NCBI RefSeq assembly: GCF_031884435.1
Contig: NZ_CP134779.1
Coordinates: 4,402,001 to 4,466,000 of the forward strand
DNA length: 64,000 nucleotides
DNA from: Bosea sp. 685
GTDB lineage: Bacteria; Pseudomonadota; Alphaproteobacteria; Rhizobiales; Beijerinckiaceae
Direction: 5' to 3'
A program made the translations under genes and the position numbers. Below the pieces are notes generated by a model. It was not told the DNA's origin. It was given only the letters and a program-made list of their open reading frames with translations, and ran no database searches. Position 1 is the stretch's first letter, and every line of letters starts with the position of its first letter. Below are positions 1 through 64,000 of this stretch, piece by piece.

Positions 1-1
1 C

Positions 2-280
2 TCGTCGGAAACTTATCTTCAGTCCGGCTACGGCTATATGTGGTGGACCGGTTTCCCAAACCGGCGCGTCGCGATCATGAATCTGTCTCCCGGTGGCTTC
101 TGGGCCGATGGGAACTATGGACAGTTCATCATCATCGACCCCGTGAACGACCTCGTCGTCGTCCACCAGACCGATACGGCCAAGGTCAATGAGCGGCAGA
201 TGGGCCATTTGATGTGGTTGCTTCTGACCGCAGCGCACGCCGGTGATCCGGGGCGCGATCCCAACGCGACGCGCAGGTGA
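2..280 (+). CDS. Serine hydrolase (beta-lactamase/class C-like), C-terminal fragment
   Basis: Only the last 92 codons lie in the window; the gene starts upstream and the frame is open from base 2 to the TGA at 278-280. The segment GYGYMWWTGFP, followed by a Gly-rich GNYGQFIIIDP strand and DLVVVHQTD, is the usual end of the beta-lactamase-related serine hydrolase fold (esterase, D-aminopeptidase and class C beta-lactamase relatives), where the last beta strands close the active site. The nucleophile Ser-x-x-Lys and Tyr motifs would lie upstream, so substrate and export cannot be judged. The family call is fairly safe from the C-terminal pattern; a specific activity cannot be given. Confidence 0.72.
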   Translation, partial: SSETYLQSGYGYMWWTGFPNRRVAIMNLSPGGFWADGNYGQFIIIDPVNDLVVVHQTDTAKVNERQMGHLMWLLLTAAHAGDPGRDPNATRR

Positions 281-355
281 CGCCCTGACGCGCGGGGATC
301 AGCGCATCCGGCGCGCTTCGAACGCTCGCTCAACCGCCCCGGAGGAAAATGACGA

Positions 356-913
356 ATGGCGAATGACGATCGTACCAGGACCATTCCCAGGAGAACGGCG
401 GAATCAGCGGCCATGTCCGCGGAAGTCAAACGAGCGATGGCCATCACCGCGGCTCTCAATCGTTTGACATTCAACGATGCAGACCAGATCCGAGCGCTGT
501 TCAGCGAGCTCATCGGCAAGACCGTGGACGACAGCTTTGTCTTGGTGCCGCCGTTCTATGCGACCGGTGGAACTGGCACCCGCGTCGGGCGCAACGTTTT
601 CATCAATCAGAATTGCACCTTCTATGACCTTGGCGGACTCGACATCGCCGACGATGTCATGATCGGGCCGGGCGTCAGCATCATCACGTCCGGGCACCCG
701 ATCGAGCCCTCCCGGCGGCGTTCCTTCGTCGTCGCAAAGCCCATCGCCATCGGGAGAAATGTCTGGATCGCCGCCGGCGCAACGATTATCGGCGGCGTAA
801 CCGTGGGGGAGAATTCGGTTGTGGCGGCAGGCTCGGTCGTTACCAAGGATGTCCCGCCAAACACCCTTGTCGCAGGCAATCCGGCACGGGTCATTCGCTC
901 GATTGCCGAGTGA
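356..913 (+). CDS. Sugar O-acetyltransferase, hexapeptide-repeat (LacA/Maa/NodL-like)
   Basis: A 185-residue protein, the usual length for maltose/galactoside acetyltransferases. An N-terminal helical region (about 20-60) is followed by left-handed beta-helix repeats with the imperfect [LIV]-G-x-x pattern (VGRNVFINQN, IADDVMIGPG, IGRNVWIAAG, VGENSVVAAG) and the closing NTLVAGNPARVIR. His114 in TSGHPIEP fits the catalytic histidine that deprotonates the sugar hydroxyl for acetyl-CoA attack. The ATG at 356 has GGAGG about 10 bases upstream; a second Met at residue 20 is an alternative start. Predicted cytoplasmic trimer. The acceptor sugar is unknown and the gene has no clear operon partner; the next gene is convergent. 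Confidence 0.88.
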   Translation: MANDDRTRTIPRRTAESAAMSAEVKRAMAITAALNRLTFNDADQIRALFSELIGKTVDDSFVLVPPFYATGGTGTRVGRNVFINQNCTFYDLGGLDIADDVMIGPGVSIITSGHPIEPSRRRSFVVAKPIAIGRNVWIAAGATIIGGVTVGENSVVAAGSVVTKDVPPNTLVAGNPARVIRSIAE

Positions 914-1064
914 GGAATATCGGCAATGAGCGGAAAGCGGCCCCGCGGGCCTTCAGCGCCGGCAAGCCCGATCAGGTTGTCGCTTGCAGGTCGTCGCTTG
1001 GCGCTCAAACACGTCGCGTTCGTGCGAAAGCGCAATCATCACGGCTGGCGGCCGGCCGAGCCCT

Positions 1065-1655
1065 TCACCGCGCCCAGCGCACGATCTCGATCAGCACCTG
1101 CGACAGCGCCCTGTCGAGCGCCTGCGCGGCTGCGCCGCCATCGCCCGCAGTGGCCGGCACGCGGGCCGTGAACAGGCGCGCGCGCTGGACCTTGCCGGAG
1201 CGGTCCCCCACGAGCTTGGCGGTGATCTCGACGACCGCCGCTCCGCTCGCGGTGTCGATGTTGAAGCTGCGGATATCGGTGTTGAGCTGCGTGTCGGGCA
1301 CGATGCGCTCGCCTGGCCGCGCGACGGAGGCGAGCCGGCCGCCATTCTCGAAGGTCTGGACCAGACGCGTCTGCACCAGCTTCGGCACGCGATCGGCCCA
1401 TTGCGCGCCGCCGGCGAAGGACAGCGCGCCGGAGGAGTCCTTGACGATCACCCGGTCGGAATCGAGGGTCTGGACCGTCGTCGGCTCGGCGACGACAAGC
1501 GCGGCGCGCGAGCCGCCGACCCGGCCGACATCGCGGGGCGCCGAGAGATCATAGGTCGTCGGCGCGGACCCACCGCCGCAGCCGGCCAGCATCAGCAAGG
1601 CGGCGAGCAGCGTCGTCGGAAGAGCTAGGCGCGCAAGCGGGTTCGACATCATCAT
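1065..1655 (-). CDS. ABC-type transport auxiliary lipoprotein of the Mla/MCE system (PqiC-like)
   Basis: About 196 residues from the first of three consecutive Met codons (1655, 1652, 1649); an in-frame ATG at 1676 overlapping the end of mlaD is possible. The N-terminus is a signal peptide ending in a lipobox (LMLAGC), so the mature protein should be membrane-anchored through a lipidated cysteine. The body (TYDLSAPRDVG, then a C-terminal region with DRALSQVL) fits the ABC_trans_aux family that accompanies MCE transporters and is thought to act on the periplasmic/outer-membrane side of lipid transfer. It is the last gene of the leftward mla operon, which supports the assignment. Lipid cargo is unknown. 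Confidence 0.8.
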   Translation of the reverse strand: MMMSNPLARLALPTTLLAALLMLAGCGGGSAPTTYDLSAPRDVGRVGGSRAALVVAEPTTVQTLDSDRVIVKDSSGALSFAGGAQWADRVPKLVQTRLVQTFENGGRLASVARPGERIVPDTQLNTDIRSFNIDTASGAAVVEITAKLVGDRSGKVQRARLFTARVPATAGDGGAAAQALDRALSQVLIEIVRWAR

Positions 1656-1659
1656 GAGG

Positions 1660-2802
1660 CTAGCGTGACCCACCATATTGAGGAAGCGACGGCTTGCTGC
1701 CGAAGATGAATTGCTGCGGATTGCGCTCGATATTGCGCAGCGTCCGGTTGATATCGGTCAGCGTGCGCTTGCCGTCACTGGCGAGGGACTCGATGTCGCG
1801 CAGGCCCGGACCGGTGAAGCGGCTTATGCCGGCGGTGATCTCGGCGGTGCGCTTGTCGAGATTATCGGCCAGGACACGGATCGACCGAGCCGCTTCGCCG
1901 ACATCGGTGAAGGCGCTCTTGCCGTCGGGCCCGGCGGCCGTGTTCAGGAAGGACTGCGCACTCTTGAGCACGCCCTCGACCTGATCTGCCGCCTTGTTCA
2001 GCTTTTCGGTGATCGAGGCGACGTCCTTGACCGCCTTGCCGACATCGCCGCTGGAACCGCCGAGCGCCGCGGTGAACTTGTCGACATTGTCGACGATGCT
2101 GGTGACCTTCTTCTGGTCGACCGAGCGCACGATCTGGGTGAGTTCCTCGCTCAGCGTGCCGAGCTTCAGGGCCAGCGGCGAGATCGTCTCGGCGATCTGG
2201 CCAAAGCTCTTCATCAGCTTGTCGACGCCATCGGAATTGTCGCCGAGCGCGGCCGAGAAACGCTCGACATTCCGGACGGTGTTGCTGATCGAGCCGGCAT
2301 TGTCCTTGACCAGCCCCTCGACGCTGCCGAGCACCTCGTCGGCGCGCTTGGCGATGGTGCGGACGGTCTCGAGGATGTCCTGGAACTCCGAGCGCTCGGC
2401 GATGATGGTCGGCAATTGCTGGCCGGGCTGCGCCTGCAGGATGGGGGAGTTCGGCTCGCCGCCGAGCAACTGAACCGCGACGACGCCGGCAAGGCCCTGC
2501 GCCTCGATGCGTGCGCGGGTGTCGACGCGCAGCGGCGTCGTGTTGTCGACCTGGATCACCGCATAGATGCGGCGCGGATCATCCGGCAGCAATTCGATTC
2601 GCGTCACCTCGCCGACCCGCAGGCCGTTGAAGAGCACGCTGGAGCCGCGCCCGAGTCCGGTCACCGTGCCGCTGAAAATGACGCGCACATCCTGCCGCCG
2701 GCCGGCGCCGCCGCTGTTGAACCAGTAGATGAAGCCGAACGCCGCGGCGAGAACCGCCAGCGTGAACAGCCCGACCAGCGCGTAATTTGCCCGCGATTCC
2801 AT
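1660..2802 (-). CDS. mlaD: MlaD/MCE family lipid-transport protein
   Basis: A 380-residue protein with one N-terminal membrane anchor (about 7-29, YALVGLFTLAVLAAAFGFIY) followed by a single MCE domain (about 38-115) with the typical VTGLGRGSSVLFNGLRVG. A long helical region (about 130-350, many EKLNKAADQVEG-type heptads) could build a tube, as in other long MCE proteins. MlaD proteins form periplasmic hexamers that pass phospholipids between the MlaFE ABC core and outer-membrane partners. The gene lies 11 bp after the ATPase gene and just before the auxiliary lipoprotein, all leftward. The long C-terminal coiled region makes it larger than E. coli MlaD and closer to the alphaproteobacterial/plastid TGD2-like type. 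Confidence 0.9.
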   Translation of the reverse strand: MESRANYALVGLFTLAVLAAAFGFIYWFNSGGAGRRQDVRVIFSGTVTGLGRGSSVLFNGLRVGEVTRIELLPDDPRRIYAVIQVDNTTPLRVDTRARIEAQGLAGVVAVQLLGGEPNSPILQAQPGQQLPTIIAERSEFQDILETVRTIAKRADEVLGSVEGLVKDNAGSISNTVRNVERFSAALGDNSDGVDKLMKSFGQIAETISPLALKLGTLSEELTQIVRSVDQKKVTSIVDNVDKFTAALGGSSGDVGKAVKDVASITEKLNKAADQVEGVLKSAQSFLNTAAGPDGKSAFTDVGEAARSIRVLADNLDKRTAEITAGISRFTGPGLRDIESLASDGKRTLTDINRTLRNIERNPQQFIFGSKPSLPQYGGSR

Positions 2803-2813
2803 TGTCTAGCGCT

Positions 2814-3674
2814 TCATCCCCGCATACCCGCCGGCAGACGCGCCCTCGCCCGCTCACCACCAAAATAGGCCTTCACCCAAGGGTGATCCGACGCAAGCAT
2901 GGTCGCAAGCGTGCCGACCGCGACGACCCGTTTGTCCGCGAGCGCCGCGATTCGGTCGCAAGCGGAATAGAGGCTGTCGAGATCGTGGGTTACCATGAAG
3001 ACGGTCAGCCCCAAAGTCTGCTTCAGCGTCACGATCAGCTCGTCGAACTCGGCGGCGCCAATCGGATCGAGCCCCGATGTCGGCTCGTCCAAAAAGACGA
3101 TCTCCGGATCGAGTGCCAGCGCCCGCGCCAGCGCGGCGCGCTTGATCATGCCGCCGGAGAGCTCGGAGGGCGCCTTGTCGGCGGCGTCGGGCTTCAGGCC
3201 GACGAGATCGAGCTTCACCATCGCCAGCTCGTCGAGCAGGGCCGGCGACAGCTTGAGATATTCGCGCATCGGCACCTGGATGTTCTGCTTGACGCTCAAG
3301 GCCGAGAACAGGGCGCCATGCTGGAACATCACGCCGAAGCGGCGCTCCAGCGCGCGGCGCTGCACCAGGTCGAGCTTATCGACATCGTCCCCCAGCACCT
3401 CGATCGTGCCGCGGGACTTGCGCACCAGGCCCAGTATGGTGCGCGTCAGGACCGATTTGCCCTGGCCCGACCCGCCGACGAAACCCAGGATCTCGCCGCG
3501 CATCACGTCGAGGTCGAGACCGTCCATGATCACCTTGTCGCCGAAGGCGACCTTGAGATCACGCACGCGGATGGCCTCCGGGGCGTCGACCTCCGTCCCG
3601 CCGTCAGGCGTCGCGTCCCTCGCGCGCATCCGCTCGCCTGGCTCGGCCGATTGCTCGCTCATGGGCGATTTCAT
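2814..3674 (-). CDS. mlaF: Mla ABC transporter ATP-binding protein
   Basis: 286 residues from the ATG at 3674, 16 bp after the end of mlaE; an ATG at 3662 is also possible. The Walker A GGSGQGKS is at about 67-74, followed by a Q-loop (MFQHGALF), ABC signature LSGGM, Walker B VFLDEPTSGLDP and an H-loop (MVTHD). The variant Walker A with Gln and the wording around GALF are typical of MlaF/Ttg2A, which powers the MlaE permease for phospholipid trafficking. Position between mlaE and mlaD in one tight leftward operon supports the call. Confidence 0.92.
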   Translation of the reverse strand: MKSPMSEQSAEPGERMRARDATPDGGTEVDAPEAIRVRDLKVAFGDKVIMDGLDLDVMRGEILGFVGGSGQGKSVLTRTILGLVRKSRGTIEVLGDDVDKLDLVQRRALERRFGVMFQHGALFSALSVKQNIQVPMREYLKLSPALLDELAMVKLDLVGLKPDAADKAPSELSGGMIKRAALARALALDPEIVFLDEPTSGLDPIGAAEFDELIVTLKQTLGLTVFMVTHDLDSLYSACDRIAALADKRVVAVGTLATMLASDHPWVKAYFGGERARARLPAGMRG

Positions 3675-3690
3675 GGCCGGGTTACGATCC

Positions 3691-4836
3691 TCAAAACGCG
3701 ATTGATGCAAAAAACATGGCGAAGAGACCGTCGACGACGATGACCATGAAGATCGCCTTCACCACCGAGGCCGTGACCTGCCGGCCGAGCGACTCGGCCG
3801 AGCCCTGGACCGCCAGGCCCTCGATCGAGGCGATCAGGCCGATGACGAAAGCCATGAAAGGGGCCTTGATGAGGCCGACCGCGAAATGCTTCCAGGTGAT
3901 GACCGATTGCAACCGGGCCAGGAAGGTATCGATGCCGATGCCGCCATAGAGCCATGTGACGAGCGCCGCGCCGGTCAAACCCGACATCGACGAGAGAAAG
4001 GTCAGGATCGGCAGCGAGATGATCAGCGCCAGGATGCGCGGCACGACGAGGACTTCGATCGGATCGAGCCCCATCACGCGTAGCGCATCGATCTCCTCGC
4101 GCATCTTCATCGAGCCGATCTCGGCGGTGAAAGCCGAGCCCGAACGGCCGGCGATCATGATCGAGGTCAGCAGCACAGAGAGTTCGCGCAGGATCAGGAT
4201 GCCGGTCAGGTTCACCACGAAGACGGTCGCGCCGAATTGCTGGAGCTGGAAAATGCCCTGCTGAGCGACGATGCAACCGACCAGGAACGAGATCAGCATG
4301 ATGATCGGCGCGCCGTTGAAGGCGATCAGCTCGATCTGGTTGACCAGCGAGGGGCCCCGGAACTTGCGCGGGCCGAGCACGACGCCGATCGAGCCGACCA
4401 CGACCTCGCCGAGGAACATCGCACCGCCGACCATGTCGCGTCCGAAGCTGACGACCGCCGCGCCGATGTCGACCAGCACGCTGACGACGCCGAAATGGCC
4501 GGGATGCGCCGGCACCGCGTGATCCCTGACCGTCACCTCGGCGAGCAGGATCCCATGTTCGGGCCGGTCGCTGACGATGTCGACGGCCGCGCCCTTGGCC
4601 TCCTGCTGCAGTTTCAGCCGGTTGAGGACATAGGCGCCCATCGTGTCGAGCCGCGTCACGGCCGAGAGATCGAGCCGGGACGACGCGCCCTTAGTGATGC
4701 GTCCGCCGATCTCCGCGATCAGCGCTTCGACCCGCGGCGCGCGGTCAGCGCTCCACGAGCCCGCCAGCGCGACGGCAAGCGTGCCGGCATCGTCGCGGAA
4801 GACGGCTTGCGGTTCGGCGGTGTCGAGGCTCGCCAT
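3691..4836 (-). CDS. mlaE: Mla ABC transporter permease with N-terminal STAS-like domain
   Basis: A 381-residue protein. The first ~115 residues resemble a STAS domain (LDLSAVTRLDTMGAYVLNRL), the role usually played by separate MlaB. The rest is an MlaE permease with several membrane segments and the family core (SGSAFTAEIGSMKMREEIDALRVMG, split here only for description), which contacts the ATPase. This fused form occurs in many alphaproteobacteria and may explain why no separate mlaB gene is present. The start ATG at 4836 lies 4 bp after the MFS gene, suggesting co-transcription. The product should sit in the inner membrane. Confidence 0.92.
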   Translation of the reverse strand: MASLDTAEPQAVFRDDAGTLAVALAGSWSADRAPRVEALIAEIGGRITKGASSRLDLSAVTRLDTMGAYVLNRLKLQQEAKGAAVDIVSDRPEHGILLAEVTVRDHAVPAHPGHFGVVSVLVDIGAAVVSFGRDMVGGAMFLGEVVVGSIGVVLGPRKFRGPSLVNQIELIAFNGAPIIMLISFLVGCIVAQQGIFQLQQFGATVFVVNLTGILILRELSVLLTSIMIAGRSGSAFTAEIGSMKMREEIDALRVMGLDPIEVLVVPRILALIISLPILTFLSSMSGLTGAALVTWLYGGIGIDTFLARLQSVITWKHFAVGLIKAPFMAFVIGLIASIEGLAVQGSAESLGRQVTASVVKAIFMVIVVDGLFAMFFASIAF

Positions 4837-4840
4837 GTCT

Positions 4841-6097
4841 TTAAGTCAAACCCTTCGCCGGAGCGGTCTCGCGACCCGCCCGCAGCGCCCGTCCGGTCGA
4901 TCTTGTTGTGCCCCTGCTGCCTGTATCGCCGGGCAGATTGCGCTTTGCAAGCAGGAGCAGGAGGAGACCGACGAGCGCCAGCGGAACCATGGCGAGAAAC
5001 GCCAGCGAACCATGGCGCTGGTAGAGATAGCCCGACAGAATCGTCATCGCGGCGCTGGCCAGTGCGCTCAACGCCACGAGCCCGCCCTGGGCGGCGGCGC
5101 GCCGCCCCTCGGGCGCCAATGCGGAGAGGACCGCCAGCGCGCCGAGATGAGCGCAACCGAAGGTCAGGCCATGCAGCAATTGCAGCAGCAGCGTGACGCC
5201 GAGCCCGGGATCGAGTGCCATGGCGCCGAATCGGATGATGGCGGCGACAGCACCCGCCGCGATCCAGGCGAAGCCAGCCGTGCCCCGCGCGACGATGCCG
5301 CCGGCGAACAAGAACAACGCCACCTCCGCCACGACGCTCACGGCCCAGAGCCCGCCAATGGCGGTGTCGCTGAAACCCAAGCTGCGCCAGTGCAGCGAGC
5401 CGAAGGCATAGAGCGCGGCATGTGTCGCGTTCACGCAGGCGATGGCGACCAGCGCCAGCCGGAAGGCCGGGCTGAAACCAACCGGAACGGGGTTCGCCTG
5501 TTGCGCCGGCCTGACGTGCGCCGGCGGCGCGGGGGCGGCGAGCGCCGCAAGCGCCGCCAGGCCCGTGCTCGCCGCCAAGGCGAGCGGAATGATGCCGGCG
5601 CCAAGCCGGGCTATCAGGTAGCCGCCGAGCAGGTTCGCCGCGAAAAAGCTGACCGACCCCCACAGCCTGACGCGGCCATAGTCGATCGCGGCACCCGCCT
5701 TGATCTGCGCCGTCGTCAGCACATCGGCCAAGGGCACGACGCCGGAGATGGCGGCGGCGTTGAGCGCCATGGTCAGGCCGATCAGCCAGATGCCATACGC
5801 CGGCAGCAAGGCGAGATAGAGCAGCGCCGCCAGCCCATTGAGCGCAGCCAGCAGCAGGGCCGGCGAAAGGCGGCTGTCGGCGAGCCCCGTGACCCATGAC
5901 GTAGCGACGACGCGCATCAGGATCGGAATCGTGAGAACGACGCTGATGGCGACATCGCCGAGCCCTCTGGAGGCAAGCCAGATCGGAAAGAACGGCATGT
6001 AGATGCCGACGCCGAGGAAATTCAGCGCATGCATCAGCGACAGTCGGGGCCCGATCCCACCCTGCGGAAGCAGCGCCATTTTCAAGCCCGATCGCAT
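4841..6097 (-). CDS. MFS transporter (HcaT/MFS_1_like type)
   Basis: 418 residues with about 12 hydrophobic helices. The opening LMHALNFLGVGIYMPFFPIW and the motif IDYGRVRLWGSVSF are characteristic of the 3-phenylpropionate permease/MFS_1_like group. Inner-membrane protein; substrate unknown. It ends 4 bp before mlaE and is probably the first gene of the same leftward transcript, an unusual partner for an Mla system. The ATG at 6097 is taken as start; an internal ATG at 6079 is possible. The 103-bp gap to the divergent gene at 6201 should carry both promoters. Confidence 0.82.
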   Translation of the reverse strand: MRSGLKMALLPQGGIGPRLSLMHALNFLGVGIYMPFFPIWLASRGLGDVAISVVLTIPILMRVVATSWVTGLADSRLSPALLLAALNGLAALLYLALLPAYGIWLIGLTMALNAAAISGVVPLADVLTTAQIKAGAAIDYGRVRLWGSVSFFAANLLGGYLIARLGAGIIPLALAASTGLAALAALAAPAPPAHVRPAQQANPVPVGFSPAFRLALVAIACVNATHAALYAFGSLHWRSLGFSDTAIGGLWAVSVVAEVALFLFAGGIVARGTAGFAWIAAGAVAAIIRFGAMALDPGLGVTLLLQLLHGLTFGCAHLGALAVLSALAPEGRRAAAQGGLVALSALASAAMTILSGYLYQRHGSLAFLAMVPLALVGLLLLLLAKRNLPGDTGSRGTTRSTGRALRAGRETAPAKGLT

Positions 6098-6200
6098 GGC
6101 GCCGGCAGCACTTCCTTAAGCAATACGGAGGCACGGTTGGAGATGGTGCATTTCGACTGACGAATGGCGATTCGGCCAGTCCTTCACGAGCAGGTTGGTC

Positions 6201-7073
6201 ATGGTTGAGGCGCGTTCGCTAACGCCGCTGAGCGAAACCGACTACGAGGCCATCGCGGCCGCCGTCATGGAGACGGCGCGCGGGCGCTGGTTCATGGCCG
6301 AATTCGCCAAACGCAACCGTCAAGCCGATACTGCCCAGCTGCTCACCGCCATCGGCCGGATCGAGCGCGTCGTCGGTGTCAGTGCCCAGCCCTCGCCGCC
6401 CGAGCCCAGCCTGCGCGAGGCCGCCGCGCTGATCACCGATCTCAGGCTCGACCTCGAACGGATCAGCGGACGCAACCAGGAGCCGTCATCGGGCCTGGCA
6501 GCGCGCATCGAGGGCGCCTCCGGCACCATCGCTGCCGCGGTCGAGAGCATCCAGGAGGCGGCCTGGGGCCTGCGCGAGGCCGGCGCGGACGAGGCCCTCT
6601 GCGACATGCTCGACCGGCGCGCCACCGAGATCAACGCAGCGACCACCAGCATCGACGGCACGGCCCAGCAGATCGGCAAGATCGCCGATACGATCGCGAT
6701 GCTCGACAGCAGCCTGCGGGCGTTCTGCGAGAGCGCGCAGGATGAGGGCGACGCAGGGCAGTTCCAACCGGCGCGCGGGCTCAGCCTGCGGGACGCAGCG
6801 CCGCTCGGCGCTTATGACGACGTCGAGATCATCGAGATCGACGAGGCTCCGACCTCAGCCGTGACCGCGCCGCGCAAGGTCTCCGCGCGGCCGACGACCG
6901 AGCTCAAGCACCAGGCGAGCTCGCTCATCCACGACGATGTCGACTTCGAATATATCGACGTCCCCAGCGAGGCGCCGCCTCCAGCTCCCGTCGCCCCCCC
7001 GGCCACCTCGGAAGCCGATCTGCGCGAGATCGACGCGCTGCGCGCCGACAAGAAGCTCGCCTACTTCGCGTAG
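6201..7073 (+). CDS. CheZ-like protein (possible phosphatase), 290 aa
   Basis: The N-terminal block (ETDYEAIAAAVMETARGRWF, then FAKRNRQADT) is one that I associate with alphaproteobacterial proteins often labelled CheZ-like or hypothetical. Residues about 100-178 form a helical hairpin-like region (IQEAAWGLREAG, then RRATEINAATTSIDGTAQQIGK). It contains Asp152 and Gln156 in a D-x-x-x-Q arrangement like the CheZ catalytic Asp/Gln pair, though the usual FQD-TGQ wording is lost. The C-terminal third is acidic and Pro/Ala-rich, probably disordered, and ends in ADKKLAYFA, which could be a docking peptide. ATG at 6201 is preferred over a TTG at 6195. Function as a response-regulator phosphatase is inference; no che genes are nearby. 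Confidence 0.55.
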   Translation: MVEARSLTPLSETDYEAIAAAVMETARGRWFMAEFAKRNRQADTAQLLTAIGRIERVVGVSAQPSPPEPSLREAAALITDLRLDLERISGRNQEPSSGLAARIEGASGTIAAAVESIQEAAWGLREAGADEALCDMLDRRATEINAATTSIDGTAQQIGKIADTIAMLDSSLRAFCESAQDEGDAGQFQPARGLSLRDAAPLGAYDDVEIIEIDEAPTSAVTAPRKVSARPTTELKHQASSLIHDDVDFEYIDVPSEAPPPAPVAPPATSEADLREIDALRADKKLAYFA

Positions 7074-7080
7074 TTCACGC

Positions 7081-7228
7081 GTTTGGAAATCTTCTGAGCC
7101 CTCATCCTGAGGAGCGCTCCGCAGGAGCGCGTCTCGAAGGATGCTCCAGGAGGCACCCGTGCAAGCTGGAGCACCCTTCGAGACGCCGCTTACGCGGCTC
7201 CTCAGGATGAGGGCTGGAGTTTCCAAAC
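7081..7228. repeat. Long interrupted palindrome (intergenic repeat, CTCATCCTGAGG family)
   Basis: The whole gap between two convergent genes is an inverted repeat. Outer arms are GTTTGGAAA/TTTCCAAAC, then AGCCCTCATCCTGAGGAGC with its inverse near 7200-7216, and inner arms around GTCTCGAAGG/CCTTCGAGAC. It has no T tract and matches the style of dispersed palindromic elements rather than a simple terminator. Confidence 0.85.
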
Positions 7229-7233
7229 GGGCT

Positions 7234-8622
7234 CTAAACCGCTCCCGCGGCGACATAGCTCGCCATCTTGCCGGGGTTGAGCAGGCCGAGCGGATCGACC
7301 TCGCGCTTGAAGCCGAGCTGGTCCGCATCGGCGCGCTTGTGCCGGCTGCCGGCCTCGAGCGAGACCACATGCGGATTGGCGATCATCACGCCCGCCGCCT
7401 CATGCAGGGCGATGATCTCGTTCAGGCGCTCGGGCGTCGAATAGCGCAGGATCGGCAAGGCGCTCGCGGTCATGCGCCCGCCGAAGCGGATGAATTCGTG
7501 ATGCGCCAGAACCTCGTCGGGAAAGCGCGTGATCATCTCAGCCGCGCTCTCGAGCAGCCGGTCATGCGGGAACATGCATTGCAGATAGGTGATCGAGCGG
7601 TCGCCCTTCAGCCATTGCAGCGTGGTGTGGTTCCAGGTGTATTCGTAGAGCGGGACCGTGCCCGGCCCCTCCTCCGAGGGCGCCTCATAGGTCACCGCGC
7701 CGCGCTGGCCGATGATCGCCTTGAACGGCCCGAGCGAGGCCTCGGCGATCATGCAGATCAGGAGGCTCTTGCCTTCAGGACAATGCTGCTTCAGCGCTCC
7801 GAACGTCGCCGGGATCGGCCATGAGATCGGCGTCACCAGCTTCTTGACCACGCCGTCGGCGAGCGCGACTTCGTAACCGGCCTGGAAGGCCTCCATATAG
7901 TCGTCGAAGGCGACGATGACGTCGATCCAGGGCCAGGCCGGAGCCAGCGGCATTTCGAGCGCCGTGATGATGCCGGTCGTGCCATAGGCGCGGTTGACCT
8001 TCTGGGCCGCGTCATCGCGCAGTTCGAGGATGCGCGGCTGCGCCTCCATCGTGACGATACGCGCGGCCAGGATGTTGCCGGGCTCGCGCAGGCCGCCATA
8101 GGTGACCGAGCCGACGCCGCCCGAGCCGCCGGCAACGAACCCGCCGATCGTGGCCGAGCGCTTGGTCGAGGGGTGCATGCGCAATTCGAAACCCGCCTCG
8201 CGCGTCGCCATGTCGATGTCGAGCAGGCGCGAGCCGGCAGCGACCCTGACCACGCCGGGCTTTTGCCAGGCGATGCCGCTCAGCGCGGTGATGTCGAGCA
8301 GAACGCCGCCTTCGAGCGGCACCGCCTGGCCGTAATTGCCAGTGCCGGCGGCACGGACCGTCAGCGGGATGCGCCGCTTCACGCAAGCCGCGGCGACCCG
8401 CACCACCTCGTCCTCATCGCGCGGGCAGGCGATGATGTCGGCGGATTTGTCGGCCAGTTCCTGGTTCAGGATCGGCGAATACCAGAAGAAGTCGCGCGAG
8501 CGCTTGCGCACCACCTGCGGCTCGTCGATCAAGGGCACGCCGTCGAGATCGGCCTTCAGCCCGGCGATGTCATAGCGCGAGGGCTGCGGGGCCTTCGGCC
8601 TGCGGTCCGGAGCAGCGCTCAT
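7234..8622 (-). CDS. FAD-binding oxidoreductase (FAD_binding_4 / GlcD-type), copy 1
   Basis: 462 residues. The N-terminal PCMH FAD domain (about 60-240) shows PLTVRAAGTGNYGQAVPLEG, the diphosphate-binding loop, and a second FAD-contact region (HPSTKRSATIGGFVAGGSGG). The C-terminal half should be the substrate-binding oxidase domain and ends with LLNPGKMASY, the usual FAD-linked oxidase closing motif. The family oxidises 2-hydroxy acids, lactones or similar with FAD; the substrate here is unknown. It is a clear paralogue of the gene at 12881-14302 (same RDFFW, TGNYGQAVPLEGG, ELRMHPST blocks). It lies just downstream of the NitT/TauT ABC genes on the same strand, which suggests it acts on the imported compound. 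Confidence 0.87.
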   Translation of the reverse strand: MSAAPDRRPKAPQPSRYDIAGLKADLDGVPLIDEPQVVRKRSRDFFWYSPILNQELADKSADIIACPRDEDEVVRVAAACVKRRIPLTVRAAGTGNYGQAVPLEGGVLLDITALSGIAWQKPGVVRVAAGSRLLDIDMATREAGFELRMHPSTKRSATIGGFVAGGSGGVGSVTYGGLREPGNILAARIVTMEAQPRILELRDDAAQKVNRAYGTTGIITALEMPLAPAWPWIDVIVAFDDYMEAFQAGYEVALADGVVKKLVTPISWPIPATFGALKQHCPEGKSLLICMIAEASLGPFKAIIGQRGAVTYEAPSEEGPGTVPLYEYTWNHTTLQWLKGDRSITYLQCMFPHDRLLESAAEMITRFPDEVLAHHEFIRFGGRMTASALPILRYSTPERLNEIIALHEAAGVMIANPHVVSLEAGSRHKRADADQLGFKREVDPLGLLNPGKMASYVAAGAV

Positions 8623-8658
8623 GATCGTCTCTCCGCGTTACACGTCATTCTCATTGCC

Positions 8659-8739
8659 CGTCATTCTCGGGCTTGGCCCGAGAATCTCATGACGAGATGG
8701 CTGGTTTCCGAGATGCTCGGGCCAAGCCCGAGCATGACG
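8659..8739. repeat. Palindromic repeat, CGTCATTCTCGGGCTTG family
   Basis: Two stem-loops in a row: TCTCGGGCTTGGCCCGAGA, then GCTCGGGCCAAGCCCGAGC, framed by CGTCAT and ATGACG. Related copies are nested in the repeats at 29739 and 61305. Confidence 0.85.
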
Positions 8740-8743
8740 TGCT

Positions 8744-9634
8744 TCAATTCTCCCGTTTCAGCGCGCTTTCATGCCAGCGCCGCAGCAGGAGATGCGAGAT
8801 CCAGCTCGTTGCGAGGAAGATCGCTATCCCCGACAGCGAGATCATGATCAGGGCGGCAAAAACGCGCGGGATCTTGAGCTGATAGCCCGCCTCCAGAATG
8901 CGGTAGGCGAGGCCCGACGAGCTGCCGCCCGTGCCGGCGACGAATTCGGCGACGACCGCCCCGATCAGTGCGAGCCCGCCCGAGATCTTCAAGCCGGCGA
9001 GGAAATAGGGCAGCGCGGCCGGCAATCTGAGATGGCGCAATGTCTGCCAGCGCGTCGCGCCATAGAGCTGGAACAGGTTGATCAGGTTGTGGTCGGCCGA
9101 ATTCAGCCCGAGGATGGTGTTCGACAGGATCGGGAAGAAGGCGACGATCCAGGCGCAGATCAGGAGCGAGAGGTTGATGTCTCCGGCCCAGATGATGATC
9201 AGCGGCGCGATCGCCACGATCGGCGTCACCTGCAGGATCACCGCATAGGGCAGAAGCGACATCTCCAGCCATTTCGACTGGGTGAACAGCACAGCCAGCG
9301 CAACGCCGACAATGACGGCCGCCGCCAGCGCCATGAAGGTGATGCGCAGCGTGATCCAGAGCGAGCCCGAAAGCGTGCCCCAATCGGCGACCAGCGTCTG
9401 GCCGATCAAGAGCGGCCCGGGCAGGACATAGGGCGGGATCTCCTTGTAACGGACCAGGAACTCCCACAGGCCGAGCGCCAGGACACCGATGACGATCGGC
9501 GCCAGGAGGCGCGGCCAGGCGCTGGCCGGCAGACCGAGGATGCGGGGCTCCGTCGCGAAGACGGGGCGGGCTTCAGCGTCAGTGCCGTCATGGGCGGGAG
9601 GTGGCAGGGCTGTCTCGAAGGATGGCGCGCTCAT
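8744..9634 (-). CDS. ABC transporter permease, NitT/TauT (SsuC-like) family
   Basis: 296 residues from the ATG at 9634, which overlaps the stop of the ATPase gene (ATGA), so the two are translationally coupled. The upstream open extension to 9853 lies inside the ATPase gene and is not real. About six membrane helices are visible (for example [19 protein letters not shown] and [14 protein letters not shown]). The EAA-like cytoplasmic loop ([19 protein letters not shown]) is where the ATPase docks. The SsuC/TauC/NitT permeases carry sulfonates, nitrate, pyrimidine precursors or aromatic compounds; substrate here is unknown. Confidence 0.9.
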
Positions 9635-10446
9635 GAGCCGATCGCCTCCTTGAGCTTGCCGGAGACGACGCGGCAGAGATGGGCGTATTCCGGCGAGGTG
9701 CGGAAGAGATCGTCGCGCGGATAGGGCGCATCGACATCGAGATCGGCCATCACCCGGCCGGGCCGCGCCGCCATCACCACGATGCGCTTGGAAAGATAGA
9801 CCGACTCGAAGACCGAATGGGTGACGAAGACGGCGGTGAATTTTTCTTTCCACCAGAGCTCGAGCAGATCGTCATTGAGGCGGTGGCGGGTGATCTCGTC
9901 GAGCGCCGCGAAAGGCTCGTCCATCAGCAGGATCTTTGGCCGCAGCACGAGCCCGCGCGCGATCGAGACGCGCATCCTCATGCCGCCGGAGAGCTCGCGC
10001 GGATAGGATTTCTCAAAGCCCTTGAGCCCGACCAGCGCCAGCATCTCGGCGGCACGCTCTTGCGCCTCGCGCTTGCGGACGCCCTTCAGCGTCAAGGGCA
10101 TCATGACGTTGCCGAGCGCGGTCGCCCAGGGCATCAAGGTCGGGTCCTGGAAGACGAAACCGAGATCGCGCTCAGGCTCGCCCGAGGCGTCATGGCTGGT
10201 CGTGGGCCATTCGATCGTGCCGGCCGAAGGGGCGCCCAGCCCGGCGATCATGCGCAGCAGGGTTGATTTCCCGCAGCCGGAGGGGCCGAGCAGGCTGATG
10301 AACTCGCCGGCACCCAGATGCAGGTTGACGTCGCGTACGGCGAGCGTGCCGTTGGCGAATTGTTTGGAGACATGGCGCACGCAGACGAGCGGCTTGGCCT
10401 CGCTGCTGCGGACGGCATGGGGTGTGCTCAGATAGGCTGTGTCCAA
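9631..10446 (-). CDS. ABC transporter ATP-binding protein, NitT/TauT (SsuB-like) family
   Basis: 271 residues. Walker [11 protein letters not shown]-loop FQDPTLMPW, signature ELSGGMRMR, Walker [14 protein letters not shown] and H-loop VFVTHS are all present, with the [10 protein letters not shown] wording typical of SsuB/TauB/NrtD. The only upstream start giving the full N-terminus is a TTG at 10446, as no in-frame ATG precedes the first conserved strand (VRHVSKQF); the start is therefore uncertain. It precedes and overlaps the permease gene, with the binding protein gene upstream on the same strand after a repeat. Confidence 0.9.
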
Positions 10447-10488
10447 AGCCTGATGATCCGTTGTCTGTGACAGTCACAACGAGTGCGA

Positions 10489-10583
10489 CGTCATCCCGGG
10501 CTTGCCCCGGGATCCATCGAAGGGCGCCGCACTCTACGATGGATCCCGGATCTGCGCCGCTTCGCGGCTTGTCCGGGATGACG
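10489..10583. repeat. Palindromic repeat, CGTCATCCCGGG family
   Basis: Outer arms CGTCATCCCGG and CCGGGATGACG, with inner stems CCCGGGCTTGCCCCGGG and GGATCCATCG/CGATGGATCC, and a GCGCCGC..GCGGC step. It separates the binding-protein gene from the ATPase gene on the minus strand. Family members recur across the window. Confidence 0.88.
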
Positions 10584-10607
10584 GCGAGGAGGCGGCCGCC
10601 GAACGCC

Positions 10608-11636
10608 TCACGCCTTGCCCACGCCCTTGTTCACGAACTCCAGGCTATAGGCCTTCTTGATATCGACGCCGGCCGGGAAGACGCCAGCCTCCGTCATCGT
10701 CTTGTAGAAGCTCGCCCAACGCGCATCGGTCATGGCGCCGATGCCCAGCGTCAGCGCGTCGCCGGAGAGCACGATGCCCTTCTCGTTCATGACCTTGACG
10801 GCGTAGTCGATCTTCTCCTGATCCATGTCGGGATTGTCCTTCAGGATCTGGGCGTTGGCCGCGGCCGCGCTCGGCCCGGCCTTCATGTACTCGGCCCAGC
10901 CCTCCAGCGAGGCGGTGACGAAGCGCTGGACCAGGTCCTTCTTCTCTGCGGCCATCTTCTGCGAGATGTTGATCGTGGTGTTGTAATTCTCGAAGCCGGC
11001 ATCGGCGATGAGATGCACCACCGGATTCACCCCGCCCTTCTGGATGGCGAAGGGCTCGGACGACAGGAAGCCCTGCTGCGAGATGGTCTTGTCGGCCAGG
11101 AAGGGCGCCATGTTGAAGGTGTAGGGCCTGATCTGCTCGTCGGTGTAGCCGAACTTCGCCTTCAGGAAGGGCCAGTAGCTGGTGCGCCCGGCAGCGCCGA
11201 CCAGGATCGGCTTGCCCTTCAGCGCAGCCAGCGAGTCATTGCCCTGGCCGGGATGCGAGATCAGGACCTGCGGGTCCTTCTGGAAGATCGAGGCGATGCA
11301 GAGGAAGGGGATGTTCTCCTGGGCGTAGCGGATCGCCTCGAAGGAGTTCGACATGATCATGTCGACACGGCCGCCGAGCAGGAGCTGCGAAGGGTTCTGC
11401 TGCGGTCCGCCGGGGCGGATGTCGGCGTCGATGCCGTATTTCTTGTAGATGCCGTTGGTGACGGCGAGATAGAAGCCGCCATGCTCGGCCTGGGCGCGCC
11501 AATTGGTCTGGTAGGAGACCTTGTCGAGGGTCTGGGCGCTGACCTTGCTGCCGGGCACCGGCACTAGGACGGAGGCGGCCGAGCCGCCGATGAGGCCCAG
11601 CGCCGCGCGCCGGTTGATGCGATACTTCATCATCAT
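10608..11636 (-). CDS. ABC transporter substrate-binding protein (NMT1/THI5-like)
   Basis: 342 residues from the ATG at 11636, chosen because AGGAGG lies 8 bases upstream; the longer open frame has no such site. The N-terminus (KYRINRRAALGLIGGSAAS) is an export signal with twin arginines, so Tat or Sec export to the periplasm is likely. Mature protein begins near VSAQTLDKVSYQTNW, and the body has the NMT1 pattern (AEHGGFYLAVTNGIYKKYGI, then GGRVDMIMSN). Family members bind thiamine-pyrimidine, riboflavin, nitrate or sulfonate-like ligands. It is first in the leftward transport set; the FAD oxidases on either side hint at an oxidisable organic ligand. Confidence 0.88.
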   Translation of the reverse strand: MMMKYRINRRAALGLIGGSAASVLVPVPGSKVSAQTLDKVSYQTNWRAQAEHGGFYLAVTNGIYKKYGIDADIRPGGPQQNPSQLLLGGRVDMIMSNSFEAIRYAQENIPFLCIASIFQKDPQVLISHPGQGNDSLAALKGKPILVGAAGRTSYWPFLKAKFGYTDEQIRPYTFNMAPFLADKTISQQGFLSSEPFAIQKGGVNPVVHLIADAGFENYNTTINISQKMAAEKKDLVQRFVTASLEGWAEYMKAGPSAAAANAQILKDNPDMDQEKIDYAVKVMNEKGIVLSGDALTLGIGAMTDARWASFYKTMTEAGVFPAGVDIKKAYSLEFVNKGVGKA

Positions 11637-11799
11637 GCTGGAGACCTCCTGGACAAGGCTTTTGCGCAATTGCGCCGTGATCGCGGGCCAGCAACATACA
11701 TGCCATGCAGCACCGCTGGCTGGAAATGCGGCATGACGCTCTTGCGCACAGAGAACGTGCAATTGCCCAGGCCGCAAGCAGAAACACCGCGCTGCACGC

Positions 11800-11983
11800 C
11801 GTCATTCCGGGGCAGGCCGCAGACCTGAGCCCGGAACCCAGAACCGATGCCGCTGCTTGGGAAGGCACAGGCAGCCGATCCGCTTCACGAGGACGCGCAT
11901 CGGTTCTGGGTTCCGGGCCCATGGCGGAGTTTACCCTTGGGCCGATCGAAGATCGGACCCGAGGGCCATGTCCCGGAATGACG
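11800..11983. repeat. Composite palindromic repeat (CGTCATTCCGGGG family with nested hairpins)
   Basis: Outer arms CGTCATTCCGGG/CCCGGAATGACG. Inside are 20-bp perfect arms at 11831-11850 and 11897-11916, and a separate hairpin GGGCCGATCGAAGATCGGACCC at about 11939-11960 (given here in two halves: GGGCCGATC and GATCGGACC). Together with the repeat at 12031 it fills most of the 453-bp gap between divergent genes. Confidence 0.85.
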
Positions 11984-12030
11984 GCGGAGAATAACGCCAG
12001 CGCTCAGCGCTCAAGGCCGTCAATATCCTG

Positions 12031-12080
12031 CATCGGCTTGCCCCGAAAACCGGTTCCCACTTTTCGGGCCGATGCCCTAG
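12031..12080 (+). repeat. 50-bp palindromic repeat, CATCGGCTTG...GGGCCGATG family
   Basis: CATCGGCTTGCCCCGAAAA, CCGG TTCCCAC and TTTTCGGGCCGATG form an imperfect stem followed by CCTAG. It ends only 9 bp before the start of the GNAT gene at 12090. Near-identical copies are at 16755, 37977 and 46487. Confidence 0.9.
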
Positions 12081-12089
12081 GCTGGCGCA

Positions 12090-12884
12090 ATGCGCTGCGA
12101 ACAGGCCATCTCGGATACGGTGCTCGCGGTGCTCCGGCGGGCGCCCCTCGACAACGTCGTCCTCCTGAAGTTTCTGCTCGCCTCTCCGGAGGGCGCGACC
12201 GTGCATCAGATCGTCCGGGGCGATGATGCGGCGACATTGCTGCTGCTCGACCACCGCTTCAGCGATTTCGATCGCGAGACCTATCCGGCAGCCAGCGCGT
12301 CGGCCCTCATTGCCAGTAACCGCCCCGAACTCACGCGGGACCTGCTGGCTTTCGTGCCGCGGCGGGAGACCCTGGTCTTCAAGCTGGCGAACGAGGCCGA
12401 TCGCCTTGTCGTCGCGGAGGAATTTCCCCTGGAACGGCGCACCGCCTTCCTGTCCTATACCGCGACAATCATGCCCGCGCTCGATACGGGCGCAGACATC
12501 GAGACGACCACCGCTGCGGCGCCGTTCGAGCTGTTGGCGGCGCAAGGCCACAGCGCGGCGTGGCTGGGCCCTCTCATCGAGAGCGGGCGCGCCTTCGTCA
12601 GTGTGATCAGGAACGGTCCCAGGTCGCTATCGGCCTGCTTCGCCTTCCAGATCGACGGCCCGGTCTGGGAGGTTGGAGGCGTCTACACGCAGCCGCAAGA
12701 GCGCGGCAAAGGCCTGGCCTCTCGCGTCGTCCACACGGCGCTGGCGGAATTGCAGCGTCGCGGCCATGTTGCGCGCTATCAGGTCGCCGAGGAGAACACG
12801 GCTTCCATCCGGCTGGCGGAAACCCTAGGCATGAGGCGCTACCTCACTCTCACCCACTATCTCAGCGCGCCGGATCTGCCATGA
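12090..12884 (+). CDS. GNAT family N-acetyltransferase, 264 aa
   Basis: The C-terminal ~110 residues show the GNAT fold: VWEVGGVYTQPQERGKGLAS contains the acetyl-CoA pyrophosphate loop (Q-x-x-G-x-G/A type), then a helix and the YQVAEENTASIRLAETLGM block of FR47-like acetyltransferases. The N-terminal ~140 residues are a less conserved extension. Acceptor unknown. The stop overlaps the ATG of the following FAD oxidase (ATGA), so the two are coupled and may act in one pathway. The start is placed at the ATG 9 bp after a palindromic repeat; no strong ribosome site is visible. Confidence 0.8.
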   Translation: MRCEQAISDTVLAVLRRAPLDNVVLLKFLLASPEGATVHQIVRGDDAATLLLLDHRFSDFDRETYPAASASALIASNRPELTRDLLAFVPRRETLVFKLANEADRLVVAEEFPLERRTAFLSYTATIMPALDTGADIETTTAAAPFELLAAQGHSAAWLGPLIESGRAFVSVIRNGPRSLSACFAFQIDGPVWEVGGVYTQPQERGKGLASRVVHTALAELQRRGHVARYQVAEENTASIRLAETLGMRRYLTLTHYLSAPDLP

Positions 12885-14302
12885 CCAGCACCGCCATGAT
12901 CCGTCCTGCCCTCGCCGCGCTTCGCGCTGAACTCGCCGATCTGACAATCTATCAGGATGCGCCGAGCTTGCGCATGCATAGCCGTGACTTCTTCTGGTTC
13001 TCGCCGGTGCTGAAGCCCGATCTCGAGGGCAAGCAGGCCGAGCTGATCATCCTGCCCAGCGACAAGGCTGAGGTCGCCCGCATCGCCTCGGCCTGCGCGC
13101 GCCATCGCGTGCCATTGACGGTGCGCGGCGGCGGCACCGGCAATTACGGCCAGGCCGTGCCGCTGGAGGGCGGCGTGGTGATGAACCTGACCCGGCTCAA
13201 CCGCGTCGTCTCGACCACGCTCGGCGCCGGCCGCTTCGAGGCGGGCGCGAACCTGCTCGACATCGACAAGGCGCTCGCTCCCCTCGGCCAGGAGCTGCGC
13301 ATGCATCCCTCGACCCGGGCGCAGGCGACGCTGGGCGGCTTCGTCGCGGGCGGCGCTGCCGGCGCCGGCTCCTGCACATGGGGCCAGATCGACAATCTCG
13401 GCGCGGTGATCGCGCTCGAGGTCATGACGGTCGAGCCCGAGCCGCGCCTGATCGAGTTGCGGGGCAAGGAGATCCTCAAGGTGATGCACGCCTATGGCGT
13501 CAACGGCATCATCACCGAGGTCGAGGTGCCGCTCGCGCCGGCCCATGCCTGGGCCGAGCGGATCGCGACCTTCGACAGCCTGAAGACCGCCGCCGCCTTC
13601 GGCCAGGCCTTCACCGAATGCGACGGCATCGCCAAGAAGCTGGTCAGCATCCACGCCCCGGCAATCGCGCCCTATCTCAAGCGCCTCGGGCCCTATCTCG
13701 GCGAGAACAAGGCCTTCGCCGTCCTGATGGTGTCGGAGCCACAGAGCGACGAGCTCGACCGGCTGATAGTGGAGATGGGCGGGACCGTGACCTTTGCGCG
13801 CGGGGCGCAGGCTGCAAGAGCTGCCGCCTTCGGCGAGCATCGGGACAAAGGCGCGCCCGGCCCGCTCTACGAATACACATGGAACCACACCACGCTGCAC
13901 GCGCTCAAGCTCGATCCGACGATCACCTATCTGCAGCTTCGCTTTCCGCCCGGCCGCAATCTTGAACTGTTGGACTGGGCGGAAGAGCAGTTCCGCGACG
14001 ACGTGATCTTCCACATCGAGTTCCAGCGCCGGCAGGGCAAGGTCTATCATTCCAGCCTGCCACTGGTGCGCTTCAGCACGGCAGAGCGCCTGTACGAGAT
14101 CATGCGCCAGGCCGAGGAGGCCGGCATCCAGGCCTCGAACCCGCATACATGGGTTTTGAACAATGCCGGCTGGAAGCGCACCGACGCGCCACAGCCGGAG
14201 TTCAAGCGCCTCGCCGACCCCTATGGGCTGATGAACCCGGGCAAGCTGCTGGACTGGGAGGCCAAGAGCTCGGAAGCGAAGGCCTCGGAAGCGGCCGAGT
14301 GA
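12881..14302 (+). CDS. FAD-binding oxidoreductase (FAD_binding_4 / GlcD-type), copy 2
   Basis: 473 residues from the ATG at 12881, overlapping the GNAT stop by 4 bp. The longer open frame from 12560 lies inside the GNAT gene and is rejected. FAD-domain signatures: PLTVRGGGTGNYGQAVPLEG and HPSTRAQATLGGFVAGGAAG. The C-terminus has GLMNPGKLLD. It shares blocks along the whole length with the gene at 7234-8622 (RDFFW.SP, ELRMHPST, YEYTWNHTTL), so they are paralogues on either side of an importer. The tail (WEAKSSEAKASEAAE) is low-complexity. Substrate unknown. Confidence 0.87.
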   Translation: MTSTAMIRPALAALRAELADLTIYQDAPSLRMHSRDFFWFSPVLKPDLEGKQAELIILPSDKAEVARIASACARHRVPLTVRGGGTGNYGQAVPLEGGVVMNLTRLNRVVSTTLGAGRFEAGANLLDIDKALAPLGQELRMHPSTRAQATLGGFVAGGAAGAGSCTWGQIDNLGAVIALEVMTVEPEPRLIELRGKEILKVMHAYGVNGIITEVEVPLAPAHAWAERIATFDSLKTAAAFGQAFTECDGIAKKLVSIHAPAIAPYLKRLGPYLGENKAFAVLMVSEPQSDELDRLIVEMGGTVTFARGAQAARAAAFGEHRDKGAPGPLYEYTWNHTTLHALKLDPTITYLQLRFPPGRNLELLDWAEEQFRDDVIFHIEFQRRQGKVYHSSLPLVRFSTAERLYEIMRQAEEAGIQASNPHTWVLNNAGWKRTDAPQPEFKRLADPYGLMNPGKLLDWEAKSSEAKASEAAE

Positions 14303-14325
14303 CAGCGCGGCAGTGACGGCGCGGC

Positions 14326-14946
14326 TCAGCCGCAGATCACCTTGCGCAAATCCGCGAAGATGCGCCTGGCATAATCCGCCGGCGGCTCGGCGCCGGCATG
14401 ATCGAGCCAGAGATCGCTCGCGACCCGCATCGCCCCGATCGTCACCATGGCGACGAGCCGCGCCGGCAACGGATCACCGCCTGGAGCGGCGCGTTCGGCC
14501 AGGGCCGCCGCCAGCACACGTTCCAGCTTCTCGTATTTGACCTGATCATAGGCGCGCAGCGCCGGCGTCTCCTTCACCAGCCGGGAGAGGGCGATCGCCT
14601 CCTCGCGCTCATAGCCGCTGATGCTGGCGATCAGCGCCCGCTCCGCCGCCAGCAGCAGCGGCTCGGCTTGAGGCCGCTGCGCCAGCGCAGCCACAAGCCC
14701 GTCGCCGAAGGCATCCTTCCAGGCGAAGACGACCTCCTCCTTGGAGGCGAAATAGTGGAAGAAGCTGCGGCGCGACATCTCGGCCGCGGCGGCGATATCG
14801 TCCAGCGTCGTCGCCTCGAAGCCCTTCTCCAGGAACAGCGCCATGGCCGCATTCGTCAGCCTTTCGCGGGTCTGGAGCTTCTTGCGCTCGCGCAGTCCTG
14901 GCTTGGGCGTGTTGCGCCGGGGCGCACTGAGCGATTGATCAGGCAT
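14326..14946 (-). CDS. TetR family transcriptional regulator
   Basis: About 206 residues from the ATG at 14946 (AAAGAG 7 bases upstream); an ATG at 14967 is an alternative. The N-terminal TetR helix-turn-helix is clear: RERLTNAAMALFLEKGFEAT, TLDDIAAAAEMSRRSFFHYF and ASKEEVVF. The C-terminal ligand domain (about 85-200) is of the MftR/TetR_C type by wording (AERALIASISGYEREEA). It is divergent from an SDR gene with only ~107 bp between starts, where two palindromes are visible, so it probably controls the SDR gene and itself. Ligand unknown. Confidence 0.9.
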   Translation of the reverse strand: MPDQSLSAPRRNTPKPGLRERKKLQTRERLTNAAMALFLEKGFEATTLDDIAAAAEMSRRSFFHYFASKEEVVFAWKDAFGDGLVAALAQRPQAEPLLLAAERALIASISGYEREEAIALSRLVKETPALRAYDQVKYEKLERVLAAALAERAAPGGDPLPARLVAMVTIGAMRVASDLWLDHAGAEPPADYARRIFADLRKVICG

Positions 14947-14971
14947 CGGAAAACTCTTTAATTTCATCTCT

Positions 14972-14983
14972 TGCAATTTTGCA
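14972..14983. promoter_or_regulatory. Candidate operator half: TGCAATTTTGCA palindrome
   Basis: A 5-bp dyad (TGCAA-TT-TTGCA) in the TetR/SDR intergenic region, close to the TetR start. It lies next to a second, longer palindrome. Binding by the TetR protein is inference from position. Confidence 0.4.
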
Positions 14984-14986
14984 CTT

Positions 14987-15004
14987 GATGCAAATATTGG
15001 CATC
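14987..15004. promoter_or_regulatory. Candidate TetR operator: GATGCAAATATTGGCATC
   Basis: An 18-bp near-perfect palindrome with one mismatched pair, midway between the divergent TetR (14946) and SDR (15054) starts. Length and symmetry suit a TetR dimer pair. It would overlap any promoter for the SDR gene. Confidence 0.5.
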
Positions 15005-15053
15005 CAAGTTAGCATTCGCCAGCGCTCCCGCCATCCCACCCCTGGAAAGAGCC

Positions 15054-16007
15054 ATGAAAGACAACTGGACCACTGCCGATATCCCTTCGCAAGCCGGCAA
15101 GCTCGCCATCATCACCGGCACCGGCGGCCTCGGCTATGAAGACGCGCTCGAACTCGCCCGCGCCGGGGCGGAGATCGTCCTCGCCGGGCGCAACGCTGGC
15201 AAGGGCAGCGAGGCGGTGGCGCGGATCAAGGCCGCCGTTCCCGGCGCGGCGATCTCCTTCAGCCTGCTCGATCTCGCCGAGCTGTCCTCGGTCCAGGCTT
15301 TCGCGGCGAGCTTCGCCAGCAGGCATGACCGGCTCGACATCCTGATCAACAATGCCGCGGTGATGGCGTTGCCGAGGCGGGCGACTACGGCCGATGGTTT
15401 CGAGATGCAGATCGGCACCAATTTCCTCGGGCATTTCGCGCTGACGGCGCATCTGCTGCCGCTGCTGCGCAAAAGCGCCGCGCCGCGCGTGATCCAGTTG
15501 AGCAGCCTGGCGCATCGCCGCGGCACGATCGATTTCGACGATCTCCAGGGCGAGCGGCCCTATAATGCCTGGAAGGCCTACAGCCAGTCCAAGCTCGCCA
15601 TGCTGATCTTCGCGCTGGAGCTGCAGCGCCGCAGCGACGCGCAGGGCTGGGGCCTGACCAGCCTTGCGAGCCATCCCGGCTGGGCGACGACAGACCTGAT
15701 CGCGAACGGTCCGGCCCAAAGCGGGCCGGCGCTGCTCTGGCGGCTGACGCGCCTGTTCGCTCCCCTGTTCAGCCAATCTGCTGCCGCCGGCGCCCTGCCG
15801 ACGCTCTATGCGGCGACCGCTTCCGACGCGGAGAAGGGCGGCTATTATGGTCCCAACGGCTTCCACGAAATGAAAGGCGCACCGTCGCATTCGAAGATGG
15901 TCGGGCAAGCGAATGATCCCGCTGTGGCGACACGGCTCTGGGACGCCGCCGAGCGGCTCACCGGCGTGAGTTTCGCCGAGCCTGCCCGTGCCGCGACGAC
16001 CGTCTGA
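15054..16007 (+). CDS. SDR family oxidoreductase (retinol dehydrogenase-like)
   Basis: 317 residues from the ATG at 15054, which has GAAAGA just upstream; the open frame extends back to 14979 but without a good site. Classical SDR features: cofactor loop TGTGGLGY (21-28), DILINNAAV (95-103), catalytic Ser150/151 in VIQLSSLAH and Tyr176/Lys180 in YSQSK. The length beyond 300 and the C-terminal GYYGPNGFHEMKG fit the WWOX/retinol-dehydrogenase-like group. The reaction would be NAD(P)-dependent oxidation or reduction of an alcohol/ketone; substrate unknown. Probably regulated by the divergent TetR gene. Confidence 0.9.
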   Translation: MKDNWTTADIPSQAGKLAIITGTGGLGYEDALELARAGAEIVLAGRNAGKGSEAVARIKAAVPGAAISFSLLDLAELSSVQAFAASFASRHDRLDILINNAAVMALPRRATTADGFEMQIGTNFLGHFALTAHLLPLLRKSAAPRVIQLSSLAHRRGTIDFDDLQGERPYNAWKAYSQSKLAMLIFALELQRRSDAQGWGLTSLASHPGWATTDLIANGPAQSGPALLWRLTRLFAPLFSQSAAAGALPTLYAATASDAEKGGYYGPNGFHEMKGAPSHSKMVGQANDPAVATRLWDAAERLTGVSFAEPARAATTV

Positions 16008-16043
16008 GACCGAATTCCATCGCTGAAGCTAAGGATACGATCC

Positions 16044-16703
16044 ATGAAAGTCCTGATTTTCGGCGCGACCGGCATGGTCGGGCAAGGCGTGCTGCGCGAA
16101 TGCCTGCTCGATCCCGATGTGAGCGAGGTCGTCACCATCGGCCGCAGCGCGACCGGGCAAAGCCATGCCAGGCTGCGCGAGATCGTTCACGCCGATCTGA
16201 CGGACTACACCGCGATCGAGCCGCAGCTTACGGGCTTCGACGCCTGCTTCTTCTGCCTCGGCATCGCATCAGTGGGGATGAGCGAGGCCGACTACCGCCG
16301 CATCACCTATGACATCACGCTCGCTGCCGCCGGGACGCTGGTGCGGCTCAATCCGGCGATGGTGTTCGTCTATGTCTCGGGCGCCAGCACCGACAGCAGC
16401 GAAAAAGGCCGCTGGATGTGGGCGCGGGTGAAGGGCGCAACCGAAAACGCCATCATGCGCCTGCCTTTCAGAGCCTCCTACATGTTCCGCCCGGGCGCGA
16501 TCCAGCCGCTGCACGGCATCCGCTCGAAGACCCGTCTGTATCGCGTGATCTACGACCTGACCGCGCCGTTGCTGCCCCTGCTGCAGCGCTGGCTGCCGAA
16601 TTCCATCACCACCACCGAGCAGATCGGCAAGGCGATGCTCAAGGTGGCAAAGGACGGAGCGCCCAAGCCGATCCTGGAGAATGCCGACATCAACCGGCTT
16701 TAA
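16044..16703 (+). CDS. NAD(P)-binding protein, atypical SDR / epimerase-like
   Basis: 219 residues. The start MKVLIFGATGMVGQGVLREC carries the Rossmann motif G-A-T-G-M-V-G (7-13) of extended or atypical SDRs (NmrA, HTATIP2-like). The YVSGAST motif and a later FRPGAI segment fit the family. The canonical Tyr-x-x-x-Lys is not obvious, so a redox activity is not certain. It follows the SDR gene by 36 bp with an AGGA site upstream of the ATG and is probably co-transcribed with it. Confidence 0.8.
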   Translation: MKVLIFGATGMVGQGVLRECLLDPDVSEVVTIGRSATGQSHARLREIVHADLTDYTAIEPQLTGFDACFFCLGIASVGMSEADYRRITYDITLAAAGTLVRLNPAMVFVYVSGASTDSSEKGRWMWARVKGATENAIMRLPFRASYMFRPGAIQPLHGIRSKTRLYRVIYDLTAPLLPLLQRWLPNSITTTEQIGKAMLKVAKDGAPKPILENADINRL

Positions 16704-16754
16704 GCCCGCATGCGATCCCATGCATTGAACGGATCGTCCCGGACTTTGATCTTG

Positions 16755-16804
16755 CATCGGCTTGCCCCGAAAACCGGTTCCCACTTTTCGGGCCGATGTC
16801 CTAG
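16755..16804 (+). repeat. 50-bp palindromic repeat, CATCGGCTTG...GGGCCGATG family
   Basis: Second copy of the element seen at 12031, same orientation, ending in CCTAG 35 bp before the creatininase-family start at 16840. Confidence 0.9.
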
Positions 16805-16839
16805 GGTTGTGGCCTGACACTGGCTGCAAGGACGAGAGC

Positions 16840-17640
16840 ATGACCGCGCGCTTCTGGGGCGAGCTGAAGACCACTGAATTCGAGGGGCTGTCCGCCGACG
16901 ACACCGTCGCGGTGCTGCCGCTGGCGGCGATCGAGCAGCATGGCCCGCATCTGCCGGTTTCGGTCGACACCACGATCATGAACGCGATGCTAGCTGAGGC
17001 GATGCCGCTCGTTCCGGCCGGGCTCGACGTGCTGGTGCTGCCGACCATGGCGATCTGCAAATCGAACGAGCACCTGCATTCGCCGGGCACATTGACCTTG
17101 TCCTGGGAGACCGCGACCAGCGCCTGGATCGAGATCGGCGAGAGCGTCAGGCGCGCTGGCTTGCGCAAGCTCGTGATCGTCACCTCGCATGGCGGCAATG
17201 TCGACCCGATGAAGGTGGTCGCGCGCGAATTGCGCGTGCGCCTCGGCATGCTCACCGTGACCACGGCCTGGCGCGCCTTCGGCCTGCCGCAGGGCCTTTT
17301 TGCCGATCTCGACGCCAATCACGGCATCCATGCCGGCGATATCGAGACCTCGCTGATGCTGCATTTCCGGCCTGACCTCGTCGATATGAGCAAGGCCAAG
17401 CGCTTCGAGCCGCTGACGATCGCGATGGCGCTGGACGGCTACACCTGGCTGCGGCCGACCGGGCTGCACGCCTTCGCCTGGATGGCGCAGGACGTTCACG
17501 GCTCGGGCGCGGCGGGCGATGCCAGCCTCGCTACGGCTGAGAAAGGCAAGGCGACGGCGGCGTTCCAGGCGAAGGGTTTTGCCGAGCTTCTGGCCGACGT
17601 CGCACGGTTTCCGCTGGCGAAACTGCACGAGGCGGGTTGA
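16840..17640 (+). CDS. Creatininase family protein
   Basis: 266 residues from the ATG at 16840; the longer frame starts inside a repeat. Metal-ligand pattern of the family is intact: AIEQHGPHLPVSVDTTI gives Glu32, His34 and Asp43, with His117 in TSHGGN and Glu169 in HAGDIETS. Members hydrolyse cyclic or formylated amides (creatinine, mycofactocin precursor, FAPy intermediates) with two divalent metals. The lack of other creatine or mycofactocin genes argues against those roles, so the substrate is open. Cytoplasmic; next to an MBL-fold hydrolase. Confidence 0.88.
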   Translation: MTARFWGELKTTEFEGLSADDTVAVLPLAAIEQHGPHLPVSVDTTIMNAMLAEAMPLVPAGLDVLVLPTMAICKSNEHLHSPGTLTLSWETATSAWIEIGESVRRAGLRKLVIVTSHGGNVDPMKVVARELRVRLGMLTVTTAWRAFGLPQGLFADLDANHGIHAGDIETSLMLHFRPDLVDMSKAKRFEPLTIAMALDGYTWLRPTGLHAFAWMAQDVHGSGAAGDASLATAEKGKATAAFQAKGFAELLADVARFPLAKLHEAG

Positions 17641-17754
17641 GGCTCGGCAGCCCTCACTTCACGGATCTGTGGCCATAGCCGCACAAATTCGAACTGGTTG
17701 CCGGCAGGCGATGACGGGACAATGCCGTCATCGCTACCGGAACCAGGAGAGACC

Positions 17755-18519
17755 ATGCAGCTTCAGCTTCTCCGCAACGCCGCGCTCAAGCTCAGCTATG
17801 CCGGCAGGACGATCCTCGTCGACCCCGATCTCGGAGCGCGCCACAGCCGGCGCTCCATTGCCGGCCGCTCGAACAATCCCATGGTCGAGCTGCCGCTGCC
17901 GATCGAGGATATCCTCGCCGGGGTCGACCTCGTCATCGTCTCGCATCTGCATGCCGACCATTTCGACGAGGTCGCCAAGGAGCGCCTACCCAAGGACCTG
18001 CCGCTGATCTGCCGCGCCGGCGACGAGGAGGCCATCGCCAAGGCCGGCTTCCGCGCGATCACGCCGCTGGACTGCTATCTCCGGCTCGGCCCGATCATCC
18101 TCAAATCGCATCCCGCCCAGCACGGCACCGGCGCGGTCGTCGAGACGATGGGTCCCGTGATGGGCTTCGGCCTGGAGGCGCCGGGCGAGCCCGCCTTCTA
18201 CTGGTGCGGCGACAGCGTGCTCTACCCGCCCTTGCTCGATGCCGTGAAGGCGACCGACCCCGATATCATCGTGACGCATTCCTGCGGCGCGCTCTGGGAC
18301 GGCACATTGATCGTGATGGATGCCGGGCAGACGCTCGACCTCTGCGAGGCGGCGCCGCGCGCGACCGTGATCGCGACCCATATGGAAGCGCTCGACCACG
18401 CCACGGTCAGCCGCGCCGCCCTGCGGCAGGCCGCCGAGGGGCGCGGCATCGGCAGCGAGCGTCTGCTGATCCCGCGGGATGGCGAGACGATCGAACTGCG
18501 GGCCAACGTCGCGGCTTAA
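17755..18519 (+). CDS. MBL-fold metallo-hydrolase (UlaG-like)
   Basis: 254 residues from the ATG at 17755, with AGGAGA about 6 bases upstream. The metal motif HLHADH is at 64-69 (SHLHADHFDEV), and later ligands include His in SHPAQHGTG, Asp in WCGDSVLY and His in IATHMEALDH. The start (LLRNAALKLSYAGRTILVDP) fits the beta-lactamase_2/UlaG-like subgroup, which includes lactonases and phosphodiesterase-like enzymes. Substrate unknown. It is 115 bp after the creatininase-family gene on the same strand. Confidence 0.85.
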   Translation: MQLQLLRNAALKLSYAGRTILVDPDLGARHSRRSIAGRSNNPMVELPLPIEDILAGVDLVIVSHLHADHFDEVAKERLPKDLPLICRAGDEEAIAKAGFRAITPLDCYLRLGPIILKSHPAQHGTGAVVETMGPVMGFGLEAPGEPAFYWCGDSVLYPPLLDAVKATDPDIIVTHSCGALWDGTLIVMDAGQTLDLCEAAPRATVIATHMEALDHATVSRAALRQAAEGRGIGSERLLIPRDGETIELRANVAA

Positions 18520-18541
18520 GGCTTAGAGCTCAGAGTCTATC

Positions 18542-18674
18542 CTCGGAACCACGTCGTCATCCTGGGCTTCGCGCAGCGAAGTCCCGGGATCCATCATAGA
18601 GCTCCGGAGCCCTCCGATGGATCCCGGAGCTGCGCCGCTGCGCGGCTTGTCCAGGATGACGGCGTGGTTCCGAG
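18542..18674. repeat. Palindromic repeat, CGTCATCCTGGG family, with extended arms
   Basis: Outer arms CTCGGAACCACG and CGTGGTTCCGAG enclose the standard CGTCATCCTGG..CCAGGATGACG element, with inner GGATCCATC/GATGGATCC and GCTCCGGAGC stems. It sits between convergent genes. Confidence 0.88.
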
Positions 18675-18715
18675 CGGTTCCGATGCCGGGCGAATGCCGG
18701 GCGAACGAGCGGGGG

Positions 18716-20263
18716 CTACTCCCCCGCCTTCATCTGCCTGGCGTAGATGTCCTTGTAGGTCTCGCGCAGCAGGTTCTTCTGGACCTTGCCCATGGTGTTG
18801 CGCGGCAGATCGTCGACGATGAAGACCTGCTTGGGCATTTTGAACTTGGCCAGGCGCTGCTGCAGCGTCTTGGCGATCGAGGCGGCGGTGATCGTCGCGC
18901 CGGGCTTGACCACCACGACGGCGGTGACGCCCTCGCCGAAATCAGGATGCGGGCAGCCAATGACGGCGCTTTCGACCACGCCTGGCATCTCGTCGATCTC
19001 GGTCTCGACTTCCTTGGGATAGACATTGTAGCCGCCGGTGATGATCAGATCCTTGCCGCGCCCGACGATGTGGACATAGCCGGCCGGGTCGATCTTGCCG
19101 AGATCACCGGTGATGAAGAAGCCGTCCGCGCGGAACTCGGCCGCCGTCTTCTCCGGGTTGCGCCAATAGCCCTTGAAGACATTGGGGCCCTTGACCTCGA
19201 TCATGCCGATCTCGTCGGCGCCCAGAACCTTGGCCGTCTCGGGGTCGGTGACGCGGGCGGAGACGCCCGGCAGCGGGAAGCCGACCGTGCCCGCCACCCG
19301 CTCGCCCTCATAGGGGTTGGAGGTGTTCATATTGGTCTCGGTCATGCCGTAGCGCTCGAGGATGGCGTGGCCGGTGCGCTCGCGCCATTCGCGGTGGGTC
19401 TCGGCGAGCAAGGGGGCCGAGCCGGAGACGAAGAGGCGCATATGGGCGGTCGAAGCCTTGTTCAGCCGGTCATCCTGGAGCAGCCGGACATAGAAGGTCG
19501 GCACGCCCATCATGCAGTTCGCCTGGGGCAGGTATTTGAAGACCTGGTCCGGATCGAATTTCGGCAGCAGGATCATCGCGCTGCCCGAGAACAGCACGAC
19601 ATTGGTGGCCACAAAAAGCCCATGCGTGTGGAAGATCGGCAGCGCATGCAGCAGCACGTCGTCCTTGGTGAAGCGCCAGTAGTCGACCAGCGCCAGCGCG
19701 TTCGAGGCCAGATTGTCATGGCTCAGCATCGCGCCCTTTGAGCGCCCGGTCGTGCCCGAGGTGTAGAGGATCGCGGCGAGATCATCGGGACCGCGCGCGA
19801 CATCGGCGAACTCGGTCGCAGCCGCCAGCGCCTTGTCGGAGAGCGTGCCGGCGGAGACATCGGCTGAGCGCCAGACGCCGAGCGTCTCCAGCTTCGCACC
19901 GGCCTTGTCGGCATAAGGCTTCAGCGCCGCAGCCTTGGCGGGATCGCAGACGAAGACCGCGGGCTCGGCATCGCCGAGGAAATACTCGATTTCGGCGGGG
20001 GTATAGGCGGTGTTGAGCGGCAGGAAGATCGCGCCCGCACGCACTGTGCCGAGATAGAGCATCAAGGCCTCGATGCTCTTCTCGACCTGCACCGCGACGC
20101 GGTCGCCGGGCTTCACACCGAGTGCGACCAGCGCATTGGCGAAGCGGGCGGAGACTGCGACCATGTCGGCATAGCTGTAGCTGCGGCCGTCATCGAGCGT
20201 CGCGAAAGGCGCAGCCTGCGCAGGGATACGCGACCTGACGAGGTCGAACAGGTGGTTGCCCAT
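18716..20263 (-). CDS. matB: Malonyl-CoA synthetase (MatB-type acyl-CoA ligase)
   Basis: 515 residues, the usual length of MatB. ANL motifs: P-loop YTSGTTGRSKGAMLSH, LERYGMTETNMNTSNPYEG (the GMTETNMN wording is typical of malonyl-CoA synthetases), ITGDLGKID, and the C-terminal PRNTMGKVQKN with the catalytic Lys. The enzyme converts malonate, ATP and CoA to malonyl-CoA in the cytoplasm. It is followed upstream in the operon by malonyl-CoA decarboxylase, which strongly supports malonate as substrate. No malonate permease or MatR-type GntR gene is adjacent. Confidence 0.93.
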   Translation of the reverse strand: MGNHLFDLVRSRIPAQAAPFATLDDGRSYSYADMVAVSARFANALVALGVKPGDRVAVQVEKSIEALMLYLGTVRAGAIFLPLNTAYTPAEIEYFLGDAEPAVFVCDPAKAAALKPYADKAGAKLETLGVWRSADVSAGTLSDKALAAATEFADVARGPDDLAAILYTSGTTGRSKGAMLSHDNLASNALALVDYWRFTKDDVLLHALPIFHTHGLFVATNVVLFSGSAMILLPKFDPDQVFKYLPQANCMMGVPTFYVRLLQDDRLNKASTAHMRLFVSGSAPLLAETHREWRERTGHAILERYGMTETNMNTSNPYEGERVAGTVGFPLPGVSARVTDPETAKVLGADEIGMIEVKGPNVFKGYWRNPEKTAAEFRADGFFITGDLGKIDPAGYVHIVGRGKDLIITGGYNVYPKEVETEIDEMPGVVESAVIGCPHPDFGEGVTAVVVVKPGATITAASIAKTLQQRLAKFKMPKQVFIVDDLPRNTMGKVQKNLLRETYKDIYARQMKAGE

Positions 20264-20302
20264 GATTTCGGGTCCTTTCAGGCGTTTCCGGTCAGTCGGA
20301 AT

Positions 20303-21634
20303 TCAGGTTGCGGCCGGCCGCAGCAGCTTGCGCACGCCCGAGGAGGCGACGACCGTGTTGCGGGTGGCGAAGGCTTCGTGGTTGGTCTCGATATCGCCGA
20401 GGTCATAGCGATAATTGACCATCACGCCATGGGCTTCGCGCAGGCCCCGCGCCGAAAGGTTGCCGCCGACATTGATGCGCTCAAGCCTGGCGCCATTGCC
20501 GAGATGGAAGCGCGCCACGGGATCGATGACGCGTCCCGAGGCCGTGCGGGCGCGCAGCAGATATTGCGCGGCCATCTGGCCGAGCAGCTTGTCACGCCGA
20601 GCCTTGGCCGGATCGTCGAGCAGGCCCGTCTCGCTGGCCGGGCGCGCGAGCTCCGAGCGCTCCTCATTGCTCAGGTGGAAGTCTCCGGGATCGGCGATGA
20701 TGCCGTCGAGCCAGCGCGCTAAACCCGGCACCGGCGAGAGCGTGACGAAGGTGTCGAGCCCCGGCAATTCGCGCTTCAGGTCCTCGGCCACCTGCTTGAT
20801 CAGGAAATTGCCGAAGGAGATGCCGCGCAACCCCTCCTGGCAGTTCGAGATCGAATAGAACACGGCCGTCGTCGCGGCCTGGGCCGGCAGCAGCTCGCGC
20901 TCGCCGCTCAGCAATTCGCCGATGCTGTGCGGAATCGCGCCGGTCAGGGCGACCTCGACGAAGATCAAAGGCTCGTCGACAAGCTGCGGATGGAAGAAGG
21001 CGAAGCAGCGCCGGTCGCCCGGTTCCAGTCTGCGGCGCAGATCGTCCCAGCCTTGGATCTCGTGCACCGCCTCGTAGCGGATGATCTTTTCCAGGACATT
21101 GGCGGGGGTGCGCCAGTCGATCCGGCGCAGGACCAGGAAGCCGCGGTTGAACCAGGAGCCGAAGAGGTGGCGGAAATCGCTATCGACGGCCTTGAGCTCA
21201 GGCTCGACCTCCATCGCCTCGAACAATGCCTCACGCATCCGCACCAGCACATGCGTGCCGTCGGGGGCGAGATTGAGCCGGCGCAGCAATTCCTGCCGGC
21301 GCGGTTCGGAGGCGAAATGCAAGGCTGCGATCGCAGCCGTGCCGGGCTCCTTGCGATAGGCCTCGATCGCCTTGCCCAATCGCTCCTGATCCGGCCCGAA
21401 ACGCTCCTGGAGCATCATGAAGAAGGCCTGGCGGCCCTCCCGGTCGAGCCCTTCCCAGGCGTTCAGGACCGCCTGCGCCAGCGCCATGCCCGAGGCTTCG
21501 CCGCGCCCCGACAGCAGATCCTCGCAGAGCCGGTCGATCGGCCGGTTGCGCCCGGCAAAGCGTTCGAAGCCGATCAGCGCCCGGCCGCGATCCGCTACGC
21601 TGGTCAGAAGCTCCCCGAGAAACGCCATGTCCAT
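20303..21634 (-). CDS. matA: Malonyl-CoA decarboxylase
   Basis: 443 residues from the ATG at 21634 with GGAGG 5 bases upstream; a longer form starting at 21661 is possible. The N-terminal helical domain is followed by the GNAT-like catalytic domain (about 180-440). Catalytic Ser region YSISNCQEGLRG, FGNFLIKQV and the late His in REAHGVMVNYRYD match the MCD family, where Ser and His promote loss of CO2 from malonyl-CoA to give acetyl-CoA. It lies 39 bp upstream of matB on the same strand, so MatB makes its substrate. Confidence 0.93.
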   Translation of the reverse strand: MDMAFLGELLTSVADRGRALIGFERFAGRNRPIDRLCEDLLSGRGEASGMALAQAVLNAWEGLDREGRQAFFMMLQERFGPDQERLGKAIEAYRKEPGTAAIAALHFASEPRRQELLRRLNLAPDGTHVLVRMREALFEAMEVEPELKAVDSDFRHLFGSWFNRGFLVLRRIDWRTPANVLEKIIRYEAVHEIQGWDDLRRRLEPGDRRCFAFFHPQLVDEPLIFVEVALTGAIPHSIGELLSGERELLPAQAATTAVFYSISNCQEGLRGISFGNFLIKQVAEDLKRELPGLDTFVTLSPVPGLARWLDGIIADPGDFHLSNEERSELARPASETGLLDDPAKARRDKLLGQMAAQYLLRARTASGRVIDPVARFHLGNGARLERINVGGNLSARGLREAHGVMVNYRYDLGDIETNHEAFATRNTVVASSGVRKLLRPAAT

Positions 21635-21729
21635 GCGGACCTCCAGTTGAACGCCAAGCATCGTATACGAGTTTCACGGGACCGGAACCGCCCCGGCAAC
21701 GCCGCCTGGCCGAAACCGGACCCAAACCC

Positions 21730-23010
21730 TCAGGCCAGCAAGGCCCAGGCCTTGAGGAAGAAGTCAGGCGTGCCGAAATTGCCGGATTTCAGCGCGATCA
21801 CGAGATCGGGACCCGCGACGACGCGCGTCCAGGGCACGCCCGGATCGATCTCGGGACCGATCTCCAGCGTCCTGATGTCGAGCCCCTGGACAACGGCTCC
21901 GGAGGTCTCGCCGCCGGCGACGAGCAGCTTGGAGACGCCGCCATCAGCGAGGAGCCGCGCGGTCTCGGCGAAGGCGTGCTCCACCGTCTCGCCCGCCTTG
22001 TCGCGGCCGAGCTTGTCCTGGATGGCCGCGACCTCGGCCGGATCATCGCTGGAATAGAGCAGGAAGGGCTTGTCCTGCGGTTGCGCCAGCGCCCAGGCGG
22101 CAAGCAGCGCCGCCGTCTGGGTGCCGGCCGTCAGCGCCAGCGGGTCGACCTTCAAGGCAGGGTAGCCGGCCGCGACCGCCGCCTTGATCTGCCCGCGCGT
22201 CGCCGTCGAGCAGCTGCCGGAGATGATGCCGGCGCGGCCCTTCGGCGCGCTCAGGCTCACAGGCGCGGCGCGCTGCCGCAGCAGCCCGGCCTCGCGGAAA
22301 TTCTGCGGCAGGCCCATCGCGATGCCGGAGCCGCCGGTCAGCAGGACATGACCGGCGACGGCCTTGCCCAGCACCATCAGGTCGTCATTGGTCAGCGCAT
22401 CCGTGACGACATAGCGCGCGCCCTCTCCCGCCAGCGCGGCGAAACGCGCCGTCACGGCCTCCGCCCCCGCCAGCACCGTGGCATAGCCGACATGGCCGAC
22501 CGGAGCCTTGGTCTGCGCGCCCATCAACCGCATCAGGTTCGAATCGCGCATCGGCGTCAGCGGATGGTCCTTCATCGAGCTTTCATGCAGCGGCACCGCG
22601 CCGACGAAGAGATAGCCCTGGTAGATCGAGCGGCCATTGGCGGGGAAAGCCGGGCAGATGATCGCCATCTCCGCGCCGAGCCGCCGCATCAGCGCATCCG
22701 CGACCGGGCCGATATTGCCCTCGGCTGTCGAATCGAAGGTCGAGCAGTATTTGAACAGGATCTGCTTCGCGCCGGCCGCCAGCAGCGCCTCACAGGCGGC
22801 AAGCGAATCCGCCACCGCCTCGGCGACCGGGTTGGTGCGCGATTTCAGCGCCACGACGACCGCATCGGCATCGGGAAGCGATGCGCCGGCGCCAGATGCC
22901 CTGGTGCTTGGTGCGCCGATGACCTGGACGGTGCGCATGCCGGCGCGGTTCAGCATCAGCGCGACATCGGTCGCGCCCGTCATGTCGTCGGCGATCACAC
23001 CCAGCAGCAT
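21730..23010 (-). CDS. otnK: Four-carbon acid sugar kinase (3-oxo-tetronate kinase family)
   Basis: 426 residues. The N-terminal GVIADDMTGATD is the DUF1537 substrate-domain hallmark; the C-terminal ATP-binding half has LLYSSDD, LVAGGETSGAVVQGL and ALKSGNFG, the nucleotide motif of the family. OtnK enzymes phosphorylate 3-oxo-tetronate (or related D-threonate/L-erythronate compounds) on the way to triose phosphates. The usual partners OtnC aldolase, OtnI isomerase and LtnD/DtnA dehydrogenase are not next to it here. A perfect 15-bp palindrome lies 29 bp upstream of the start. The malonate genes follow it on the same strand after about 95 bp. Confidence 0.87.
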   Translation of the reverse strand: MLLGVIADDMTGATDVALMLNRAGMRTVQVIGAPSTRASGAGASLPDADAVVVALKSRTNPVAEAVADSLAACEALLAAGAKQILFKYCSTFDSTAEGNIGPVADALMRRLGAEMAIICPAFPANGRSIYQGYLFVGAVPLHESSMKDHPLTPMRDSNLMRLMGAQTKAPVGHVGYATVLAGAEAVTARFAALAGEGARYVVTDALTNDDLMVLGKAVAGHVLLTGGSGIAMGLPQNFREAGLLRQRAAPVSLSAPKGRAGIISGSCSTATRGQIKAAVAAGYPALKVDPLALTAGTQTAALLAAWALAQPQDKPFLLYSSDDPAEVAAIQDKLGRDKAGETVEHAFAETARLLADGGVSKLLVAGGETSGAVVQGLDIRTLEIGPEIDPGVPWTRVVAGPDLVIALKSGNFGTPDFFLKAWALLA

Positions 23011-23039
23011 CGGCTTCGTTCCATTCCCTGATCACAACT

Positions 23040-23054
23040 TGGTTAGTCTAACCA
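23040..23054. promoter_or_regulatory. Perfect palindrome TGGTTAG-T-CTAACCA upstream of otnK
   Basis: Seven-base perfect arms about a single T, 29 bp before the otnK start codon. The TGGT..ACCA form is typical of FadR-type GntR operators, but no GntR gene is in the window. It probably marks the leftward promoter region. Confidence 0.6.
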
Positions 23055-23403
23055 TGGTGCGCTTCGCGCCATCCTTGCCGCGTTGTTACCAGAGATCGCG
23101 GCGCAAGTGACAGATGCGGACGCATGGCGCGTCCTTCGCATGGCGGGCTCCTTGGCCATCAACTTGCATGCAAGGTCGCGCGGCAACAGCATGCGGGATT
23201 GCGGCGCGGGCGACAGGATAGCCATCGACGCCGCGACGAAATTGCGCCAGCCTAGTACCGAGTGGAACGAAATCAGGCGCCCCTGCCGTTCACCACAGGC
23301 GCGAGGCAACGGGTCATCAGAACCCGGCTCGCGATGGAACGGAAGAGCGGCGCCATGAGACCGAACAAGACATAGACCGAACGAGACGAGAGGGGACCAC
23401 CGC
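23055..23403. other. Gene-free interval before the dipeptide-transport operon
   Basis: No coding sequence with family features was found on either strand. It should contain the promoter of the operon at 23404, whose ATG is preceded by GAGGGGA. No strong hairpin or repeat family was seen beyond the palindrome at its left edge. Confidence 0.5.
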
Positions 23404-24909
23404 ATGAAGCTCCTGACCACCCTGGCCTCGGCCGGCCTGCTGGCGCTGGCGGCGCTCCCTGCCGCGGCCCAGACGCCTTCGACCCTGCGCGTCGGACTGC
23501 AGGAAGACCCCGATATGCTCGACCCGCACAAGGCCCGCACCTTCGTCGGCCGCATCGTCTTCAAGGGGCTCTGCGACAAGCTGCTCGACATCACGCCCGA
23601 GCTGAAGCTGGTGCCGAGGCTCGCAACCGAATGGAGCTTCTCGGCGGACGGGCTGACGCTGACGATGAAGCTCAGGACCGACGCGAAATTCCATGACGGC
23701 GACGTCTTCAACGCGGAGGCCGCCAAGGCCAATCTCGAACGCGCCCGGACCCTGCCCGACTCGCTGCGCAAATCCGAGCTCGCCTCGGTCGACAGCATCG
23801 AGACGCCCGACGCCTCGACCATCGTGATGAAGCTGAAGCGCCCTGACGCGACGCTCCTGGCGCAGCTCACCGACCGCGCCGGCATGATGCTGGCGCCCAA
23901 GAGCCTGAGCGGCGACGTCGCCAACAAGCCGGTCTGCTCCGGCCCCTATAAATTCGTCGAGCGCGTCCAGAACGACCGCATCGTGCTGGAGAAGTTCAAG
24001 GAGCATTGGGAAGCGGCGAATTACCACTTCGACCGCATTATCTATCGCTCGATCCCCGACACCACGGTGCGGCTGGCGAATCTGCGCGCCGGCGAACTGG
24101 ATATCCTGGAGCGGCTCGCGCCGACCGATGTGAAATCGGCGCAAGCCGACAAGGCGCTCAAGGTCGCGAGCACCGCCAATCTCGGCTACCAGGGCATCAC
24201 CATCAACACTGGCAACGGCGAGGCCGCCAAGCAACCCATGGGCATGGACAAGCGCGTGCGCCAGGCGCTCTCGCTGTCGATCGACCGCAAGGTGCTGAGC
24301 CAGGTCGTGTTCGAGGGGCTCTATGAGCCGATGGTCCAGCCCTTCAACCCGGGCAACCCCTATGTCAGCGCCGAATTCCCGGTGCCGGCCCGAGACGTCG
24401 CCAAGGCCAAGGCGCTGCTCAAGGAGGCCGGGCTGTCGAAGGTCTCGGTCGAGCTCTTCGTCACCAACAACCCGGTCGACGCCCAGCTCGGCCAGGTCGT
24501 CCAGGCGATGGCGCAGGAGGCCGGCATCGACGTGCAGATCCGCTCGACCGAATTCGCCAGCCAATTGCGCGACCAGCAGCAGGGCAAGTTCCAGATGAGC
24601 CGAATCGGCTGGTCGGGCCGCATCGACCCGGACGGCAACATCCACCAGTTCGTGACCACGAAGGGCAACCAGAACGACGGGAAGTATTCCAACGCCGAGG
24701 TCGACCGGCTGCTCGACGAGGCCCGCACCGTCTATGACGTCGCCGAGCGCAAGAAGCGCTACGACGCCGCCCAGAAGATCCTCGAGGACGAATTGCCGAT
24801 CATCTATCTCTATAACCAGACGGTCTTCTTCGCGATGCGCGCGAACCTCCAGGGTTTCGTGATCAATCCCGACGGGATGATCCGGCTGTCGGGGCTGAAG
24901 CGGCAGTGA
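23404..24909 (+). CDS. ABC transporter substrate-binding protein, family 5 (DppA/OppA-like)
   Basis: 501 residues. A Sec signal peptide (MKLLTTLASAGLLALAALPA, cleavage near AAAQ) exports it to the periplasm. The SBP_bac_5 pattern is clear: PDMLDPHKARTF near the N-terminus, LVPRLATEWSFS, and LTMKLRTDAKFHDGDVFNAE. The family binds peptides, glutathione, opines or sugars. It is followed by two permease genes on the same strand, then a gamma-glutamyltransferase-family gene, so gamma-glutamyl compounds or peptides are plausible ligands by context only. Confidence 0.9.
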   Translation: MKLLTTLASAGLLALAALPAAAQTPSTLRVGLQEDPDMLDPHKARTFVGRIVFKGLCDKLLDITPELKLVPRLATEWSFSADGLTLTMKLRTDAKFHDGDVFNAEAAKANLERARTLPDSLRKSELASVDSIETPDASTIVMKLKRPDATLLAQLTDRAGMMLAPKSLSGDVANKPVCSGPYKFVERVQNDRIVLEKFKEHWEAANYHFDRIIYRSIPDTTVRLANLRAGELDILERLAPTDVKSAQADKALKVASTANLGYQGITINTGNGEAAKQPMGMDKRVRQALSLSIDRKVLSQVVFEGLYEPMVQPFNPGNPYVSAEFPVPARDVAKAKALLKEAGLSKVSVELFVTNNPVDAQLGQVVQAMAQEAGIDVQIRSTEFASQLRDQQQGKFQMSRIGWSGRIDPDGNIHQFVTTKGNQNDGKYSNAEVDRLLDEARTVYDVAERKKRYDAAQKILEDELPIIYLYNQTVFFAMRANLQGFVINPDGMIRLSGLKRQ

Positions 24910-24948
24910 GACCGGCAAGACGCTTTCTGCGACCGGGCCTGACCATGT

Positions 24949-25110
24949 CGTCATTGCGAGCACCCGGGTCTTGGCGAACACCCGGGTCTTGGCGAGCACC
25001 CGGGTCTTGCCTTCGGCAAGCCCGAGTGCAGGCTCCGCGAAGCAATCCAGGGGCTGCAGAGCGCTACGTCCCGCTGGATTGCCTCGTCGCTTTCGCTCCT
25101 CGCAATGACG
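24949..25110. repeat. Palindromic repeat with CGTCATTGCGAG...CTCGCAATGACG ends
   Basis: Outer arms CGTCATTGCGAG and CTCGCAATGACG, with inner AGCAATCCAG/CTGGATTGC stems. The left half contains an 18-bp tandem repeat (24961-25010). It lies between the binding-protein gene and the first permease gene of one operon. Confidence 0.85.
24961..25010 (+). repeat. 18-bp tandem repeat, nearly three units (CACCCGGGTCTTGGCGAA)
   Basis: Units begin at 24961, 24979 and 24997; the third is truncated and runs into a CTTGCCTTCGGCAAG hairpin. This looks like local expansion of one palindrome arm. Confidence 0.85.
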
Positions 25111-25147
25111 CGGCGGCTCATCGACCAGTCCAATCGGGTGGCGCACC

Positions 25148-26092
25148 ATGCTCGCGCTGATCGGCCGTCGCGTCCTGATCGCGCTGCCGACGCTGTTCCT
25201 GGTCTCGCTCTTCGTGTTCGCGCTGCAGCGGGCGCTGCCCGGCGATCCGTTCCTCGTCATAGCCGGCGAGGAGCGCGACCCGGAGGTGATCGCGCGCCTG
25301 CGCCATCTCTATCGGCTGGACGATCCGGTCGTGGTGCAGTTCTTCGCCTGGCTCGGCCAGGTCGTGCAGGGCGATTTCGGCCGCTCGCTGCGCACCGGCG
25401 AGCCGGTGCTCGGGCTGATCTGGCAAAAGCTCGGCGTCACCGTGCAGCTCGCCGTCGCCTCGATGATCGTCGCGATCGGCATCGGCCTGCCGGCGGGCAT
25501 CATCGCGGCGCGGCGCAAGGACACGCTGGCCGATTATACGGCGAGCGCGGTCGCGCTGTTTGGCCTGTCGATCCCGCATTTCTGGCTCGGGATCATGCTG
25601 ATCCTGGTGGTCTCGGTCGAACTCAAATGGCTGCCGGCCTCGGGCTTCGAATCGATCTTCGTCGATCCGAAAGCCTCGATCGAGCGCCTGATCATGCCGG
25701 CCTTCGTGCTCGGCGGCGGGCTGGCCGCCTTCATCATGCGCCATACCCGCTCGGCGATGCTGGAGGTGCTGCGCTCCGACTATGTCCGCACCGCCCGCGC
25801 CAAGGGCCTCGACGAGGACACGGTGGTGAACCGGCATGCGCTGCGCAATGCTCTGGTGCCGATCATCACCCTCTCGACGCTGCTTTTCGGCGAATTGCTG
25901 GCCGGCGCGGTTTTGACCGAGCAGGTCTTCACCATTCCAGGCTTCGGCAAGCTGATCATCGACGCCGTGTTCAACCGCGACTATGGCGTGGTCCAGGGTG
26001 TCGTGCTCTGCACCGCGATCGGCTTCATCCTGATGAACCTCCTGGCCGATGTGCTCTATGTCCTCGTCAACCCGCGCCTGAGGAGCGGCTGA
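25148..26092 (+). CDS. ABC transporter permease, DppB family
   Basis: 314 residues with six predicted membrane helices, beginning MLALIGRRVLIALPTLFLVS, the standard DppB first helix. PGDPFLVIAGE, DYVRTARAKGLDEDTVVNRH (EAA loop that meets the ATPase) and ALRNALVPIITL are all family hallmarks. It overlaps the next permease gene by one base (TGATG), so they are coupled. Inner membrane. No ATPase gene follows. Confidence 0.93.
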   Translation: MLALIGRRVLIALPTLFLVSLFVFALQRALPGDPFLVIAGEERDPEVIARLRHLYRLDDPVVVQFFAWLGQVVQGDFGRSLRTGEPVLGLIWQKLGVTVQLAVASMIVAIGIGLPAGIIAARRKDTLADYTASAVALFGLSIPHFWLGIMLILVVSVELKWLPASGFESIFVDPKASIERLIMPAFVLGGGLAAFIMRHTRSAMLEVLRSDYVRTARAKGLDEDTVVNRHALRNALVPIITLSTLLFGELLAGAVLTEQVFTIPGFGKLIIDAVFNRDYGVVQGVVLCTAIGFILMNLLADVLYVLVNPRLRSG

Positions 26093-26982
26093 TGGCGGAT
26101 GTGATCCTCGAAACGGCTACGCAAGCGAGCGCCATCGAGCCCGCCCCGCGCCCACGCCGCAGCGCGCTCAGCAAGCTCCTGCGCAACCGCTCGGCGCTGA
26201 TCGGCGGCACGATCGTGCTCGTCTTCGTGCTGATGGCCGTTCTCGCACCGCTGCTCCCGCTCGCCGACCCGCTGAAGTCGAACTTCCTCGCCATCCGCAA
26301 GCCGCCCTCCGAGCTCCACTGGTTCGGCACGGACGAACTCGGCCGCGACCAGGTCTCGCGCCTGTTCTACGGGGCGCAGACCTCGCTGCTCGCCGGCATC
26401 GTCTCCGTCCTGATCGCGCTGGCGATTGGCATCCCCTTCGGCCTGCTCTCGGGCTGGTATGGCGGCTGGATCGACATCGCGATCTCGCGCGTGACCGAAG
26501 CGATGCTCGCCTGCCCCTTCCTGATCCTGGCGATCGCCTTTGCCGCGATCCTTGGCCCCTCGCTGACGAATGCGATGATCGCGATCGGCCTCTCCGCCGT
26601 GCCGATCTTCATCCGGCTGGTGCGCGGCCAGGTGATGAGCGTGAAGGCGGAGGATTTCGTCGAGGGGGCGCGGGCCGTGGGCGCGCGCGACCTGCGCATC
26701 ATGTTCGTGCATGTGCTGCCCAACACGATGTCGCCCGTCGTGGTGCAGTCGACATTGTTCATGGCGCAGGCGATCATCCTGGAAGCCTCGCTCTCCTTCC
26801 TCGGCCTCGGCCAGCAGCCGCCCTCGCCCTCCTGGGGCCAGATGCTGAACGTCGCCAAGAACTTCATGGAGCAGGCGCCGTGGATGTCGGTCGCGCCCGG
26901 CGTCGCCATCTTCCTGGCCGTGCTCGGCTTCAACCTGCTCGGCGACGGCCTGCGCGACGCGCTCGATCCGAAGGAGGGGTGA
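26092..26982 (+). CDS. ABC transporter permease, DppC family
   Basis: 296 residues from the ATG at 26092, sharing its A with the previous stop. The open frame upstream to 25105 is antiparallel noise inside the DppB gene. DppC features: LLRNRSALIGGTIVLVFVLM first helix, HWFGTDELGRDQVSRLFYGA, the EAA loop (DFVEGARAVGARDLRIMFVH) and ILEASLSFLGLGQQPPSPSW near the C-terminus. It completes the membrane core of the importer. The DppD and DppF ATPase genes that normally follow are missing; next comes a repeat and then a gamma-glutamyltransferase-family gene. Confidence 0.93.
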   Translation: MADVILETATQASAIEPAPRPRRSALSKLLRNRSALIGGTIVLVFVLMAVLAPLLPLADPLKSNFLAIRKPPSELHWFGTDELGRDQVSRLFYGAQTSLLAGIVSVLIALAIGIPFGLLSGWYGGWIDIAISRVTEAMLACPFLILAIAFAAILGPSLTNAMIAIGLSAVPIFIRLVRGQVMSVKAEDFVEGARAVGARDLRIMFVHVLPNTMSPVVVQSTLFMAQAIILEASLSFLGLGQQPPSPSWGQMLNVAKNFMEQAPWMSVAPGVAIFLAVLGFNLLGDGLRDALDPKEG

Positions 26983-27002
26983 TTTGTGTTCGATCCTCCT
27001 CC

Positions 27003-27109
27003 CGTCATTCCGGACGCAGCGAAGCGGAGATCCGGAATCCATCGTAGAGTTCGGTGGCCTCCGATGGATTCCGGATCTGCGCCGCTATCGCGGCTTGTCC
27101 GGAATGACG
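27003..27109. repeat. Palindromic repeat, CGTCATTCCGGA family
   Basis: Arms CGTCATTCCGGA and TCCGGAATGACG with inner GGATTCCGG/CCGGAATCC and GCGCCGC..GCGGC steps. It lies between the DppC and gamma-glutamyltransferase-family genes. Confidence 0.88.
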
Positions 27110-27153
27110 GCGCGTTTTGTTTCTGGCCTTCATTGCCCTGAGGACGACTGACC

Positions 27154-28953
27154 ATGTTCACCACCCGCCCCGAAATCCTCGGCACCTTCGGTGTCGTCAC
27201 CTCGACGCACTGGCTTGCCACCGCCTCGGGCATGGCGATGCTGGAAAAGGGCGGCAACGCCTTCGACGCCTGCGCGGCGGCCGCGTTCGTGCTGCAGGTG
27301 GTGGAGCCGCATCTCGTCGGCCCCGCCGGCGACATGCCGGCCGTGTTCTACTCAGCGGAAAAGAAGAAGGTCGAGGTTCTCTGCGCACAGGGGCCTGCTC
27401 CCGAGGCCGCGACGATCGAGGCCTTCAAGGCGCTCGGGCTCGACCTCATCCCGGGCTCGGGCCTGCTCTCGACCGTGGTGCCCGGCGCCTTCGGCGGCTG
27501 GATGACGCTGCTGCGCGACCATGGCCGCCTGACGCTGCGCGAGGTGCTGGAACCCGCGATCGGCTATTTCGAGAACGGCCACCCGATGCTGCCGCGCGTC
27601 TCGCACTCGATCGCGGAACTGACCGAGCTCTTCACCGGGGAATGGCCGACATCGGGCGCGGTCTATCTGCCCGGCGGCCATGTGCCCAAGGCCAAGGAGC
27701 TCTTCCGCAACCAGGCCGCCGCCGACACCTATAAGCGCCTCCTCTCCGAGGCCGAGGCCGCCGGCTCCGACCGGCAGGAGCAGATCCAGGCAGCCTTCGA
27801 CGCCTGGTACAAGGGCTTCGTCGCCGAGGCGATGGACAGATTCTGCCGCACGACGGAGGCGATGGATTCGTCTGGCCGCCGTCATAAGGGCCTGCTCACC
27901 GCAGACGACATGGCGCGCTGGCAGCCGAACTACGAGACGCCGGCGAGCGTGACCTATCATGGCTGGGAGGTCTTCAAGATCGGCCCCTGGGGCCAGGGTC
28001 CGGTCTTCCTGCAGACGCTGAAGATCCTGGAAGGCATCGACATCGCCGGGATGGGGCCGACGAGCCCGGAATTCATCCACCATGTCACGGAGGCGATGAA
28101 GCTCGGCTTCGCCGATCGCGAGGCCTATTACGGCGACCCGGATTTCGTGAAGGTGCCGCTCGCGACGCTGCTCTCCGAGGATTATGCGAGCGGCCGGCGC
28201 AAGCTGATCGGCGAGCAGGCCTCACATGAATTGCGGCCAGGCCTGGTCCCCGGATATGAGGAGCAGGTCGGGCGCATGCTCGCCGGCGTCCGCATTGCCG
28301 GCCAGTCGGGCAAGGGCGGCGCCAGCGTCGGCGAGCCGACCATGGCCTCGATGGTCGCGGCCGGGCGGCGCGGCGACACCGTCCATATCGACGTCATCGA
28401 CAAATGGGGCAACATGATCGCGGCGACGCCTTCGGGCGGTTGGCTGCAATCCTCGCCGGTGATCCCTTCGCTCGGCTTCCCGCTGAATTCGCGGGCGCAG
28501 GCCTTCTGGCTCGAGGAAGGGCTGCCGGCCTCGCTCGCCCCGTTCAAGCGGCCGCGCACGACGCTGACGCCGACGCTCGCCTTCGAGAATGGCGAACCGC
28601 GCCTCGTCTTCGGCACGCCGGGCGGCGACCAGCAGGAGCAGTGGCAGCTCGGCATGTTCCTGCGCCGGGTGCATCACGGCCTCAACCTGCAGGAGGCGAT
28701 CGACCTGCCACTGTTCCACACCCAGCACTTCCCCTCCTCCTTCTATCCGCGTGAGGCGCGGCCGGGGCATCTGATGGTCGAGGAGAGCATCGGCGAGGCG
28801 GCGCTCGCCGATCTCGTCCGGCGCGGCCACGCCTTGGAGCGCGCCCCGGCCTGGACGGTCGGGCGCCTGACCGCCGCCGAGAAGAGCCGCAACGGCCTCT
28901 TGCGCGCGGCGGCCACCCCGCGTCTGATGCAAGCCTACGCTGCCGGACGCTGA
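27154..28953 (+). CDS. Gamma-glutamyltransferase family protein
   Basis: 599 residues. N-terminal ATASGMAMLEKGGNAFDACA and PHLVGPAGD are typical of the large subunit. The predicted nucleophile and autoprocessing point is Thr409 in GDTVHIDVIDKWGNMIAATP, followed by TPSGGW. The late LVFGTPGGDQQEQW corresponds to the oxyanion region (TPGGD). No signal peptide is visible, so it should be cytoplasmic, unlike E. coli GGT. It could cleave or transfer gamma-glutamyl groups, or act as a cephalosporin-acylase-like amidase. It follows a Dpp importer and precedes a DUF1028 gene 13 bp later, suggesting hydrolysis of an imported amide. Confidence 0.87.
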   Translation: MFTTRPEILGTFGVVTSTHWLATASGMAMLEKGGNAFDACAAAAFVLQVVEPHLVGPAGDMPAVFYSAEKKKVEVLCAQGPAPEAATIEAFKALGLDLIPGSGLLSTVVPGAFGGWMTLLRDHGRLTLREVLEPAIGYFENGHPMLPRVSHSIAELTELFTGEWPTSGAVYLPGGHVPKAKELFRNQAAADTYKRLLSEAEAAGSDRQEQIQAAFDAWYKGFVAEAMDRFCRTTEAMDSSGRRHKGLLTADDMARWQPNYETPASVTYHGWEVFKIGPWGQGPVFLQTLKILEGIDIAGMGPTSPEFIHHVTEAMKLGFADREAYYGDPDFVKVPLATLLSEDYASGRRKLIGEQASHELRPGLVPGYEEQVGRMLAGVRIAGQSGKGGASVGEPTMASMVAAGRRGDTVHIDVIDKWGNMIAATPSGGWLQSSPVIPSLGFPLNSRAQAFWLEEGLPASLAPFKRPRTTLTPTLAFENGEPRLVFGTPGGDQQEQWQLGMFLRRVHHGLNLQEAIDLPLFHTQHFPSSFYPREARPGHLMVEESIGEAALADLVRRGHALERAPAWTVGRLTAAEKSRNGLLRAAATPRLMQAYAAGR

Positions 28954-28966
28954 AGGGGCTGCACGC

Positions 28967-29695
28967 ATGACATGGTCCATCGTCGCCCGTGACGCCGCCA
29001 CCGGCTCCTATGGCGTCGCCGTCTCGACCTGCGCCTTCGCCGTGGGTTCGCGCGTGCCCTATGGCGGCGGGCGCATCGGGGCGATCGCGACCCAGGCTTT
29101 CGTCAACCCGCTCTACGGGGTCGACGGCCTCAGGCTGCTGCAGGAAGGCCGCTCCGCCGTCGAGATCATCGCGACGCTGACGGCCGCCGATGACGGCCGC
29201 GCGCATCGCCAGCTCCATCTGATCGATCGCGAAGGCAAGATCGCCGCCCATACCGGCTCAGCCTGCATCGATTGGTGCGGGGCGGTGCATGGGCCGCAGA
29301 TCTCCGTCGCCGGCAACATGCTGGCCGGGCCGCAAGTGATCGAGGAGACGCTGAAGGCCTATATCGCGGCCTCGGCGCTCGATTTCGACGAGCGCCTGCT
29401 GGTCGCGCTCGAGGCCGGCGAGAAGGCCGGCGGCGACAAGCGCGGGCGGCAATCCTGCGCCATCCGCATCTGGGCCGGCGAGCCGATGCCGAGCTTCGAC
29501 ATCCGCGTCGACGACCATGTCGATCCGCTCGCCGAGTTGCGCCGGCTCTGGCGCATCGCGCATCAGCGCTATGTGCCCTTCCAGCAGGCCTCGCCCTCGC
29601 GTGCCCGCCCTGCCGGCGTCACCGACCGCGTCGAGATCGACCGGCTCTGCACCGATTATGCGGCGGCCTGGAATGCGCGGCATCCGGAAGGGTGA
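28967..29695 (+). CDS. DUF1028 protein (Ntn-hydrolase-like fold)
   Basis: 242 residues beginning MTWSIVARDAATGSYGVAVST, the standard DUF1028 opening, with AFAVGSRVPYGG and IGAIATQAFVNP following. The family has an Ntn-hydrolase-like fold, but its activity is poorly known. No signal peptide is visible. It lies 13 bp after the gamma-glutamyltransferase-family gene, itself an Ntn hydrolase, and downstream of a peptide importer, so a role in processing the same imported substrate is likely but inferred. The C-terminal ~50 residues (DRVEIDRLCTDYAAAWNA) look helical. Confidence 0.85.
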   Translation: MTWSIVARDAATGSYGVAVSTCAFAVGSRVPYGGGRIGAIATQAFVNPLYGVDGLRLLQEGRSAVEIIATLTAADDGRAHRQLHLIDREGKIAAHTGSACIDWCGAVHGPQISVAGNMLAGPQVIEETLKAYIAASALDFDERLLVALEAGEKAGGDKRGRQSCAIRIWAGEPMPSFDIRVDDHVDPLAELRRLWRIAHQRYVPFQQASPSRARPAGVTDRVEIDRLCTDYAAAWNARHPEG

Positions 29696-29738
29696 GGCCG
29701 CTCTGGATCAGGTTGCGATCAGATAGAATCTCGGGGCC

Positions 29739-29899
29739 TGTCATCCCGGACAAGCCGCGTCGCGGCGCCGATCCGGGAACCATCCGAGGGCGTCATTCTC
29801 GGGCTTGCCCCGAGAATCTCATGACCAGAGCGCTCTGGTTTTCGAGATGGTCGGGTCAAGCCCGACCATGACGACCCGAGGGCTACGCCCGGGATGACC
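29739..29899. repeat. Nested palindromic repeats (CGTCATTCTCGGG element inside a GTCATCCCGG element)
   Basis: Outer arms TGTCATCCCGG and CCGGGATGACC are interrupted by a complete CGTCATTCTCGGG..ATGACG element like the one at 8659. The arrangement suggests one repeat inserted into another. It sits between convergent genes. Confidence 0.8.
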
Positions 29900-29926
29900 A
29901 AGCCGTTTCAACTTCAATGCGAAACG

Positions 29927-30877
29927 CTATGACGCATCGCCGCTACGCCTGACGCAGTCGATGAAGCGTTCCAGCGCGCCGGATGGCTTTTCCTCGCGAT
30001 AGGCCAGATGCAGCGGCGCGGTCAGCCCGGGCACGTCATCGAGGCGGGCATAGGCGATGCCGTTCGTCTCGAGGCGCGCCATCGAGGCGGGGATGATCGA
30101 GACCCCCAGGCCGGCCGCCACGAGGCTCAGCGTCGACACCATTTGCGGGGCTTCCTGGCCGATCCGCGGGCTGAACCCGGCGGCGCGGCAGGCGGCGATG
30201 ATGCTGTCATAGAGGCCCGGGCCGGAGGGGCGGCGGTAGAGGATGAAGGTCTCCTCCGCCAGTTCGGCCAGAGCGATGCGCCCCTCCAGCATCCCTTGGC
30301 CCGAACGCTTCGCCAAGCCCTTGGCCAAGCGTTCCGCAATCGCATGCTGGTCGGGCAGCGCGACCAGCATCTCCTCGGCCAGCAGCGGCTCGACCACAAG
30401 CCCGACCGGGCGCTCGACCGGCGAGCGGACGAAGGCCGCATCGAGCCGCTCGGAACGCAGCTCCCCGATCAGTTCGCTGGTATTGCCCTCGCGGAGCGCC
30501 AAGGTGACGCCCGGCACGGTCTGGCGCAGCAAACGAACCACCGACGCCACCAGCGGATGAAACGCAGCCGAACTGGTGAAGCCGATGACGAGCTGACCCT
30601 GCTCGCCCCGCGCCGTACGCCGCGCGGCGTCGAGCGCCAGCTCGACATCGGAGAGGACGAGCCTGGCCTTCTCCAGCAGCGTGCGGCCGGCATCGGTGAG
30701 CTCGACGCCGCGCGGCAGGCGCCGGAACAATTGCGCACCGACTTCCCGCTCCAGCGCGCGGATCTGCTGGCTGAGCGGCGGCTGCTGGATCCCCAGACGC
30801 GCGGCGGCCCGCGTCACATGGCCTTCCTCGGCGACCGCCACGAAATAGCGGAAATGGCGCAGCTCGATCATAGGCAT
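29927..30877 (-). CDS. LysR family transcriptional regulator
   Basis: 316 residues (MPMIELRHF; start at 30871 is also possible). The N-terminal HTH is classic LysR: IELRHFRYFVAVAEEGHVTR, AAARLGIQQPPLSQQIRALE, EVGAQLFRR. The effector domain spans about 95-300 with ASAAF, a VRSP region and GLGVSIIPASMA. It is divergent from a split chromate transporter with about 110 bp between them, the usual layout for LysR control of a neighbour. Inducer unknown. Confidence 0.92.
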   Translation of the reverse strand: MPMIELRHFRYFVAVAEEGHVTRAAARLGIQQPPLSQQIRALEREVGAQLFRRLPRGVELTDAGRTLLEKARLVLSDVELALDAARRTARGEQGQLVIGFTSSAAFHPLVASVVRLLRQTVPGVTLALREGNTSELIGELRSERLDAAFVRSPVERPVGLVVEPLLAEEMLVALPDQHAIAERLAKGLAKRSGQGMLEGRIALAELAEETFILYRRPSGPGLYDSIIAACRAAGFSPRIGQEAPQMVSTLSLVAAGLGVSIIPASMARLETNGIAYARLDDVPGLTAPLHLAYREEKPSGALERFIDCVRRSGDAS

Positions 30878-30881
30878 ATCT

Positions 30882-30900
30882 TGTAGGTATGGATCTTACA
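30882..30900. promoter_or_regulatory. Possible LysR site: TGTA-N11-TACA
   Basis: A short dyad in an AT-rich stretch (30880-30915) between the LysR gene and chrA. The length suits a LysR recognition site, but the arms are only 4 bp, so support is weak and mostly positional. Confidence 0.3.
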
Positions 30901-30985
30901 TATTTCATATATTAGACGCACGGTTCTTGAAAGCATATGGATGCTCAGGCCCTCCCGTTCTTCTCCGATGGACGGCCTGGAACAG

Positions 30986-31981
30986 ATGATGAGCACGCCA
31001 GCCAGCCTTGCAGATCCCGAAATCGCCCGCACGGAACCGACCGTCGCCCAGCTCTTCACCGGCTTTCTCTTCCTCGGCCTGATCGGTTTCGGCGGGGTCC
31101 TGCCGATGGCCCGGACCATGGTCGTCGAGCAGCGCCGCTGGATGAGCGGCAAGGAGTTCACCGAGCTGCTCGGTCTCTGCCAGTTCCTGCCGGGCGGGAA
31201 CATCATCAACATGTCGGTAGCGATCGGCCTGAAATTTCGCGGCCCGACTGGGGCGCTCGCCGCGCTGCTGGGCCTGATCGCGGCGCCCACGGCAATCGTG
31301 ATCGGGCTCGGCATCCTCTACGACCACTACCAGGACGATCCGCATATCCGCCATCTCTTCGCGGGGCTGGCGGCGGCGGCGGCGGGCCTGCTCGTCGCCA
31401 TGGCCGTGAAGATTGCCCTGCCCTTGCGCCGGAAGCCCCTCGGCATCGCGATCGCCCTGCTCTGCTTCCTCGCTATCGCGATCCTGCGCTTGCCGCTGCT
31501 TGCGACGATGCTGGTGCTGGCGCCGATCAGCGTGCTCGCCAGCCGGGCGCTCGATAAGGGGGAGCCCCCCGATGAGCTCGGTCCTGATCGCGCTGGCGCT
31601 GATCTTCACGCAGCTTTCGCTGCTCGCCTTCGGCGGCGGCAACACCATCCTTCCGGAGATGCAGAGGCAGGTTGTCGAGATCCATCACTGGATGACGGCG
31701 CAGCAATTCGGGGCAATGTTCGCCCTCGCCCAGGCGGCGCCCGGGCCCAACATGATGATCGTGCCGCTGGTCGGCTGGCATGTCGCGAGCTGGCCCGGCG
31801 TCCTCGTCACCACGCTGGCGAAGTTCGGCCCCTCATCCCTGCTGACGGGCATCGCCATGCAGCTTTGGGAGCGCTTCAAGGACCGGCCCTGGCGCCGCAT
31901 CGTGCAGGCCGGGCTGGTACCGATGACCGTGGGTCTCGTCACCGCGAGCGCGGCGGTGATCACCCAGGCCTCGGCCCATGA
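30986..31981 (+). CDS. chrA: Chromate transporter, N-terminal half (ChrA/CHR family), reading frame lost after 31570
   Basis: The CHR domain is clear from about 31020: LFTGFLFLGLIGFGGVLPMA, RRWMSGKEFTELLGLCQFLP, GGNIINMSVAIGLKFRGP, then membrane helices up to ILASRALDKGEPP (wording approximate at the end; VLASRALDKGEPP). After the run of six C at 31565-31570 the frame continues as Arg/Ala-rich sequence unlike any membrane protein, to a stop at 31981, overlapping the second CHR gene. With seven C the frame would stop as PPR with an ATGA overlap to that gene; with five it would fuse to it. An indel (natural or sequencing) is likely. The CHR proteins export chromate or related anions. Start uncertain (30941, 30986 or 30989). 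Confidence 0.75.
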   Translation: MMSTPASLADPEIARTEPTVAQLFTGFLFLGLIGFGGVLPMARTMVVEQRRWMSGKEFTELLGLCQFLPGGNIINMSVAIGLKFRGPTGALAALLGLIAAPTAIVIGLGILYDHYQDDPHIRHLFAGLAAAAAGLLVAMAVKIALPLRRKPLGIAIALLCFLAIAILRLPLLATMLVLAPISVLASRALDKGEPPDELGPDRAGADLHAAFAARLRRRQHHPSGDAEAGCRDPSLDDGAAIRGNVRPRPGGARAQHDDRAAGRLACRELARRPRHHAGEVRPLIPADGHRHAALGALQGPALAPHRAGRAGTDDRGSRHRERGGDHPGLGP

Positions 31982-32102
31982 ATGGGTCCTGGCCGCGATC
32001 GTCGCCATCTGCGCCATCGCCGCATTGACGACGCGCCTGCATCCGCTGCTGGTGCTCGCCTTCGGCGCTCTGGTCGGGCTCAGCGGTATCGGACAGATCT
32101 GA
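31572..32102 (+). CDS. chrA: Chromate transporter, C-terminal half (CHR family)
   Basis: 176 residues from the ATG at 31572. It is the second CHR domain of a bipartite transporter: ALALIFTQLSLLAFGGGNTI, LPEMQRQVVEIHHWMTAQQF, FALAQAAPGPNMMIVPLVGW, then further helices and a TRLHPLLVLAFGALVGLSG end. Short-chain CHR proteins come in pairs that form a heterodimer in the inner membrane. It starts right at the six-C tract where the first half loses its frame, so coupling with that gene by ATGA overlap is the probable ancestral state. Confidence 0.85.
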   Translation: MSSVLIALALIFTQLSLLAFGGGNTILPEMQRQVVEIHHWMTAQQFGAMFALAQAAPGPNMMIVPLVGWHVASWPGVLVTTLAKFGPSSLLTGIAMQLWERFKDRPWRRIVQAGLVPMTVGLVTASAAVITQASAHEWVLAAIVAICAIAALTTRLHPLLVLAFGALVGLSGIGQI

Positions 32103-32118
32103 CCGGCTCTGCACCGCC

Positions 32119-32171
32119 TAGAGCAGGATGCGAAAAAGTGGGAACCGGTTTTTCGCATTGATCCTGCTCTA
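32119..32171. repeat. Palindromic repeat, GAGCAGGATGCGAAAAAG...CGCATTGATCCTGCTC family
   Basis: Arms TAGAGCAGGAT and ATCCTGCTCTA, with inner GCGAAAAA/TTTTTCGC and GGGAACCGG at the centre. Copies are at 47981, 56655 and 62451. It begins 16 bp after the chromate transporter stop. Confidence 0.88.
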
Positions 32172-32187
32172 ACTCCTTGGTGAGAGA

Positions 32188-32244
32188 CGGATTCAGATTT
32201 CAGACGGAGTCACATTGTGACTCCGTCTGAAATCATCCGGCTCT
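32188..32244. repeat. Perfect 18-bp inverted repeat, GATTTCAGACGGAGTCAC / ATT loop, with CATCCGGCTC tail
   Basis: Arms at 32196-32213 and 32217-32234 with a 3-base loop, preceded by GAGAGACGGATTCA and followed by CATCCGGCTC. Copies are at 59645, 62390 and 62515; three of the four adjoin or lie near the GAGCAGGAT family. Confidence 0.88.
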
Positions 32245-32375
32245 AGGCGGCGTCCTGGAACGCGCGGCATCCGGACAATTGACAAGCGGCCGCCACTCTG
32301 GCGCGATTGAGTCGGCGGTCTCGGCCGGCGCATCCACCCCCCGCACCGGGCATCGCATGGGGAAGGAACAGAGCA

Positions 32376-32891
32376 ATGGCACCTGGCGAAAGCGACATGC
32401 TCGCCCGCAGGATCGCGAGCCTCGAAGCACAGCTGCAGGCACTGCGGCAGGTCATCGACGTCAGCCCGTCCGGCCTGAAGATTCGGACAGACGGCTCACT
32501 CAGCATCACGGCGGGAGGCGCCGTGCAGGTCACCTCCGGCGGCGCGACCGCGATTAGCGCCGGCTCCGCTCTTTCGCTCAAGACCTCGGCTGCCCTCGAT
32601 GTCAGGGCAGCCGCGGCGATCACCATCGCAGGCTCTCACACCATCTCGCTGGCGGGCTACACACTGAGCGCGTCGCTGATGAAGGATGTCGATGTCAGCG
32701 TCGGAAAGACGTTCTCCATCGCCGCCGGCGAGCGAGTGGCGCTGAAGGCCGGCGACGCCGAGATCGACATGAAGAAGGACGGCTCGATCAGGGTCCAGGG
32801 TCGGGACATCGACATCAAAGGCAGCGGCAAGATCGACGTCAAGGGCAGCGGCGATGTCGTGATCAAAGGCGCGAAGGTCCTGCAGAACTGA
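32376..32891 (+). CDS. Orphan beta-solenoid protein resembling the VgrG/gp5 spike tip
   Basis: 171 residues from the ATG at 32376 (GGAAGGAAC upstream). After a short N-terminal coiled coil (ARRIASLEAQLQALRQVI, about 8-25) the rest is short alternating repeats rich in Gly, Ala and Ile/Val: SLSITAGGAVQVTSGGAT, ISAGSALSLKTSAALDV, ending IDIKGSGKIDVKGSGD and VVIKGAKVLQN. This ending is very like the C-terminal beta-helix of VgrG and phage gp5 spikes (IxIKGxxIxxN). No gp27/gp5 OB domain is present and no T6SS or phage gene is near. No signal peptide. It may be a spike tip, a remnant, or an independent trimeric beta-helix. Function not assigned. Confidence 0.6.
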   Translation: MAPGESDMLARRIASLEAQLQALRQVIDVSPSGLKIRTDGSLSITAGGAVQVTSGGATAISAGSALSLKTSAALDVRAAAAITIAGSHTISLAGYTLSASLMKDVDVSVGKTFSIAAGERVALKAGDAEIDMKKDGSIRVQGRDIDIKGSGKIDVKGSGDVVIKGAKVLQN

Positions 32892-32924
32892 GGTTCAACA
32901 GGACCAGATGCACAGCTGCCGCGA

Positions 32925-34001
32925 TCAAGTGAGCTTGCCGCGCGCCGCCACGGGCATTTCGCCGATGAGCTTGTCGCCGCGCACGGTGATCAACCGGTCG
33001 ACCATGTTCACCACCACGCAGACATGGTTGGGGATGATGCGCACGACCTCGCCGACATTGGGCCGTTCATTCGAAGCCGCGAGGTCGAGGAAGCCGTGCT
33101 CCTCGGCGAATTTCGCGATTCTGGCCGCCGGATATTCCAGGATATAGCCATGACCGTCGAGACCGCCTGTGTCGCTGGTCAGCGTCTTCGAGCCGGAATC
33201 GAGGATGCCGCGCTCAGGCCCGGCCCGGCTGACCACCGTGGCGTAGACTGAAAGCGCGCAATCCTCCAGCGTCGCGACCCCGGCCGCGACCTGCATGCGG
33301 TCGTTGAAGATCGAGGTGCCGGAGCGGTGCTCGGTCGCGCCCTTGAGCTTGCCGATATTGGGGATGTTGGGCGAGCCGCCGGTCGAGACGATGCCTGCCT
33401 CCAGCCCCGCCTCGCGCAGGCCGGCATTGGCGGTGTCGAGGAAGATCTGTGTGCGCTCCCAGCCATCCTCGGGCGGGTACATCAGGAAGCCCGCAAAGGT
33501 CAGGCCCTTGGAGCCAGCGATCAGCTTTGCGAGCTCCACGGCCTCGCCTGGCGTCTCGACGCCGGCGCGCTTGCGGCCGGTGTCGCATTCGACGACGACC
33601 TCGAGATTGCGGCCGGCGATCTCGGCGGCGTTCGGCAGGCCGGCAATGGTGACCGGATTATCGGCCGCGACGATCATGCGCACGCGCCGCTGCAACGCGC
33701 CCAGGCGGCCGAGCTTCTCCTCGCCGAGGATGTTGTAGCTGATCATGATGTCGTCGATGCCGCCATCGGCCATGATCTCGGCCTCGCCGAGCTTCTGGCA
33801 GGTGATGCCGCGCGCGCCGGCCTCGACCTGGAGGCGGGCGAGCTCGGGCGATTTATGCGTCTTGATATGGGGGCGGTTGGCGACACCCTTCGCATCGCAG
33901 ACGGCCTGGAGCCGGGCGATATTGGCCTCGACCTTGTCGAGATCGATGACGACGGCCGGCGTACCGTAGACGCGGGCGATTTCCTCAGCCAGCGCGGTCA
34001 T
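32925..34001 (-). CDS. DSD1-family PLP-dependent enzyme (D-threonine aldolase / D-serine dehydratase-like)
   Basis: 358 residues. Type III fold PLP motif RPHIKTHKSPELARLQ places the cofactor lysine at Lys47. The C-terminal His326-x-Cys328 (IPNHVCVVVN) is the metal site needed by D-threonine aldolase and eukaryotic-type D-serine dehydratase. VECDTGRKRAGV and STGGSPN are further family blocks. The enzyme should act on D-3-hydroxy amino acids in the cytoplasm. It overlaps ridA by 4 bp downstream of it in the operon, which fits removal of reactive enamine/imine products if the enzyme is a dehydratase. Confidence 0.9.
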   Translation of the reverse strand: MTALAEEIARVYGTPAVVIDLDKVEANIARLQAVCDAKGVANRPHIKTHKSPELARLQVEAGARGITCQKLGEAEIMADGGIDDIMISYNILGEEKLGRLGALQRRVRMIVAADNPVTIAGLPNAAEIAGRNLEVVVECDTGRKRAGVETPGEAVELAKLIAGSKGLTFAGFLMYPPEDGWERTQIFLDTANAGLREAGLEAGIVSTGGSPNIPNIGKLKGATEHRSGTSIFNDRMQVAAGVATLEDCALSVYATVVSRAGPERGILDSGSKTLTSDTGGLDGHGYILEYPAARIAKFAEEHGFLDLAASNERPNVGEVVRIIPNHVCVVVNMVDRLITVRGDKLIGEMPVAARGKLT

Positions 34002-34456
34002 GGCAGCACCTTGATGATCACTTCGATCTCGACCGTCATGTTGTTGGGCAGCGAGCCCATGCCCACGGCCGAGCGGGCATGCCGGCCGCGCTCGCCGAGT
34101 ACGGCGACGAACAGGTCCGAGCAGCCATTGATGACCTTGGGCTGGTCGGCGAAATCGGGCACCGCGTTGACCATGCCGAGCAGCTTGATGACCTCGACCT
34201 TGTCGAGCGACCCGGTCGCCTTCTTCATCGCCGCGAGCAGACCGAGGCCGGTCTGCTTGGCGTGCTCATAGGCTTCCTCAATCGTGACGTCCCGGCCGAC
34301 CTTGCCGGTGGGATAGGTGCCGTCCGCCCGCTTCGGGCCCTGGCCGGAGAGGTAGACGAGGTCGCCGACCTGCTTGAAGCTGACATAGGTGGCGACCGGC
34401 GTCGGCACGTCGGGCAGCGTCAGTCCCAACTCCTTCAGCTTGTCTTCGGCACTCAT
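33998..34456 (-). CDS. RidA family protein (enamine/imine deaminase)
   Basis: 152 residues, slightly long for RidA. Features include LVYLSGQGPKRADGTYPTG, a central helix with KVEVIKLLGMVN, and HARSAVGMGSLPNNMTVEIE, which contains the conserved Arg that binds the substrate carboxylate. RidA proteins hydrolyse reactive enamines formed by PLP dehydratases. The gene overlaps both neighbours by 4 bp (33998-34001 and 34453-34456), so translation is coupled with the DSD1 enzyme and a GNAT gene. The longer form belongs to the RidA-like subfamily (YjgH or Rid6/7-type), not the archetype. Confidence 0.88.
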   Translation of the reverse strand: MSAEDKLKELGLTLPDVPTPVATYVSFKQVGDLVYLSGQGPKRADGTYPTGKVGRDVTIEEAYEHAKQTGLGLLAAMKKATGSLDKVEVIKLLGMVNAVPDFADQPKVINGCSDLFVAVLGERGRHARSAVGMGSLPNNMTVEIEVIIKVLP

Positions 34457-34983
34457 TCTGATTTCCCCTCGTCGGTCGCAAGATCGCGGACCATGTAGCG
34501 GGCCGCATCGTCGTAGCTCGCGAGCTTGCGATCAAGCGATGCGTCATGCGTCTCGCGAAAGCCGTGACGCCGCCAGAAGCCGGCCGAGCCGTTGACGGCG
34601 GCCAGCGCCATGCTGGCAAAGCCTGCTCCGCGCGCATGCTGTGCCAGCTGCGCAACGATGTCGTTGGCCGCGCCGCTGCCGCGCAGCTGCGGCAACAGAG
34701 CAAGATCATGGATGTAATAGGTGTCGGCCGGATCGGGCAGCGCGCCGAGCAGGCTGTTGAGCGCCGGAACCTGGCCGAGCAGCCAGGGATGGCTCACAAC
34801 ATAGCCGCCGACGCGGCCGGTCTCCTCCAGGCAGAGGCAGCCTTGCGCGGACAGCGCGAGGCGCTCGGTGAAGACCGCTTCGTCCTCGGGATAGCCGGGA
34901 TGAACCCGCGCTGCGACCGCCAGGACGGACGCCAGGTCGGCGGACGTCATCACCCGCCAGCGTGGTGGGGACGGCTGGGTCAC
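34453..34983 (-). CDS. GNAT family N-acetyltransferase
   Basis: 176 residues. The GNAT core has YYIHDLALLPQLRGSGAAND (beta-4 and the acetyl-CoA loop Q/R-x-x-G-x-G/A), then IVAQLAQHARGAGFASMALA and NGSAGFWRRHGFRE. Acceptor unknown. It is the first gene of the operon GNAT-RidA-DSD1, and its stop overlaps the RidA start. N-acetylation of a D-amino acid would fit the operon, but this is inference. Confidence 0.85.
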   Translation of the reverse strand: MTQPSPPRWRVMTSADLASVLAVAARVHPGYPEDEAVFTERLALSAQGCLCLEETGRVGGYVVSHPWLLGQVPALNSLLGALPDPADTYYIHDLALLPQLRGSGAANDIVAQLAQHARGAGFASMALAAVNGSAGFWRRHGFRETHDASLDRKLASYDDAARYMVRDLATDEGKSE

Positions 34984-35082
34984 CCGACACCGAAGACGGA
35001 CTCAAACCGGTGCAAGAACGGCCCTCGCGCTGAAAACGCATGCAGTCCGGCCGAAGGGCGCCTTCTCCTCGCAGAGAGAAAA

Positions 35083-35424
35083 TCAACCTTCGCCATTCGA
35101 CTCTTGTGTCTTCCGCTCGCGCTCGCAGGCTCGCAGCGTGTCGAAAACCAGATATTCTTTTGGATTTTGACCTTTCACCTCGGTGCATGTGCGGGCGCTT
35201 GCACCGGAGGAGGTATTCGATTGCGCGGTCAGATCACACCGATACCCGGTCGATTTGAAACTGGTCAGCAACGGCCCCGCCACCTTGACGCATTTTTGGC
35301 GGCCAGGATTTGCATGCCAGTTGAACGCAAATTTCCCTTGCAGAACATCAAGGTCGTCCGCCCCGGCCGGGGACGACAACAGAAACAGGGTCACGGCAAC
35401 AAGGCCACTTCGATTCCTCAGCAT
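35083..35424 (-). CDS. Small secreted protein with four cysteines, unknown function
   Basis: 113 residues from the ATG at 35424, chosen for GGAGG 7 bases upstream; the longer open frame runs into a palindromic repeat. Sec signal peptide MLRNRSGLVAVTLFLLSSPA with cleavage near AGAD. The mature ~90 residues hold four Cys (QKCVKV, YRCDL, RTCTEV, RACERE), suitable for two disulfides in the periplasm. I recognise no family. The base composition is somewhat lower in G+C than the neighbours. It lies between the GNAT operon and the amidohydrolase, with a repeat upstream. Confidence 0.65.
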   Translation of the reverse strand: MLRNRSGLVAVTLFLLSSPAGADDLDVLQGKFAFNWHANPGRQKCVKVAGPLLTSFKSTGYRCDLTAQSNTSSGASARTCTEVKGQNPKEYLVFDTLRACERERKTQESNGEG

Positions 35425-35470
35425 CAGAATCCTCCGTCGGCTCAGGGAGACCCAACACCCATAGATCAGG

Positions 35471-35500
35471 TCGCATTCGGACGGAACCGTCCGAATGCGA
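35471..35500. repeat. Perfect 30-bp palindrome TCGCATTCGGACGG-AA-CCGTCCGAATGCGA
   Basis: Fourteen-base perfect arms with a 2-base centre, between the amidohydrolase 3' end and the secreted-protein gene. It has no T run, so a role as terminator is doubtful. The CATTCGGACG core recurs in the palindrome at 56595. Confidence 0.9.
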
Positions 35501-35508
35501 AAGAGGCA

Positions 35509-35554
35509 ACGCTCTGGAGCCATTTCCGATCGAATTCGCTCGAAAACGCTCTGG
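35509..35554 (-). repeat. GCGTTTTCGAGCG-family repeat fragment
   Basis: Read on the minus strand it begins AGAGCGTTTTCGAGCGAATTC and ends in GGAAATGGCTCCAGAGCG. The same core opens the elements at 52168 and inside the AraC gene (60738). Confidence 0.75.
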
Positions 35555-35578
35555 ATGGGCCGCGGCGGGAACCCGCGC

Positions 35579-36745
35579 TCAGGAGGCCGCGACCTTCTTG
35601 AACTTGTTCGTGCGCTTGGGGTGCCACCAGGCGCCCTTCAGCACCACGCCCTCGGAAAAGATTTTCTTGTCACCGGTCATGTGCTCGCCGGTGACGTCGG
35701 CATAGTCGAACTTGCCGTCCTTGACGGTCAGGATCGTCGCGTCGCCGAGCGAGCCGACCTTGAGCGAACCGTATTCGGGCCGCTTCAGTGCCATCGCGGC
35801 ATTCACGGTCGAGGCGGCGATGACGTTGTTCAGGCTCATGCCCATGAGGAGGAACTTCGACATGGTGGTGACCTGGTCATAGGCCGGGCCATCGATGCAG
35901 AGCTTGTGCACGTCGGACGAGATCACATCCGGCTCGAAACCATTGGCCAGCATGGCGCGCGTCGTCTTGAACGAGAACGAACCCTTGCCGTGGCCGATAT
36001 CGAAGATGACGCCGCGCTTGCGGGCGGCCAGCACCTCGGGCTTGACCGTGCCCTGCGCCGTGCAGGGCGCATTCGGGAAGGGGCGGAAGGCGTGGGTGAG
36101 CACATCGCCCGGCCGCAGCATGTTCACCACCTCCTCATAGGACGGAGGCGGATGGTCGATATGGCACATCAGCGGCATGCCGACCTCGTTGGCGACCTGC
36201 AGCGCGATGTTGAGCGGCACCGTGCCCTGATCGCCCGAGGCGTGCAGGCCGACGCGGACCTTGATGCCGACGATGAGGTCGCGGTTGGCGTCGGCGACCG
36301 CGACGGCGTCGATCGGGTTCATCAGGCGCAGATCGCCGCTCTCGCCGACCATGACGCGGTGGTCGAAGCCGTAGATGCCGGCATGCGAGACATGGAGATA
36401 AGCCAGGATGCGGGCCTGGCTCCTCTCGATGACATGCTTGCGGAAGCCCGGCCAGTTGCCGGGGCCAGCCGAGCCGGTGTCGACCGAGGTGGTGACGCCG
36501 GACGCCCGGCAGAACTCGTCGGCGTCGATGCCGAGCGAGGTGCCGCCCCAATAGACATGGGTGTGCAGGTCGATCAGGCCCGGCGTGACGATGTAGCCGG
36601 AAACGTCGCGGATTTCCTTGGCGCCCTTCAGATCCTTGCCGAAGCCGGAGACCTTGCCGTCGGTGAAGGCGACGTCGAGCACGCCGTCATGCTTCTGCGA
36701 AGGGTCGATGACACGACCGCCCTTGAGGATGAGATCATGGGTCAT
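35579..36745 (-). CDS. Amidohydrolase/deacetylase-family metallohydrolase (binuclear metal site)
   Basis: 388 residues. All ligands of a subtype-I amidohydrolase are present: His61 and His63 in LIDLHTHVYWG, a carboxylatable Lys162 in VGIKVRVGLH, His195 in MCHID, His218 in LTHAF and Asp278 in ISSDVH. The group includes dihydroorotase/hydantoinase-like and N-acyl deacetylase-like enzymes; the shorter length and SSDVHKLCI wording fit the so-called amidohydrolase/deacetylase family rather than true hydantoinase. The adjacent D-carbamoylase makes a cyclic ureide or N-acyl amino acid substrate plausible. Cytoplasmic. Confidence 0.87.
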   Translation of the reverse strand: MTHDLILKGGRVIDPSQKHDGVLDVAFTDGKVSGFGKDLKGAKEIRDVSGYIVTPGLIDLHTHVYWGGTSLGIDADEFCRASGVTTSVDTGSAGPGNWPGFRKHVIERSQARILAYLHVSHAGIYGFDHRVMVGESGDLRLMNPIDAVAVADANRDLIVGIKVRVGLHASGDQGTVPLNIALQVANEVGMPLMCHIDHPPPSYEEVVNMLRPGDVLTHAFRPFPNAPCTAQGTVKPEVLAARKRGVIFDIGHGKGSFSFKTTRAMLANGFEPDVISSDVHKLCIDGPAYDQVTTMSKFLLMGMSLNNVIAASTVNAAMALKRPEYGSLKVGSLGDATILTVKDGKFDYADVTGEHMTGDKKIFSEGVVLKGAWWHPKRTNKFKKVAAS

Positions 36746-36789
36746 TTCAGTTGCAGGCCTTCACGTTCGACATAAAGGAGATAGAGCGC

Positions 36790-36892
36790 CGTCATCCAGG
36801 CCGGCGCGAAGCGGAGCGCCGGGATCCATCATAGGGCGCTGAGCCCTATAACGCATCTCGGGACGACCTTTCGGCCGCCCAGGATGACACGT
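36790..36892. repeat. Degenerate palindromic repeat, CGTCATCCAGG family
   Basis: CGTCATCCAGG near the left end, CCAGGATGACACG at the right, with inner GGATCCATC and AGGGCGCTGAGCCCT. It is less symmetric than other copies. It lies between the D-carbamoylase and amidohydrolase genes. Confidence 0.7.
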
Positions 36893-36909
36893 TGGAAATC
36901 GCGCAGCCA

Positions 36910-37845
36910 TCACACTGGTCCCACAGCACCCTTGCGCTCGACGATGAGCCCATAGGCCTGCGGTTCGCGGTGCTTGGCGAAATTGAAGGTGGAGTTCTTG
37001 TAGCTCTTGCCGAGATCCATGTCGCAGCGGGCGATAACGAGCTCGTCGCCCTCGGTCACGGCCTGCGCCACGACCTCGCCGGTCGGCGCGATGATGCAGG
37101 AGCCGCCGATCTGGTCGACGCCAGCCTCCAGCCCCGCCTTGGCGACGCCGACGACCCAGCTCGCGTTCTGATAGGCGCCGGCCTGCATTACGAGCTGGTT
37201 GTGGAAGTTGCCGAGCCGGTCATGGTCGGGCGCCGGCGGGTTGTGCTTGGGCGTGTTGTAGCCGAGCACGATCAGCTCGACATCCTGCAAGCCCATCGAC
37301 CGGTAGCTCTCGGGCCAGCGCCGGTCATTGCAGATCATCATGCCGAGATTGGCATCCATCGCGCGCCAGACCGGCCAGCCGAGATTGCCGGTCTCGAAAT
37401 AGCGCTTCTCCAGATTTTGGAACGGCGCGTCGGGACGATGCTCGGGATGGCCGGGCAGATGGATCTTGCGGTACTTGCCGACGATCGCGCCGGTCTTGTC
37501 GACCAGGATCGCGGTGTTGAAGCGGCGCTTGCGGCCCTCCTCGAAGGCAAGCTCGCAATAGCCCAGATGGAAGCCGATGCCGAGGCGCTGGGCTTCGGCG
37601 AAGAGCGGTGCGGTCTCGTTGCCGGGCATCGCGCTCTCGAAATAGCTGTCGATCTCGTCCTCGTCCTCGATCCACCAATGCGGAAAGAACGCGGTCAGCG
37701 CGGCCTCGGGATAAACCACGAGATCGGCGCCATGGCCCTTGGCCTGGCGCATCAGCTCGATCAGGCGGGCAACCGCCGAGGCGCGGCTCTCGTCACGCTG
37801 GATCGGCCCGAGCTGGGCCGCGGCGACGGTCAGGATACGGCTCAC
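36910..37845 (-). CDS. N-carbamoyl-D-amino-acid hydrolase (D-carbamoylase), nitrilase superfamily
   Basis: 311 residues from a GTG at 37845 (GGAGAG 6 bases upstream). With this start the catalytic triad numbers as Glu47 (VYPEAALTAFFP), Lys127 (GKYRKIHLPGHPEH) and Cys172 (MMICNDRRWPES), the numbering known for the Agrobacterium enzyme, which supports the GTG over an ATG-like start at 37866. FNTAILVDKTG, NLEKRYFETG, GYNTPKHNPP and HREPQAYGLI are diagnostic of D-carbamoylases. It hydrolyses N-carbamoyl-D-amino acids to D-amino acid, CO2 and ammonia. It lies between a Dpp transporter and an amidohydrolase, all leftward. Confidence 0.93.
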   Translation of the reverse strand: MSRILTVAAAQLGPIQRDESRASAVARLIELMRQAKGHGADLVVYPEAALTAFFPHWWIEDEDEIDSYFESAMPGNETAPLFAEAQRLGIGFHLGYCELAFEEGRKRRFNTAILVDKTGAIVGKYRKIHLPGHPEHRPDAPFQNLEKRYFETGNLGWPVWRAMDANLGMMICNDRRWPESYRSMGLQDVELIVLGYNTPKHNPPAPDHDRLGNFHNQLVMQAGAYQNASWVVGVAKAGLEAGVDQIGGSCIIAPTGEVVAQAVTEGDELVIARCDMDLGKSYKNSTFNFAKHREPQAYGLIVERKGAVGPV

Positions 37846-37976
37846 GTCAAGCTCTCCCCGGGCCAACGGCAGACCGTGCCGCGATGCGTTGCGGCATGTG
37901 TCGCCTCAGAGGCGGCGGTGTCGCCGCCGCCTTGCTCAGTCCCGCAAGACTCAGTCCCGTAGGAGCAATGACGACG

Positions 37977-38026
37977 CATCGGCTTGCCCCGAAAACCGGT
38001 TCCCACTTTTCGGGCCGATGCTCTAG
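37977..38026 (+). repeat. 50-bp palindromic repeat, CATCGGCTTG...GGGCCGATG family
   Basis: Third copy of the element, here between two minus-strand genes of one cluster and ending CTCTAG. It is therefore not always upstream of a plus-strand gene. Confidence 0.9.
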
Positions 38027-38078
38027 CCCCGCCGTGCGCCATATGGCGCCGGCCCCGGCCGACATGTCAGGCATGGTC

Positions 38079-39011
38079 TCAGAGGCTCTTGGCCAGGCGC
38101 GGATCGAGCGAGTCGCGCAAGCCGTCGCCGAGCAGGTTGACCGCGAGAACGGTGATCGAGAGGAACAGCGCCGGGAAGAAGATGATATGCGGCCTGACCT
38201 GCCAGAGCGCCCTGCCCTCGGCCATGATGTTGCCCCAGGACGGGGTGGAGGGCGGTACGCCCGCGCCGATGAAGGACAGGATCGCCTCGACGATCATGGC
38301 GCTGGCGCAGATATAGGTCGCCTGCACCATCATCGGCGCGACCGTATTGGGCAGGATGTGGCGGAAGATGATGCGCGGCACGCGAGCGCCTTGCGAGATC
38401 GCCGCCTCGACATAGGGCTGCTCGCGCAAGGACAGCACGACGCTGCGCACCAGGCGGGCGACGCGCGGGATCTCGGCGATGGTGATGGCGATGATGACGT
38501 TCTGGACCGAGCCGCGCGTCAGCGCCATCAGCGCGATGGCGAGCAGGATCGGCGGGATCGACATCATGCCGTCGATGATGCGCATGACGATGCCGTCGGC
38601 CCAGCGCACGAAGCCGGCGAAGAGACCGACGGCCAGCCCAATGACGGAGGCCAGGAAGGCCACGCTGAAGCCGACCAGCAGCGAGACCCGCGCGCCATAG
38701 GTGACGCGCGAATAGATGTCGCGCCCGAGCATGTCGGTGCCGAACCAGTAGAGCTCGGAGGGCACGCGCGTGCGCCGCGAGGTCGCGATCGCGGTGGGAT
38801 CGACGGTCCACAGCAGGGGCGCGAAGATCGCGACCAGGATCATCAGCAGCAGCAAGACGCCGCCGACCGTGACGGCAGGGTGCTTGCGCAGATAGGAACG
38901 CTTCTTGGGCGACAAGGCAGACTCGGGCGACAAGACAGACTCGGGCGGCGAAATCTCGCTGACGGCGGGAGCCGCGAGCGGCGCGGCGATGGTGCTGGAT
39001 TGAGCTGTCAA
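38079..39011 (-). CDS. ABC transporter permease, DppC family (second Dpp system)
   Basis: 310 residues from a TTG at 39011 that overlaps the DppB stop as TTGA; no in-frame ATG or GTG lies before the first helix, and GAGGAT lies upstream. The larger open frame to 39749 is inside the DppB gene. Features: LRKHPAVTVGGVLLLLMILV first helix, ELYWFGTDMLGRDIYSRVTY, EAA loop (PYVEAAISQGARVPRIIFRH) and IVEAILSFIGAGVPPSTPSW. Inner-membrane half of an importer. No ATPase gene is adjacent; the next gene encodes D-carbamoylase. Confidence 0.9.
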   Translation of the reverse strand: MTAQSSTIAAPLAAPAVSEISPPESVLSPESALSPKKRSYLRKHPAVTVGGVLLLLMILVAIFAPLLWTVDPTAIATSRRTRVPSELYWFGTDMLGRDIYSRVTYGARVSLLVGFSVAFLASVIGLAVGLFAGFVRWADGIVMRIIDGMMSIPPILLAIALMALTRGSVQNVIIAITIAEIPRVARLVRSVVLSLREQPYVEAAISQGARVPRIIFRHILPNTVAPMMVQATYICASAMIVEAILSFIGAGVPPSTPSWGNIMAEGRALWQVRPHIIFFPALFLSITVLAVNLLGDGLRDSLDPRLAKSL

Positions 39012-39949
39012 TACCGTATCCTCGGATCGACCAGAGTATAGATGAGGTCCACGAGCAGGTTCACCAGGACGTAGACGAAGCTGAAGATCAGCACGACGCC
39101 CTGGATCACGGGGTAGTCGCGCCGCAGGATCGCATCCAGCGTCAGCCGCCCCAGGCCTGGAATGGCGAAGACGCTCTCGGTGACGACGGCGCCGCCGATC
39201 AGGAGCGCCACGCCGATGCCGATGATGGTGATCACCGGAACCGCCGCATTCTTCAGAGCATGCACGAAGAGCACGTTGCGCTGTTCGACGCCCTTGGCGC
39301 TGGCGGTGCGGACATAGTCCTGCTGCAGCACTTCGAGCATGGTCGCCCGGGTGATGCGCGCGATCAGCGCGATATAGACGAAGCCAAGCGTGATCGAGGG
39401 CAGGATCAGGTTCTTGAACCAGGGCCAGATGCCTTGCGAGATCGGCGTATAGCCCTGCACCGGCACCCAATCGAGCTTCAGGGCGAAGACATAGGCGAGC
39501 ATGTAGCCGACGACGAAGACCGGAACCGAGAAGCCGAACACGGCAAAGCCGACGACGCAGCGGTCGATCCAGGAGCCTGCCTTCCAGGCCGCAACCACAC
39601 CCATCGGCACGGCGACGACGACCGCGAAGATCAGCGTCAGCAGCATCAATGAGACCGTCGGCTCGATGCGCTGGGCGATGAGCTGCGTCACCGGCAGCGA
39701 GGTGAAGATCGAGGTGCCGAGATCGCCCTGGAGCACATGGTAGAACCATTCCCCGAAGCGGATGAGATAGGGCCGGTCGAGACCCAGACTGGCCCGGATC
39801 CTCTCGACATCGGCCGGCGAGGCCTGGTCGCCGGCGATCACCGCGGCGGGATCGCCCGGCGCGATGTAAAGCAGCGAGAAGACGAACAGGGCGACGAAGG
39901 CCATCACCGGTATGGTCGTGATGATCCGTCTGACGATGAAAGCGAGCAT
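39008..39949 (-). CDS. ABC transporter permease, DppB family (second Dpp system)
   Basis: 313 residues, six membrane helices, starting MLAFIVRRIITTIPVMAFVA. Family motifs include YIAPGDPAAVIAGDQAS, LARITRATMLEVLQQDYVRT-type EAA loop (seen as IARITRATMLEVLQQDYVRT) and IPGLGRLTLDAILRRDYPVI. The stop overlaps the TTG start of the DppC partner. It follows the binding-protein gene by 186 bp. Together these make a second importer without its own ATPases. Confidence 0.93.
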   Translation of the reverse strand: MLAFIVRRIITTIPVMAFVALFVFSLLYIAPGDPAAVIAGDQASPADVERIRASLGLDRPYLIRFGEWFYHVLQGDLGTSIFTSLPVTQLIAQRIEPTVSLMLLTLIFAVVVAVPMGVVAAWKAGSWIDRCVVGFAVFGFSVPVFVVGYMLAYVFALKLDWVPVQGYTPISQGIWPWFKNLILPSITLGFVYIALIARITRATMLEVLQQDYVRTASAKGVEQRNVLFVHALKNAAVPVITIIGIGVALLIGGAVVTESVFAIPGLGRLTLDAILRRDYPVIQGVVLIFSFVYVLVNLLVDLIYTLVDPRIRY

Positions 39950-40135
39950 TCTGGCGCTTAGCCTTGGTTATGGTCGATCAGAACTGTTGCAACGCGAGCC
40001 GCCATTCCGGCGGCTTATGTCCAGGGGAGTGCCGGGCTCCTGGGGAGCGCCGGCACCCTGCGATAAATCCCAGCTCGGCGCGGCTTTGCCGCTCGTCCGG
40101 GATGGACGGGGCAGCCGCGAGAGCTGCCCCTGCCG

Positions 40136-41734
40136 TCAGGCCTTCGACACGCCCCAGAAGAATGGCAGCGGGCCGCTGGTGACGCCGGAGAGATTCGACC
40201 GCCAGGCCTGGTAGCCGAGATAGAAGCCGGTCGGGGCGTAGACGACCTCCTCCATCGCAGCCTTGTTGAGCTTGGCGATCGCAGTCTTCTCCTCGGCCAT
40301 GTCCTTGGCGTCGAACCAGTTGGTCACCTCGGTCTCGACAGCCGGGATATTGGGCCAGCCGAACCAGGCCTTGTCGCCATTGGCGCGGATGGCGGTGTAG
40401 GCGGCGGGATTGATGCAGTCGGCGCCGGCATGCCAGGTGTGGAACATGCTCCAGCCGCCCTGGCCGGGAGGCGTCTTCTGGGCGCGGCGTGCGCCGACGG
40501 TGCCCCAATCGGTGGCGACGAAATCGACCTTCATGCCGATGCTCTTGAGCAGCTCGGCGGTGACGTCGCCCATCGACTTGGTGGCGGCCATGTCCTGCGC
40601 AACGACGCAGACCACGGGCTCGCCATTATAGCCGGATTCCGCCAGCAGCTTCTTGGCCGCGTCGACATTGCGCTGCTTCAGGATGTCGCCACCCTCTTCG
40701 GTGTAGAGCGGCGTGCCGGGGGTGAAATAGCTCGGCAAGTTCTTCCAGAGCTTGTCGTCGTCGCCGACGATCGAGCGCATGTAGTCTTCCTGGTTCAGCG
40801 CGGTCAGCACCGCGCGGCGCACCTTCACATTGTTGAAGGGCGGGAAGAGATGGTTCATGCGGAAGGCGCCGATATTGCCGAGCGGATCGCCGATATCGAC
40901 CTTGACGTTCTTGTTGGCCTTGAGCACCGGCACGAGGTCCGACAGCGGGGTCTCCCACCAGTCGACCTCGCCGTTCTGCAGCGCGGCCGAGGCCGTCGCC
41001 GGATCGGGGATGATGACCCATTCGATCCGGTCGACCAGGATCTTCTTGCCGCCGGCGAGCCAGTCAGCCGGCTCCGAGCGCGGCACGTAATCGGCAAACT
41101 TCTCGAACACCGCCTTGGCGCCGGGCACCCATTCGCTGCGCATGAACTTCATCGGGCCCGAACCGATATATTCGGTGATCTGCGTGAACGGATCGGTCTT
41201 GGCGATGCGCTCGGGCATGATGAAGGTGCAAGGCGCGTTGTTCTTGCCCAGCGCCAGCAGCATCTTCGGGTAAGGCTTGTTGAGCGTCCACTTCCAGCTC
41301 ATGTCGTCGATCGGGGCGAGCTCGACCTCGATCGCCTTGATCATCAGGCCCATCGGGTCGCGGGCCTGCCAGCGCTTCAGGCTCTGGACGACGTCCTTGG
41401 AGGTGACCGGCGCGCCGTCATGGAATTTGAGACCCGGGCGCAGCTTGAAGGTCCAGACCAGCCCGTCGGCGGAGACCGTCTCCGACTCGACCATCTGGCG
41501 CTGCGGCTGAAACTTCGAATCGATGCCATAGACCGTGTCCCAGACCAGGGCGGCCGCGTTGCGCACGACATATTGCGTGCCCCAGATGGGATCGAAATTG
41601 GCGAGGTTGGCCTGCGGCACGAAGCGCAGGGTCTTGGCCGCCGCGCTTTGCGACAGAGCCGGCATGGCCAATCCGCCCGAGGCCGCCAGGGCGCCCGTCC
41701 CCACGGCGGTCTTCAAAAATGTCCTGCGATCCAT
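40136..41734 (-). CDS. ABC transporter substrate-binding protein, family 5, Tat-exported
   Basis: 532 residues from the ATG at 41734, with GGAGAG 7 bases upstream; the longer frame back to 41818 lacks a site. The N-terminus MDRRTFLKTAVGTGALAASG has a twin-arginine motif (DRRTFLK), so Tat export is likely, with cleavage near ALSQSAA. SBP_bac_5 blocks: LANFDPIWGTQYVVRN, GLVWTFKLRPGLKFHDGAPV, and FRMNHLFPPFNNVKVRRAVL. Ligand unknown; the nearby carbamoylases and amidases suggest an amide, ureide or peptide-like compound. Confidence 0.9.
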   Translation of the reverse strand: MDRRTFLKTAVGTGALAASGGLAMPALSQSAAAKTLRFVPQANLANFDPIWGTQYVVRNAAALVWDTVYGIDSKFQPQRQMVESETVSADGLVWTFKLRPGLKFHDGAPVTSKDVVQSLKRWQARDPMGLMIKAIEVELAPIDDMSWKWTLNKPYPKMLLALGKNNAPCTFIMPERIAKTDPFTQITEYIGSGPMKFMRSEWVPGAKAVFEKFADYVPRSEPADWLAGGKKILVDRIEWVIIPDPATASAALQNGEVDWWETPLSDLVPVLKANKNVKVDIGDPLGNIGAFRMNHLFPPFNNVKVRRAVLTALNQEDYMRSIVGDDDKLWKNLPSYFTPGTPLYTEEGGDILKQRNVDAAKKLLAESGYNGEPVVCVVAQDMAATKSMGDVTAELLKSIGMKVDFVATDWGTVGARRAQKTPPGQGGWSMFHTWHAGADCINPAAYTAIRANGDKAWFGWPNIPAVETEVTNWFDAKDMAEEKTAIAKLNKAAMEEVVYAPTGFYLGYQAWRSNLSGVTSGPLPFFWGVSKA

Positions 41735-41955
41735 GCACTCACTCTCCCCTGTAACGGCAACCTCTGCGCGGGCGACCTTGGCGCGAGTTTGGGCAGAAAA
41801 CTTCTGCGCTGACAACACGCTTGACCGGCCCTTCTTGGCCGGCGGGCAGCTTGCAGACTTCGTGCCAAACGGGACTGAACCGCCGGAAGCGCACGGAATT
41901 CGGCAATCTCTGCCCGCCCCGCAGCGCTGCGGGCAGAAAATTGCGAATTAGGGGA

Positions 41956-43368
41956 TTAAACCGATTTGATCGGCGCATCGACCCGCGCAAAAGGCCTTGC
42001 AAATTCGAAGGCCGCCGCGGCGCGCAAAACCAGTGCATCACGCCCGAAAGCGCCAACGATCTGCAGGCCCGCCGGCAAGCCGGCTTTCGTCAGCCCGCAA
42101 GGCAGCGAAATCGCCGGCGCCTGCGTGATGTTGAAGGGGTAGGTGAACGGGGTCCAGCGCGTCCAGTCCTCGCCATAGCCGCCATGGGCGGGGGTGTCCC
42201 GCCCGACCTCGAAGGCCGGCAAGGGCAGCGTCGGCGTCAGCAGCAGATCGAAGCGTGCATGAAATTGCGCCATGCGGTGCGCAAGCGCATTGCGCTGGGT
42301 GAGCAGCGCATCGACATAGGCCGTGCCCGACACCTTTTCGCCAGCTTCCGCCACCGCGACGAGGCCGGGATCCATCCGCTTGCGGTCGTCGGGGCCGGCA
42401 TTGCGCAAGGCGAGTGCTGCTCCCGCCCCCCACAACGTCATCAAGGTCTCGATCGGGTCGGCAAAGCCCGGATCGACCTCCTCGACCGTCGCGCCAAGCT
42501 CCTTGAACGCCATCGCTGCCGCTTTCGTGAGCGCCGCGATCTCGGGATCGACCGCGACATCGCCGCCAAGCTTCGGCGACCAGGCGAGGCGCAGGCCCCT
42601 CACGCCGCCAGGCAGGCCGGCGACATAGTCCAGGGGCTCGTCGAGCACCGCCGTCATGTCGCGGGCATCGGGCCGGGCGATCACGTTCATGGCGAGCGCC
42701 GTGTCGGTCACGGTGCGCGTCAGCGGGCCGAGATGGGCGAGGAAGCCCATGGTCGAGACCGGGAAGGCCGGCACACGGCCATAGGTGGGTTTCAGCCCGA
42801 CCACACCGGTGAAGGCGGCAGGAATGCGGACCGAGCCTGCGCCATCCGTTCCGATATGGATGCAGCCGAGATTGAGTGCGGCGCAGACGGCAGCACCGGA
42901 CGACGAGCCGCCCGGGCCCGTCCCGGTGCCCCAGGGATTACGCGTGATGCCCGATTGCGGGGAATCGCCGACGCCCTTCCAGCCATATTCCGGCATCGTC
43001 GTCTTGCCGAGGAAGACCGTACCCGCCTCGCGCAGCCGGGCGGTGGCGGGCGCATCCTCGGGCCAGGGCGCGTCCGAGCCCACGGCCGAGCCGCGCCGCA
43101 TCGACCAGCCGGCAACGCCGATATTGTCCTTGATGGTGACGGGCACGCCGTCGAGCGGGCCGAGCGGCTCTTTCTTGAGGTAACGCGCCTCGGCCGCCTG
43201 CGCCATGGCGAGCGTGACCTTGTCGTCGCGCACGGTGAAGGCGTTGACCTCGGGCTCGAAGCGCTCGATGCGCGCGAGCGCGTCTTTCGTCACCTCAACG
43301 GGAGAGAGCTCGCCGCTGGCATAGAGGGGCTGGAGTTCGGCGGCGGACAAAGAGGCGATGTCGGTCAT
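41956..43368 (-). CDS. Amidase (amidase-signature family), 470 aa
   Basis: The Ser-cisSer-Lys triad of the amidase-signature family is visible: Lys80 in PVTIKDNIG, cis-Ser155 in GPGGSSSGAA and nucleophile Ser179 in TDGAGSVRIPAAF, spaced 24 residues apart as in known members. FTGVVGLKPTYGRV follows as expected. The enzyme hydrolyses linear amides to acid plus ammonia or amine; the length and lack of gatB/gatC nearby argue against a GatA role. It is first downstream of the M20 hydrolase gene in the leftward amide cluster. Confidence 0.9.
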   Translation of the reverse strand: MTDIASLSAAELQPLYASGELSPVEVTKDALARIERFEPEVNAFTVRDDKVTLAMAQAAEARYLKKEPLGPLDGVPVTIKDNIGVAGWSMRRGSAVGSDAPWPEDAPATARLREAGTVFLGKTTMPEYGWKGVGDSPQSGITRNPWGTGTGPGGSSSGAAVCAALNLGCIHIGTDGAGSVRIPAAFTGVVGLKPTYGRVPAFPVSTMGFLAHLGPLTRTVTDTALAMNVIARPDARDMTAVLDEPLDYVAGLPGGVRGLRLAWSPKLGGDVAVDPEIAALTKAAAMAFKELGATVEEVDPGFADPIETLMTLWGAGAALALRNAGPDDRKRMDPGLVAVAEAGEKVSGTAYVDALLTQRNALAHRMAQFHARFDLLLTPTLPLPAFEVGRDTPAHGGYGEDWTRWTPFTYPFNITQAPAISLPCGLTKAGLPAGLQIVGAFGRDALVLRAAAAFEFARPFARVDAPIKSV

Positions 43369-43409
43369 GAGGTGGCCTGTCCTTCAAGTCATGAGCATTG
43401 GAACCTCCT

Positions 43410-43543
43410 CGTCATCCCGGGCGCAAGACCCGGGATCCATCGTAGAGCTCCGGAGCCCTCCGATGGATCCCGGTTCGGTGCCGCGGAGCCTGTCCTTGGG
43501 CCGATCAAAGATCGGACCCGAGGGCGGCTTGCCCGGGATGACG
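43410..43543. repeat. Composite palindromic repeat, CGTCATCCCGGG family
   Basis: Outer arms CGTCATCCCGGG and CCCGGGATGACG, inner GGATCCATCG/CGATGGATCC and GAGCTCCGGAGC. The right arm carries an extra GGGCCGATC..GATCGGACCC hairpin, also found in the elements at 11800 and 61305. Confidence 0.87.
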
Positions 43544-43571
43544 GAGAGGCTGAGAGATTGCTGTCATGGTG

Positions 43572-44801
43572 CTACGCATTCGCCGCGCGCCAGGCGGCGC
43601 TGAGCAACACATTGGCGCCGGCGACCATGTCGTCATCGGTGCTGAATTCGGCCGGGTTGTGCGAGAGACCGCCGATCGAGGGAATGAACACCATGGCCGT
43701 CGGGCACAGGCGCGACATCATCTGCGCGTCATGCCCCGCGCCCGAGATCATCCGCCGGATCGGCAGGCCGAATTCGGCCGCGCTCTGCTCGACGCTGGCG
43801 ATCAATTCCTCGGTGAAGGGCGTCGCCGGAAAACGGGCGAGATCGCGGATCGAGATCTGAATGTCGTCGCGCTCCGACAGCTCAGTGCAGAAGGCGCGGA
43901 CCGCCGCCTCGGCTTCAGCCAGCGGCGCGTCGAGCGGGTTGCGCAGATCGAGCGACATCACCACGGTTTCGGGCACGACATTGACGTTGCCGGGCTGGAC
44001 GCGGATGACGCCGGAATTGGCGAGCTGCCCGGGGATCGTCTTGGTCAACTCATTGGCGAAGATGTTGATCCGCGCCGCCGCCAGGCCTGGATCCTTGCGA
44101 TAGGCCATCGGCGTCGTGCCGGCATGGCTCGGCCGACCCTTCAGCGTCAGTTCGAGCCAGCAGATTCCCTGGATGCCGGTGACCGCGCCAAGCCCGCCGC
44201 CTTCGCTCTCGAGGACCGGCCCCTGCTCGATATGCAATTCGAGATAGGCATGCGCCTTGAGGAAGCCCGGCTTTTCCTGTCCCTCATAGCCGATGCGCTT
44301 GAGCTCGGCGCCGAGACCTACGCCTTCGGAATCGACTTCCGCATGGGCGGCCGCAACGCTCATGCCGCCGGCCCAGACATAGGAGCCGAGCATGTCGGGG
44401 TGGAAGCGTGCGCCCTCTTCATTGGTGAAGGCGATCACCGCCATGTCGCGCTTGGGCGTCAGGCCAGCGTCGCGTAGCGCCGCCAGCACCTCGACGCCGG
44501 CGATGACGCCGAGCGCGCCGTCGAAACGCCCGCCGGTGCCGACCGTGTCGATATGCGAGCCCATGATGACGGCCGGCCCCTCCTGCTGCCCCTTCAGGAC
44601 GCCGACGATATTGCCGATCGCGTCGATCTTCACCGCGAGCCCGAGCGCCTGCATCTGCCCGACCAGCCAATCGCGGCCCTGCTTATCCTCATCGGTCAAG
44701 GCCAGGCGCCGGCAGCCGCCCTCTGGCGTCGCGCCGATCATCGAAAGCGCCGTCAGGCGCGACACCAGCCGCGCGCCATCGATCCGCAGATTACTGCTCA
44801 T
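43572..44801 (-). CDS. Zn-dependent hydrolase, M20/HyuC family (N-carbamoyl-L-amino acid hydrolase or ureidohydrolase)
   Basis: 409 residues from the ATG at 44801; a TTG at 44810 is less likely. Metal ligands: His83 in GSHIDTVGTGG, Asp94 in RFDGALGV, Glu129-region in FTNEEGARF, and a late His in GAGHDAQMM. LELHIEQGPVLE and GRPSHAGTTPM are hallmarks of the allantoate amidohydrolase / beta-ureidopropionase / L-carbamoylase group. Which of these it does cannot be told from sequence. With a D-carbamoylase 6 kb away, the cluster may hydrolyse both enantiomers of carbamoyl amino acids. Cytoplasmic dimer expected. Confidence 0.88.
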   Translation of the reverse strand: MSSNLRIDGARLVSRLTALSMIGATPEGGCRRLALTDEDKQGRDWLVGQMQALGLAVKIDAIGNIVGVLKGQQEGPAVIMGSHIDTVGTGGRFDGALGVIAGVEVLAALRDAGLTPKRDMAVIAFTNEEGARFHPDMLGSYVWAGGMSVAAAHAEVDSEGVGLGAELKRIGYEGQEKPGFLKAHAYLELHIEQGPVLESEGGGLGAVTGIQGICWLELTLKGRPSHAGTTPMAYRKDPGLAAARINIFANELTKTIPGQLANSGVIRVQPGNVNVVPETVVMSLDLRNPLDAPLAEAEAAVRAFCTELSERDDIQISIRDLARFPATPFTEELIASVEQSAAEFGLPIRRMISGAGHDAQMMSRLCPTAMVFIPSIGGLSHNPAEFSTDDDMVAGANVLLSAAWRAANA

Positions 44802-44863
44802 TCGTCTCAAGTCTCCGTGAAGGCCATCGCCGCTGCGCTCAGCCTAGGCAAGATGCAAGCCGC

Positions 44864-46327
44864 TCAACCGCCGAGCAAGCCGGGCCGGCGTCTGTCGACC
44901 CAGCCGGTCGCGTCCTCATAGGCCTGCGCGACCTGGAGCAGCAGCAATTCGGACTGGTTCGGCCCCCAGAGCTGCATGCCCATCGGCAGGCCCGCCGCAT
45001 TGAAGCCGGCAGGCACGCTGAGCGCCGGACAACCCGACATCGTCACCGGGATCACCACCTGCATCCAGCGGTGATAGGTATCCATAGCGCGGCCGGCGAT
45101 CTCCCTGGGCCATGGCGTCTCGACCGCGAAGGGAAAGACCTGGGCGCTGGGCAGGACCAGGATGTCGTAGCGTCCAAAGAGCCCCTGGAGATGCTGGTAC
45201 CAGCGCGAGCGGAGACCCGAGGCCTGCATCACCTCGAAGGCGGAGACCTTGAGCCCCTGCTCGACCTCCCAGCGCGCCTCGGGCTTGAGCAGGTCGCGCT
45301 GGGCCGGATCGGCATAGACGGGGGCAAGGCCCGAGCCCGCCTGCCAGGCGCGCAGCGTCAGCCAGGCCTGCCAGATCGATTCCGGATCGAAGCCGAGCGC
45401 AACATCCTCGACAACCGCGCCCATGTCCTCGAACGCCGCCAGGGCCTGCCGGCACAGGGACAGAACACCCTCCTCCATCGGCAGATGGCCGCCGAGATCG
45501 CCGAGCCAGCCGATCCGCAAGCCTGTGACGTCGCGCTCCAGCGGCCCGAGAAAGATCGCCGGATCCTCCCGCAAGGACATCGGCACGCGCGGATCATAGC
45601 CGGATTGAACCGCGAGCAGCGCCGCGAGATCGCGGACTTTACGCGCCATCGGCCCGGCGACGCCCAATTGCGGGATGAAGACCTCATCCGTGCCCGACAG
45701 CACCCGGCCATAGGAGGGGCGCAGGCCCAGCACATTGTTGAAGGCGGCGGGGTTGCGCAGCGAACCGGCATGGTCGCTGCCATCGGCCACCGGCAGCATG
45801 CGCAACGCCAGCGCCACCGCGGCCCCGCCGCTGGAGCCGCCCGAGGTCTTGCTCTGGTCATAGGCGTTGCGCGTCGCCCCGAAGACCGGATTGAAGGTCT
45901 GCGAGCCGAGCCCGAATTCGGGCGTGTTGGTCTTGCCGATGATGATGGAGCCGGCGGCCTTCATCCGCTCGACGAAGATCGCATCGGTCTGCGCGATGAT
46001 GTCCTTGAACAGCGGCGAGCCCTGCGTGGTCGCGAACCCCTTGGCGGCAGAGAGATCCTTGATCGCCTGCGGAAAGCCATGCATCCAGCCGCGCGAATGG
46101 CCGGCCGCAAGCTCGGCATCGAGCACGGCCGCCTCCTTCAGCAGATCGCCGCGCTCGCGCTGCGCCACGATTGCGTTGACGCGCGGGTTCAGCCGCTCGA
46201 TCTGGTCGAGGAAAGCCGCCATCACCTCCACGCAGGAGAGTTTTCGCGCATGGATCGCCTGCGAAAGCGCGACCGCATCCAGCGCCACGATGTCGCTGGT
46301 CGCCGCAGTGCTGACTGTATCTGGCAT
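44864..46327 (-). CDS. Amidase (amidase-signature family), 487 aa
   Basis: From the ATG at 46327 (AGGAGA upstream); the longer frame enters a repeat. Triad: Lys90 in PQAIKDLSA, cis-Ser165 in KTSGGSSGGAAVA and Ser189 in DHAGSLRNPAAF. The DGSDHAGSLRNPAAFNNV wording fits the general amidase group related to indoleacetamide and aryl-amide hydrolases. It is the first gene of the leftward cluster and lies 62 bp before the M20 hydrolase gene. It differs clearly from the amidase at 41956, so the two probably have different substrates. Confidence 0.9.
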   Translation of the reverse strand: MPDTVSTAATSDIVALDAVALSQAIHARKLSCVEVMAAFLDQIERLNPRVNAIVAQRERGDLLKEAAVLDAELAAGHSRGWMHGFPQAIKDLSAAKGFATTQGSPLFKDIIAQTDAIFVERMKAAGSIIIGKTNTPEFGLGSQTFNPVFGATRNAYDQSKTSGGSSGGAAVALALRMLPVADGSDHAGSLRNPAAFNNVLGLRPSYGRVLSGTDEVFIPQLGVAGPMARKVRDLAALLAVQSGYDPRVPMSLREDPAIFLGPLERDVTGLRIGWLGDLGGHLPMEEGVLSLCRQALAAFEDMGAVVEDVALGFDPESIWQAWLTLRAWQAGSGLAPVYADPAQRDLLKPEARWEVEQGLKVSAFEVMQASGLRSRWYQHLQGLFGRYDILVLPSAQVFPFAVETPWPREIAGRAMDTYHRWMQVVIPVTMSGCPALSVPAGFNAAGLPMGMQLWGPNQSELLLLQVAQAYEDATGWVDRRRPGLLGG

Positions 46328-46486
46328 GCCTGGCCTGTCTCCTGCCGGGAAGAATCGGGTCGATGATGGCCGCAGCCCGCGCGCCCCGCCAGCGGCGTTT
46401 CCGGGCAGAGCCCGTGCGGAGGGCGCATCACGCGGGGCGGCCCGGCGTGCAGGCGGCTGTCCCCCGCAGTCCAAGGCAGGTACTTG

Positions 46487-46536
46487 CATCGGCTTGTCCC
46501 GAAAACCGGTTCCCACTTTTCGGGCCGATGCCCTAG
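46487..46536 (+). repeat. 50-bp palindromic repeat, CATCGGCTTG...GGGCCGATG family
   Basis: Fourth copy, same orientation, ending in CCTAG 12 bp before the MATE transporter start at 46549. Confidence 0.9.
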
Positions 46537-46548
46537 AAGCGACGCCCC

Positions 46549-47943
46549 ATGTCAGACCTCGCCCTCCCGTTCCGCCAGACCGCCCCTTGGCTCAACGAGA
46601 CCCGGGCCATGCTCGCGTTGAGCTGGCCGCTGGTGCTGACCAATGTCGCGCAGACGGCGATGACGGCGACGGATGTGATGATGATGGGCCATCTCGGCCC
46701 CGACGCATTGGCCGCGGGCGCGCTCGGCTCCAATCTCTACATGGCCGTGCTGATCTTCGGCATCGGCGTCATGGCGGCCGTGTCGCCAATGATCTCGATC
46801 GAACTCGGCCGCAATCGCCACGCCGTGCGCGAATTGCGCCGCACCGTGCGGCAGGGCTTCTGGGCCGCCTTGGTGCTGGTCGGCCCGATGTGGCTGTTCC
46901 TCTGGCAGGCCGAGACGATCCTGCGCGCGATGGGCCAGGACGCGGCGCTGGCGAAGGCCGCCGCCTCCTATGTGCGGACGCTGCAATGGGGCCTGCTGCC
47001 GTTCTTTCTGTTTCTCGTGCTGCGCGGCTTCGTCGCCTCGCTGCAACGCCCCTTCGCCGCCTTCGTCGTCGTCCTGCTCGCTGTCGGTTTCAACGCGCTG
47101 GCCAATTGGTGCCTGATGTTCGGCCGGCTCGGCTTCCCGGCGCTCGGCCTGCCGGGTTCGGGGCTGGCGACGGCCTTGTCCTCGGCCCTGATGATGTTGG
47201 GCCTGAGCCTGGTCGTCAGCTTCGACCGCCGCTTCCGCCGCTACCGCCTGTTCGGCCGCTTCTGGGTCGCGGACTGGCCGCGTTTCCGGGCCTTCTGGCG
47301 GATGGGCCTGCCGATCGGCACGACGCTCGCCTTCGAGGTGGTGATCTTCAACGGAGCAGCCTTCCTGATGGGGCTGATCGGCCCGGCCTCGCTTGCGGCC
47401 CATGCGATCGCGATCCAGATCGCCTCGCTGACCTTCATGGTGCCGATGGGTATCGGCCAGGCCGCCACGGTCAGGGTCGGCCGGGCTTTTGGCGCCGGCG
47501 ACCAGGACGGGGTCGCGCGGGCCGGCGCGACGGCGCTCGTGCTGGGCATCGGCTTCATGGCCCTGACCGCGCTCGTCATGCTGTTTGCGCCACAATGGCT
47601 CGTCGTTCCCTTCCTCGATGTCGAGAAGCCCGGCGCGGCCGAGGTCGCGGTGCTGGCCGCGTCCTTCCTGCTCTATGCCGCGATCTTCCAGATCGCCGAC
47701 GGGGCGCAGGTCGTCGGCTCCTGCCTCCTCAGGGGGCTCGGCGACACACGGGTGCCGATGCTCTTCGCCGGGCTCGGCTATTGGGCGATCGGGCTGCCGC
47801 TTTCGATCGCGCTCGGCTTCTTCACGCCGCTCGCCGGCATCGGCATCTGGATCGGGCTTGCGATCGCACTCGCCATCGTCGCGGTCTTGATGCTCGGCCG
47901 CTGGCGAGCCCGCGACAGGCTCGGCCTCGTCACCGCGCTCTGA
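46549..47943 (+). CDS. MATE family efflux transporter (NorM-like)
   Basis: 464 residues with about 12 helices in two related halves. N-terminal LALSWPLVLTNVAQTAMTAT and DVMMMGHLGPDALAAGALGS are the MatE signature; the second half has PMGIGQAATVRVGRAFGAGD. Inner-membrane drug/cation antiporter; substrate unknown. The start ATG at 46549 has no strong ribosome site and lies 12 bp after a palindromic repeat. The adjacent globin gene is 130 bp downstream beyond another repeat. Confidence 0.92.
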   Translation: MSDLALPFRQTAPWLNETRAMLALSWPLVLTNVAQTAMTATDVMMMGHLGPDALAAGALGSNLYMAVLIFGIGVMAAVSPMISIELGRNRHAVRELRRTVRQGFWAALVLVGPMWLFLWQAETILRAMGQDAALAKAAASYVRTLQWGLLPFFLFLVLRGFVASLQRPFAAFVVVLLAVGFNALANWCLMFGRLGFPALGLPGSGLATALSSALMMLGLSLVVSFDRRFRRYRLFGRFWVADWPRFRAFWRMGLPIGTTLAFEVVIFNGAAFLMGLIGPASLAAHAIAIQIASLTFMVPMGIGQAATVRVGRAFGAGDQDGVARAGATALVLGIGFMALTALVMLFAPQWLVVPFLDVEKPGAAEVAVLAASFLLYAAIFQIADGAQVVGSCLLRGLGDTRVPMLFAGLGYWAIGLPLSIALGFFTPLAGIGIWIGLAIALAIVAVLMLGRWRARDRLGLVTAL

Positions 47944-47980
47944 TTGCATCGGCGCGATCCGTCTCTCAGTCTAAGAGTGA

Positions 47981-48030
47981 GAGCAGGATCAATGCGAAAA
48001 ACCGGTTCCCACTTTTTCGCATCCTGCTCT
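47981..48030. repeat. Palindromic repeat, GAGCAGGATCAATGCGAAAAA family
   Basis: Arms GAGCAGGAT and ATCCTGCTC with inner GCGAAAAA/TTTTTCGC. It is inverted relative to the copy at 32119 and lies between the MATE and globin genes. Confidence 0.88.
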
Positions 48031-48072
48031 ATCATTCCCCCGTCGCACGTTCAGCCTTGGGGGAGGCAGGTC

Positions 48073-48486
48073 ATGTACAAGGACGACGACGTTCAACGCA
48101 TCCGGGACAGCTTCGCCCATCTCCACCGCCGCAAGGCCGAGACCGGAACGATCTTCTACAACCGGCTCTTCGAGATCGCGCCCGAGGTCAGGCCCTTGTT
48201 CAAGGGCGACATCAAGGCGCAAAGCGTCAAGCTTATGGAGACGCTGACGGTCGCCCTCGCCACGCTCAATGACAGGGAGGGCCTCGCCATCCTGCTGCGC
48301 AAGCTCGGCCGCGAGCACAAGGGCTATGGCGTCAAGGACAGCCATTACGACAGTGTCGGGGCGGCCTTGATCTGGACGCTCCGGACCTCACTGGGCGACG
48401 CGTTCACGCCGCGCGTCGAGCAGGCCTGGACGCAGCTCTACGCCGATATCGCCAGCGTCATGATCGCAGCGAGCCACGCGGAGTGA
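48073..48486 (+). CDS. Single-domain globin (bacterial hemoglobin)
   Basis: 137 residues from the ATG at 48073, with GGGAGGCAGG just before it; the longer frame begins in the repeat. The globin fold pattern includes IRDSFAHLHRRKAETGTIFY, LFEIAPEVRPLFKGD (CD region with Pro and Phe) and LGREHKGYGVKDSHYDSVGA, where His82 is the likely proximal haem ligand. WTLRTSLGDAFTPRVEQAW follows. No FAD/NAD reductase domain is present, so it is a single-domain globin like Vgb rather than a flavohemoglobin. Possible role in oxygen or NO handling. Confidence 0.88.
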   Translation: MYKDDDVQRIRDSFAHLHRRKAETGTIFYNRLFEIAPEVRPLFKGDIKAQSVKLMETLTVALATLNDREGLAILLRKLGREHKGYGVKDSHYDSVGAALIWTLRTSLGDAFTPRVEQAWTQLYADIASVMIAASHAE

Positions 48487-48604
48487 ACGAGGAGGCGCCC
48501 CGCCCCTCAATGACTGTCTGGACATGTCCTGAGCCGTCATTCTGAGAGGCTCGCCCGCGATGAAGCCGATGATTTCAATGACTCTGTCTTGATCATCTAC
48601 ACAC

Positions 48605-48711
48605 CGTCATTCCGGGCGCAGCGAAGCGGAGACCCGGAATCCATCGTAGAGTGCGTCGCCCTTCGATGGATTCCGGATCAGCGCCGCTTACGCGGCTTGT
48701 CCGGAATGACG
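48605..48711. repeat. Palindromic repeat, CGTCATTCCGGG family
   Basis: Arms CGTCATTCCGGG/CCGGAATGACG with inner GGAATCCATCG/CGATGGATTCC, close to the element at 27003. It lies between convergent globin and MCP genes. Confidence 0.88.
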
Positions 48712-48779
48712 GCGCGGGGATGGAAAGCGAACGGCCCCTGAGGATAAGCGCTCGGGAGGTTTCCAATCGGAGAGGTCTC

Positions 48780-50942
48780 TCAGAACTCCTCCCAGCCAGC
48801 GTCGCTGGCGCGGCTGTTGACGGCCTTCTTCACTGGGGCGGATCTGGCTGGAGCCTGTCCGAAGGCGGCCTCAGCGAGCTTGCGCAGGCGCGCGGGCTCG
48901 GAGCCATGACCGGCCGGGGCGGCCCTCACCGGAGCCTGGGCGTAGCTGGCCGATGAGGCAGCTGCGCCCTCTGGGCCGGTCCTGAAGGCTGCGACGAGGT
49001 CGTTGAGCTGGACGATGCGGCCCGAGAGCGAACCGGCCGAGGCTGCGCTCTGTTCGGCGAGCGCCGCATTGGCCTGCGTCATCTCGTCGAGATGGGCGAC
49101 AGCCTGGCTCATCTCGTCGATGCCGTTGGCCTGTTCGCCCGAAGCCGCCGAGATCTCGGCGATGGTGGCGGCAACCTTCTGCGAGGCCGCCAGGATCTGG
49201 GTCAGGGCGTCGCCGGCCTGGCGCACCAGCTTGACGCCCTCGCCGACCTCGGCGTTCGACGAGGAGATCAGGCCGGAAATGTCCTTGGCGGCAGCGCCCG
49301 AGCGCTGCGCCAGCGTGCGCACTTCCGAGGCCACCACGGCAAAGCCCTTGCCGGCATCACCGGCGCGCGCCGCTTCCACCGCCGCGTTCAGCGCCAGGAG
49401 GTTGGTCTGGAAGGCGATGTCGTCGATCACCCGGATGATGTCGGAGATCTTCTGCGAGGCGCTCTCGATGCGCGCCATTGCAGCCACGGCCTCGGTCGCG
49501 ATCGCACCGCCCGACTGCGCCGCCTGCATCGCCTCGGTCGCAATCGCGGCGGCCTGCTTCGAGGCCTGGGCCGAGGCCTTCACCGAAGCTGCGAGCTCCT
49601 CGGTCGTGGCTGCGGTTTCCTCCAGCGACGAGGCCTGCTCTTCCGTGCGCTTGGACAGATCATCGGCGCCCATGGTGATCTCACGCGCCGCCAAGCCGAC
49701 ATCCGCAGAAGTCGTCTGGATCGTGCGCACCGTCGAGGACAGGCGGTCGACCGTCTCGTTGATCGCGCCCTTGAGCTCGGCGAACTTGCCGCGATAGGCG
49801 GTCTCGATCCGGGCGGTCAGGTCCCCGCCCGCAACCGCGTGCAGGGCGGCCGCGAATTCGGATGTGGCTGAATCAACCACCGCATTGATCTCGTTGATGC
49901 CGGCGACGAGCTTCTGCATCTGCTCGTCGGCATGCTCGATCTGCAGCCGCGCCGAGAAATCGCCCGACGCCGCAGCCGCGACCACATCGCCGACATCCGT
50001 CACCACCGCTTCCATCGACTGCGCCCGCGCCAAGCGAGCGGCCGATGCCGAGCGTTCCTGCTCCTGAAGCACGGCAACCTGCTCGGTACTCTCGCGCAGC
50101 ACCGAAACCGCGCGCGCCATCGCGCCGATCTCGTCCTGGCGCACAACATGGGGCACGTCGACCTTGGTGTCGCCGGCGGTCAGGCGCTGCATGACACCGC
50201 CCAGATCAATCAGCGGCCGCGTGATCGAGCGTTGCGCGAACAGCAATGCCGCAGCCAGTGACGCCAGCAGCGCCGCCAGCAGCACGGTCGGCAGGATCCA
50301 TTGCACCTGCTTCGTAAAAGCATCGGCCTCCTGTCCTAGCGCATTGCCGGCTGTCTCATTCTGCGTGCCGAAGGCGACGAGGATATCGTTCAACGCCTTG
50401 CGGTTGGCGCGGTTGAGCTCGTTATTGCCCTGGGCATTCGCCGCCGTCGTCGAGACGTCGCGGCCAAGGCGGACGGTCTCCGAGCGGAAGGCGATGAACT
50501 CACTGATCGCTTTTTCGATCTGCGCCACACGCTCATCTGCGGGAGCGAGCCGCCTCAGATCGGCGGTCAGCTTGCGCAACTGCCCGAAGCGGCTCTCGAT
50601 GCCCTTGGCGTAAGGCTCGGCTTCCGCCGCGGTTTTCGACATGTAGATGCCGCGCGCGTCCATCACCACGCCGGTAACGATGCCGTTGAGCCGTTCCGTC
50701 AGCAGCGCAATGTCGCCCTGCACGCTCGAGCGCTGGTTGAGGTCATTGGCCCGCGACAATGCGTAGAGGCTGAGCCCGGCGGAGACGACGGCGCCGGCTG
50801 CGACGATTGCCAGCATCGCGACGATCTTGATGCGAATAGACTTCAAGGACCCGGCCTCCCCGGCCTGTTGGCCCGGCGAATCGGGGCGCATCTCTGGCGC
50901 ATCTGACCCAGCCGGTTTTTTGAGATGGTTAGGCATCGGCAT
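48780..50942 (-). CDS. Methyl-accepting chemotaxis protein
   Basis: 720 residues. A ~35-residue cytoplasmic lead is followed by a first membrane helix (about 38-62), a periplasmic four-helix sensor (about 65-210), a second helix (about 213-236), HAMP ([20 protein letters not shown]) and a second HAMP-like region (about 320-410). The signalling tip is intact ([20 protein letters not shown]). The C-terminal tail is long and ends SDAGWEEF, similar to the W-E-x-F pentapeptide that tethers CheR/CheB. It should therefore be an adaptation-competent transducer. Ligand unknown; no che genes are nearby. Confidence 0.93.
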
Positions 50943-51366
50943 GGTCGCTGCCGCAATGCGTCCAGGAGATCCGAGCCATGCGCGACCCGCCGCCTCTATG
51001 GCGGAAGCCGGAGCATCGATCGTCGCCGTGACGTTGCGACATCATTGGATTCACAGCGAAATCGCTAAACAAACGCTTAAAATTCGCGCTTTTCGGCCTA
51101 TTCGAAGCCGATGAAGTATCCTGCAGGCACGATCTCAGGCATCGAATTCCCGCAATGATAGCAGGTCACTTATCGACTCCCGTATAGGGATTGTGATTGT
51201 TGCCGATTCGTCACAGCTTGTGTCCGCCACAATTTCGCCACGCACTGTTCACCCCACGGCCATCTCGCACACCTTGAAAGAGGCATCGGGGTAAGGCGTG
51301 GAACTTGAGCGTCGCTCCTTCGTTTTCATCGCCGCCCGCCAGATTCACGCATCGAGCCCCCATCCA
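50943..51366. other. Gene-free interval between divergent MCP and L,D-transpeptidase genes
   Basis: The 424 bp are richer in A+T than the flanks (for example around 51055-51110 and 51170-51220). No family-supported coding sequence was seen. Both divergent promoters should be here. No member of the palindromic repeat families was found, unusual for a gap this size in the window. Confidence 0.5.
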
Positions 51367-52110
51367 ATGTCCTTCGTGCCCTCCGCCTTCGCCAGCCTCC
51401 CCCTCAAGCGCCTCGCGGCGCTGCTAATGCCCCTTCTGCTCGCGGCCTGCGTGAGCACGCGGCAGGAGCCCTTCGAGGCGGCGCACGCGCCCGGCGTCAG
51501 CGCCGAATACCTCGCCATGTATGGCGACCAGCCCGATGAGACCTACCCGCTGCCGGCGACCGATGTTTCGGAGGTCGATCCGAAGTTCCTGCGCCAGGAA
51601 GTGTCGTATCCGACACGCGAGAGGCCCGGCACCATCGTCGTCGATACCGACAACCGCTTCCTCTATCTCGTCCGCGAGAACGGCCGTGCCATCCGCTACG
51701 GCATCGGCGTCGGCAAGCAGGGCATGTCCTGGCGCGGGCGCGCCACCGTCGGCCGCAAGGGAACCTGGCCGCGCTGGACCCCGACGCCTGCGATGATCGC
51801 GCGCGATCCGGCGAAGAACGGCCCCTGGGCCGGCGGCATGCAGGCCGGCCTCGACAACCCGCTCGGCGCGCGCGCACTCTATCTCTACCAGGGCGACCGC
51901 GACACGATGTACCGCATCCACGGCACTTCGGAGCCCTGGTCGATCGGCCAGTCGGTCTCCAGCGGCTGCATCCGGATGTTCAATCAGGACATCATCGACC
52001 TGCACAGCCGGGTGCCGACCGGAACCACCGTCGTCGTGCTGAACCGCGGCACCTTGCTGACGCCGGCCCCGGGCGAGAACTTCGACGAGTTCACCTCCGA
52101 CACGATGTGA
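51367..52110 (+). CDS. L,D-transpeptidase (YkuD), predicted lipoprotein
   Basis: 247 residues from the ATG at 51367; a GTG at 51298 would add 23 residues. Signal peptide with lipobox LLLAAC (Cys28) suggests membrane anchoring. The YkuD catalytic domain (about 88-225) shows [14 protein letters not shown], His185 in YRIHGTSEP and Cys201 in SVSSGCIRM. These enzymes make 3-3 cross-links in peptidoglycan or attach proteins to it via Cys acyl-enzyme. A second YkuD gene lies 1.1 kb downstream on the other strand. Confidence 0.92.
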
Positions 52111-52114
52111 GGCC

Positions 52115-52152
52115 AGGGCCATGTCCGATCCGGCAGGATCGGACATGGCCCT
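52115..52152. repeat. Perfect 17-bp inverted repeat right after the transpeptidase stop
   Basis: AGGGCCATGTCCGATCC and its exact inverse around a GGCA loop, starting 5 bp after the stop at 52110. It could protect the mRNA end, but there is no T tract. Confidence 0.88.
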
Positions 52153-52167
52153 CGGACTTCGCCTTGC

Positions 52168-52215
52168 CGCACTTTTTCGGGCGAACCGGTATCCACGTCG
52201 CTCGAAAACGCTTTA
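52168..52215 (-). repeat. GCGTTTTCGAGCGACGTGGATACCGG-family repeat
   Basis: On the minus strand: AAAGCGTTTTCGAGCGACGT, then GGATACCGGTTCGCCCGAAA. It matches the first half of the insertion in the AraC gene at 60738. Confidence 0.8.
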
Positions 52216-52314
52216 GCTGACGGTTCCTGGCCCCCGCCTTGATACCGTCACACGCACCCACCACCTCTTGATGCGGCGGCGCGACCGCGCCGCCCAGAAC
52301 GAGAGGAGATGACG

Positions 52315-53139
52315 ATGACGCCGCAAGAACGCGACGTGATCGCCGGGATTTTCGACCGCCTGAAACAGGCGGCCAACCAGCCCCGCGACCCCGAGGCTGA
52401 GCGCTTCATCTCAGACCGCCTGCGCGAGCAGCCCTATGCGCCCTACGCCATGGCGCAGGCCGTCTATGTGCAGGAACAAGCGCTGACCAACCTGCAGGCG
52501 CAGGTCGAGGATCTGCAGGCGCAAATCCGCGATCTGCAGAGCCGGCCGGCCGAGCCCGCCCCCCAATCCGGCGGCTTCCTGTCTGGCATCTTCGGCGGCG
52601 CGCCACGCGCTCCCGAGCCGCAGCGTGCGGGCTCCGTGCCTGCCTTTCCGCAGCGCTCGGCGGGGCAACCCTCCCCGGCCTGGAACAGCCCGCAGCCCGG
52701 CGCGATGCAGGCGGCTCCGATGCAACCCGGCATGCAAGCGCCCCAGCCCGGCCCCTGGCCCGGTCAGGCGGCTGCGCCCCAGGCTCCAGCCGGCGGCGGC
52801 TTCATGGCCAGCGCGCTCACGACCGCAGCCGGCGTCGCCGGCGGCATGGTGCTCGGCAATGTCCTGACCAACGCCTTCGGCGGTCACGGCGGCGGCGCGG
52901 GAGCGGCCAAGGCGGCCGATCTGAGCTCGATCTCGGACAGCGCCAAGTTCAACCCGCCGACGCCCGACGCCACCAAGAACGACGCCGCCAGCACGCAGAA
53001 TGCCGGCGACAACGCGAACTACAATGACGGCTCGTCCGACCCGGCGAACTACCAGAACGCCAGCACCGACGCGCCTGCCGATGAGGGCTATGACGACGGC
53101 TCCAGCTTCGCCGGAGACGACGACGATAGCTGGACCTGA
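52315..53139 (+). CDS. DUF2076 domain-containing protein
   Basis: 274 residues from the ATG at 52315 (GAGGAG upstream; an ATG at 52309 is too close to it). The N-terminal TPQERDVIAGIFDRLKQAAN, PRDPEAERFISDRLREQPYA and PYAMAQAVYVQEQAL are the DUF2076 hallmark. A Pro/Gln/Ala-rich linker follows (about 85-155), then a short hydrophobic Gly-rich segment (MASALTTAAGVAGGMVLGNV) and an acidic, Asn/Asp-rich C-terminus. The function of the family is unknown; it is assumed periplasmic or membrane-linked in relatives, but no signal peptide is visible here. It ends at a strong terminator. Confidence 0.88.
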   Translation: MTPQERDVIAGIFDRLKQAANQPRDPEAERFISDRLREQPYAPYAMAQAVYVQEQALTNLQAQVEDLQAQIRDLQSRPAEPAPQSGGFLSGIFGGAPRAPEPQRAGSVPAFPQRSAGQPSPAWNSPQPGAMQAAPMQPGMQAPQPGPWPGQAAAPQAPAGGGFMASALTTAAGVAGGMVLGNVLTNAFGGHGGGAGAAKAADLSSISDSAKFNPPTPDATKNDAASTQNAGDNANYNDGSSDPANYQNASTDAPADEGYDDGSSFAGDDDDSWT

Positions 53140-53176
53140 TCGCGCGCGCTGCTGAAGCGCAGCGTCGACAAACACG

Positions 53177-53215
53177 AAGCCCGCCCGGTTCGCGCCGGGC
53201 GGGCTTTCGCTTTTT
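53177..53215 (+). terminator. Rho-independent terminator after the DUF2076 gene
   Basis: A perfect 12-bp stem AAGCCCGCCCGG/CCGGGCGGGCTT with loop TTCGCG, followed by TCGCTTTTT. It lies 38 bp past the stop at 53139, before the convergent transpeptidase gene. Confidence 0.9.
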
Positions 53216-53237
53216 CTACCCTCGAAGGCAGCGCGCC

Positions 53238-54038
53238 TCAGATCACCAGGACCTTCGCGCCGACACGGACGCGTTCATAGAGATCCGTGACATCGTCATT
53301 GGTCATGCGGATGCAGCCCGAGGAGACCGCCTGGCCGATCGTATATGGCTCATTGGTGCCGTGGATGCGGTAAAGCGTGGAGCCGAGATACATGGCGCGC
53401 GCGCCCAGCGGGTTCTCAGGCCCCCCTTGCATGAAACGCGGCAGGTCGGGGCGGCGCTTCAGCATCTCCGCCGGCGGCGTCCAGCTCGGCCATTCCGCCT
53501 TGCGGCTGACCGTCTTCATGCCCGCCCAGGAGAAACCGGGGCGGCCGACGCCGATGCCGTAGCGCAAGGCGCGCCCGCCGGGCTGGACCAGAAAGAGAAA
53601 GCGCTGCGGCGTGTCGATGATGATCGTGCCGGGCTTCTGCGGGCCGTCATAGGCGACCTCCTGCTTGCGGAAGCGCGGATCGATGACGCGCTCGATCGGG
53701 CGCTCCATCTCGACAGGCTCGCCGAGCGCGGCCATGCGGCGGCCGGGCGCACGCGGCTGGGCCGCGGGCTCGAAGGGATCGGCCGGATAGGCCGCGGCCT
53801 GGGCGCTGCGCCCATAGGTGGCGTAGGCGCCCGGGCGATTATAGACCGCCCCGCCCCGGCCCATCGGCGTCGGGTCGCGGCCGGTCATCAGCATCTCGAT
53901 GAAACCGCCGCCGTAATTGCCCCGCCCCGAGGAGGCGGTCGCCATCGGATCGCCCGGCAGCGGCTGGGCATAGTTCTGGGCGAGGGCCGGCCCGCTCAGC
54001 ACAAGGGCGGCGAGCGGCAGGAAAAGGACTGGACGCAT
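53238..54038 (-). CDS. L,D-transpeptidase (YkuD), secreted
   Basis: 266 residues with a cleavable Sec signal peptide (MRPVLFLPLAALVLSGPALA). A Gly/Pro/Ala-rich linker (about 25-115) precedes the YkuD domain: TIIIDTPQRFLFLVQPGGRA, His226 in YRIHGTNEP and Cys242 in AVSSGCIRM. It is a paralogue of the lipoprotein enzyme at 51367 (same RFRKQEV/KFLRQEV, RYGIGVG, NPLGARA blocks). Expected to act in the periplasm on peptidoglycan stem peptides. The gene is convergent with DUF2076 and shares the terminator region. Confidence 0.92.
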   Translation of the reverse strand: MRPVLFLPLAALVLSGPALAQNYAQPLPGDPMATASSGRGNYGGGFIEMLMTGRDPTPMGRGGAVYNRPGAYATYGRSAQAAAYPADPFEPAAQPRAPGRRMAALGEPVEMERPIERVIDPRFRKQEVAYDGPQKPGTIIIDTPQRFLFLVQPGGRALRYGIGVGRPGFSWAGMKTVSRKAEWPSWTPPAEMLKRRPDLPRFMQGGPENPLGARAMYLGSTLYRIHGTNEPYTIGQAVSSGCIRMTNDDVTDLYERVRVGAKVLVI

Positions 54039-54232
54039 GATGCAACTCTCTCGACATCAACCTGCCCAAGAGCCTGCCGAGCGGCAGGAGAAGGAATGGT
54101 GAATCGTTGACTCTACAGCGCGCGGCAGGCGGTTAATCCCGCCAAATCAACGAATTAACCTTAGCGATCCGGCAAGGGACAAGGTGAACGAAGCGTTGCG
54201 ACTCCCGCCTCAGGCATCCGCAGGGGCCTGTC

Positions 54233-55663
54233 TCAGCTGCGCGGGATTCGCCGGGTCGCCCACCAGAGCCGCGCCGTCGTGCGGCAGCGCGCGACGTCGC
54301 AGGCGAGGATGAGTGTGCCATAGACCGCGACGCCCACAGTGACCTGCAAGGCCAATTCGACCGGGGCGGAGAATTGCCGTCGCAACGGCCAGATCACCGC
54401 CGCCATCACGGCCGTCGCCAGCACGACCAGGACGCAATCGCGCAGCGGCGGCAAAACCGGCAGCACGCGCAAGGCCGCCGTCGCCATCACCGCGAGCACG
54501 ACCAGGAAGGCCGCCGTCTGGCCAAAGGCATAGGCGGCCGGCCCGAGCGTCGCCGCCAGGCCGAGCCCGAGCGCGAGATTGACGCCAAGCCCGAGCAGCG
54601 CGGCAAGCGTCGCGATGCCGGTGCGCTTGCCGATCAGGAAGACCGGGTAGAAGGCGGCCTGGAAGATCGTGATCGCGGCGAAGCCCGGGATCAGGATCGC
54701 CATGTAGTTGGCGAAACGGCCCTGGAAGCTCGGCGGCACGATCAAGCGGTCGAAGGCCGGCAGCACCATCCACAGCCCGGCCGCGACCGGCAAGGCGACC
54801 ATCAGCACGAGCAGGACGTTTTTGGCGATGCGCTTTTGCGCGGCGATCCGGCCGCGCGTCTCGTCGAGGCGGATGATCTCGCGCAGCAGCACGATCTCGA
54901 GTGTCGCCCCCAGCGTGCCGAACAGGCGCAAACCCATATCGGAGGCCAGCGAGAAATAGCCGGCCTCGGCATAGCCCTGCGCATCGGCGAGCAGCGAACG
55001 GTTGAGCAGCGGGATCAAGGAATAGATCGCATTGCCGGCGACAAGCGGCAGCGCATAGACGAAGAAGCCCCAGGCAACGTCCTTGCGCGCGGCGGCCAGC
55101 GAGAGCGGTGCATCGGCGAGCGCGCGGCGTACCGCCAGGAGTGCGACCGCGGCGCTGAGCAGGCCGCCGAGCAACACCACGGTCGGATCCCGCGTCCACC
55201 AGGCCCCGCCGACCATCAGGATCAGCGCCATGACGTTCTTGACGATGATCAGCCGGGCATAGGCGGCGTCGAGGAAGCGGGCGCGGGCGATCGCCCCGTG
55301 ATAGTCGAACAGCCCGGCGCCGATCCCGGCCAGCACAGCGGCTGCCAGCAGCATCGCGGGCAATTTGAAGTCGATGCCAACCGCGACCGCGACGACGAGC
55401 AGGCCGCAAAGCGAGATGCAGATGCCCGCGACCAGGAGGTCGAGCGTCGCGCGGATTTCGGGCTGGGTCTCGCGAGTCGTCAGCGAATAGAAACGCAGGG
55501 CCGATATCCTCAGCCAGTCGAGCAGCGCCGTATTGACCAGCACGATGATGGCCGCGCCTATGGCGTAACGGCCGAACTCGGCCGGGCCGAGGAAGAAGGC
55601 GATGAGCAGACCGAGGACGAAGTTCAGCCCGGCATTGATGACGAAGGGCAGCAGGACGGTCAT
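54233..55663 (-). CDS. Polysaccharide/LPS flippase-like membrane protein (oligosaccharide flippase family)
   Basis: About 476 residues from the ATG at 55663; an upstream start at 55693 is possible. About 12-14 helices are visible, opening TVLLPFVINAGLNFVLGLLI AFFLGPAEFGRYA, the Polysacc_synt/Wzx start, with later PSFQGRFANYMAILIPGF and YPVFLIGKRTGIATLAALLG. Wzx-type proteins flip lipid-linked oligosaccharides across the inner membrane. No glycosyltransferases or Wzy gene are adjacent, so the exported glycan is unknown. Confidence 0.83.
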   Translation of the reverse strand: MTVLLPFVINAGLNFVLGLLIAFFLGPAEFGRYAIGAAIIVLVNTALLDWLRISALRFYSLTTRETQPEIRATLDLLVAGICISLCGLLVVAVAVGIDFKLPAMLLAAAVLAGIGAGLFDYHGAIARARFLDAAYARLIIVKNVMALILMVGGAWWTRDPTVVLLGGLLSAAVALLAVRRALADAPLSLAAARKDVAWGFFVYALPLVAGNAIYSLIPLLNRSLLADAQGYAEAGYFSLASDMGLRLFGTLGATLEIVLLREIIRLDETRGRIAAQKRIAKNVLLVLMVALPVAAGLWMVLPAFDRLIVPPSFQGRFANYMAILIPGFAAITIFQAAFYPVFLIGKRTGIATLAALLGLGVNLALGLGLAATLGPAAYAFGQTAAFLVVLAVMATAALRVLPVLPPLRDCVLVVLATAVMAAVIWPLRRQFSAPVELALQVTVGVAVYGTLILACDVARCRTTARLWWATRRIPRS

Positions 55664-55801
55664 GTCGTCTCGGTCTCGGCGCCAATGCGGCAAGGATCCC
55701 TCGACTCAGGCAAGCGCCGGAATCGTGCCGTCCCACTGGCCTAGCGGGCCGGATGCGGTTTTCCAAGGGGAAGCAGCGCAGCGAGGCCTCGAGTCCGTCT
55801 G

Positions 55802-56566
55802 ATGCCGAGCGAACCGCTGTTCTACCTCGTCGGCTGGGCGACGACGCTGGTCATCGCCATCGGCAAGAGCGCCTTTGGCGGCGGGCTCGCTATTCTCGGA
55901 ATTCCATTGCTGGCGATCGTCACTGAACCGCTCGACGCCGCGATCATGGTCGCCATGCTGGTCTCGCTGATGGACATGATGGCGCTGCGCAGCTTCGGCG
56001 CCTCGACCTGGTCGAAGCCTGATCTCGTCTGGCTCCTGCCCGGCCTCGTCGTCGGGATCGGCATCGGCTATCTCGTCTTCGTCCGGATCGATCCGCGCAT
56101 CGTCACGCTTCTGATCGGGCTGACGACGCTCGCCTTCACCGCGCAATGGTTCCTGAAGGGGCGGCTCGCGGCCCCGGGCTCGCGCCCGGTCTCGGGCAAG
56201 CTCGCTTTGCTGGCGGGCACGGCTTCGGGCTTCACCACCTTCGTCGCGCATGCGGGGGGACCGCCGGTCGCGATGTATCTGCTCGGGCGCGGCCTGCCCA
56301 AGAGCACGCTGGTGGGCACGACCATCGCGCTCTTCACGCTCGGCAACTGGCTGAAGCTGCCGCCCTATTTCGCGCTCGGGCTGAAGCATACCGAGGCCTT
56401 GTGGGGCGCGCTCGCGCTCGCGCCGGCCGTGCCGATCGGCATCTGGCTCGGGCATGTCGTGCATCGCAAGCTCGACCAGAAGACGCTGTTCATCTGGTGC
56501 TACGGCCTGCTGGCGGTCGCCGCTGCGAAGCTTTCGGTCGATGCGGCGCTCGCGCTATTGCGTTGA
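55802..56566 (+). CDS. TSUP family transporter (TauE/SafE-like permease)
   Basis: 254 residues with about eight membrane helices. The first half has GKSAFGGGLAILGIPLLAIV and the second AGTASGFTTFVAHAGGPPVA, the paired TauE/SafE repeats with Gly-rich turns. Members export sulfite, sulfoacetate or related organic anions. Substrate unknown. The ATG at 55802 lies close to the repeat-free promoter gap shared with the divergent flippase gene. Confidence 0.9.
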   Translation: MPSEPLFYLVGWATTLVIAIGKSAFGGGLAILGIPLLAIVTEPLDAAIMVAMLVSLMDMMALRSFGASTWSKPDLVWLLPGLVVGIGIGYLVFVRIDPRIVTLLIGLTTLAFTAQWFLKGRLAAPGSRPVSGKLALLAGTASGFTTFVAHAGGPPVAMYLLGRGLPKSTLVGTTIALFTLGNWLKLPPYFALGLKHTEALWGALALAPAVPIGIWLGHVVHRKLDQKTLFIWCYGLLAVAAAKLSVDAALALLR

Positions 56567-56594
56567 GGGAATGCTCACCTGCGGAACCGCACAC

Positions 56595-56642
56595 TCGATC
56601 ATCTCCCATTCGGACGTTCCCGCCCGAATGGGAGATGATCGA
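56595..56642. repeat. Perfect 19-bp inverted repeat TCGATCATCTCCCATTCGG
   Basis: Arms at 56595-56613 and 56624-56642 around a 10-base loop. It contains the CATTCGG core also seen in the palindrome at 35471. It lies 29 bp after the TSUP stop and before a plus-strand gene. Confidence 0.9.
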
Positions 56643-56654
56643 TTCCAGGAGTTC

Positions 56655-56704
56655 AGAGCATTGCCTATGCGAAAAACCGGTGTCCACTTTTCGCGCAATG
56701 CTCT
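56655..56704. repeat. AGAGCATTGC...GCAATGCTCT repeat with GCGAAAAACCGGTGTCC core
   Basis: Ten-base perfect outer arms enclose a core related to the GAGCAGGAT family (GCGAAAAACCGG..CC ACTTTTCGC). It ends 34 bp before the GNAT start at 56739. Confidence 0.87.
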
Positions 56705-56738
56705 GGTCGTGCAGCCGCATAAGCCGTAAGCGAACCGC

Positions 56739-57242
56739 ATGACCGCCCCACTCCCGCCCATCCGCGACGCCCGCGATTCCGATTCCGAGCCGTTGGCCAC
56801 CCTCATCGCCGCGAGCTTCGCGGAATATCCGAACTGCTTCTTCGAATGGTCTGAATTTCCCGAACTGCGCGCGCCCGCCAGCCATTTCGCCGGGAAGGGC
56901 GGCCGGCTCTGGATCGCCGATGCACCCGGCGGCGGCATCGCCGGCTCGCTCGGCGTCACGCCCGTGCCGGAGCAGAACGCGGTCGAGATCACCAAGGTCT
57001 ATGCCGACCCGGCCTTTCGCGGCTCCGGCCTGGCGCAGGCGCTGTTCGCTGAAGCGCTGCGCTTTGCGCAGGCCGGCGGTTATGGCGAGATGATGTTGTG
57101 GTCCGATACGCGCTTCGCGCGCGGCCACCGCTTCTACGAGAAGCTTGGTTTCGTGCGCTGGCCGGCAGCGCGTTACCTCGCCGATGTCTCAGAGACCTGG
57201 GAGTATCATTTCCGCAAGCACTTGGTAGGCCCCTCGACATGA
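56739..57242 (+). CDS. GNAT family N-acetyltransferase
   Basis: 167 residues. IRDARDSDSEPLATLIAASF, the beta-4 and acetyl-CoA loop (ITKVYADPAFRGSGLAQALF) and HRFYEKLGFVRW give a clear GNAT fold. Acceptor unknown. Its stop overlaps the start of the EamA transporter (ATGA), implying coupled translation; an acetylated product exported by that carrier is one possibility. Confidence 0.88.
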   Translation: MTAPLPPIRDARDSDSEPLATLIAASFAEYPNCFFEWSEFPELRAPASHFAGKGGRLWIADAPGGGIAGSLGVTPVPEQNAVEITKVYADPAFRGSGLAQALFAEALRFAQAGGYGEMMLWSDTRFARGHRFYEKLGFVRWPAARYLADVSETWEYHFRKHLVGPST

Positions 57243-58081
57243 CGCTCCCGACGGCGCTCCGCGGCGTTCTCGGCATCGCGCTGCTCACCGCCATGGATGC
57301 TGTGGTCAAGGGGCAGATGCGCGAGCACCCGTTCATCGTGGCGCTGTTCATGCGCTTCGCCATGGGCAGCCTGTTCGCACTCATCTTCGTCGCCATCGCC
57401 CGCCCGCCGCGCCCGACACGGGCAAGCGTGATCGGCAATACGATCCGCGTTCCGGTCGTCGTGCTCACCGCCGGCAGCTTCTTCTATTCGGTCTCGGTGC
57501 TGCCGCTGGCGGAGGCCCTGACGCTCGCCTTCCTGGCCCCCGTCTTCGTCGCGCTGCTGGGCGCGCTCCTGCTCAAGGAAAAGCTCAGCGGGCGGATCTT
57601 CCAGGCGCTCGGCTTCGGCCTCGCCGGGATGCTCATCATGGTCTGGCCGCGCCTGCAGGGCCATGTCAGCAACGCCGAGCTCGGCGTTGCGGCCGCGCTG
57701 TTCTCGGCTGTGGCCTACGCCTTCAATCTGGTCCTGCTCCGGCGCATCGCGCAGAAGGAGCATCCGGCGATCATCGTGCTGTTCCAGAATGGTGGACCGG
57801 CCCTGTGCCTCGCCATCCCCGCCGCGCTCGCCTTCGTACCGATGAGCTGGGCCGATCTCGCGACCTATGCCCTGGCCGGCGCACTGGGCGTCGGCGGGCA
57901 TTTGATGCTGGTTTCAGCCTATGCCCGCGCCGAGGCGTCACGTCTCGCGCCGCTCGAATACACCGCACTGATCTGGGCGAGCCTGCTCGGCTACCTGATG
58001 TTCGCAGAGGTGCCGCTGTTCACGACCTTCGCCGGCGCGCTGCTGATCGTCGCGGGCGCGGTGGCGGTGAGCCGGAGGTAG
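57239..58081 (+). CDS. EamA/DMT family transporter
   Basis: 280 residues from the ATG at 57239, overlapping the GNAT stop. Ten predicted helices in two EamA repeats: LLTAMDAVVKGQM..FIVALFMRF near the start, LPLAEALTLAFLAPVFVALL closing the first half, and LAPLEYTALIWASLLGYLMF in the second. The S-adenosylmethionine-type/RhaT-like drug-metabolite carriers export amino acids or small metabolites. Substrate unknown. The longer frame from 57098 lies in the GNAT gene. Confidence 0.9.
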   Translation: MTLPTALRGVLGIALLTAMDAVVKGQMREHPFIVALFMRFAMGSLFALIFVAIARPPRPTRASVIGNTIRVPVVVLTAGSFFYSVSVLPLAEALTLAFLAPVFVALLGALLLKEKLSGRIFQALGFGLAGMLIMVWPRLQGHVSNAELGVAAALFSAVAYAFNLVLLRRIAQKEHPAIIVLFQNGGPALCLAIPAALAFVPMSWADLATYALAGALGVGGHLMLVSAYARAEASRLAPLEYTALIWASLLGYLMFAEVPLFTTFAGALLIVAGAVAVSRR

Positions 58082-58175
58082 GCGCGGAGCGCGCTTCGCC
58101 GCCGAAAGGGCCGCGGACGCGCGATGTCCATATCAGCGATCCGCACCTCAACCGGATCGATGCCTCTGGTCGCGA

Positions 58176-59033
58176 TCATGCCGCCTCCCGGGCCTGCTCG
58201 CAAAGCCAGGCGCAAAACTGCCGGGGCGCCAGGCGGGGGTCGTCGCTGCGCATCAGGGCAAAATGCCAGGCCGGCCCGCTCAGCACGTATTGAAACGGCG
58301 CGATCAACACGCCCTCGGTCAAAAGCGGCCGGAACAACGCGGGCGACAACAGCGCCACACCCACGCCCGCCAGCGCCGCGCCGGCGTCCAGCTCATGCGT
58401 CGGGTAATCGACCGCCGCAAAGCGCAGACCCTGCGGGGTCGCGCATTGCGCACCCTTGAACCATTGATCCCAGTCGGGATGCGGCAAGAGGTCGAAGTCA
58501 GCCAGCGCCTCCGGCGCATCGAGCCTCCGCGCCCGGAGCAGGGACGGCGCCAGCATCGGCGTCACTTCAACCGGCGCGAGCCGATATTCTTCAAGCCCCG
58601 CCCATCCGCCGCGGCCAGTTCTTATGGCGACGTCGAACGCGCCGGGGTCGCGGATATCCGCGGACACGTCGACCTCGATCACGGGCGCTCCCGGCGCTGG
58701 ATAACGCGCCAGACGCGGGGCAAGCCAACGTGATGCGAATGTCGGCGGCGCCGTGAGCCTGAGAGGCGGCGTCGCCGCCTGAAATTCATCGAGCGCGCCG
58801 GCAATTCCATCCAGCGCCTTGCGGACATGGCTTGCCAGCACAGAGGCGGCGGCCGTCGGGACCACCCGCCGTCCGGCACGCGTGAAAAGCGGCTGGCCGA
58901 GTTCGGACTCCAGCGTACGCATGCGTAGGCTGACCGCCGCCGGCGTCAGATACAGGCGTTCGGCCGCACGCGCGAAGCTCCGGGCGGAGACGCAGGCTTC
59001 CAAGACTCGCAGAGATTCAAGGGAAGGCCGCAT
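58176..59033 (-). CDS. LysR family transcriptional regulator (GcvA-like)
   Basis: 285 residues from the ATG at 59033 with AGGAGA 8 bases upstream. HTH: LESLRVLEACVSARSFARAA, ERLYLTPAAVSLRMRTLESE, LGQPLFTRAGRR. The effector domain has LRLTAPPTFASRWLAPRLAR, DVAIRTGRGGW and ALAGVGVALLSPALF, the wording of GcvA/AmpR-type LysRs. It is divergent from a DUF3237 gene about 140 bp away and may control it. Inducer unknown. Confidence 0.92.
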   Translation of the reverse strand: MRPSLESLRVLEACVSARSFARAAERLYLTPAAVSLRMRTLESELGQPLFTRAGRRVVPTAAASVLASHVRKALDGIAGALDEFQAATPPLRLTAPPTFASRWLAPRLARYPAPGAPVIEVDVSADIRDPGAFDVAIRTGRGGWAGLEEYRLAPVEVTPMLAPSLLRARRLDAPEALADFDLLPHPDWDQWFKGAQCATPQGLRFAAVDYPTHELDAGAALAGVGVALLSPALFRPLLTEGVLIAPFQYVLSGPAWHFALMRSDDPRLAPRQFCAWLCEQAREAA

Positions 59034-59176
59034 GATCAGCTTCTCCTCATGACCAGAGTCCCTACCAGCCTCTAGCATCTCCATTGGTCAGCTTTTCTTG
59101 TGAGGACGACAAGCAAAGCTCGTTTTGGAGGCAGGACGCCCTGGTTCAGGGTCGGGGCAAGAATAGGAGCCTCGTC

Positions 59177-59635
59177 ATGTCCCTGCAATCTCGACACCTG
59201 TTTACACTGCTGATCACCCTTCACCCGCCACTGGAGCTAGGCCGGACGCCAGCCGGCGGCCGGCGCATCTTTCCCGTCTCGGGCGGACACTTCCATGGAG
59301 AGCGCCTGAACGGCGCGGTATCGCCGATGATCGGCTCCGATCTCCTGCTTGCTCGGCCCGATGGCACATTTCAGCAAGACGTCAGGCTCCTGCTGGTCGC
59401 CGATGACGGGGGTCTCATCCTCATGACCTATCGTGGTGTCAGGCGTGCATCACAGGATGTCGATGAGCGCCTGGGGCGCGGCGAAACCGTCGACGCTTCC
59501 GAGTATTATCTGCGCATCACACCGTATTTCGAGACCTCCGCGCCTGCGCACGCGTGGCTCAACGGTATTGTCGCGGTCGCGAAGGGCGGACGGTGTCCGG
59601 ATGGCGTCGAATACGATGTCTTCGAAGTGCTCTAG
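59177..59635 (+). CDS. DUF3237 domain-containing protein
   Basis: 152 residues from the ATG at 59177 (AGGAG 8 bases upstream). The pattern LFTLLITLHPPLELGRTPAG, GGRRIFPVSGGHFHGERLNG and DLLLARPDGTFQQDVRLLLV is typical of DUF3237, a small beta-barrel family without settled function. No signal peptide. It is divergent from a GcvA-like LysR gene and followed by a palindromic repeat. Role unknown. Confidence 0.87.
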   Translation: MSLQSRHLFTLLITLHPPLELGRTPAGGRRIFPVSGGHFHGERLNGAVSPMIGSDLLLARPDGTFQQDVRLLLVADDGGLILMTYRGVRRASQDVDERLGRGETVDASEYYLRITPYFETSAPAHAWLNGIVAVAKGGRCPDGVEYDVFEVL

Positions 59636-59644
59636 AATCGGATC

Positions 59645-59681
59645 GATTCAGATGGGCTCACAAAGTGATCCCATCTGAATC
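59645..59681. repeat. Inverted repeat GATTCAGATGGGCTCAC / GTGATCCCATCTGAATC
   Basis: Seventeen-base arms with one mismatch and an AAA loop, 10 bp after the DUF3237 stop. It belongs to the family at 32188 and 62515. Confidence 0.88.
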
Positions 59682-59778
59682 CGTCGAAACCATATCGCTC
59701 GTGTCTCGAACGCTCATTGATCATGATCGTCGCGGGCGCGATCGCGGTCAGCCGGTGCTGACCCCGGCGGCCTCGATC

Positions 59779-60153
59779 TCAGGCGGCGCCGCAATAAGCC
59801 TCGATGCGATAGCCGTCCGGGTCGACCACGAAAGCCGCATAGTAATTGGGACCATAGGATTCCCGCAGGCCGGGCCGGCCGTTATCGACTCCGCCCTGCG
59901 CGATCGCCGCGGCATGGAACGCATCCACGCTCTGCCGCGTCGGCGCAACGAAGCAGAAATGCAGGTTCGAGCCGGGATCGGGCGGCACCGGCGTCGCGAC
60001 CGCGCCGAGCCAGAAGGCGACGGCGTCCCGGCCATAGCCCAACGAGGCCTCGTCCTCGCTGAGGCAGCGATAGCCGAGCGCACCGAGCGTGGCATCGTAG
60101 AACTGCTTCGAGCGGGCGATCTCGCCAACGCCGATGGAAACATGATCGAACAT
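59779..60153 (-). CDS. VOC family protein (glyoxalase/dioxygenase fold)
   Basis: 124 residues. The opening MFDHVSIGVGEIARSKQFYD with His4 and the closing FVVDPDGYRIEAYC with Glu near the end are the paired betaalphabetabetabeta modules of the VOC fold with the usual metal ligands. HFCFVAPTRQSVDAFHAAAI is typical of the lactoylglutathione-lyase-like subgroup. Activity (glyoxalase, resistance or other) is not predictable. It stands alone, convergent with DUF3237. Confidence 0.88.
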   Translation of the reverse strand: MFDHVSIGVGEIARSKQFYDATLGALGYRCLSEDEASLGYGRDAVAFWLGAVATPVPPDPGSNLHFCFVAPTRQSVDAFHAAAIAQGGVDNGRPGLRESYGPNYYAAFVVDPDGYRIEAYCGAA

Positions 60154-60165
60154 GGTCGTCTCCTT

Positions 60166-60210
60166 GGTCAGAGTGGATCAGGGGATTGGGTCAGAGTGGA
60201 TCAGGGGATT
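60166..60210 (+). repeat. Two tandem copies of a 22-bp unit (GGTCAGAGTGGATCAGGGGATT)
   Basis: Copies at 60166-60187 and 60189-60210 are identical, separated by one G. They lie 13 bp upstream of the VOC start, on its promoter side. Confidence 0.9.
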
Positions 60211-60350
60211 GCGCGGCGTTGCAGCCTCAGTGCGAACCTGTCGAGGAAAGGCGCTGGGGCTGCTGCCATCTCCGGGCTCCCGCTGGGCATATCCCTCGAC
60301 GTAGAGCCCCGCCCCTCCCGGCGCTTGGGGAAAATTGCTAAATTGCGGCG

Positions 60351-61298
60351 ATGACTGCGACCTCGCATCTTCTGGCCTCAGGCCCCGGCTGGCGCGTGCG
60401 GGACATCACCTGCACGGCGGGGCCGGGCGACCGCGCCTTCGAAGAACAGCACGCGCATTGCTGCATCGCGGCCGTGACGAGCGGCAGCTTCAGCTACCGC
60501 TCCACCCAGGGCGCCGCGCTGCTCGCACCGGGCGCACTCCTGCTCGGCAATCAGGGCGCCTGCTTCGAATGCGGCCACGACCATGCGGCCGGCGACCGCT
60601 GCCTCGCCTTCCAGTTCGACCCGGCCTATCTGGAAGACATCCTAGCCGGCGTCCCCGGCGTGCGGCGGCTCGCTTTCGCCCGCGCCCATCTGCCGCCCTC
60701 GCCGGCGCTCGCGGGCTTGATGGCCGAGATGGCGACGAGAGCGTTTTCGAGCGGAGTGGATACCGGGTCGCGTGAAGAAAACGCGTCGAAACTAAGGGCA
60801 GGAGCAATAGAACGATCCAGTTCGATCGGAGATTGCTCTAGCGGCGGCAGCACCGCTGCCTATGAGGAACTTGCGGTCCGACTGGCTGGCGCAGTGGCGG
60901 CGACGCTCGCGGATGCACTGCCGCCAACAACCGCGCCGACGGCGCGTGACGCCAGCCGCATCACCCAGGCCCTGCGATGCATCGAGGCGCGCTCCGACGA
61001 GACCCTGAGCCTGACCGAGCTCGCCCGGGAAGCCGCGATGAGCCGCTATCATTTCCTGCGGACATTCAAGGCGCTGATCGGCATGACGCCGCATCAGTTC
61101 CTGCTCAGGACACGCCTGCATCGCTCCGCGCTCCTGCTGCGTGGCTCGGAGCATGGCGTCGCGCAGATCGCCTTCGATTGCGGCTTCGGCGATCTCTCGA
61201 CCTTCAACCGCCATTTCCGTCTGGCAATGGGCAAAAGCCCCAGCGCCTATCGCACGAGCCGGGACCGCGCCGCCTCAATATGCTGTCTTGGCACGTAA
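60351..61298 (+). CDS. AraC family transcriptional regulator with an in-frame repeat insertion
   Basis: 315 residues. The C-terminal double HTH is intact (LSLTELAREAAMSRYHFLRT, FKALIGMTPHQFLLRTRLHR, VAQIAFDCGFGDLSTFNRHF). The N-terminal ~125 residues form a cupin-like sensing domain (AHCCIAAVTSGSFSYRST). Residues about 130-163 (SSGVDTGSREENASKL and on) do not look like family sequence and are encoded by a copy of the GCGTTTTCGAGCG repeat (60738-60840), 34 codons long and in frame. The insert falls in the linker between domains, so the protein may still work. Start ATG 60351 has no strong ribosome site. Confidence 0.87.
   Translation: MTATSHLLASGPGWRVRDITCTAGPGDRAFEEQHAHCCIAAVTSGSFSYRSTQGAALLAPGALLLGNQGACFECGHDHAAGDRCLAFQFDPAYLEDILAGVPGVRRLAFARAHLPPSPALAGLMAEMATRAFSSGVDTGSREENASKLRAGAIERSSSIGDCSSGGSTAAYEELAVRLAGAVAATLADALPPTTAPTARDASRITQALRCIEARSDETLSLTELAREAAMSRYHFLRTFKALIGMTPHQFLLRTRLHRSALLLRGSEHGVAQIAFDCGFGDLSTFNRHFRLAMGKSPSAYRTSRDRAASICCLGT
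60738..60840 (+). repeat. GCGTTTTCGAGCG-family repeat inserted within the AraC coding sequence
   Basis: It begins AGAGCGTTTTCGAGCGGAGT, GGATACCGGGTCGCGTGAAG and contains AAAACGCG as partial inverse; the right part is a second hairpin GAGCAATAGAACGATC / GATCGGAGATTGCTC. About 102 bp, a multiple of three, without a stop in the AraC frame. Related copies are intergenic (35509, 52168). Confidence 0.85.
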
Positions 61299-61304
61299 AC
61301 ACCG

Positions 61305-61548
61305 CGTCATCCTGGACAAGCCGCCCCCCGGGTCCGGCCTTCGGCCGGCCCGAAGACAGGCTCCGCAGCGTAGGGAGCCATCTTAGAGCGTCATTCTCGG
61401 GCCGGAAGGGGCGTCGGCAAAGGCAGCCTCTCCATCACGAGATGGTCCGGTCAAGCCCGACCATGACGCGCCTGGGGTCCCCGGCCTCCGCGGAGTTTAT
61501 CCTTGGGCCGATCGAAGATCGGACCCGAGGGCTACGCCCAGGATGACG
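61305..61548. repeat. Nested palindromic repeats (CGTCATCCTGG element with CGTCATTCTCGGG insert)
   Basis: Outer CGTCATCCTGG and CCAGGATGACG enclose a CGTCATTCTCGGGCCGG..CCGACCATGACG element and the GGGCCGATC..GATCGGACCC hairpin. With the terminator at 61671 it fills most of the 462-bp gap between AraC and cspA; nothing else was seen there. Confidence 0.8.
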
Positions 61549-61670
61549 GCGTGGCTCGAGTATAATCAGGCCTTCGGTTTCGCTGGAAAGATCAGGCAGG
61601 TCTCGGTGCCATGCGCGAGCAGCTTGCCGTGCCCATCTCCTGCGCGGCGGTCGCTTTCGCCGGCGCACAA

Positions 61671-61698
61671 AAAAGGCCAAGCAAAAGCTTGGCCTTTT
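61671..61698 (-). terminator. Rho-independent terminator of the cold-shock gene
   Basis: Read on the minus strand: AAAAGGCCAAGC, loop TTTT, GCTTGGCCTTTTTT. It lies about 60 bp past the cspA stop. Because the stem is flanked by A and T runs it may also work on the plus strand. Confidence 0.88.
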
Positions 61699-61760
61699 CT
61701 TGAATCACGACTGTCGACGATGCCAGTACATCCGTGGTCATCGTCAAAGAGGCAGTCAGA

Positions 61761-61970
61761 TCACGCTGCCTGGAGCTGCTCGGCAGCCATCTTGCCAGAC
61801 CTGTTGTCGCGGGCGACCTCGAAGCCGAGCTTCTGGCCCTCCTGCAAGTCGCGCATTCCAGCGCGCTCGACGGCGGAGATATGGACAAACACATCCTGAC
61901 TGCCGTCGTCAGGCTGAATGAAGCCGAAACCCTTGGTGGAATTGAACCATTTCACTGTGCCGGTGGTCAT
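61761..61970 (-). CDS. cspA: Cold-shock protein (CspA family)
   Basis: 69 residues from the ATG at 61970, with AAAGGAGG 8 bases upstream; the longer open frame is the leader. The single cold-shock domain has [19 protein letters not shown] with RNP1 (KGFGFI) and [12 protein letters not shown] with RNP2. The protein binds single-stranded RNA/DNA and destabilises mRNA structure. The start is far (over 100 bp) from any likely promoter, in keeping with the long structured leaders of csp genes, though no cold-box could be confirmed. Ends at a clear terminator. Confidence 0.95.
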
Positions 61971-62389
61971 GAGAAACCCTCCTTTTGGCAAGACCTGTCG
62001 TTCGCCGAACGAGTGCTCGGCGAGTTCAGAACGATTTCGAAAGGGGGATTTCATCAGAGCCGCGCCAAAGCGCGAAAATAACAAGGACCGTCCAAGCAAA
62101 TATCGACAAAATTCAAATTAACCGCCGTCGCAAATAATGTCAATGACCGATTGTCACACCCCGCAATAATACGTTCGAATGAGCTGTAATCACTGGAAAC
62201 GATACATTTATTCTGGTCTTCGACGCTTTTTCGACCGTCAATGTGCTTGAGTGAGCACGAAATGAACCGGCTCACGTCATTCCAGCAGGAGGCCCAGCAG
62301 AGGGCATGCTGGCAGCCGGATCGAGGCATTGGCCGAGCGACCGGCGAGCATAGGTCTGGGCGGACTTATCCTGCTCTCACTTTTAGATC
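61971..62389. other. cspA leader and gene-free interval
   Basis: No coding sequence is supported. The part next to cspA (about 61971-62140) is probably its 5' leader and promoter region and is A+T-rich from 62080 to 62230. Right of it, 62240-62390 shows no family feature; repeats begin at about 62390. Confidence 0.45.
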
Positions 62390-62450
62390 AGAGGCGGATT
62401 CAGATTTCAGCTGGGATCACCAAGCGATTCCAGCTGAAATCATCCGGCTC
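62390..62450. repeat. GATTTCAGCTGGGATCAC-family inverted repeat
   Basis: Arms GATTTCAGCTGG and CCAGCTGAAATC with flanking GGCGGATTCA and CATCCGGCTC, an imperfect copy of the element at 32188. It is joined directly to the next repeat. Confidence 0.83.
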
Positions 62451-62500
62451 TCGCAGGATGCGAAAAAAGTGGGAACCGGCTTTTCGCATTGATCCTACTC
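62451..62500. repeat. GCAGGATGCGAAAAAAGTGGG-family repeat
   Basis: Same element as at 32119 with a slightly decayed right arm (GATCCTACTC). The order of this and the flanking GATT-family element differs from that at 32119-32244, showing modular assembly. Confidence 0.85.
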
Positions 62501-62514
62501 AAATTTTTTGATGA

Positions 62515-62577
62515 GAGACGGATTCAGATGTCAGATGGGATCACTTTGTGATCCCATCTGACATCATCCGGCTCCAA
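62515..62577. repeat. Perfect 18-bp inverted repeat GATGTCAGATGGGATCAC / TTT loop
   Basis: Arms at 62527-62544 and 62548-62565, preceded by GAGACGGATTCA and followed by CATCCGGCTC, 26 bp before the kinase start. Closest relative is the element at 59645. Confidence 0.9.
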
Positions 62578-62602
62578 AGATCAGCGTAGCCGTCATCTTT
62601 CA

Positions 62603-63610
62603 ATGAGTTCGCCCGTGCCAAAAGACACCTCTCTCGAATGGGACGCCGGCAGCCTGCGCCGGGCGGTTCGCGCCGCCGGTGTTGCTCTGTGGTCGTGGAA
62701 CGTCGACGATGACGGGTTCGCGATGGACGAGCAGGCCTTTACGATGTGGGGCGTGCCGCAGAGCGACGAGGTCAAATTCGAGGATCTGTCGGCTCACATC
62801 CATCCTGCCGACAGGGATAGGGTCCGGGCGGCCTTTACCGCGACCCGAGGCATTGTCGGGCCTTATGAGATCGATTTTCGCATATTGGTCGGCGACGAAA
62901 TCCGCTGGATATCGGCCCGCGGTCTCGGCGATGATTCCGGGCTTCACAACGGAGTGATGTACGGCGTCTTCCTTGATGTTACGGGCCGCAAGCAAGCTGA
63001 AGAGGGTCATGAACTGCTCGCAGGCGAGATGAGCCACCGGGTCAAGAACCTCTTGGCGATCGCCATGGGACTGACTCATATCACGTCGAGATCGACGACG
63101 ACGGCGGCGGAGATGGCGTCCGACCTGACAGGACGTCTGGCGGCGCTCGGCCGGGCTCATGACCTGGTTCGCCCCCTGCCTGGGCATCAGGGAGCGGCAG
63201 CGCTTCTGGGCGACCTGCTCTCGATCCTGCTTTCGCCTTACGAGGACATGGGGGCCTTCAGCGGGCGCATTCGTGTCGCCGTTCCTCGCATGGGGGTCAG
63301 CGAGGGAGCCGCCACGACCTTGTCCCTGATCATCCATGAGCTGGCGACAAACTCGCTTAAATACGGCGCGCTTTCAGCCGATACGGGTACGCTCGACGTT
63401 TCAGGCACTTCCGACGACGACGAAACCACGATCATCTGGACGGAACGGGGCGGGCCTTCCGTCGAGCCTCCCAATGGAGCCGGCGGGTACGGCAGCAAGC
63501 TCGTCATTCGAAGCATATCGAGCCAGCTCGGCGGTTCCATAAGCTATGACTGGTCGACTGAGGGGGTCATCGTGACGCTCAAGATGGGAACGACCAAACT
63601 CGCAAAATAA
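62603..63610 (+). CDS. HWE-family sensor histidine kinase with PAS domain
   Basis: 335 residues. A PAS domain spans about 15-130 (ALWSWNVDDDGFAMDEQAF, then FLDVTGRKQAEE as the C-terminal PAC end). The kinase core has His145 in GEMSHRVKNLLAIAMG, an N box with His245 and Asn250 in IIHELATNSLKYGALS, and W-T-E at 279-281 (IIWTERGGP), the traits that define HWE kinases; the G box is GYGSKLVIRS. No membrane helix, so it is cytosolic. PAS of this type often binds flavin (LOV), but the GXNCRFLQ motif is absent. Convergent with a single-domain response regulator that is its likely partner. Confidence 0.92.
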   Translation: MSSPVPKDTSLEWDAGSLRRAVRAAGVALWSWNVDDDGFAMDEQAFTMWGVPQSDEVKFEDLSAHIHPADRDRVRAAFTATRGIVGPYEIDFRILVGDEIRWISARGLGDDSGLHNGVMYGVFLDVTGRKQAEEGHELLAGEMSHRVKNLLAIAMGLTHITSRSTTTAAEMASDLTGRLAALGRAHDLVRPLPGHQGAAALLGDLLSILLSPYEDMGAFSGRIRVAVPRMGVSEGAATTLSLIIHELATNSLKYGALSADTGTLDVSGTSDDDETTIIWTERGGPSVEPPNGAGGYGSKLVIRSISSQLGGSISYDWSTEGVIVTLKMGTTKLAK

Positions 63611-63619
63611 GCCGTGTTT

Positions 63620-63991
63620 CTACTTGATGCCCGCCAGAACCTCCAATATCTGCGCCGCCCGATAGGGTTTTTGCAGGAACACGGTGTCTTGAGGCATATC
63701 GGCAGGCGCAGGCTGCGGGCGTCCTGATGCGACGATCAGGACGATAGGTGGCCAGCGTTGCCGAATTGCGTGGACCAGCTTCAGGCCGTCCATGGATCCG
63801 GGCATCTCGATATCGGTGAAGACAACCCGGATGTCCGAGCGGGTTTCCAATAGGATGACGGCCTCATCGGCGCCAATCGCCTCGATGACCTCGTAGCCCC
63901 CGTCTTCGATCATCGCGACAGCATCCATGCGGATCAGGGTGTCATCTTCGACGACAAGGACGACGGGGGTGGAGACGACGGGGGTGGACAT
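63620..63991 (-). CDS. Single-domain response regulator (receiver only)
   Basis: 123 residues. Receiver residues: acidic pair in VVEDDTLI (Asp16, Asp17), phosphoacceptor Asp60 in VFTDIEMPGSMDG, Ser89 in VASG and Lys108 in FLQKPY. No output domain follows, so it acts like CheY/Fix-type or as a phosphate sink. The FTDIEMPG..DGL wording is typical of receivers paired with HWE kinases. It converges with the kinase gene 10 bp away, without room for a separate terminator. Confidence 0.92.
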   Translation of the reverse strand: MSTPVVSTPVVLVVEDDTLIRMDAVAMIEDGGYEVIEAIGADEAVILLETRSDIRVVFTDIEMPGSMDGLKLVHAIRQRWPPIVLIVASGRPQPAPADMPQDTVFLQKPYRAAQILEVLAGIK

Positions 63992-64000
63992 GGCAGCTCC

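What the first reader, a model, noticed from the sequence alone, without database searches (positions are those of the whole stretch)
60738..60840. Dispersed palindromic repeat inserted in frame into an AraC regulator
A 102-bp (34-codon) copy of a repeat otherwise found in gaps lies in the linker between the sensing and DNA-binding domains of the AraC protein. The host frame stays open, both flanking domains look intact, and the left half matches intergenic copies at 35509 and 52168. It shows that this repeat family moves or has moved, and that it can create new linker peptide.
Basis: partly seen in the sequence, partly recalled or inferred. Interest (0 to 1): 0.72.

Follow-up and report, generated by a model that had tools for sequence, protein, structure and literature searches.

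The report
Mobile hairpin repeat translated inside proteins
A short hairpin-forming repeat, scattered in well over a hundred places of this Bosea genome, has landed inside a regulator gene without breaking its reading frame, adding 34 amino acids, and copies of the same repeat sit in frame inside several unrelated proteins of related bacteria.

Summary
Confirmed. Bases 60738-60839 (102 bp, residues 130-163 of a 315-aa AraC regulator) are a full copy of a two-hairpin repeat with at least 39 other near-full copies in this genome (137 left-module hits). The AraC orthologue was found in 19 of 67 Bosea genomes; only this one and B. psychrotolerans carry the insert, and seven orthologues read base by base show clean empty sites. 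AlphaFold2 leaves most of the insert disordered between two modelled domains.

It is not isolated. Two subfamilies (102- and 126-bp cores) exchange loops at fixed sites. Of 90 copies fetched from four Bosea genomes, at least 7, in 4 gene families (AraC, PhnD-like, GlcE-like, an oxidoreductase), lie in frame inside genes. Database proteins carry the peptide inside ImuB, AlaRS and a GNAT.

It works like Rickettsia palindromic elements but in Hyphomicrobiales; the mosaic build recalls rhizobial RIME (sequence not compared). Openness of the frames needs no special design. The mobilising enzyme is unknown; RAYT was tested and not supported. My searches of the held library found no report of it.

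The parts
60351..61298 (+). Host gene: AraC-family regulator, 315 aa including the insert
   Evidence: ORF; Pfam; model with AraC-family neighbours
60738..60839 (+). Inserted repeat copy, 102-bp core AGAGCG...GCTCT, residues 130-163, short subfamily
   Evidence: Absent with clean join in 7 aligned orthologues; repeat copies
60741..60784 (+). Left hairpin module
   Evidence: Consensus fold and pair counts, columns 4-47 of A1
60799..60841 (+). Right hairpin module (last two bases AG shared with the target)
   Evidence: Columns 62-104 of A1; empty site
60423..60743 (+). AraC_binding (cupin-like) domain
   Evidence: PF02311 residues 25-131
61020..61256 (+). AraC-type helix-turn-helix domain
   Evidence: PF12833 residues 224-302
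52173..52212 (-). Partial intergenic relative: left module followed by another hairpin
35514..35552 (-). Mini-copy made of the two ends

Best explanation
The segment is one copy of a non-autonomous two-hairpin mosaic repeat that multiplied in one Bosea clade. Shown: the copy was inserted into a pre-existing AraC gene; its 102-bp core is a multiple of three, open in the frame used, and sits in a short loop of naturally variable length, so both domains remain. It is best read as one insertion shared by this genome, B. psychrotolerans and a metagenomic relative, with the left loop later exchanged between the two subfamilies. The same repeat has entered other unrelated genes in frame. Inferred: it moves with an enzyme supplied in trans (not identified); insertions into genes are mostly removed by selection, and those in an open frame and a tolerant loop persist as nearly neutral disordered peptide; loop exchange is gene conversion between dispersed copies; intergenic copies at gene 3' ends may act as hairpins on transcripts.
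For: Empty sites: clean joins in 7 aligned orthologues; 17 of 19 Bosea orthologues lack it. Family; left-module hits in 48 of 67 Bosea genomes, G000 137, G001 112, G008 207, G020 120, G013 262, next outgroup G006 1. Second gene: PhnD-like PF12974 protein, insert in G000 and G008, 102-bp gap in G001 and G020. Further hosts: GlcE-like L224/P0004 and an oxidoreductase in the opposite repeat orientation in G008 and G020; database ImuB, AlaRS and GNAT proteins. One AraC insertion: P0003 is closest to G000 outside the insert (92.2%; 86.7% to G001) yet has the long loop; the G000/G001 insert pair ranks 2nd of 660 short-long pairs in shared rare letters; insert dS 0.35 equals flank dS 0.34. Loop exchange: 2 of 13 orthologous pairs (11 sites) differ in loop type. 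Tolerance: residues 139-165 have pLDDT below 50 while 10-residue blocks give 93-98 for most of the C-terminal domain and 65-93 for the N-terminal domain; variable loop; flank dN/dS 0.19 for G000-G001 against 0.16 for the insert-free pair G008-G020.
Against: The pattern (G000 and G001 with, G008 and G020 without) fits neither the rpo nor the AraC-region tree; AU tests reject G000+G001 as a clade (p 2.8e-5 and 6e-4), and four informative sites 31-67 bases upstream group G000 with G008. Loss, recombination or incomplete sorting must be invoked. The rank is narrow (score 9.45 against 8.98 for the next, non-orthologous pair), and by plain identity the pair ranks only 586 of 660. No consistent target-site duplication: at the PhnD-like site the junction bases differ. 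No mobilising gene was found. The in-gene count rests on a crude coding screen. Whether the regulator works with the insert is untested.
Confidence: 0.83

Rival explanations
1. Two independent insertions, of a short and of a long subfamily member, hit the same base of AraC in the same orientation (a target hotspot).
For: The inserts belong to different subfamilies, 68% identical over the long copy; flank phylogeny does not unite the two species; identity of the shared columns ranks 586 of 660.
Against: P0003, nearest to G000, carries the long loop; shared rare letters rank 2 of 660; loop exchange also seen at another fixed site, L029/L225.
Confidence: 0.1
2. The AraC gene of this genome is a decaying gene that happens still to be open.
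For: Insert dN/dS is 0.18/0.35 over 33 codons, near-relaxed; the C-terminal tail differs between species.
Against: Flank dN/dS is 0.19, close to the insert-free pair's 0.16; both domains score above cut-off; frame kept in three inserts of two lengths.
Confidence: 0.08
3. The inserted peptide has been domesticated and changes what the regulator or the other host proteins do.
For: The ImuB peptide is found in 5 of 20 loci fetched from one genus and in four database proteins, so it persists.
Against: Modelled as disordered; low constraint inside the AraC insert; presence is patchy.
Confidence: 0.12
4. The repeat is a REP moved by the RAYT-like (Y1) transposases of this clade.
For: Y1_Tnp is found in 6 of 67 Bosea genomes, four of them the high-copy species G000, G001, G008 and G020.
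Against: G013 (262 hits) and G055 (65) gave no Y1_Tnp match; the other two carriers, G059 and G061, have 0 left-module hits; no copy of the element was detected in the nine fetched RAYT loci with 1.5 kb flanks; ends read CTAG, not GTAG or CGTC.
Confidence: 0.07

Closest known systems
Rickettsia palindromic elements (RPE) and the Wolbachia protein-coding palindromes
   Same: Palindromic repeats of about 100-150 bp in many copies, a part of them in frame in unrelated genes, encoding a recurrent peptide (RPE passages read in PMC10969869, and PMC3733652; the Ogata papers seen only as citations).
   Different: Other order, GC-rich genomes; most fetched copies are intergenic; two-hairpin mosaic with exchangeable loops and right halves. 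RPE sequences were not compared here.
RIME, Rhizobium-specific intergenic mosaic elements (Osteras 1995; not held; known from citing passages, and recall)
   Same: Mosaic of palindromes between genes in the same order; a Sinorhizobium fredii plasmid carries the left module at 88.5% over 43% of the query.
   Different: RIME is described as intergenic; the sequence comparison with RIME1/RIME2 could not be made.
MITEs, and enterobacterial RU/ERIC-type small mobile sequences with open frames found inside genes (PMC2759123, start of abstract seen in the listing)
   Same: Small, non-autonomous, inverted terminal bases AGAGC...GCTCT, open frames, occasionally intragenic.
   Different: No target-site duplication or parent insertion sequence found here.
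REP elements / RAYT (GTAG and CGTC families, PMC3733652, passages read)
   Same: Palindromic, enriched at gene 3' ends by my crude gene calls.
   Different: Ends CTAG; longer; no linked RAYT.

Membership tests
RPE-like protein-coding palindromic elements (as a kind) | Dispersed palindromic repeat of roughly 100-150 bp | tested here: met
   29 of 30 best copies are 104 bp; two-hairpin consensus fold, z -8.7 and -8.9; 95.3% of paired cells standard
RPE-like protein-coding palindromic elements (as a kind) | In-frame insertion in several unrelated genes with empty orthologues | tested here: met
   Empty sites for AraC and PhnD-like; other hosts in frame without a base-level empty site for GlcE-like and the oxidoreductase
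Rickettsia RPE (by descent) | Sequence homology to an RPE family | not tested
   No RPE sequence was fetched
RIME | Sequence match to RIME1 or RIME2 | not testable with these tools
   Paper not held; Rfam gave no family for the window
RIME | Mosaic of palindromic modules between genes | tested here: met
   Left module with several different right hairpins in 2 x 400 kb
MITE | Terminal inverted repeats | tested here: met
   AGAGC...GCTCT ends in the consensus of both subfamilies
MITE | Target-site duplication | tested here: inconclusive
   AraC, PhnD-like and one intergenic empty site give net 102, 102 and 101 bp without a consistent duplication
REP/RAYT | GTAG or CGTC tag at the hairpin foot | tested here: not met
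   Consensus ends read CTAG
REP/RAYT | Association with a RAYT gene | tested here: not met
   No copy detected by nhmmer (E up to 10) in nine RAYT loci; high-copy G013 without a Y1_Tnp match

The most novel reading that the evidence does not exclude
Hyphomicrobiales carry an order-wide class of protein-coding palindromic elements, independent of those of Rickettsiales, which repeatedly adds a 19- to 42-residue disordered peptide (KAFSSEVDTGSREENASKQ...) to unrelated proteins, essential ones included, and whose loops keep being rewritten in place by exchange between genomic copies: new protein segments arise by transposition and then diversify by gene conversion.
Probability: 0.45. Interest if true: 0.75.

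Novelty: new variant of a known kind. Interest (0 to 1): 0.62.

Why it matters
In-frame palindromic repeats in genes are known as a feature of Rickettsia ('a unique but recurrent feature', title of Ogata 2002, seen as a citation) and Wolbachia (title cited). Here the same thing appears in Bosea and other Hyphomicrobiales, with many sequenced relatives and both occupied and empty alleles in close species. Whether such insertions are neutral, how they move, and whether selfish repeats supply new protein linkers become testable. It also warns annotators that KAFSSEVDTGSREENASKQ-like stretches are repeat-derived and not conserved domains.

Tried and rejected
RAYT as mobiliser: a clade correlation only, not supported. 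Independent double insertion in AraC: favoured by me, then lowered because. Selection for codability: each subfamily consensus has 2 of 6 frames open, and 2000 dinucleotide shuffles average 1.85 and 1.92, so openness is no sign of a coding design; both cores being multiples of three has a chance of 1 in 9. Rfam: no family in the window at gathering threshold. Terminator role of intergenic copies: suggested by position, but the simple scan of one locus, L018, found none. One search used a misaligned structure string of mine and its counts are void; one search replaces it. The coding screens missed the PhnD-like case, so 7 of 90 is a lower bound; they look for in-frame cases, so 'all in frame' is partly built in. 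One search flagged two copies as 'frame differs' (L232, L257); on inspection they lie between genes. The strand bias was not tied to replichores. An autonomous partner was looked for only through module pairing in 800 kb. On re-checking for this filing I added the adverse identity rank (586 of 660) and lowered the main confidence from 0.85 to 0.83 and raised the two-insertion rival from 0.07 to 0.10.

Full report
OBSERVATION. The AraC ORF is 60351-61298 (+), 315 aa, with AraC_binding (residues 25-131) and HTH_18 (224-302) above cut-off. Residues 130-163 (60738-60839) are the insert. The window's genome (G000, 6.8 Mb; window = C2:4402001-4466000) gave 43 matches, 40 near full length including the AraC copy itself, the other 39 at 81-89% identity, with 40 of 207 candidates scored. 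A 31-base left-module pattern with up to 3 mismatches hits 137 places, 39 forward and 98 reverse, control 0. The window copies at 52173-52212 and 35514-35552 are partial.

ANATOMY. The 30 best copies align end to end; consensus AGAGCGTTTTCGAGCGAAGTGGATACCGGTTCGCGTGAAGAAAACGCGTTAAAACAAAGAGCTAGAGCAATTGAACGATCCAATTGGATCGGAAATTGCTCTAG. 29 of 30 are 104 bp; 25 of 30 are open in the frame used in AraC and 27 of 30 in one frame of the other strand. Two hairpins form (z -8.9 and -8.7 for the two strands); 95.3% of cells are standard pairs, and 4 pairs change on both sides against 1.4 in shuffles, reached by 8 of 500 (related copies can mimic this). In 400 kb of G000 and 400 kb of the syntenic part of G020 the left module is joined to several different right hairpins, stands alone, or is followed by another left module: a mosaic. 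A longer subfamily (126-bp core, 24 more bases in the left loop) occurs in all four genomes searched.

EMPTY SITES. In the 67-genome Bosea search 19 hold a match at E up to 1e-30; G000 and G001 match straight through the insert, the other 17 in two pieces that break at it. Seven (G008, G020, G006, G007, G003, G014, G005) were aligned base by base and join cleanly. In 13 aligned orthologues, distant ones included, the site is a loop of variable length and only the window and B. psychrotolerans carry the insert.

HISTORY OF THE AraC INSERT. G000 has the short form; G001 has the long loop and lacks one flanking codon. Trees of the gene, the region and rpo do not unite G000 with G001 (AU p 2.8e-5 for rpo, 6e-4 for the region); in the gene 5 informative sites favour G000+G001, 10 favour G000+G008 and 4 favour G000+G020, and the four nearest upstream sites favour G000+G008. 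Three results still favour one insertion. First, a metagenomic AraC, P0003, closest to G000 outside the insert (92.2%; G020 90.4%, G008 88.1%, G001 86.7%, over 270 columns), carries the long loop. Second, the G000/G001 pair is 2nd of 660 short-long pairs in shared rare letters, the orthologous pair L029/L225 being first; but the lead over the third pair is small (9.45 against 8.98), and by plain identity the pair is 586th. Third, loop type also differs at the fixed site L029/L225, so 2 of 13 orthologous pairs (11 sites) are swapped (of 14 listed pairs L016-L255 was judged paralogous and dropped). The four species are close to a star, and the PhnD-like insert has the conflicting pattern G000+G008, so recombination, incomplete sorting or losses must have acted.

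OTHER GENES. (a) A PhnD-like protein (PF12974, P0005): 26 of 67 Bosea genomes match at E up to 1e-20, G000 and G008 straight through; of seven genes aligned, these two carry the insert and five (G001, G020, G076, G043, G013) do not, with a gap of 102 bp in G001 and G020. (b) A GlcE-like FAD-binding protein of B. psychrotolerans (P0004, L224), long form. (c) A FAD/NAD(P) oxidoreductase in G008 and G020 (L258, L245), repeat in the opposite orientation. With AraC that makes 7 of 90 fetched copies in 4 gene families. The 90 were best matches to three queries in four genomes, partly orthologous to each other, not a random sample, and the screen is crude. Since most of a bacterial chromosome is coding (general knowledge, not measured here), copies inside genes look strongly depleted. 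(d) Protein-database searches limited to the repeat-encoded region gave 1 protein of 20 candidates, itself, 3 of 5 and 17 of 36 at E up to 1. The peptide is internal in AraC, GlcE-like, PhnD-like, ImuB (four proteins, two with a second diverged copy), AlaRS (residue 501, within the tRNA_SAD match) and a GNAT; near the N-terminus in P0006, P0010, P0011, P0014, P0017 and P0019; near the C-terminus in P0007, P0016 and P0018. Eleven of the 17 hits have E above 0.01, though each shows the peptide; N-terminal cases may be wrongly annotated starts. (e) In one other genus of the order (that of G101, unnamed), 78 of 79 genomes match ImuB; of the 20 loci fetched, 5 carry the peptide (L281, L283, L284, L287, L288), 3 carry a different insertion in the same loop (L289, L293, L294), and 12 lack the peptide.

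DISTRIBUTION. Left-module hits in 48 of 67 Bosea genomes: G013 262, G008 207, G000 137, G020 120, G001 112, G055 65; G006 has 1. In 150 genomes of the order, 14 including the own one have hits, in 8 of 90 genera. Plasmid records: 7 with a match (Bradyrhizobium 4, Bosea, Xanthobacter, Sinorhizobium 1 each).

FUNCTION AND CONSTRAINT. Flank dN and dS are 0.064 and 0.339 for G000-G001 and 0.043 and 0.263 for the insert-free pair G008-G020; in the insert 0.18 and 0.35 over 33 codons. The AlphaFold2 model (13 sequences) has mean pLDDT 83.5 with residues 139-165 below 50 and AraC-family structures as best PDB matches. By crude gene of 30 copies have their right end within 20 bp of a gene's 3' end; a role on transcripts is possible but not shown.

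WHAT IS KNOWN. Searches covered the held library; (pieces of the DNA and the peptide word) returned no paper. Passages only were read of PMC2573895, PMC10969869, PMC1525189, PMC2267715, PMC2873474 and PMC3733652; PMC2759123 was seen in a listing. RIME and the Ogata papers are known here from citing passages and recall (the two papers looked up are not held). I file this as RPE-like in kind, possibly RIME-like in build, and claim descent from neither.

Noticed in passing
G000 chromosome, 137 left-module places: Strong strand imbalance, 39 forward and 98 reverse (binomial p 5e-7); G020 has 79/41 and G055 13/52. Not explained.
   Followed up: partly
L002, L003, L006, L007, L010, L018, L019, L020, L023, L026, L027: The right end of the repeat lies within about 20 bp of a neighbouring gene's 3' end (11 of 30 copies, crude gene calls); in L003, L006, L018 and L020 the element's CTAG seems to supply the TAG stop.
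   Followed up: partly
L269-L272, L275-L277: RAYT-like Y1 transposases are present in the four closest Bosea genomes (and in two others, L273, L274); in G020 one full and two truncated copies stand in a row.
   Followed up: partly
L289, L293, L294: The ImuB loop that takes this repeat in some genomes holds a different repeat-like in-frame insertion in others; L289 begins with what looks like a relic of the same peptide. A landing site for several families?
   Followed up: no
P0013: An alanyl-tRNA synthetase carries the repeat peptide inside its tRNA_SAD match, just before CGGTHV.
   Followed up: no
G013: Highest left-module count of the genus (262) but no Y1_Tnp match: the best genome in which to look for the mobiliser.
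   Followed up: no
window 60166-60211: Tandem duplication of 23 bp (ggtcagagtggatcaggggattg) in the gap upstream of araC (read).
   Followed up: no
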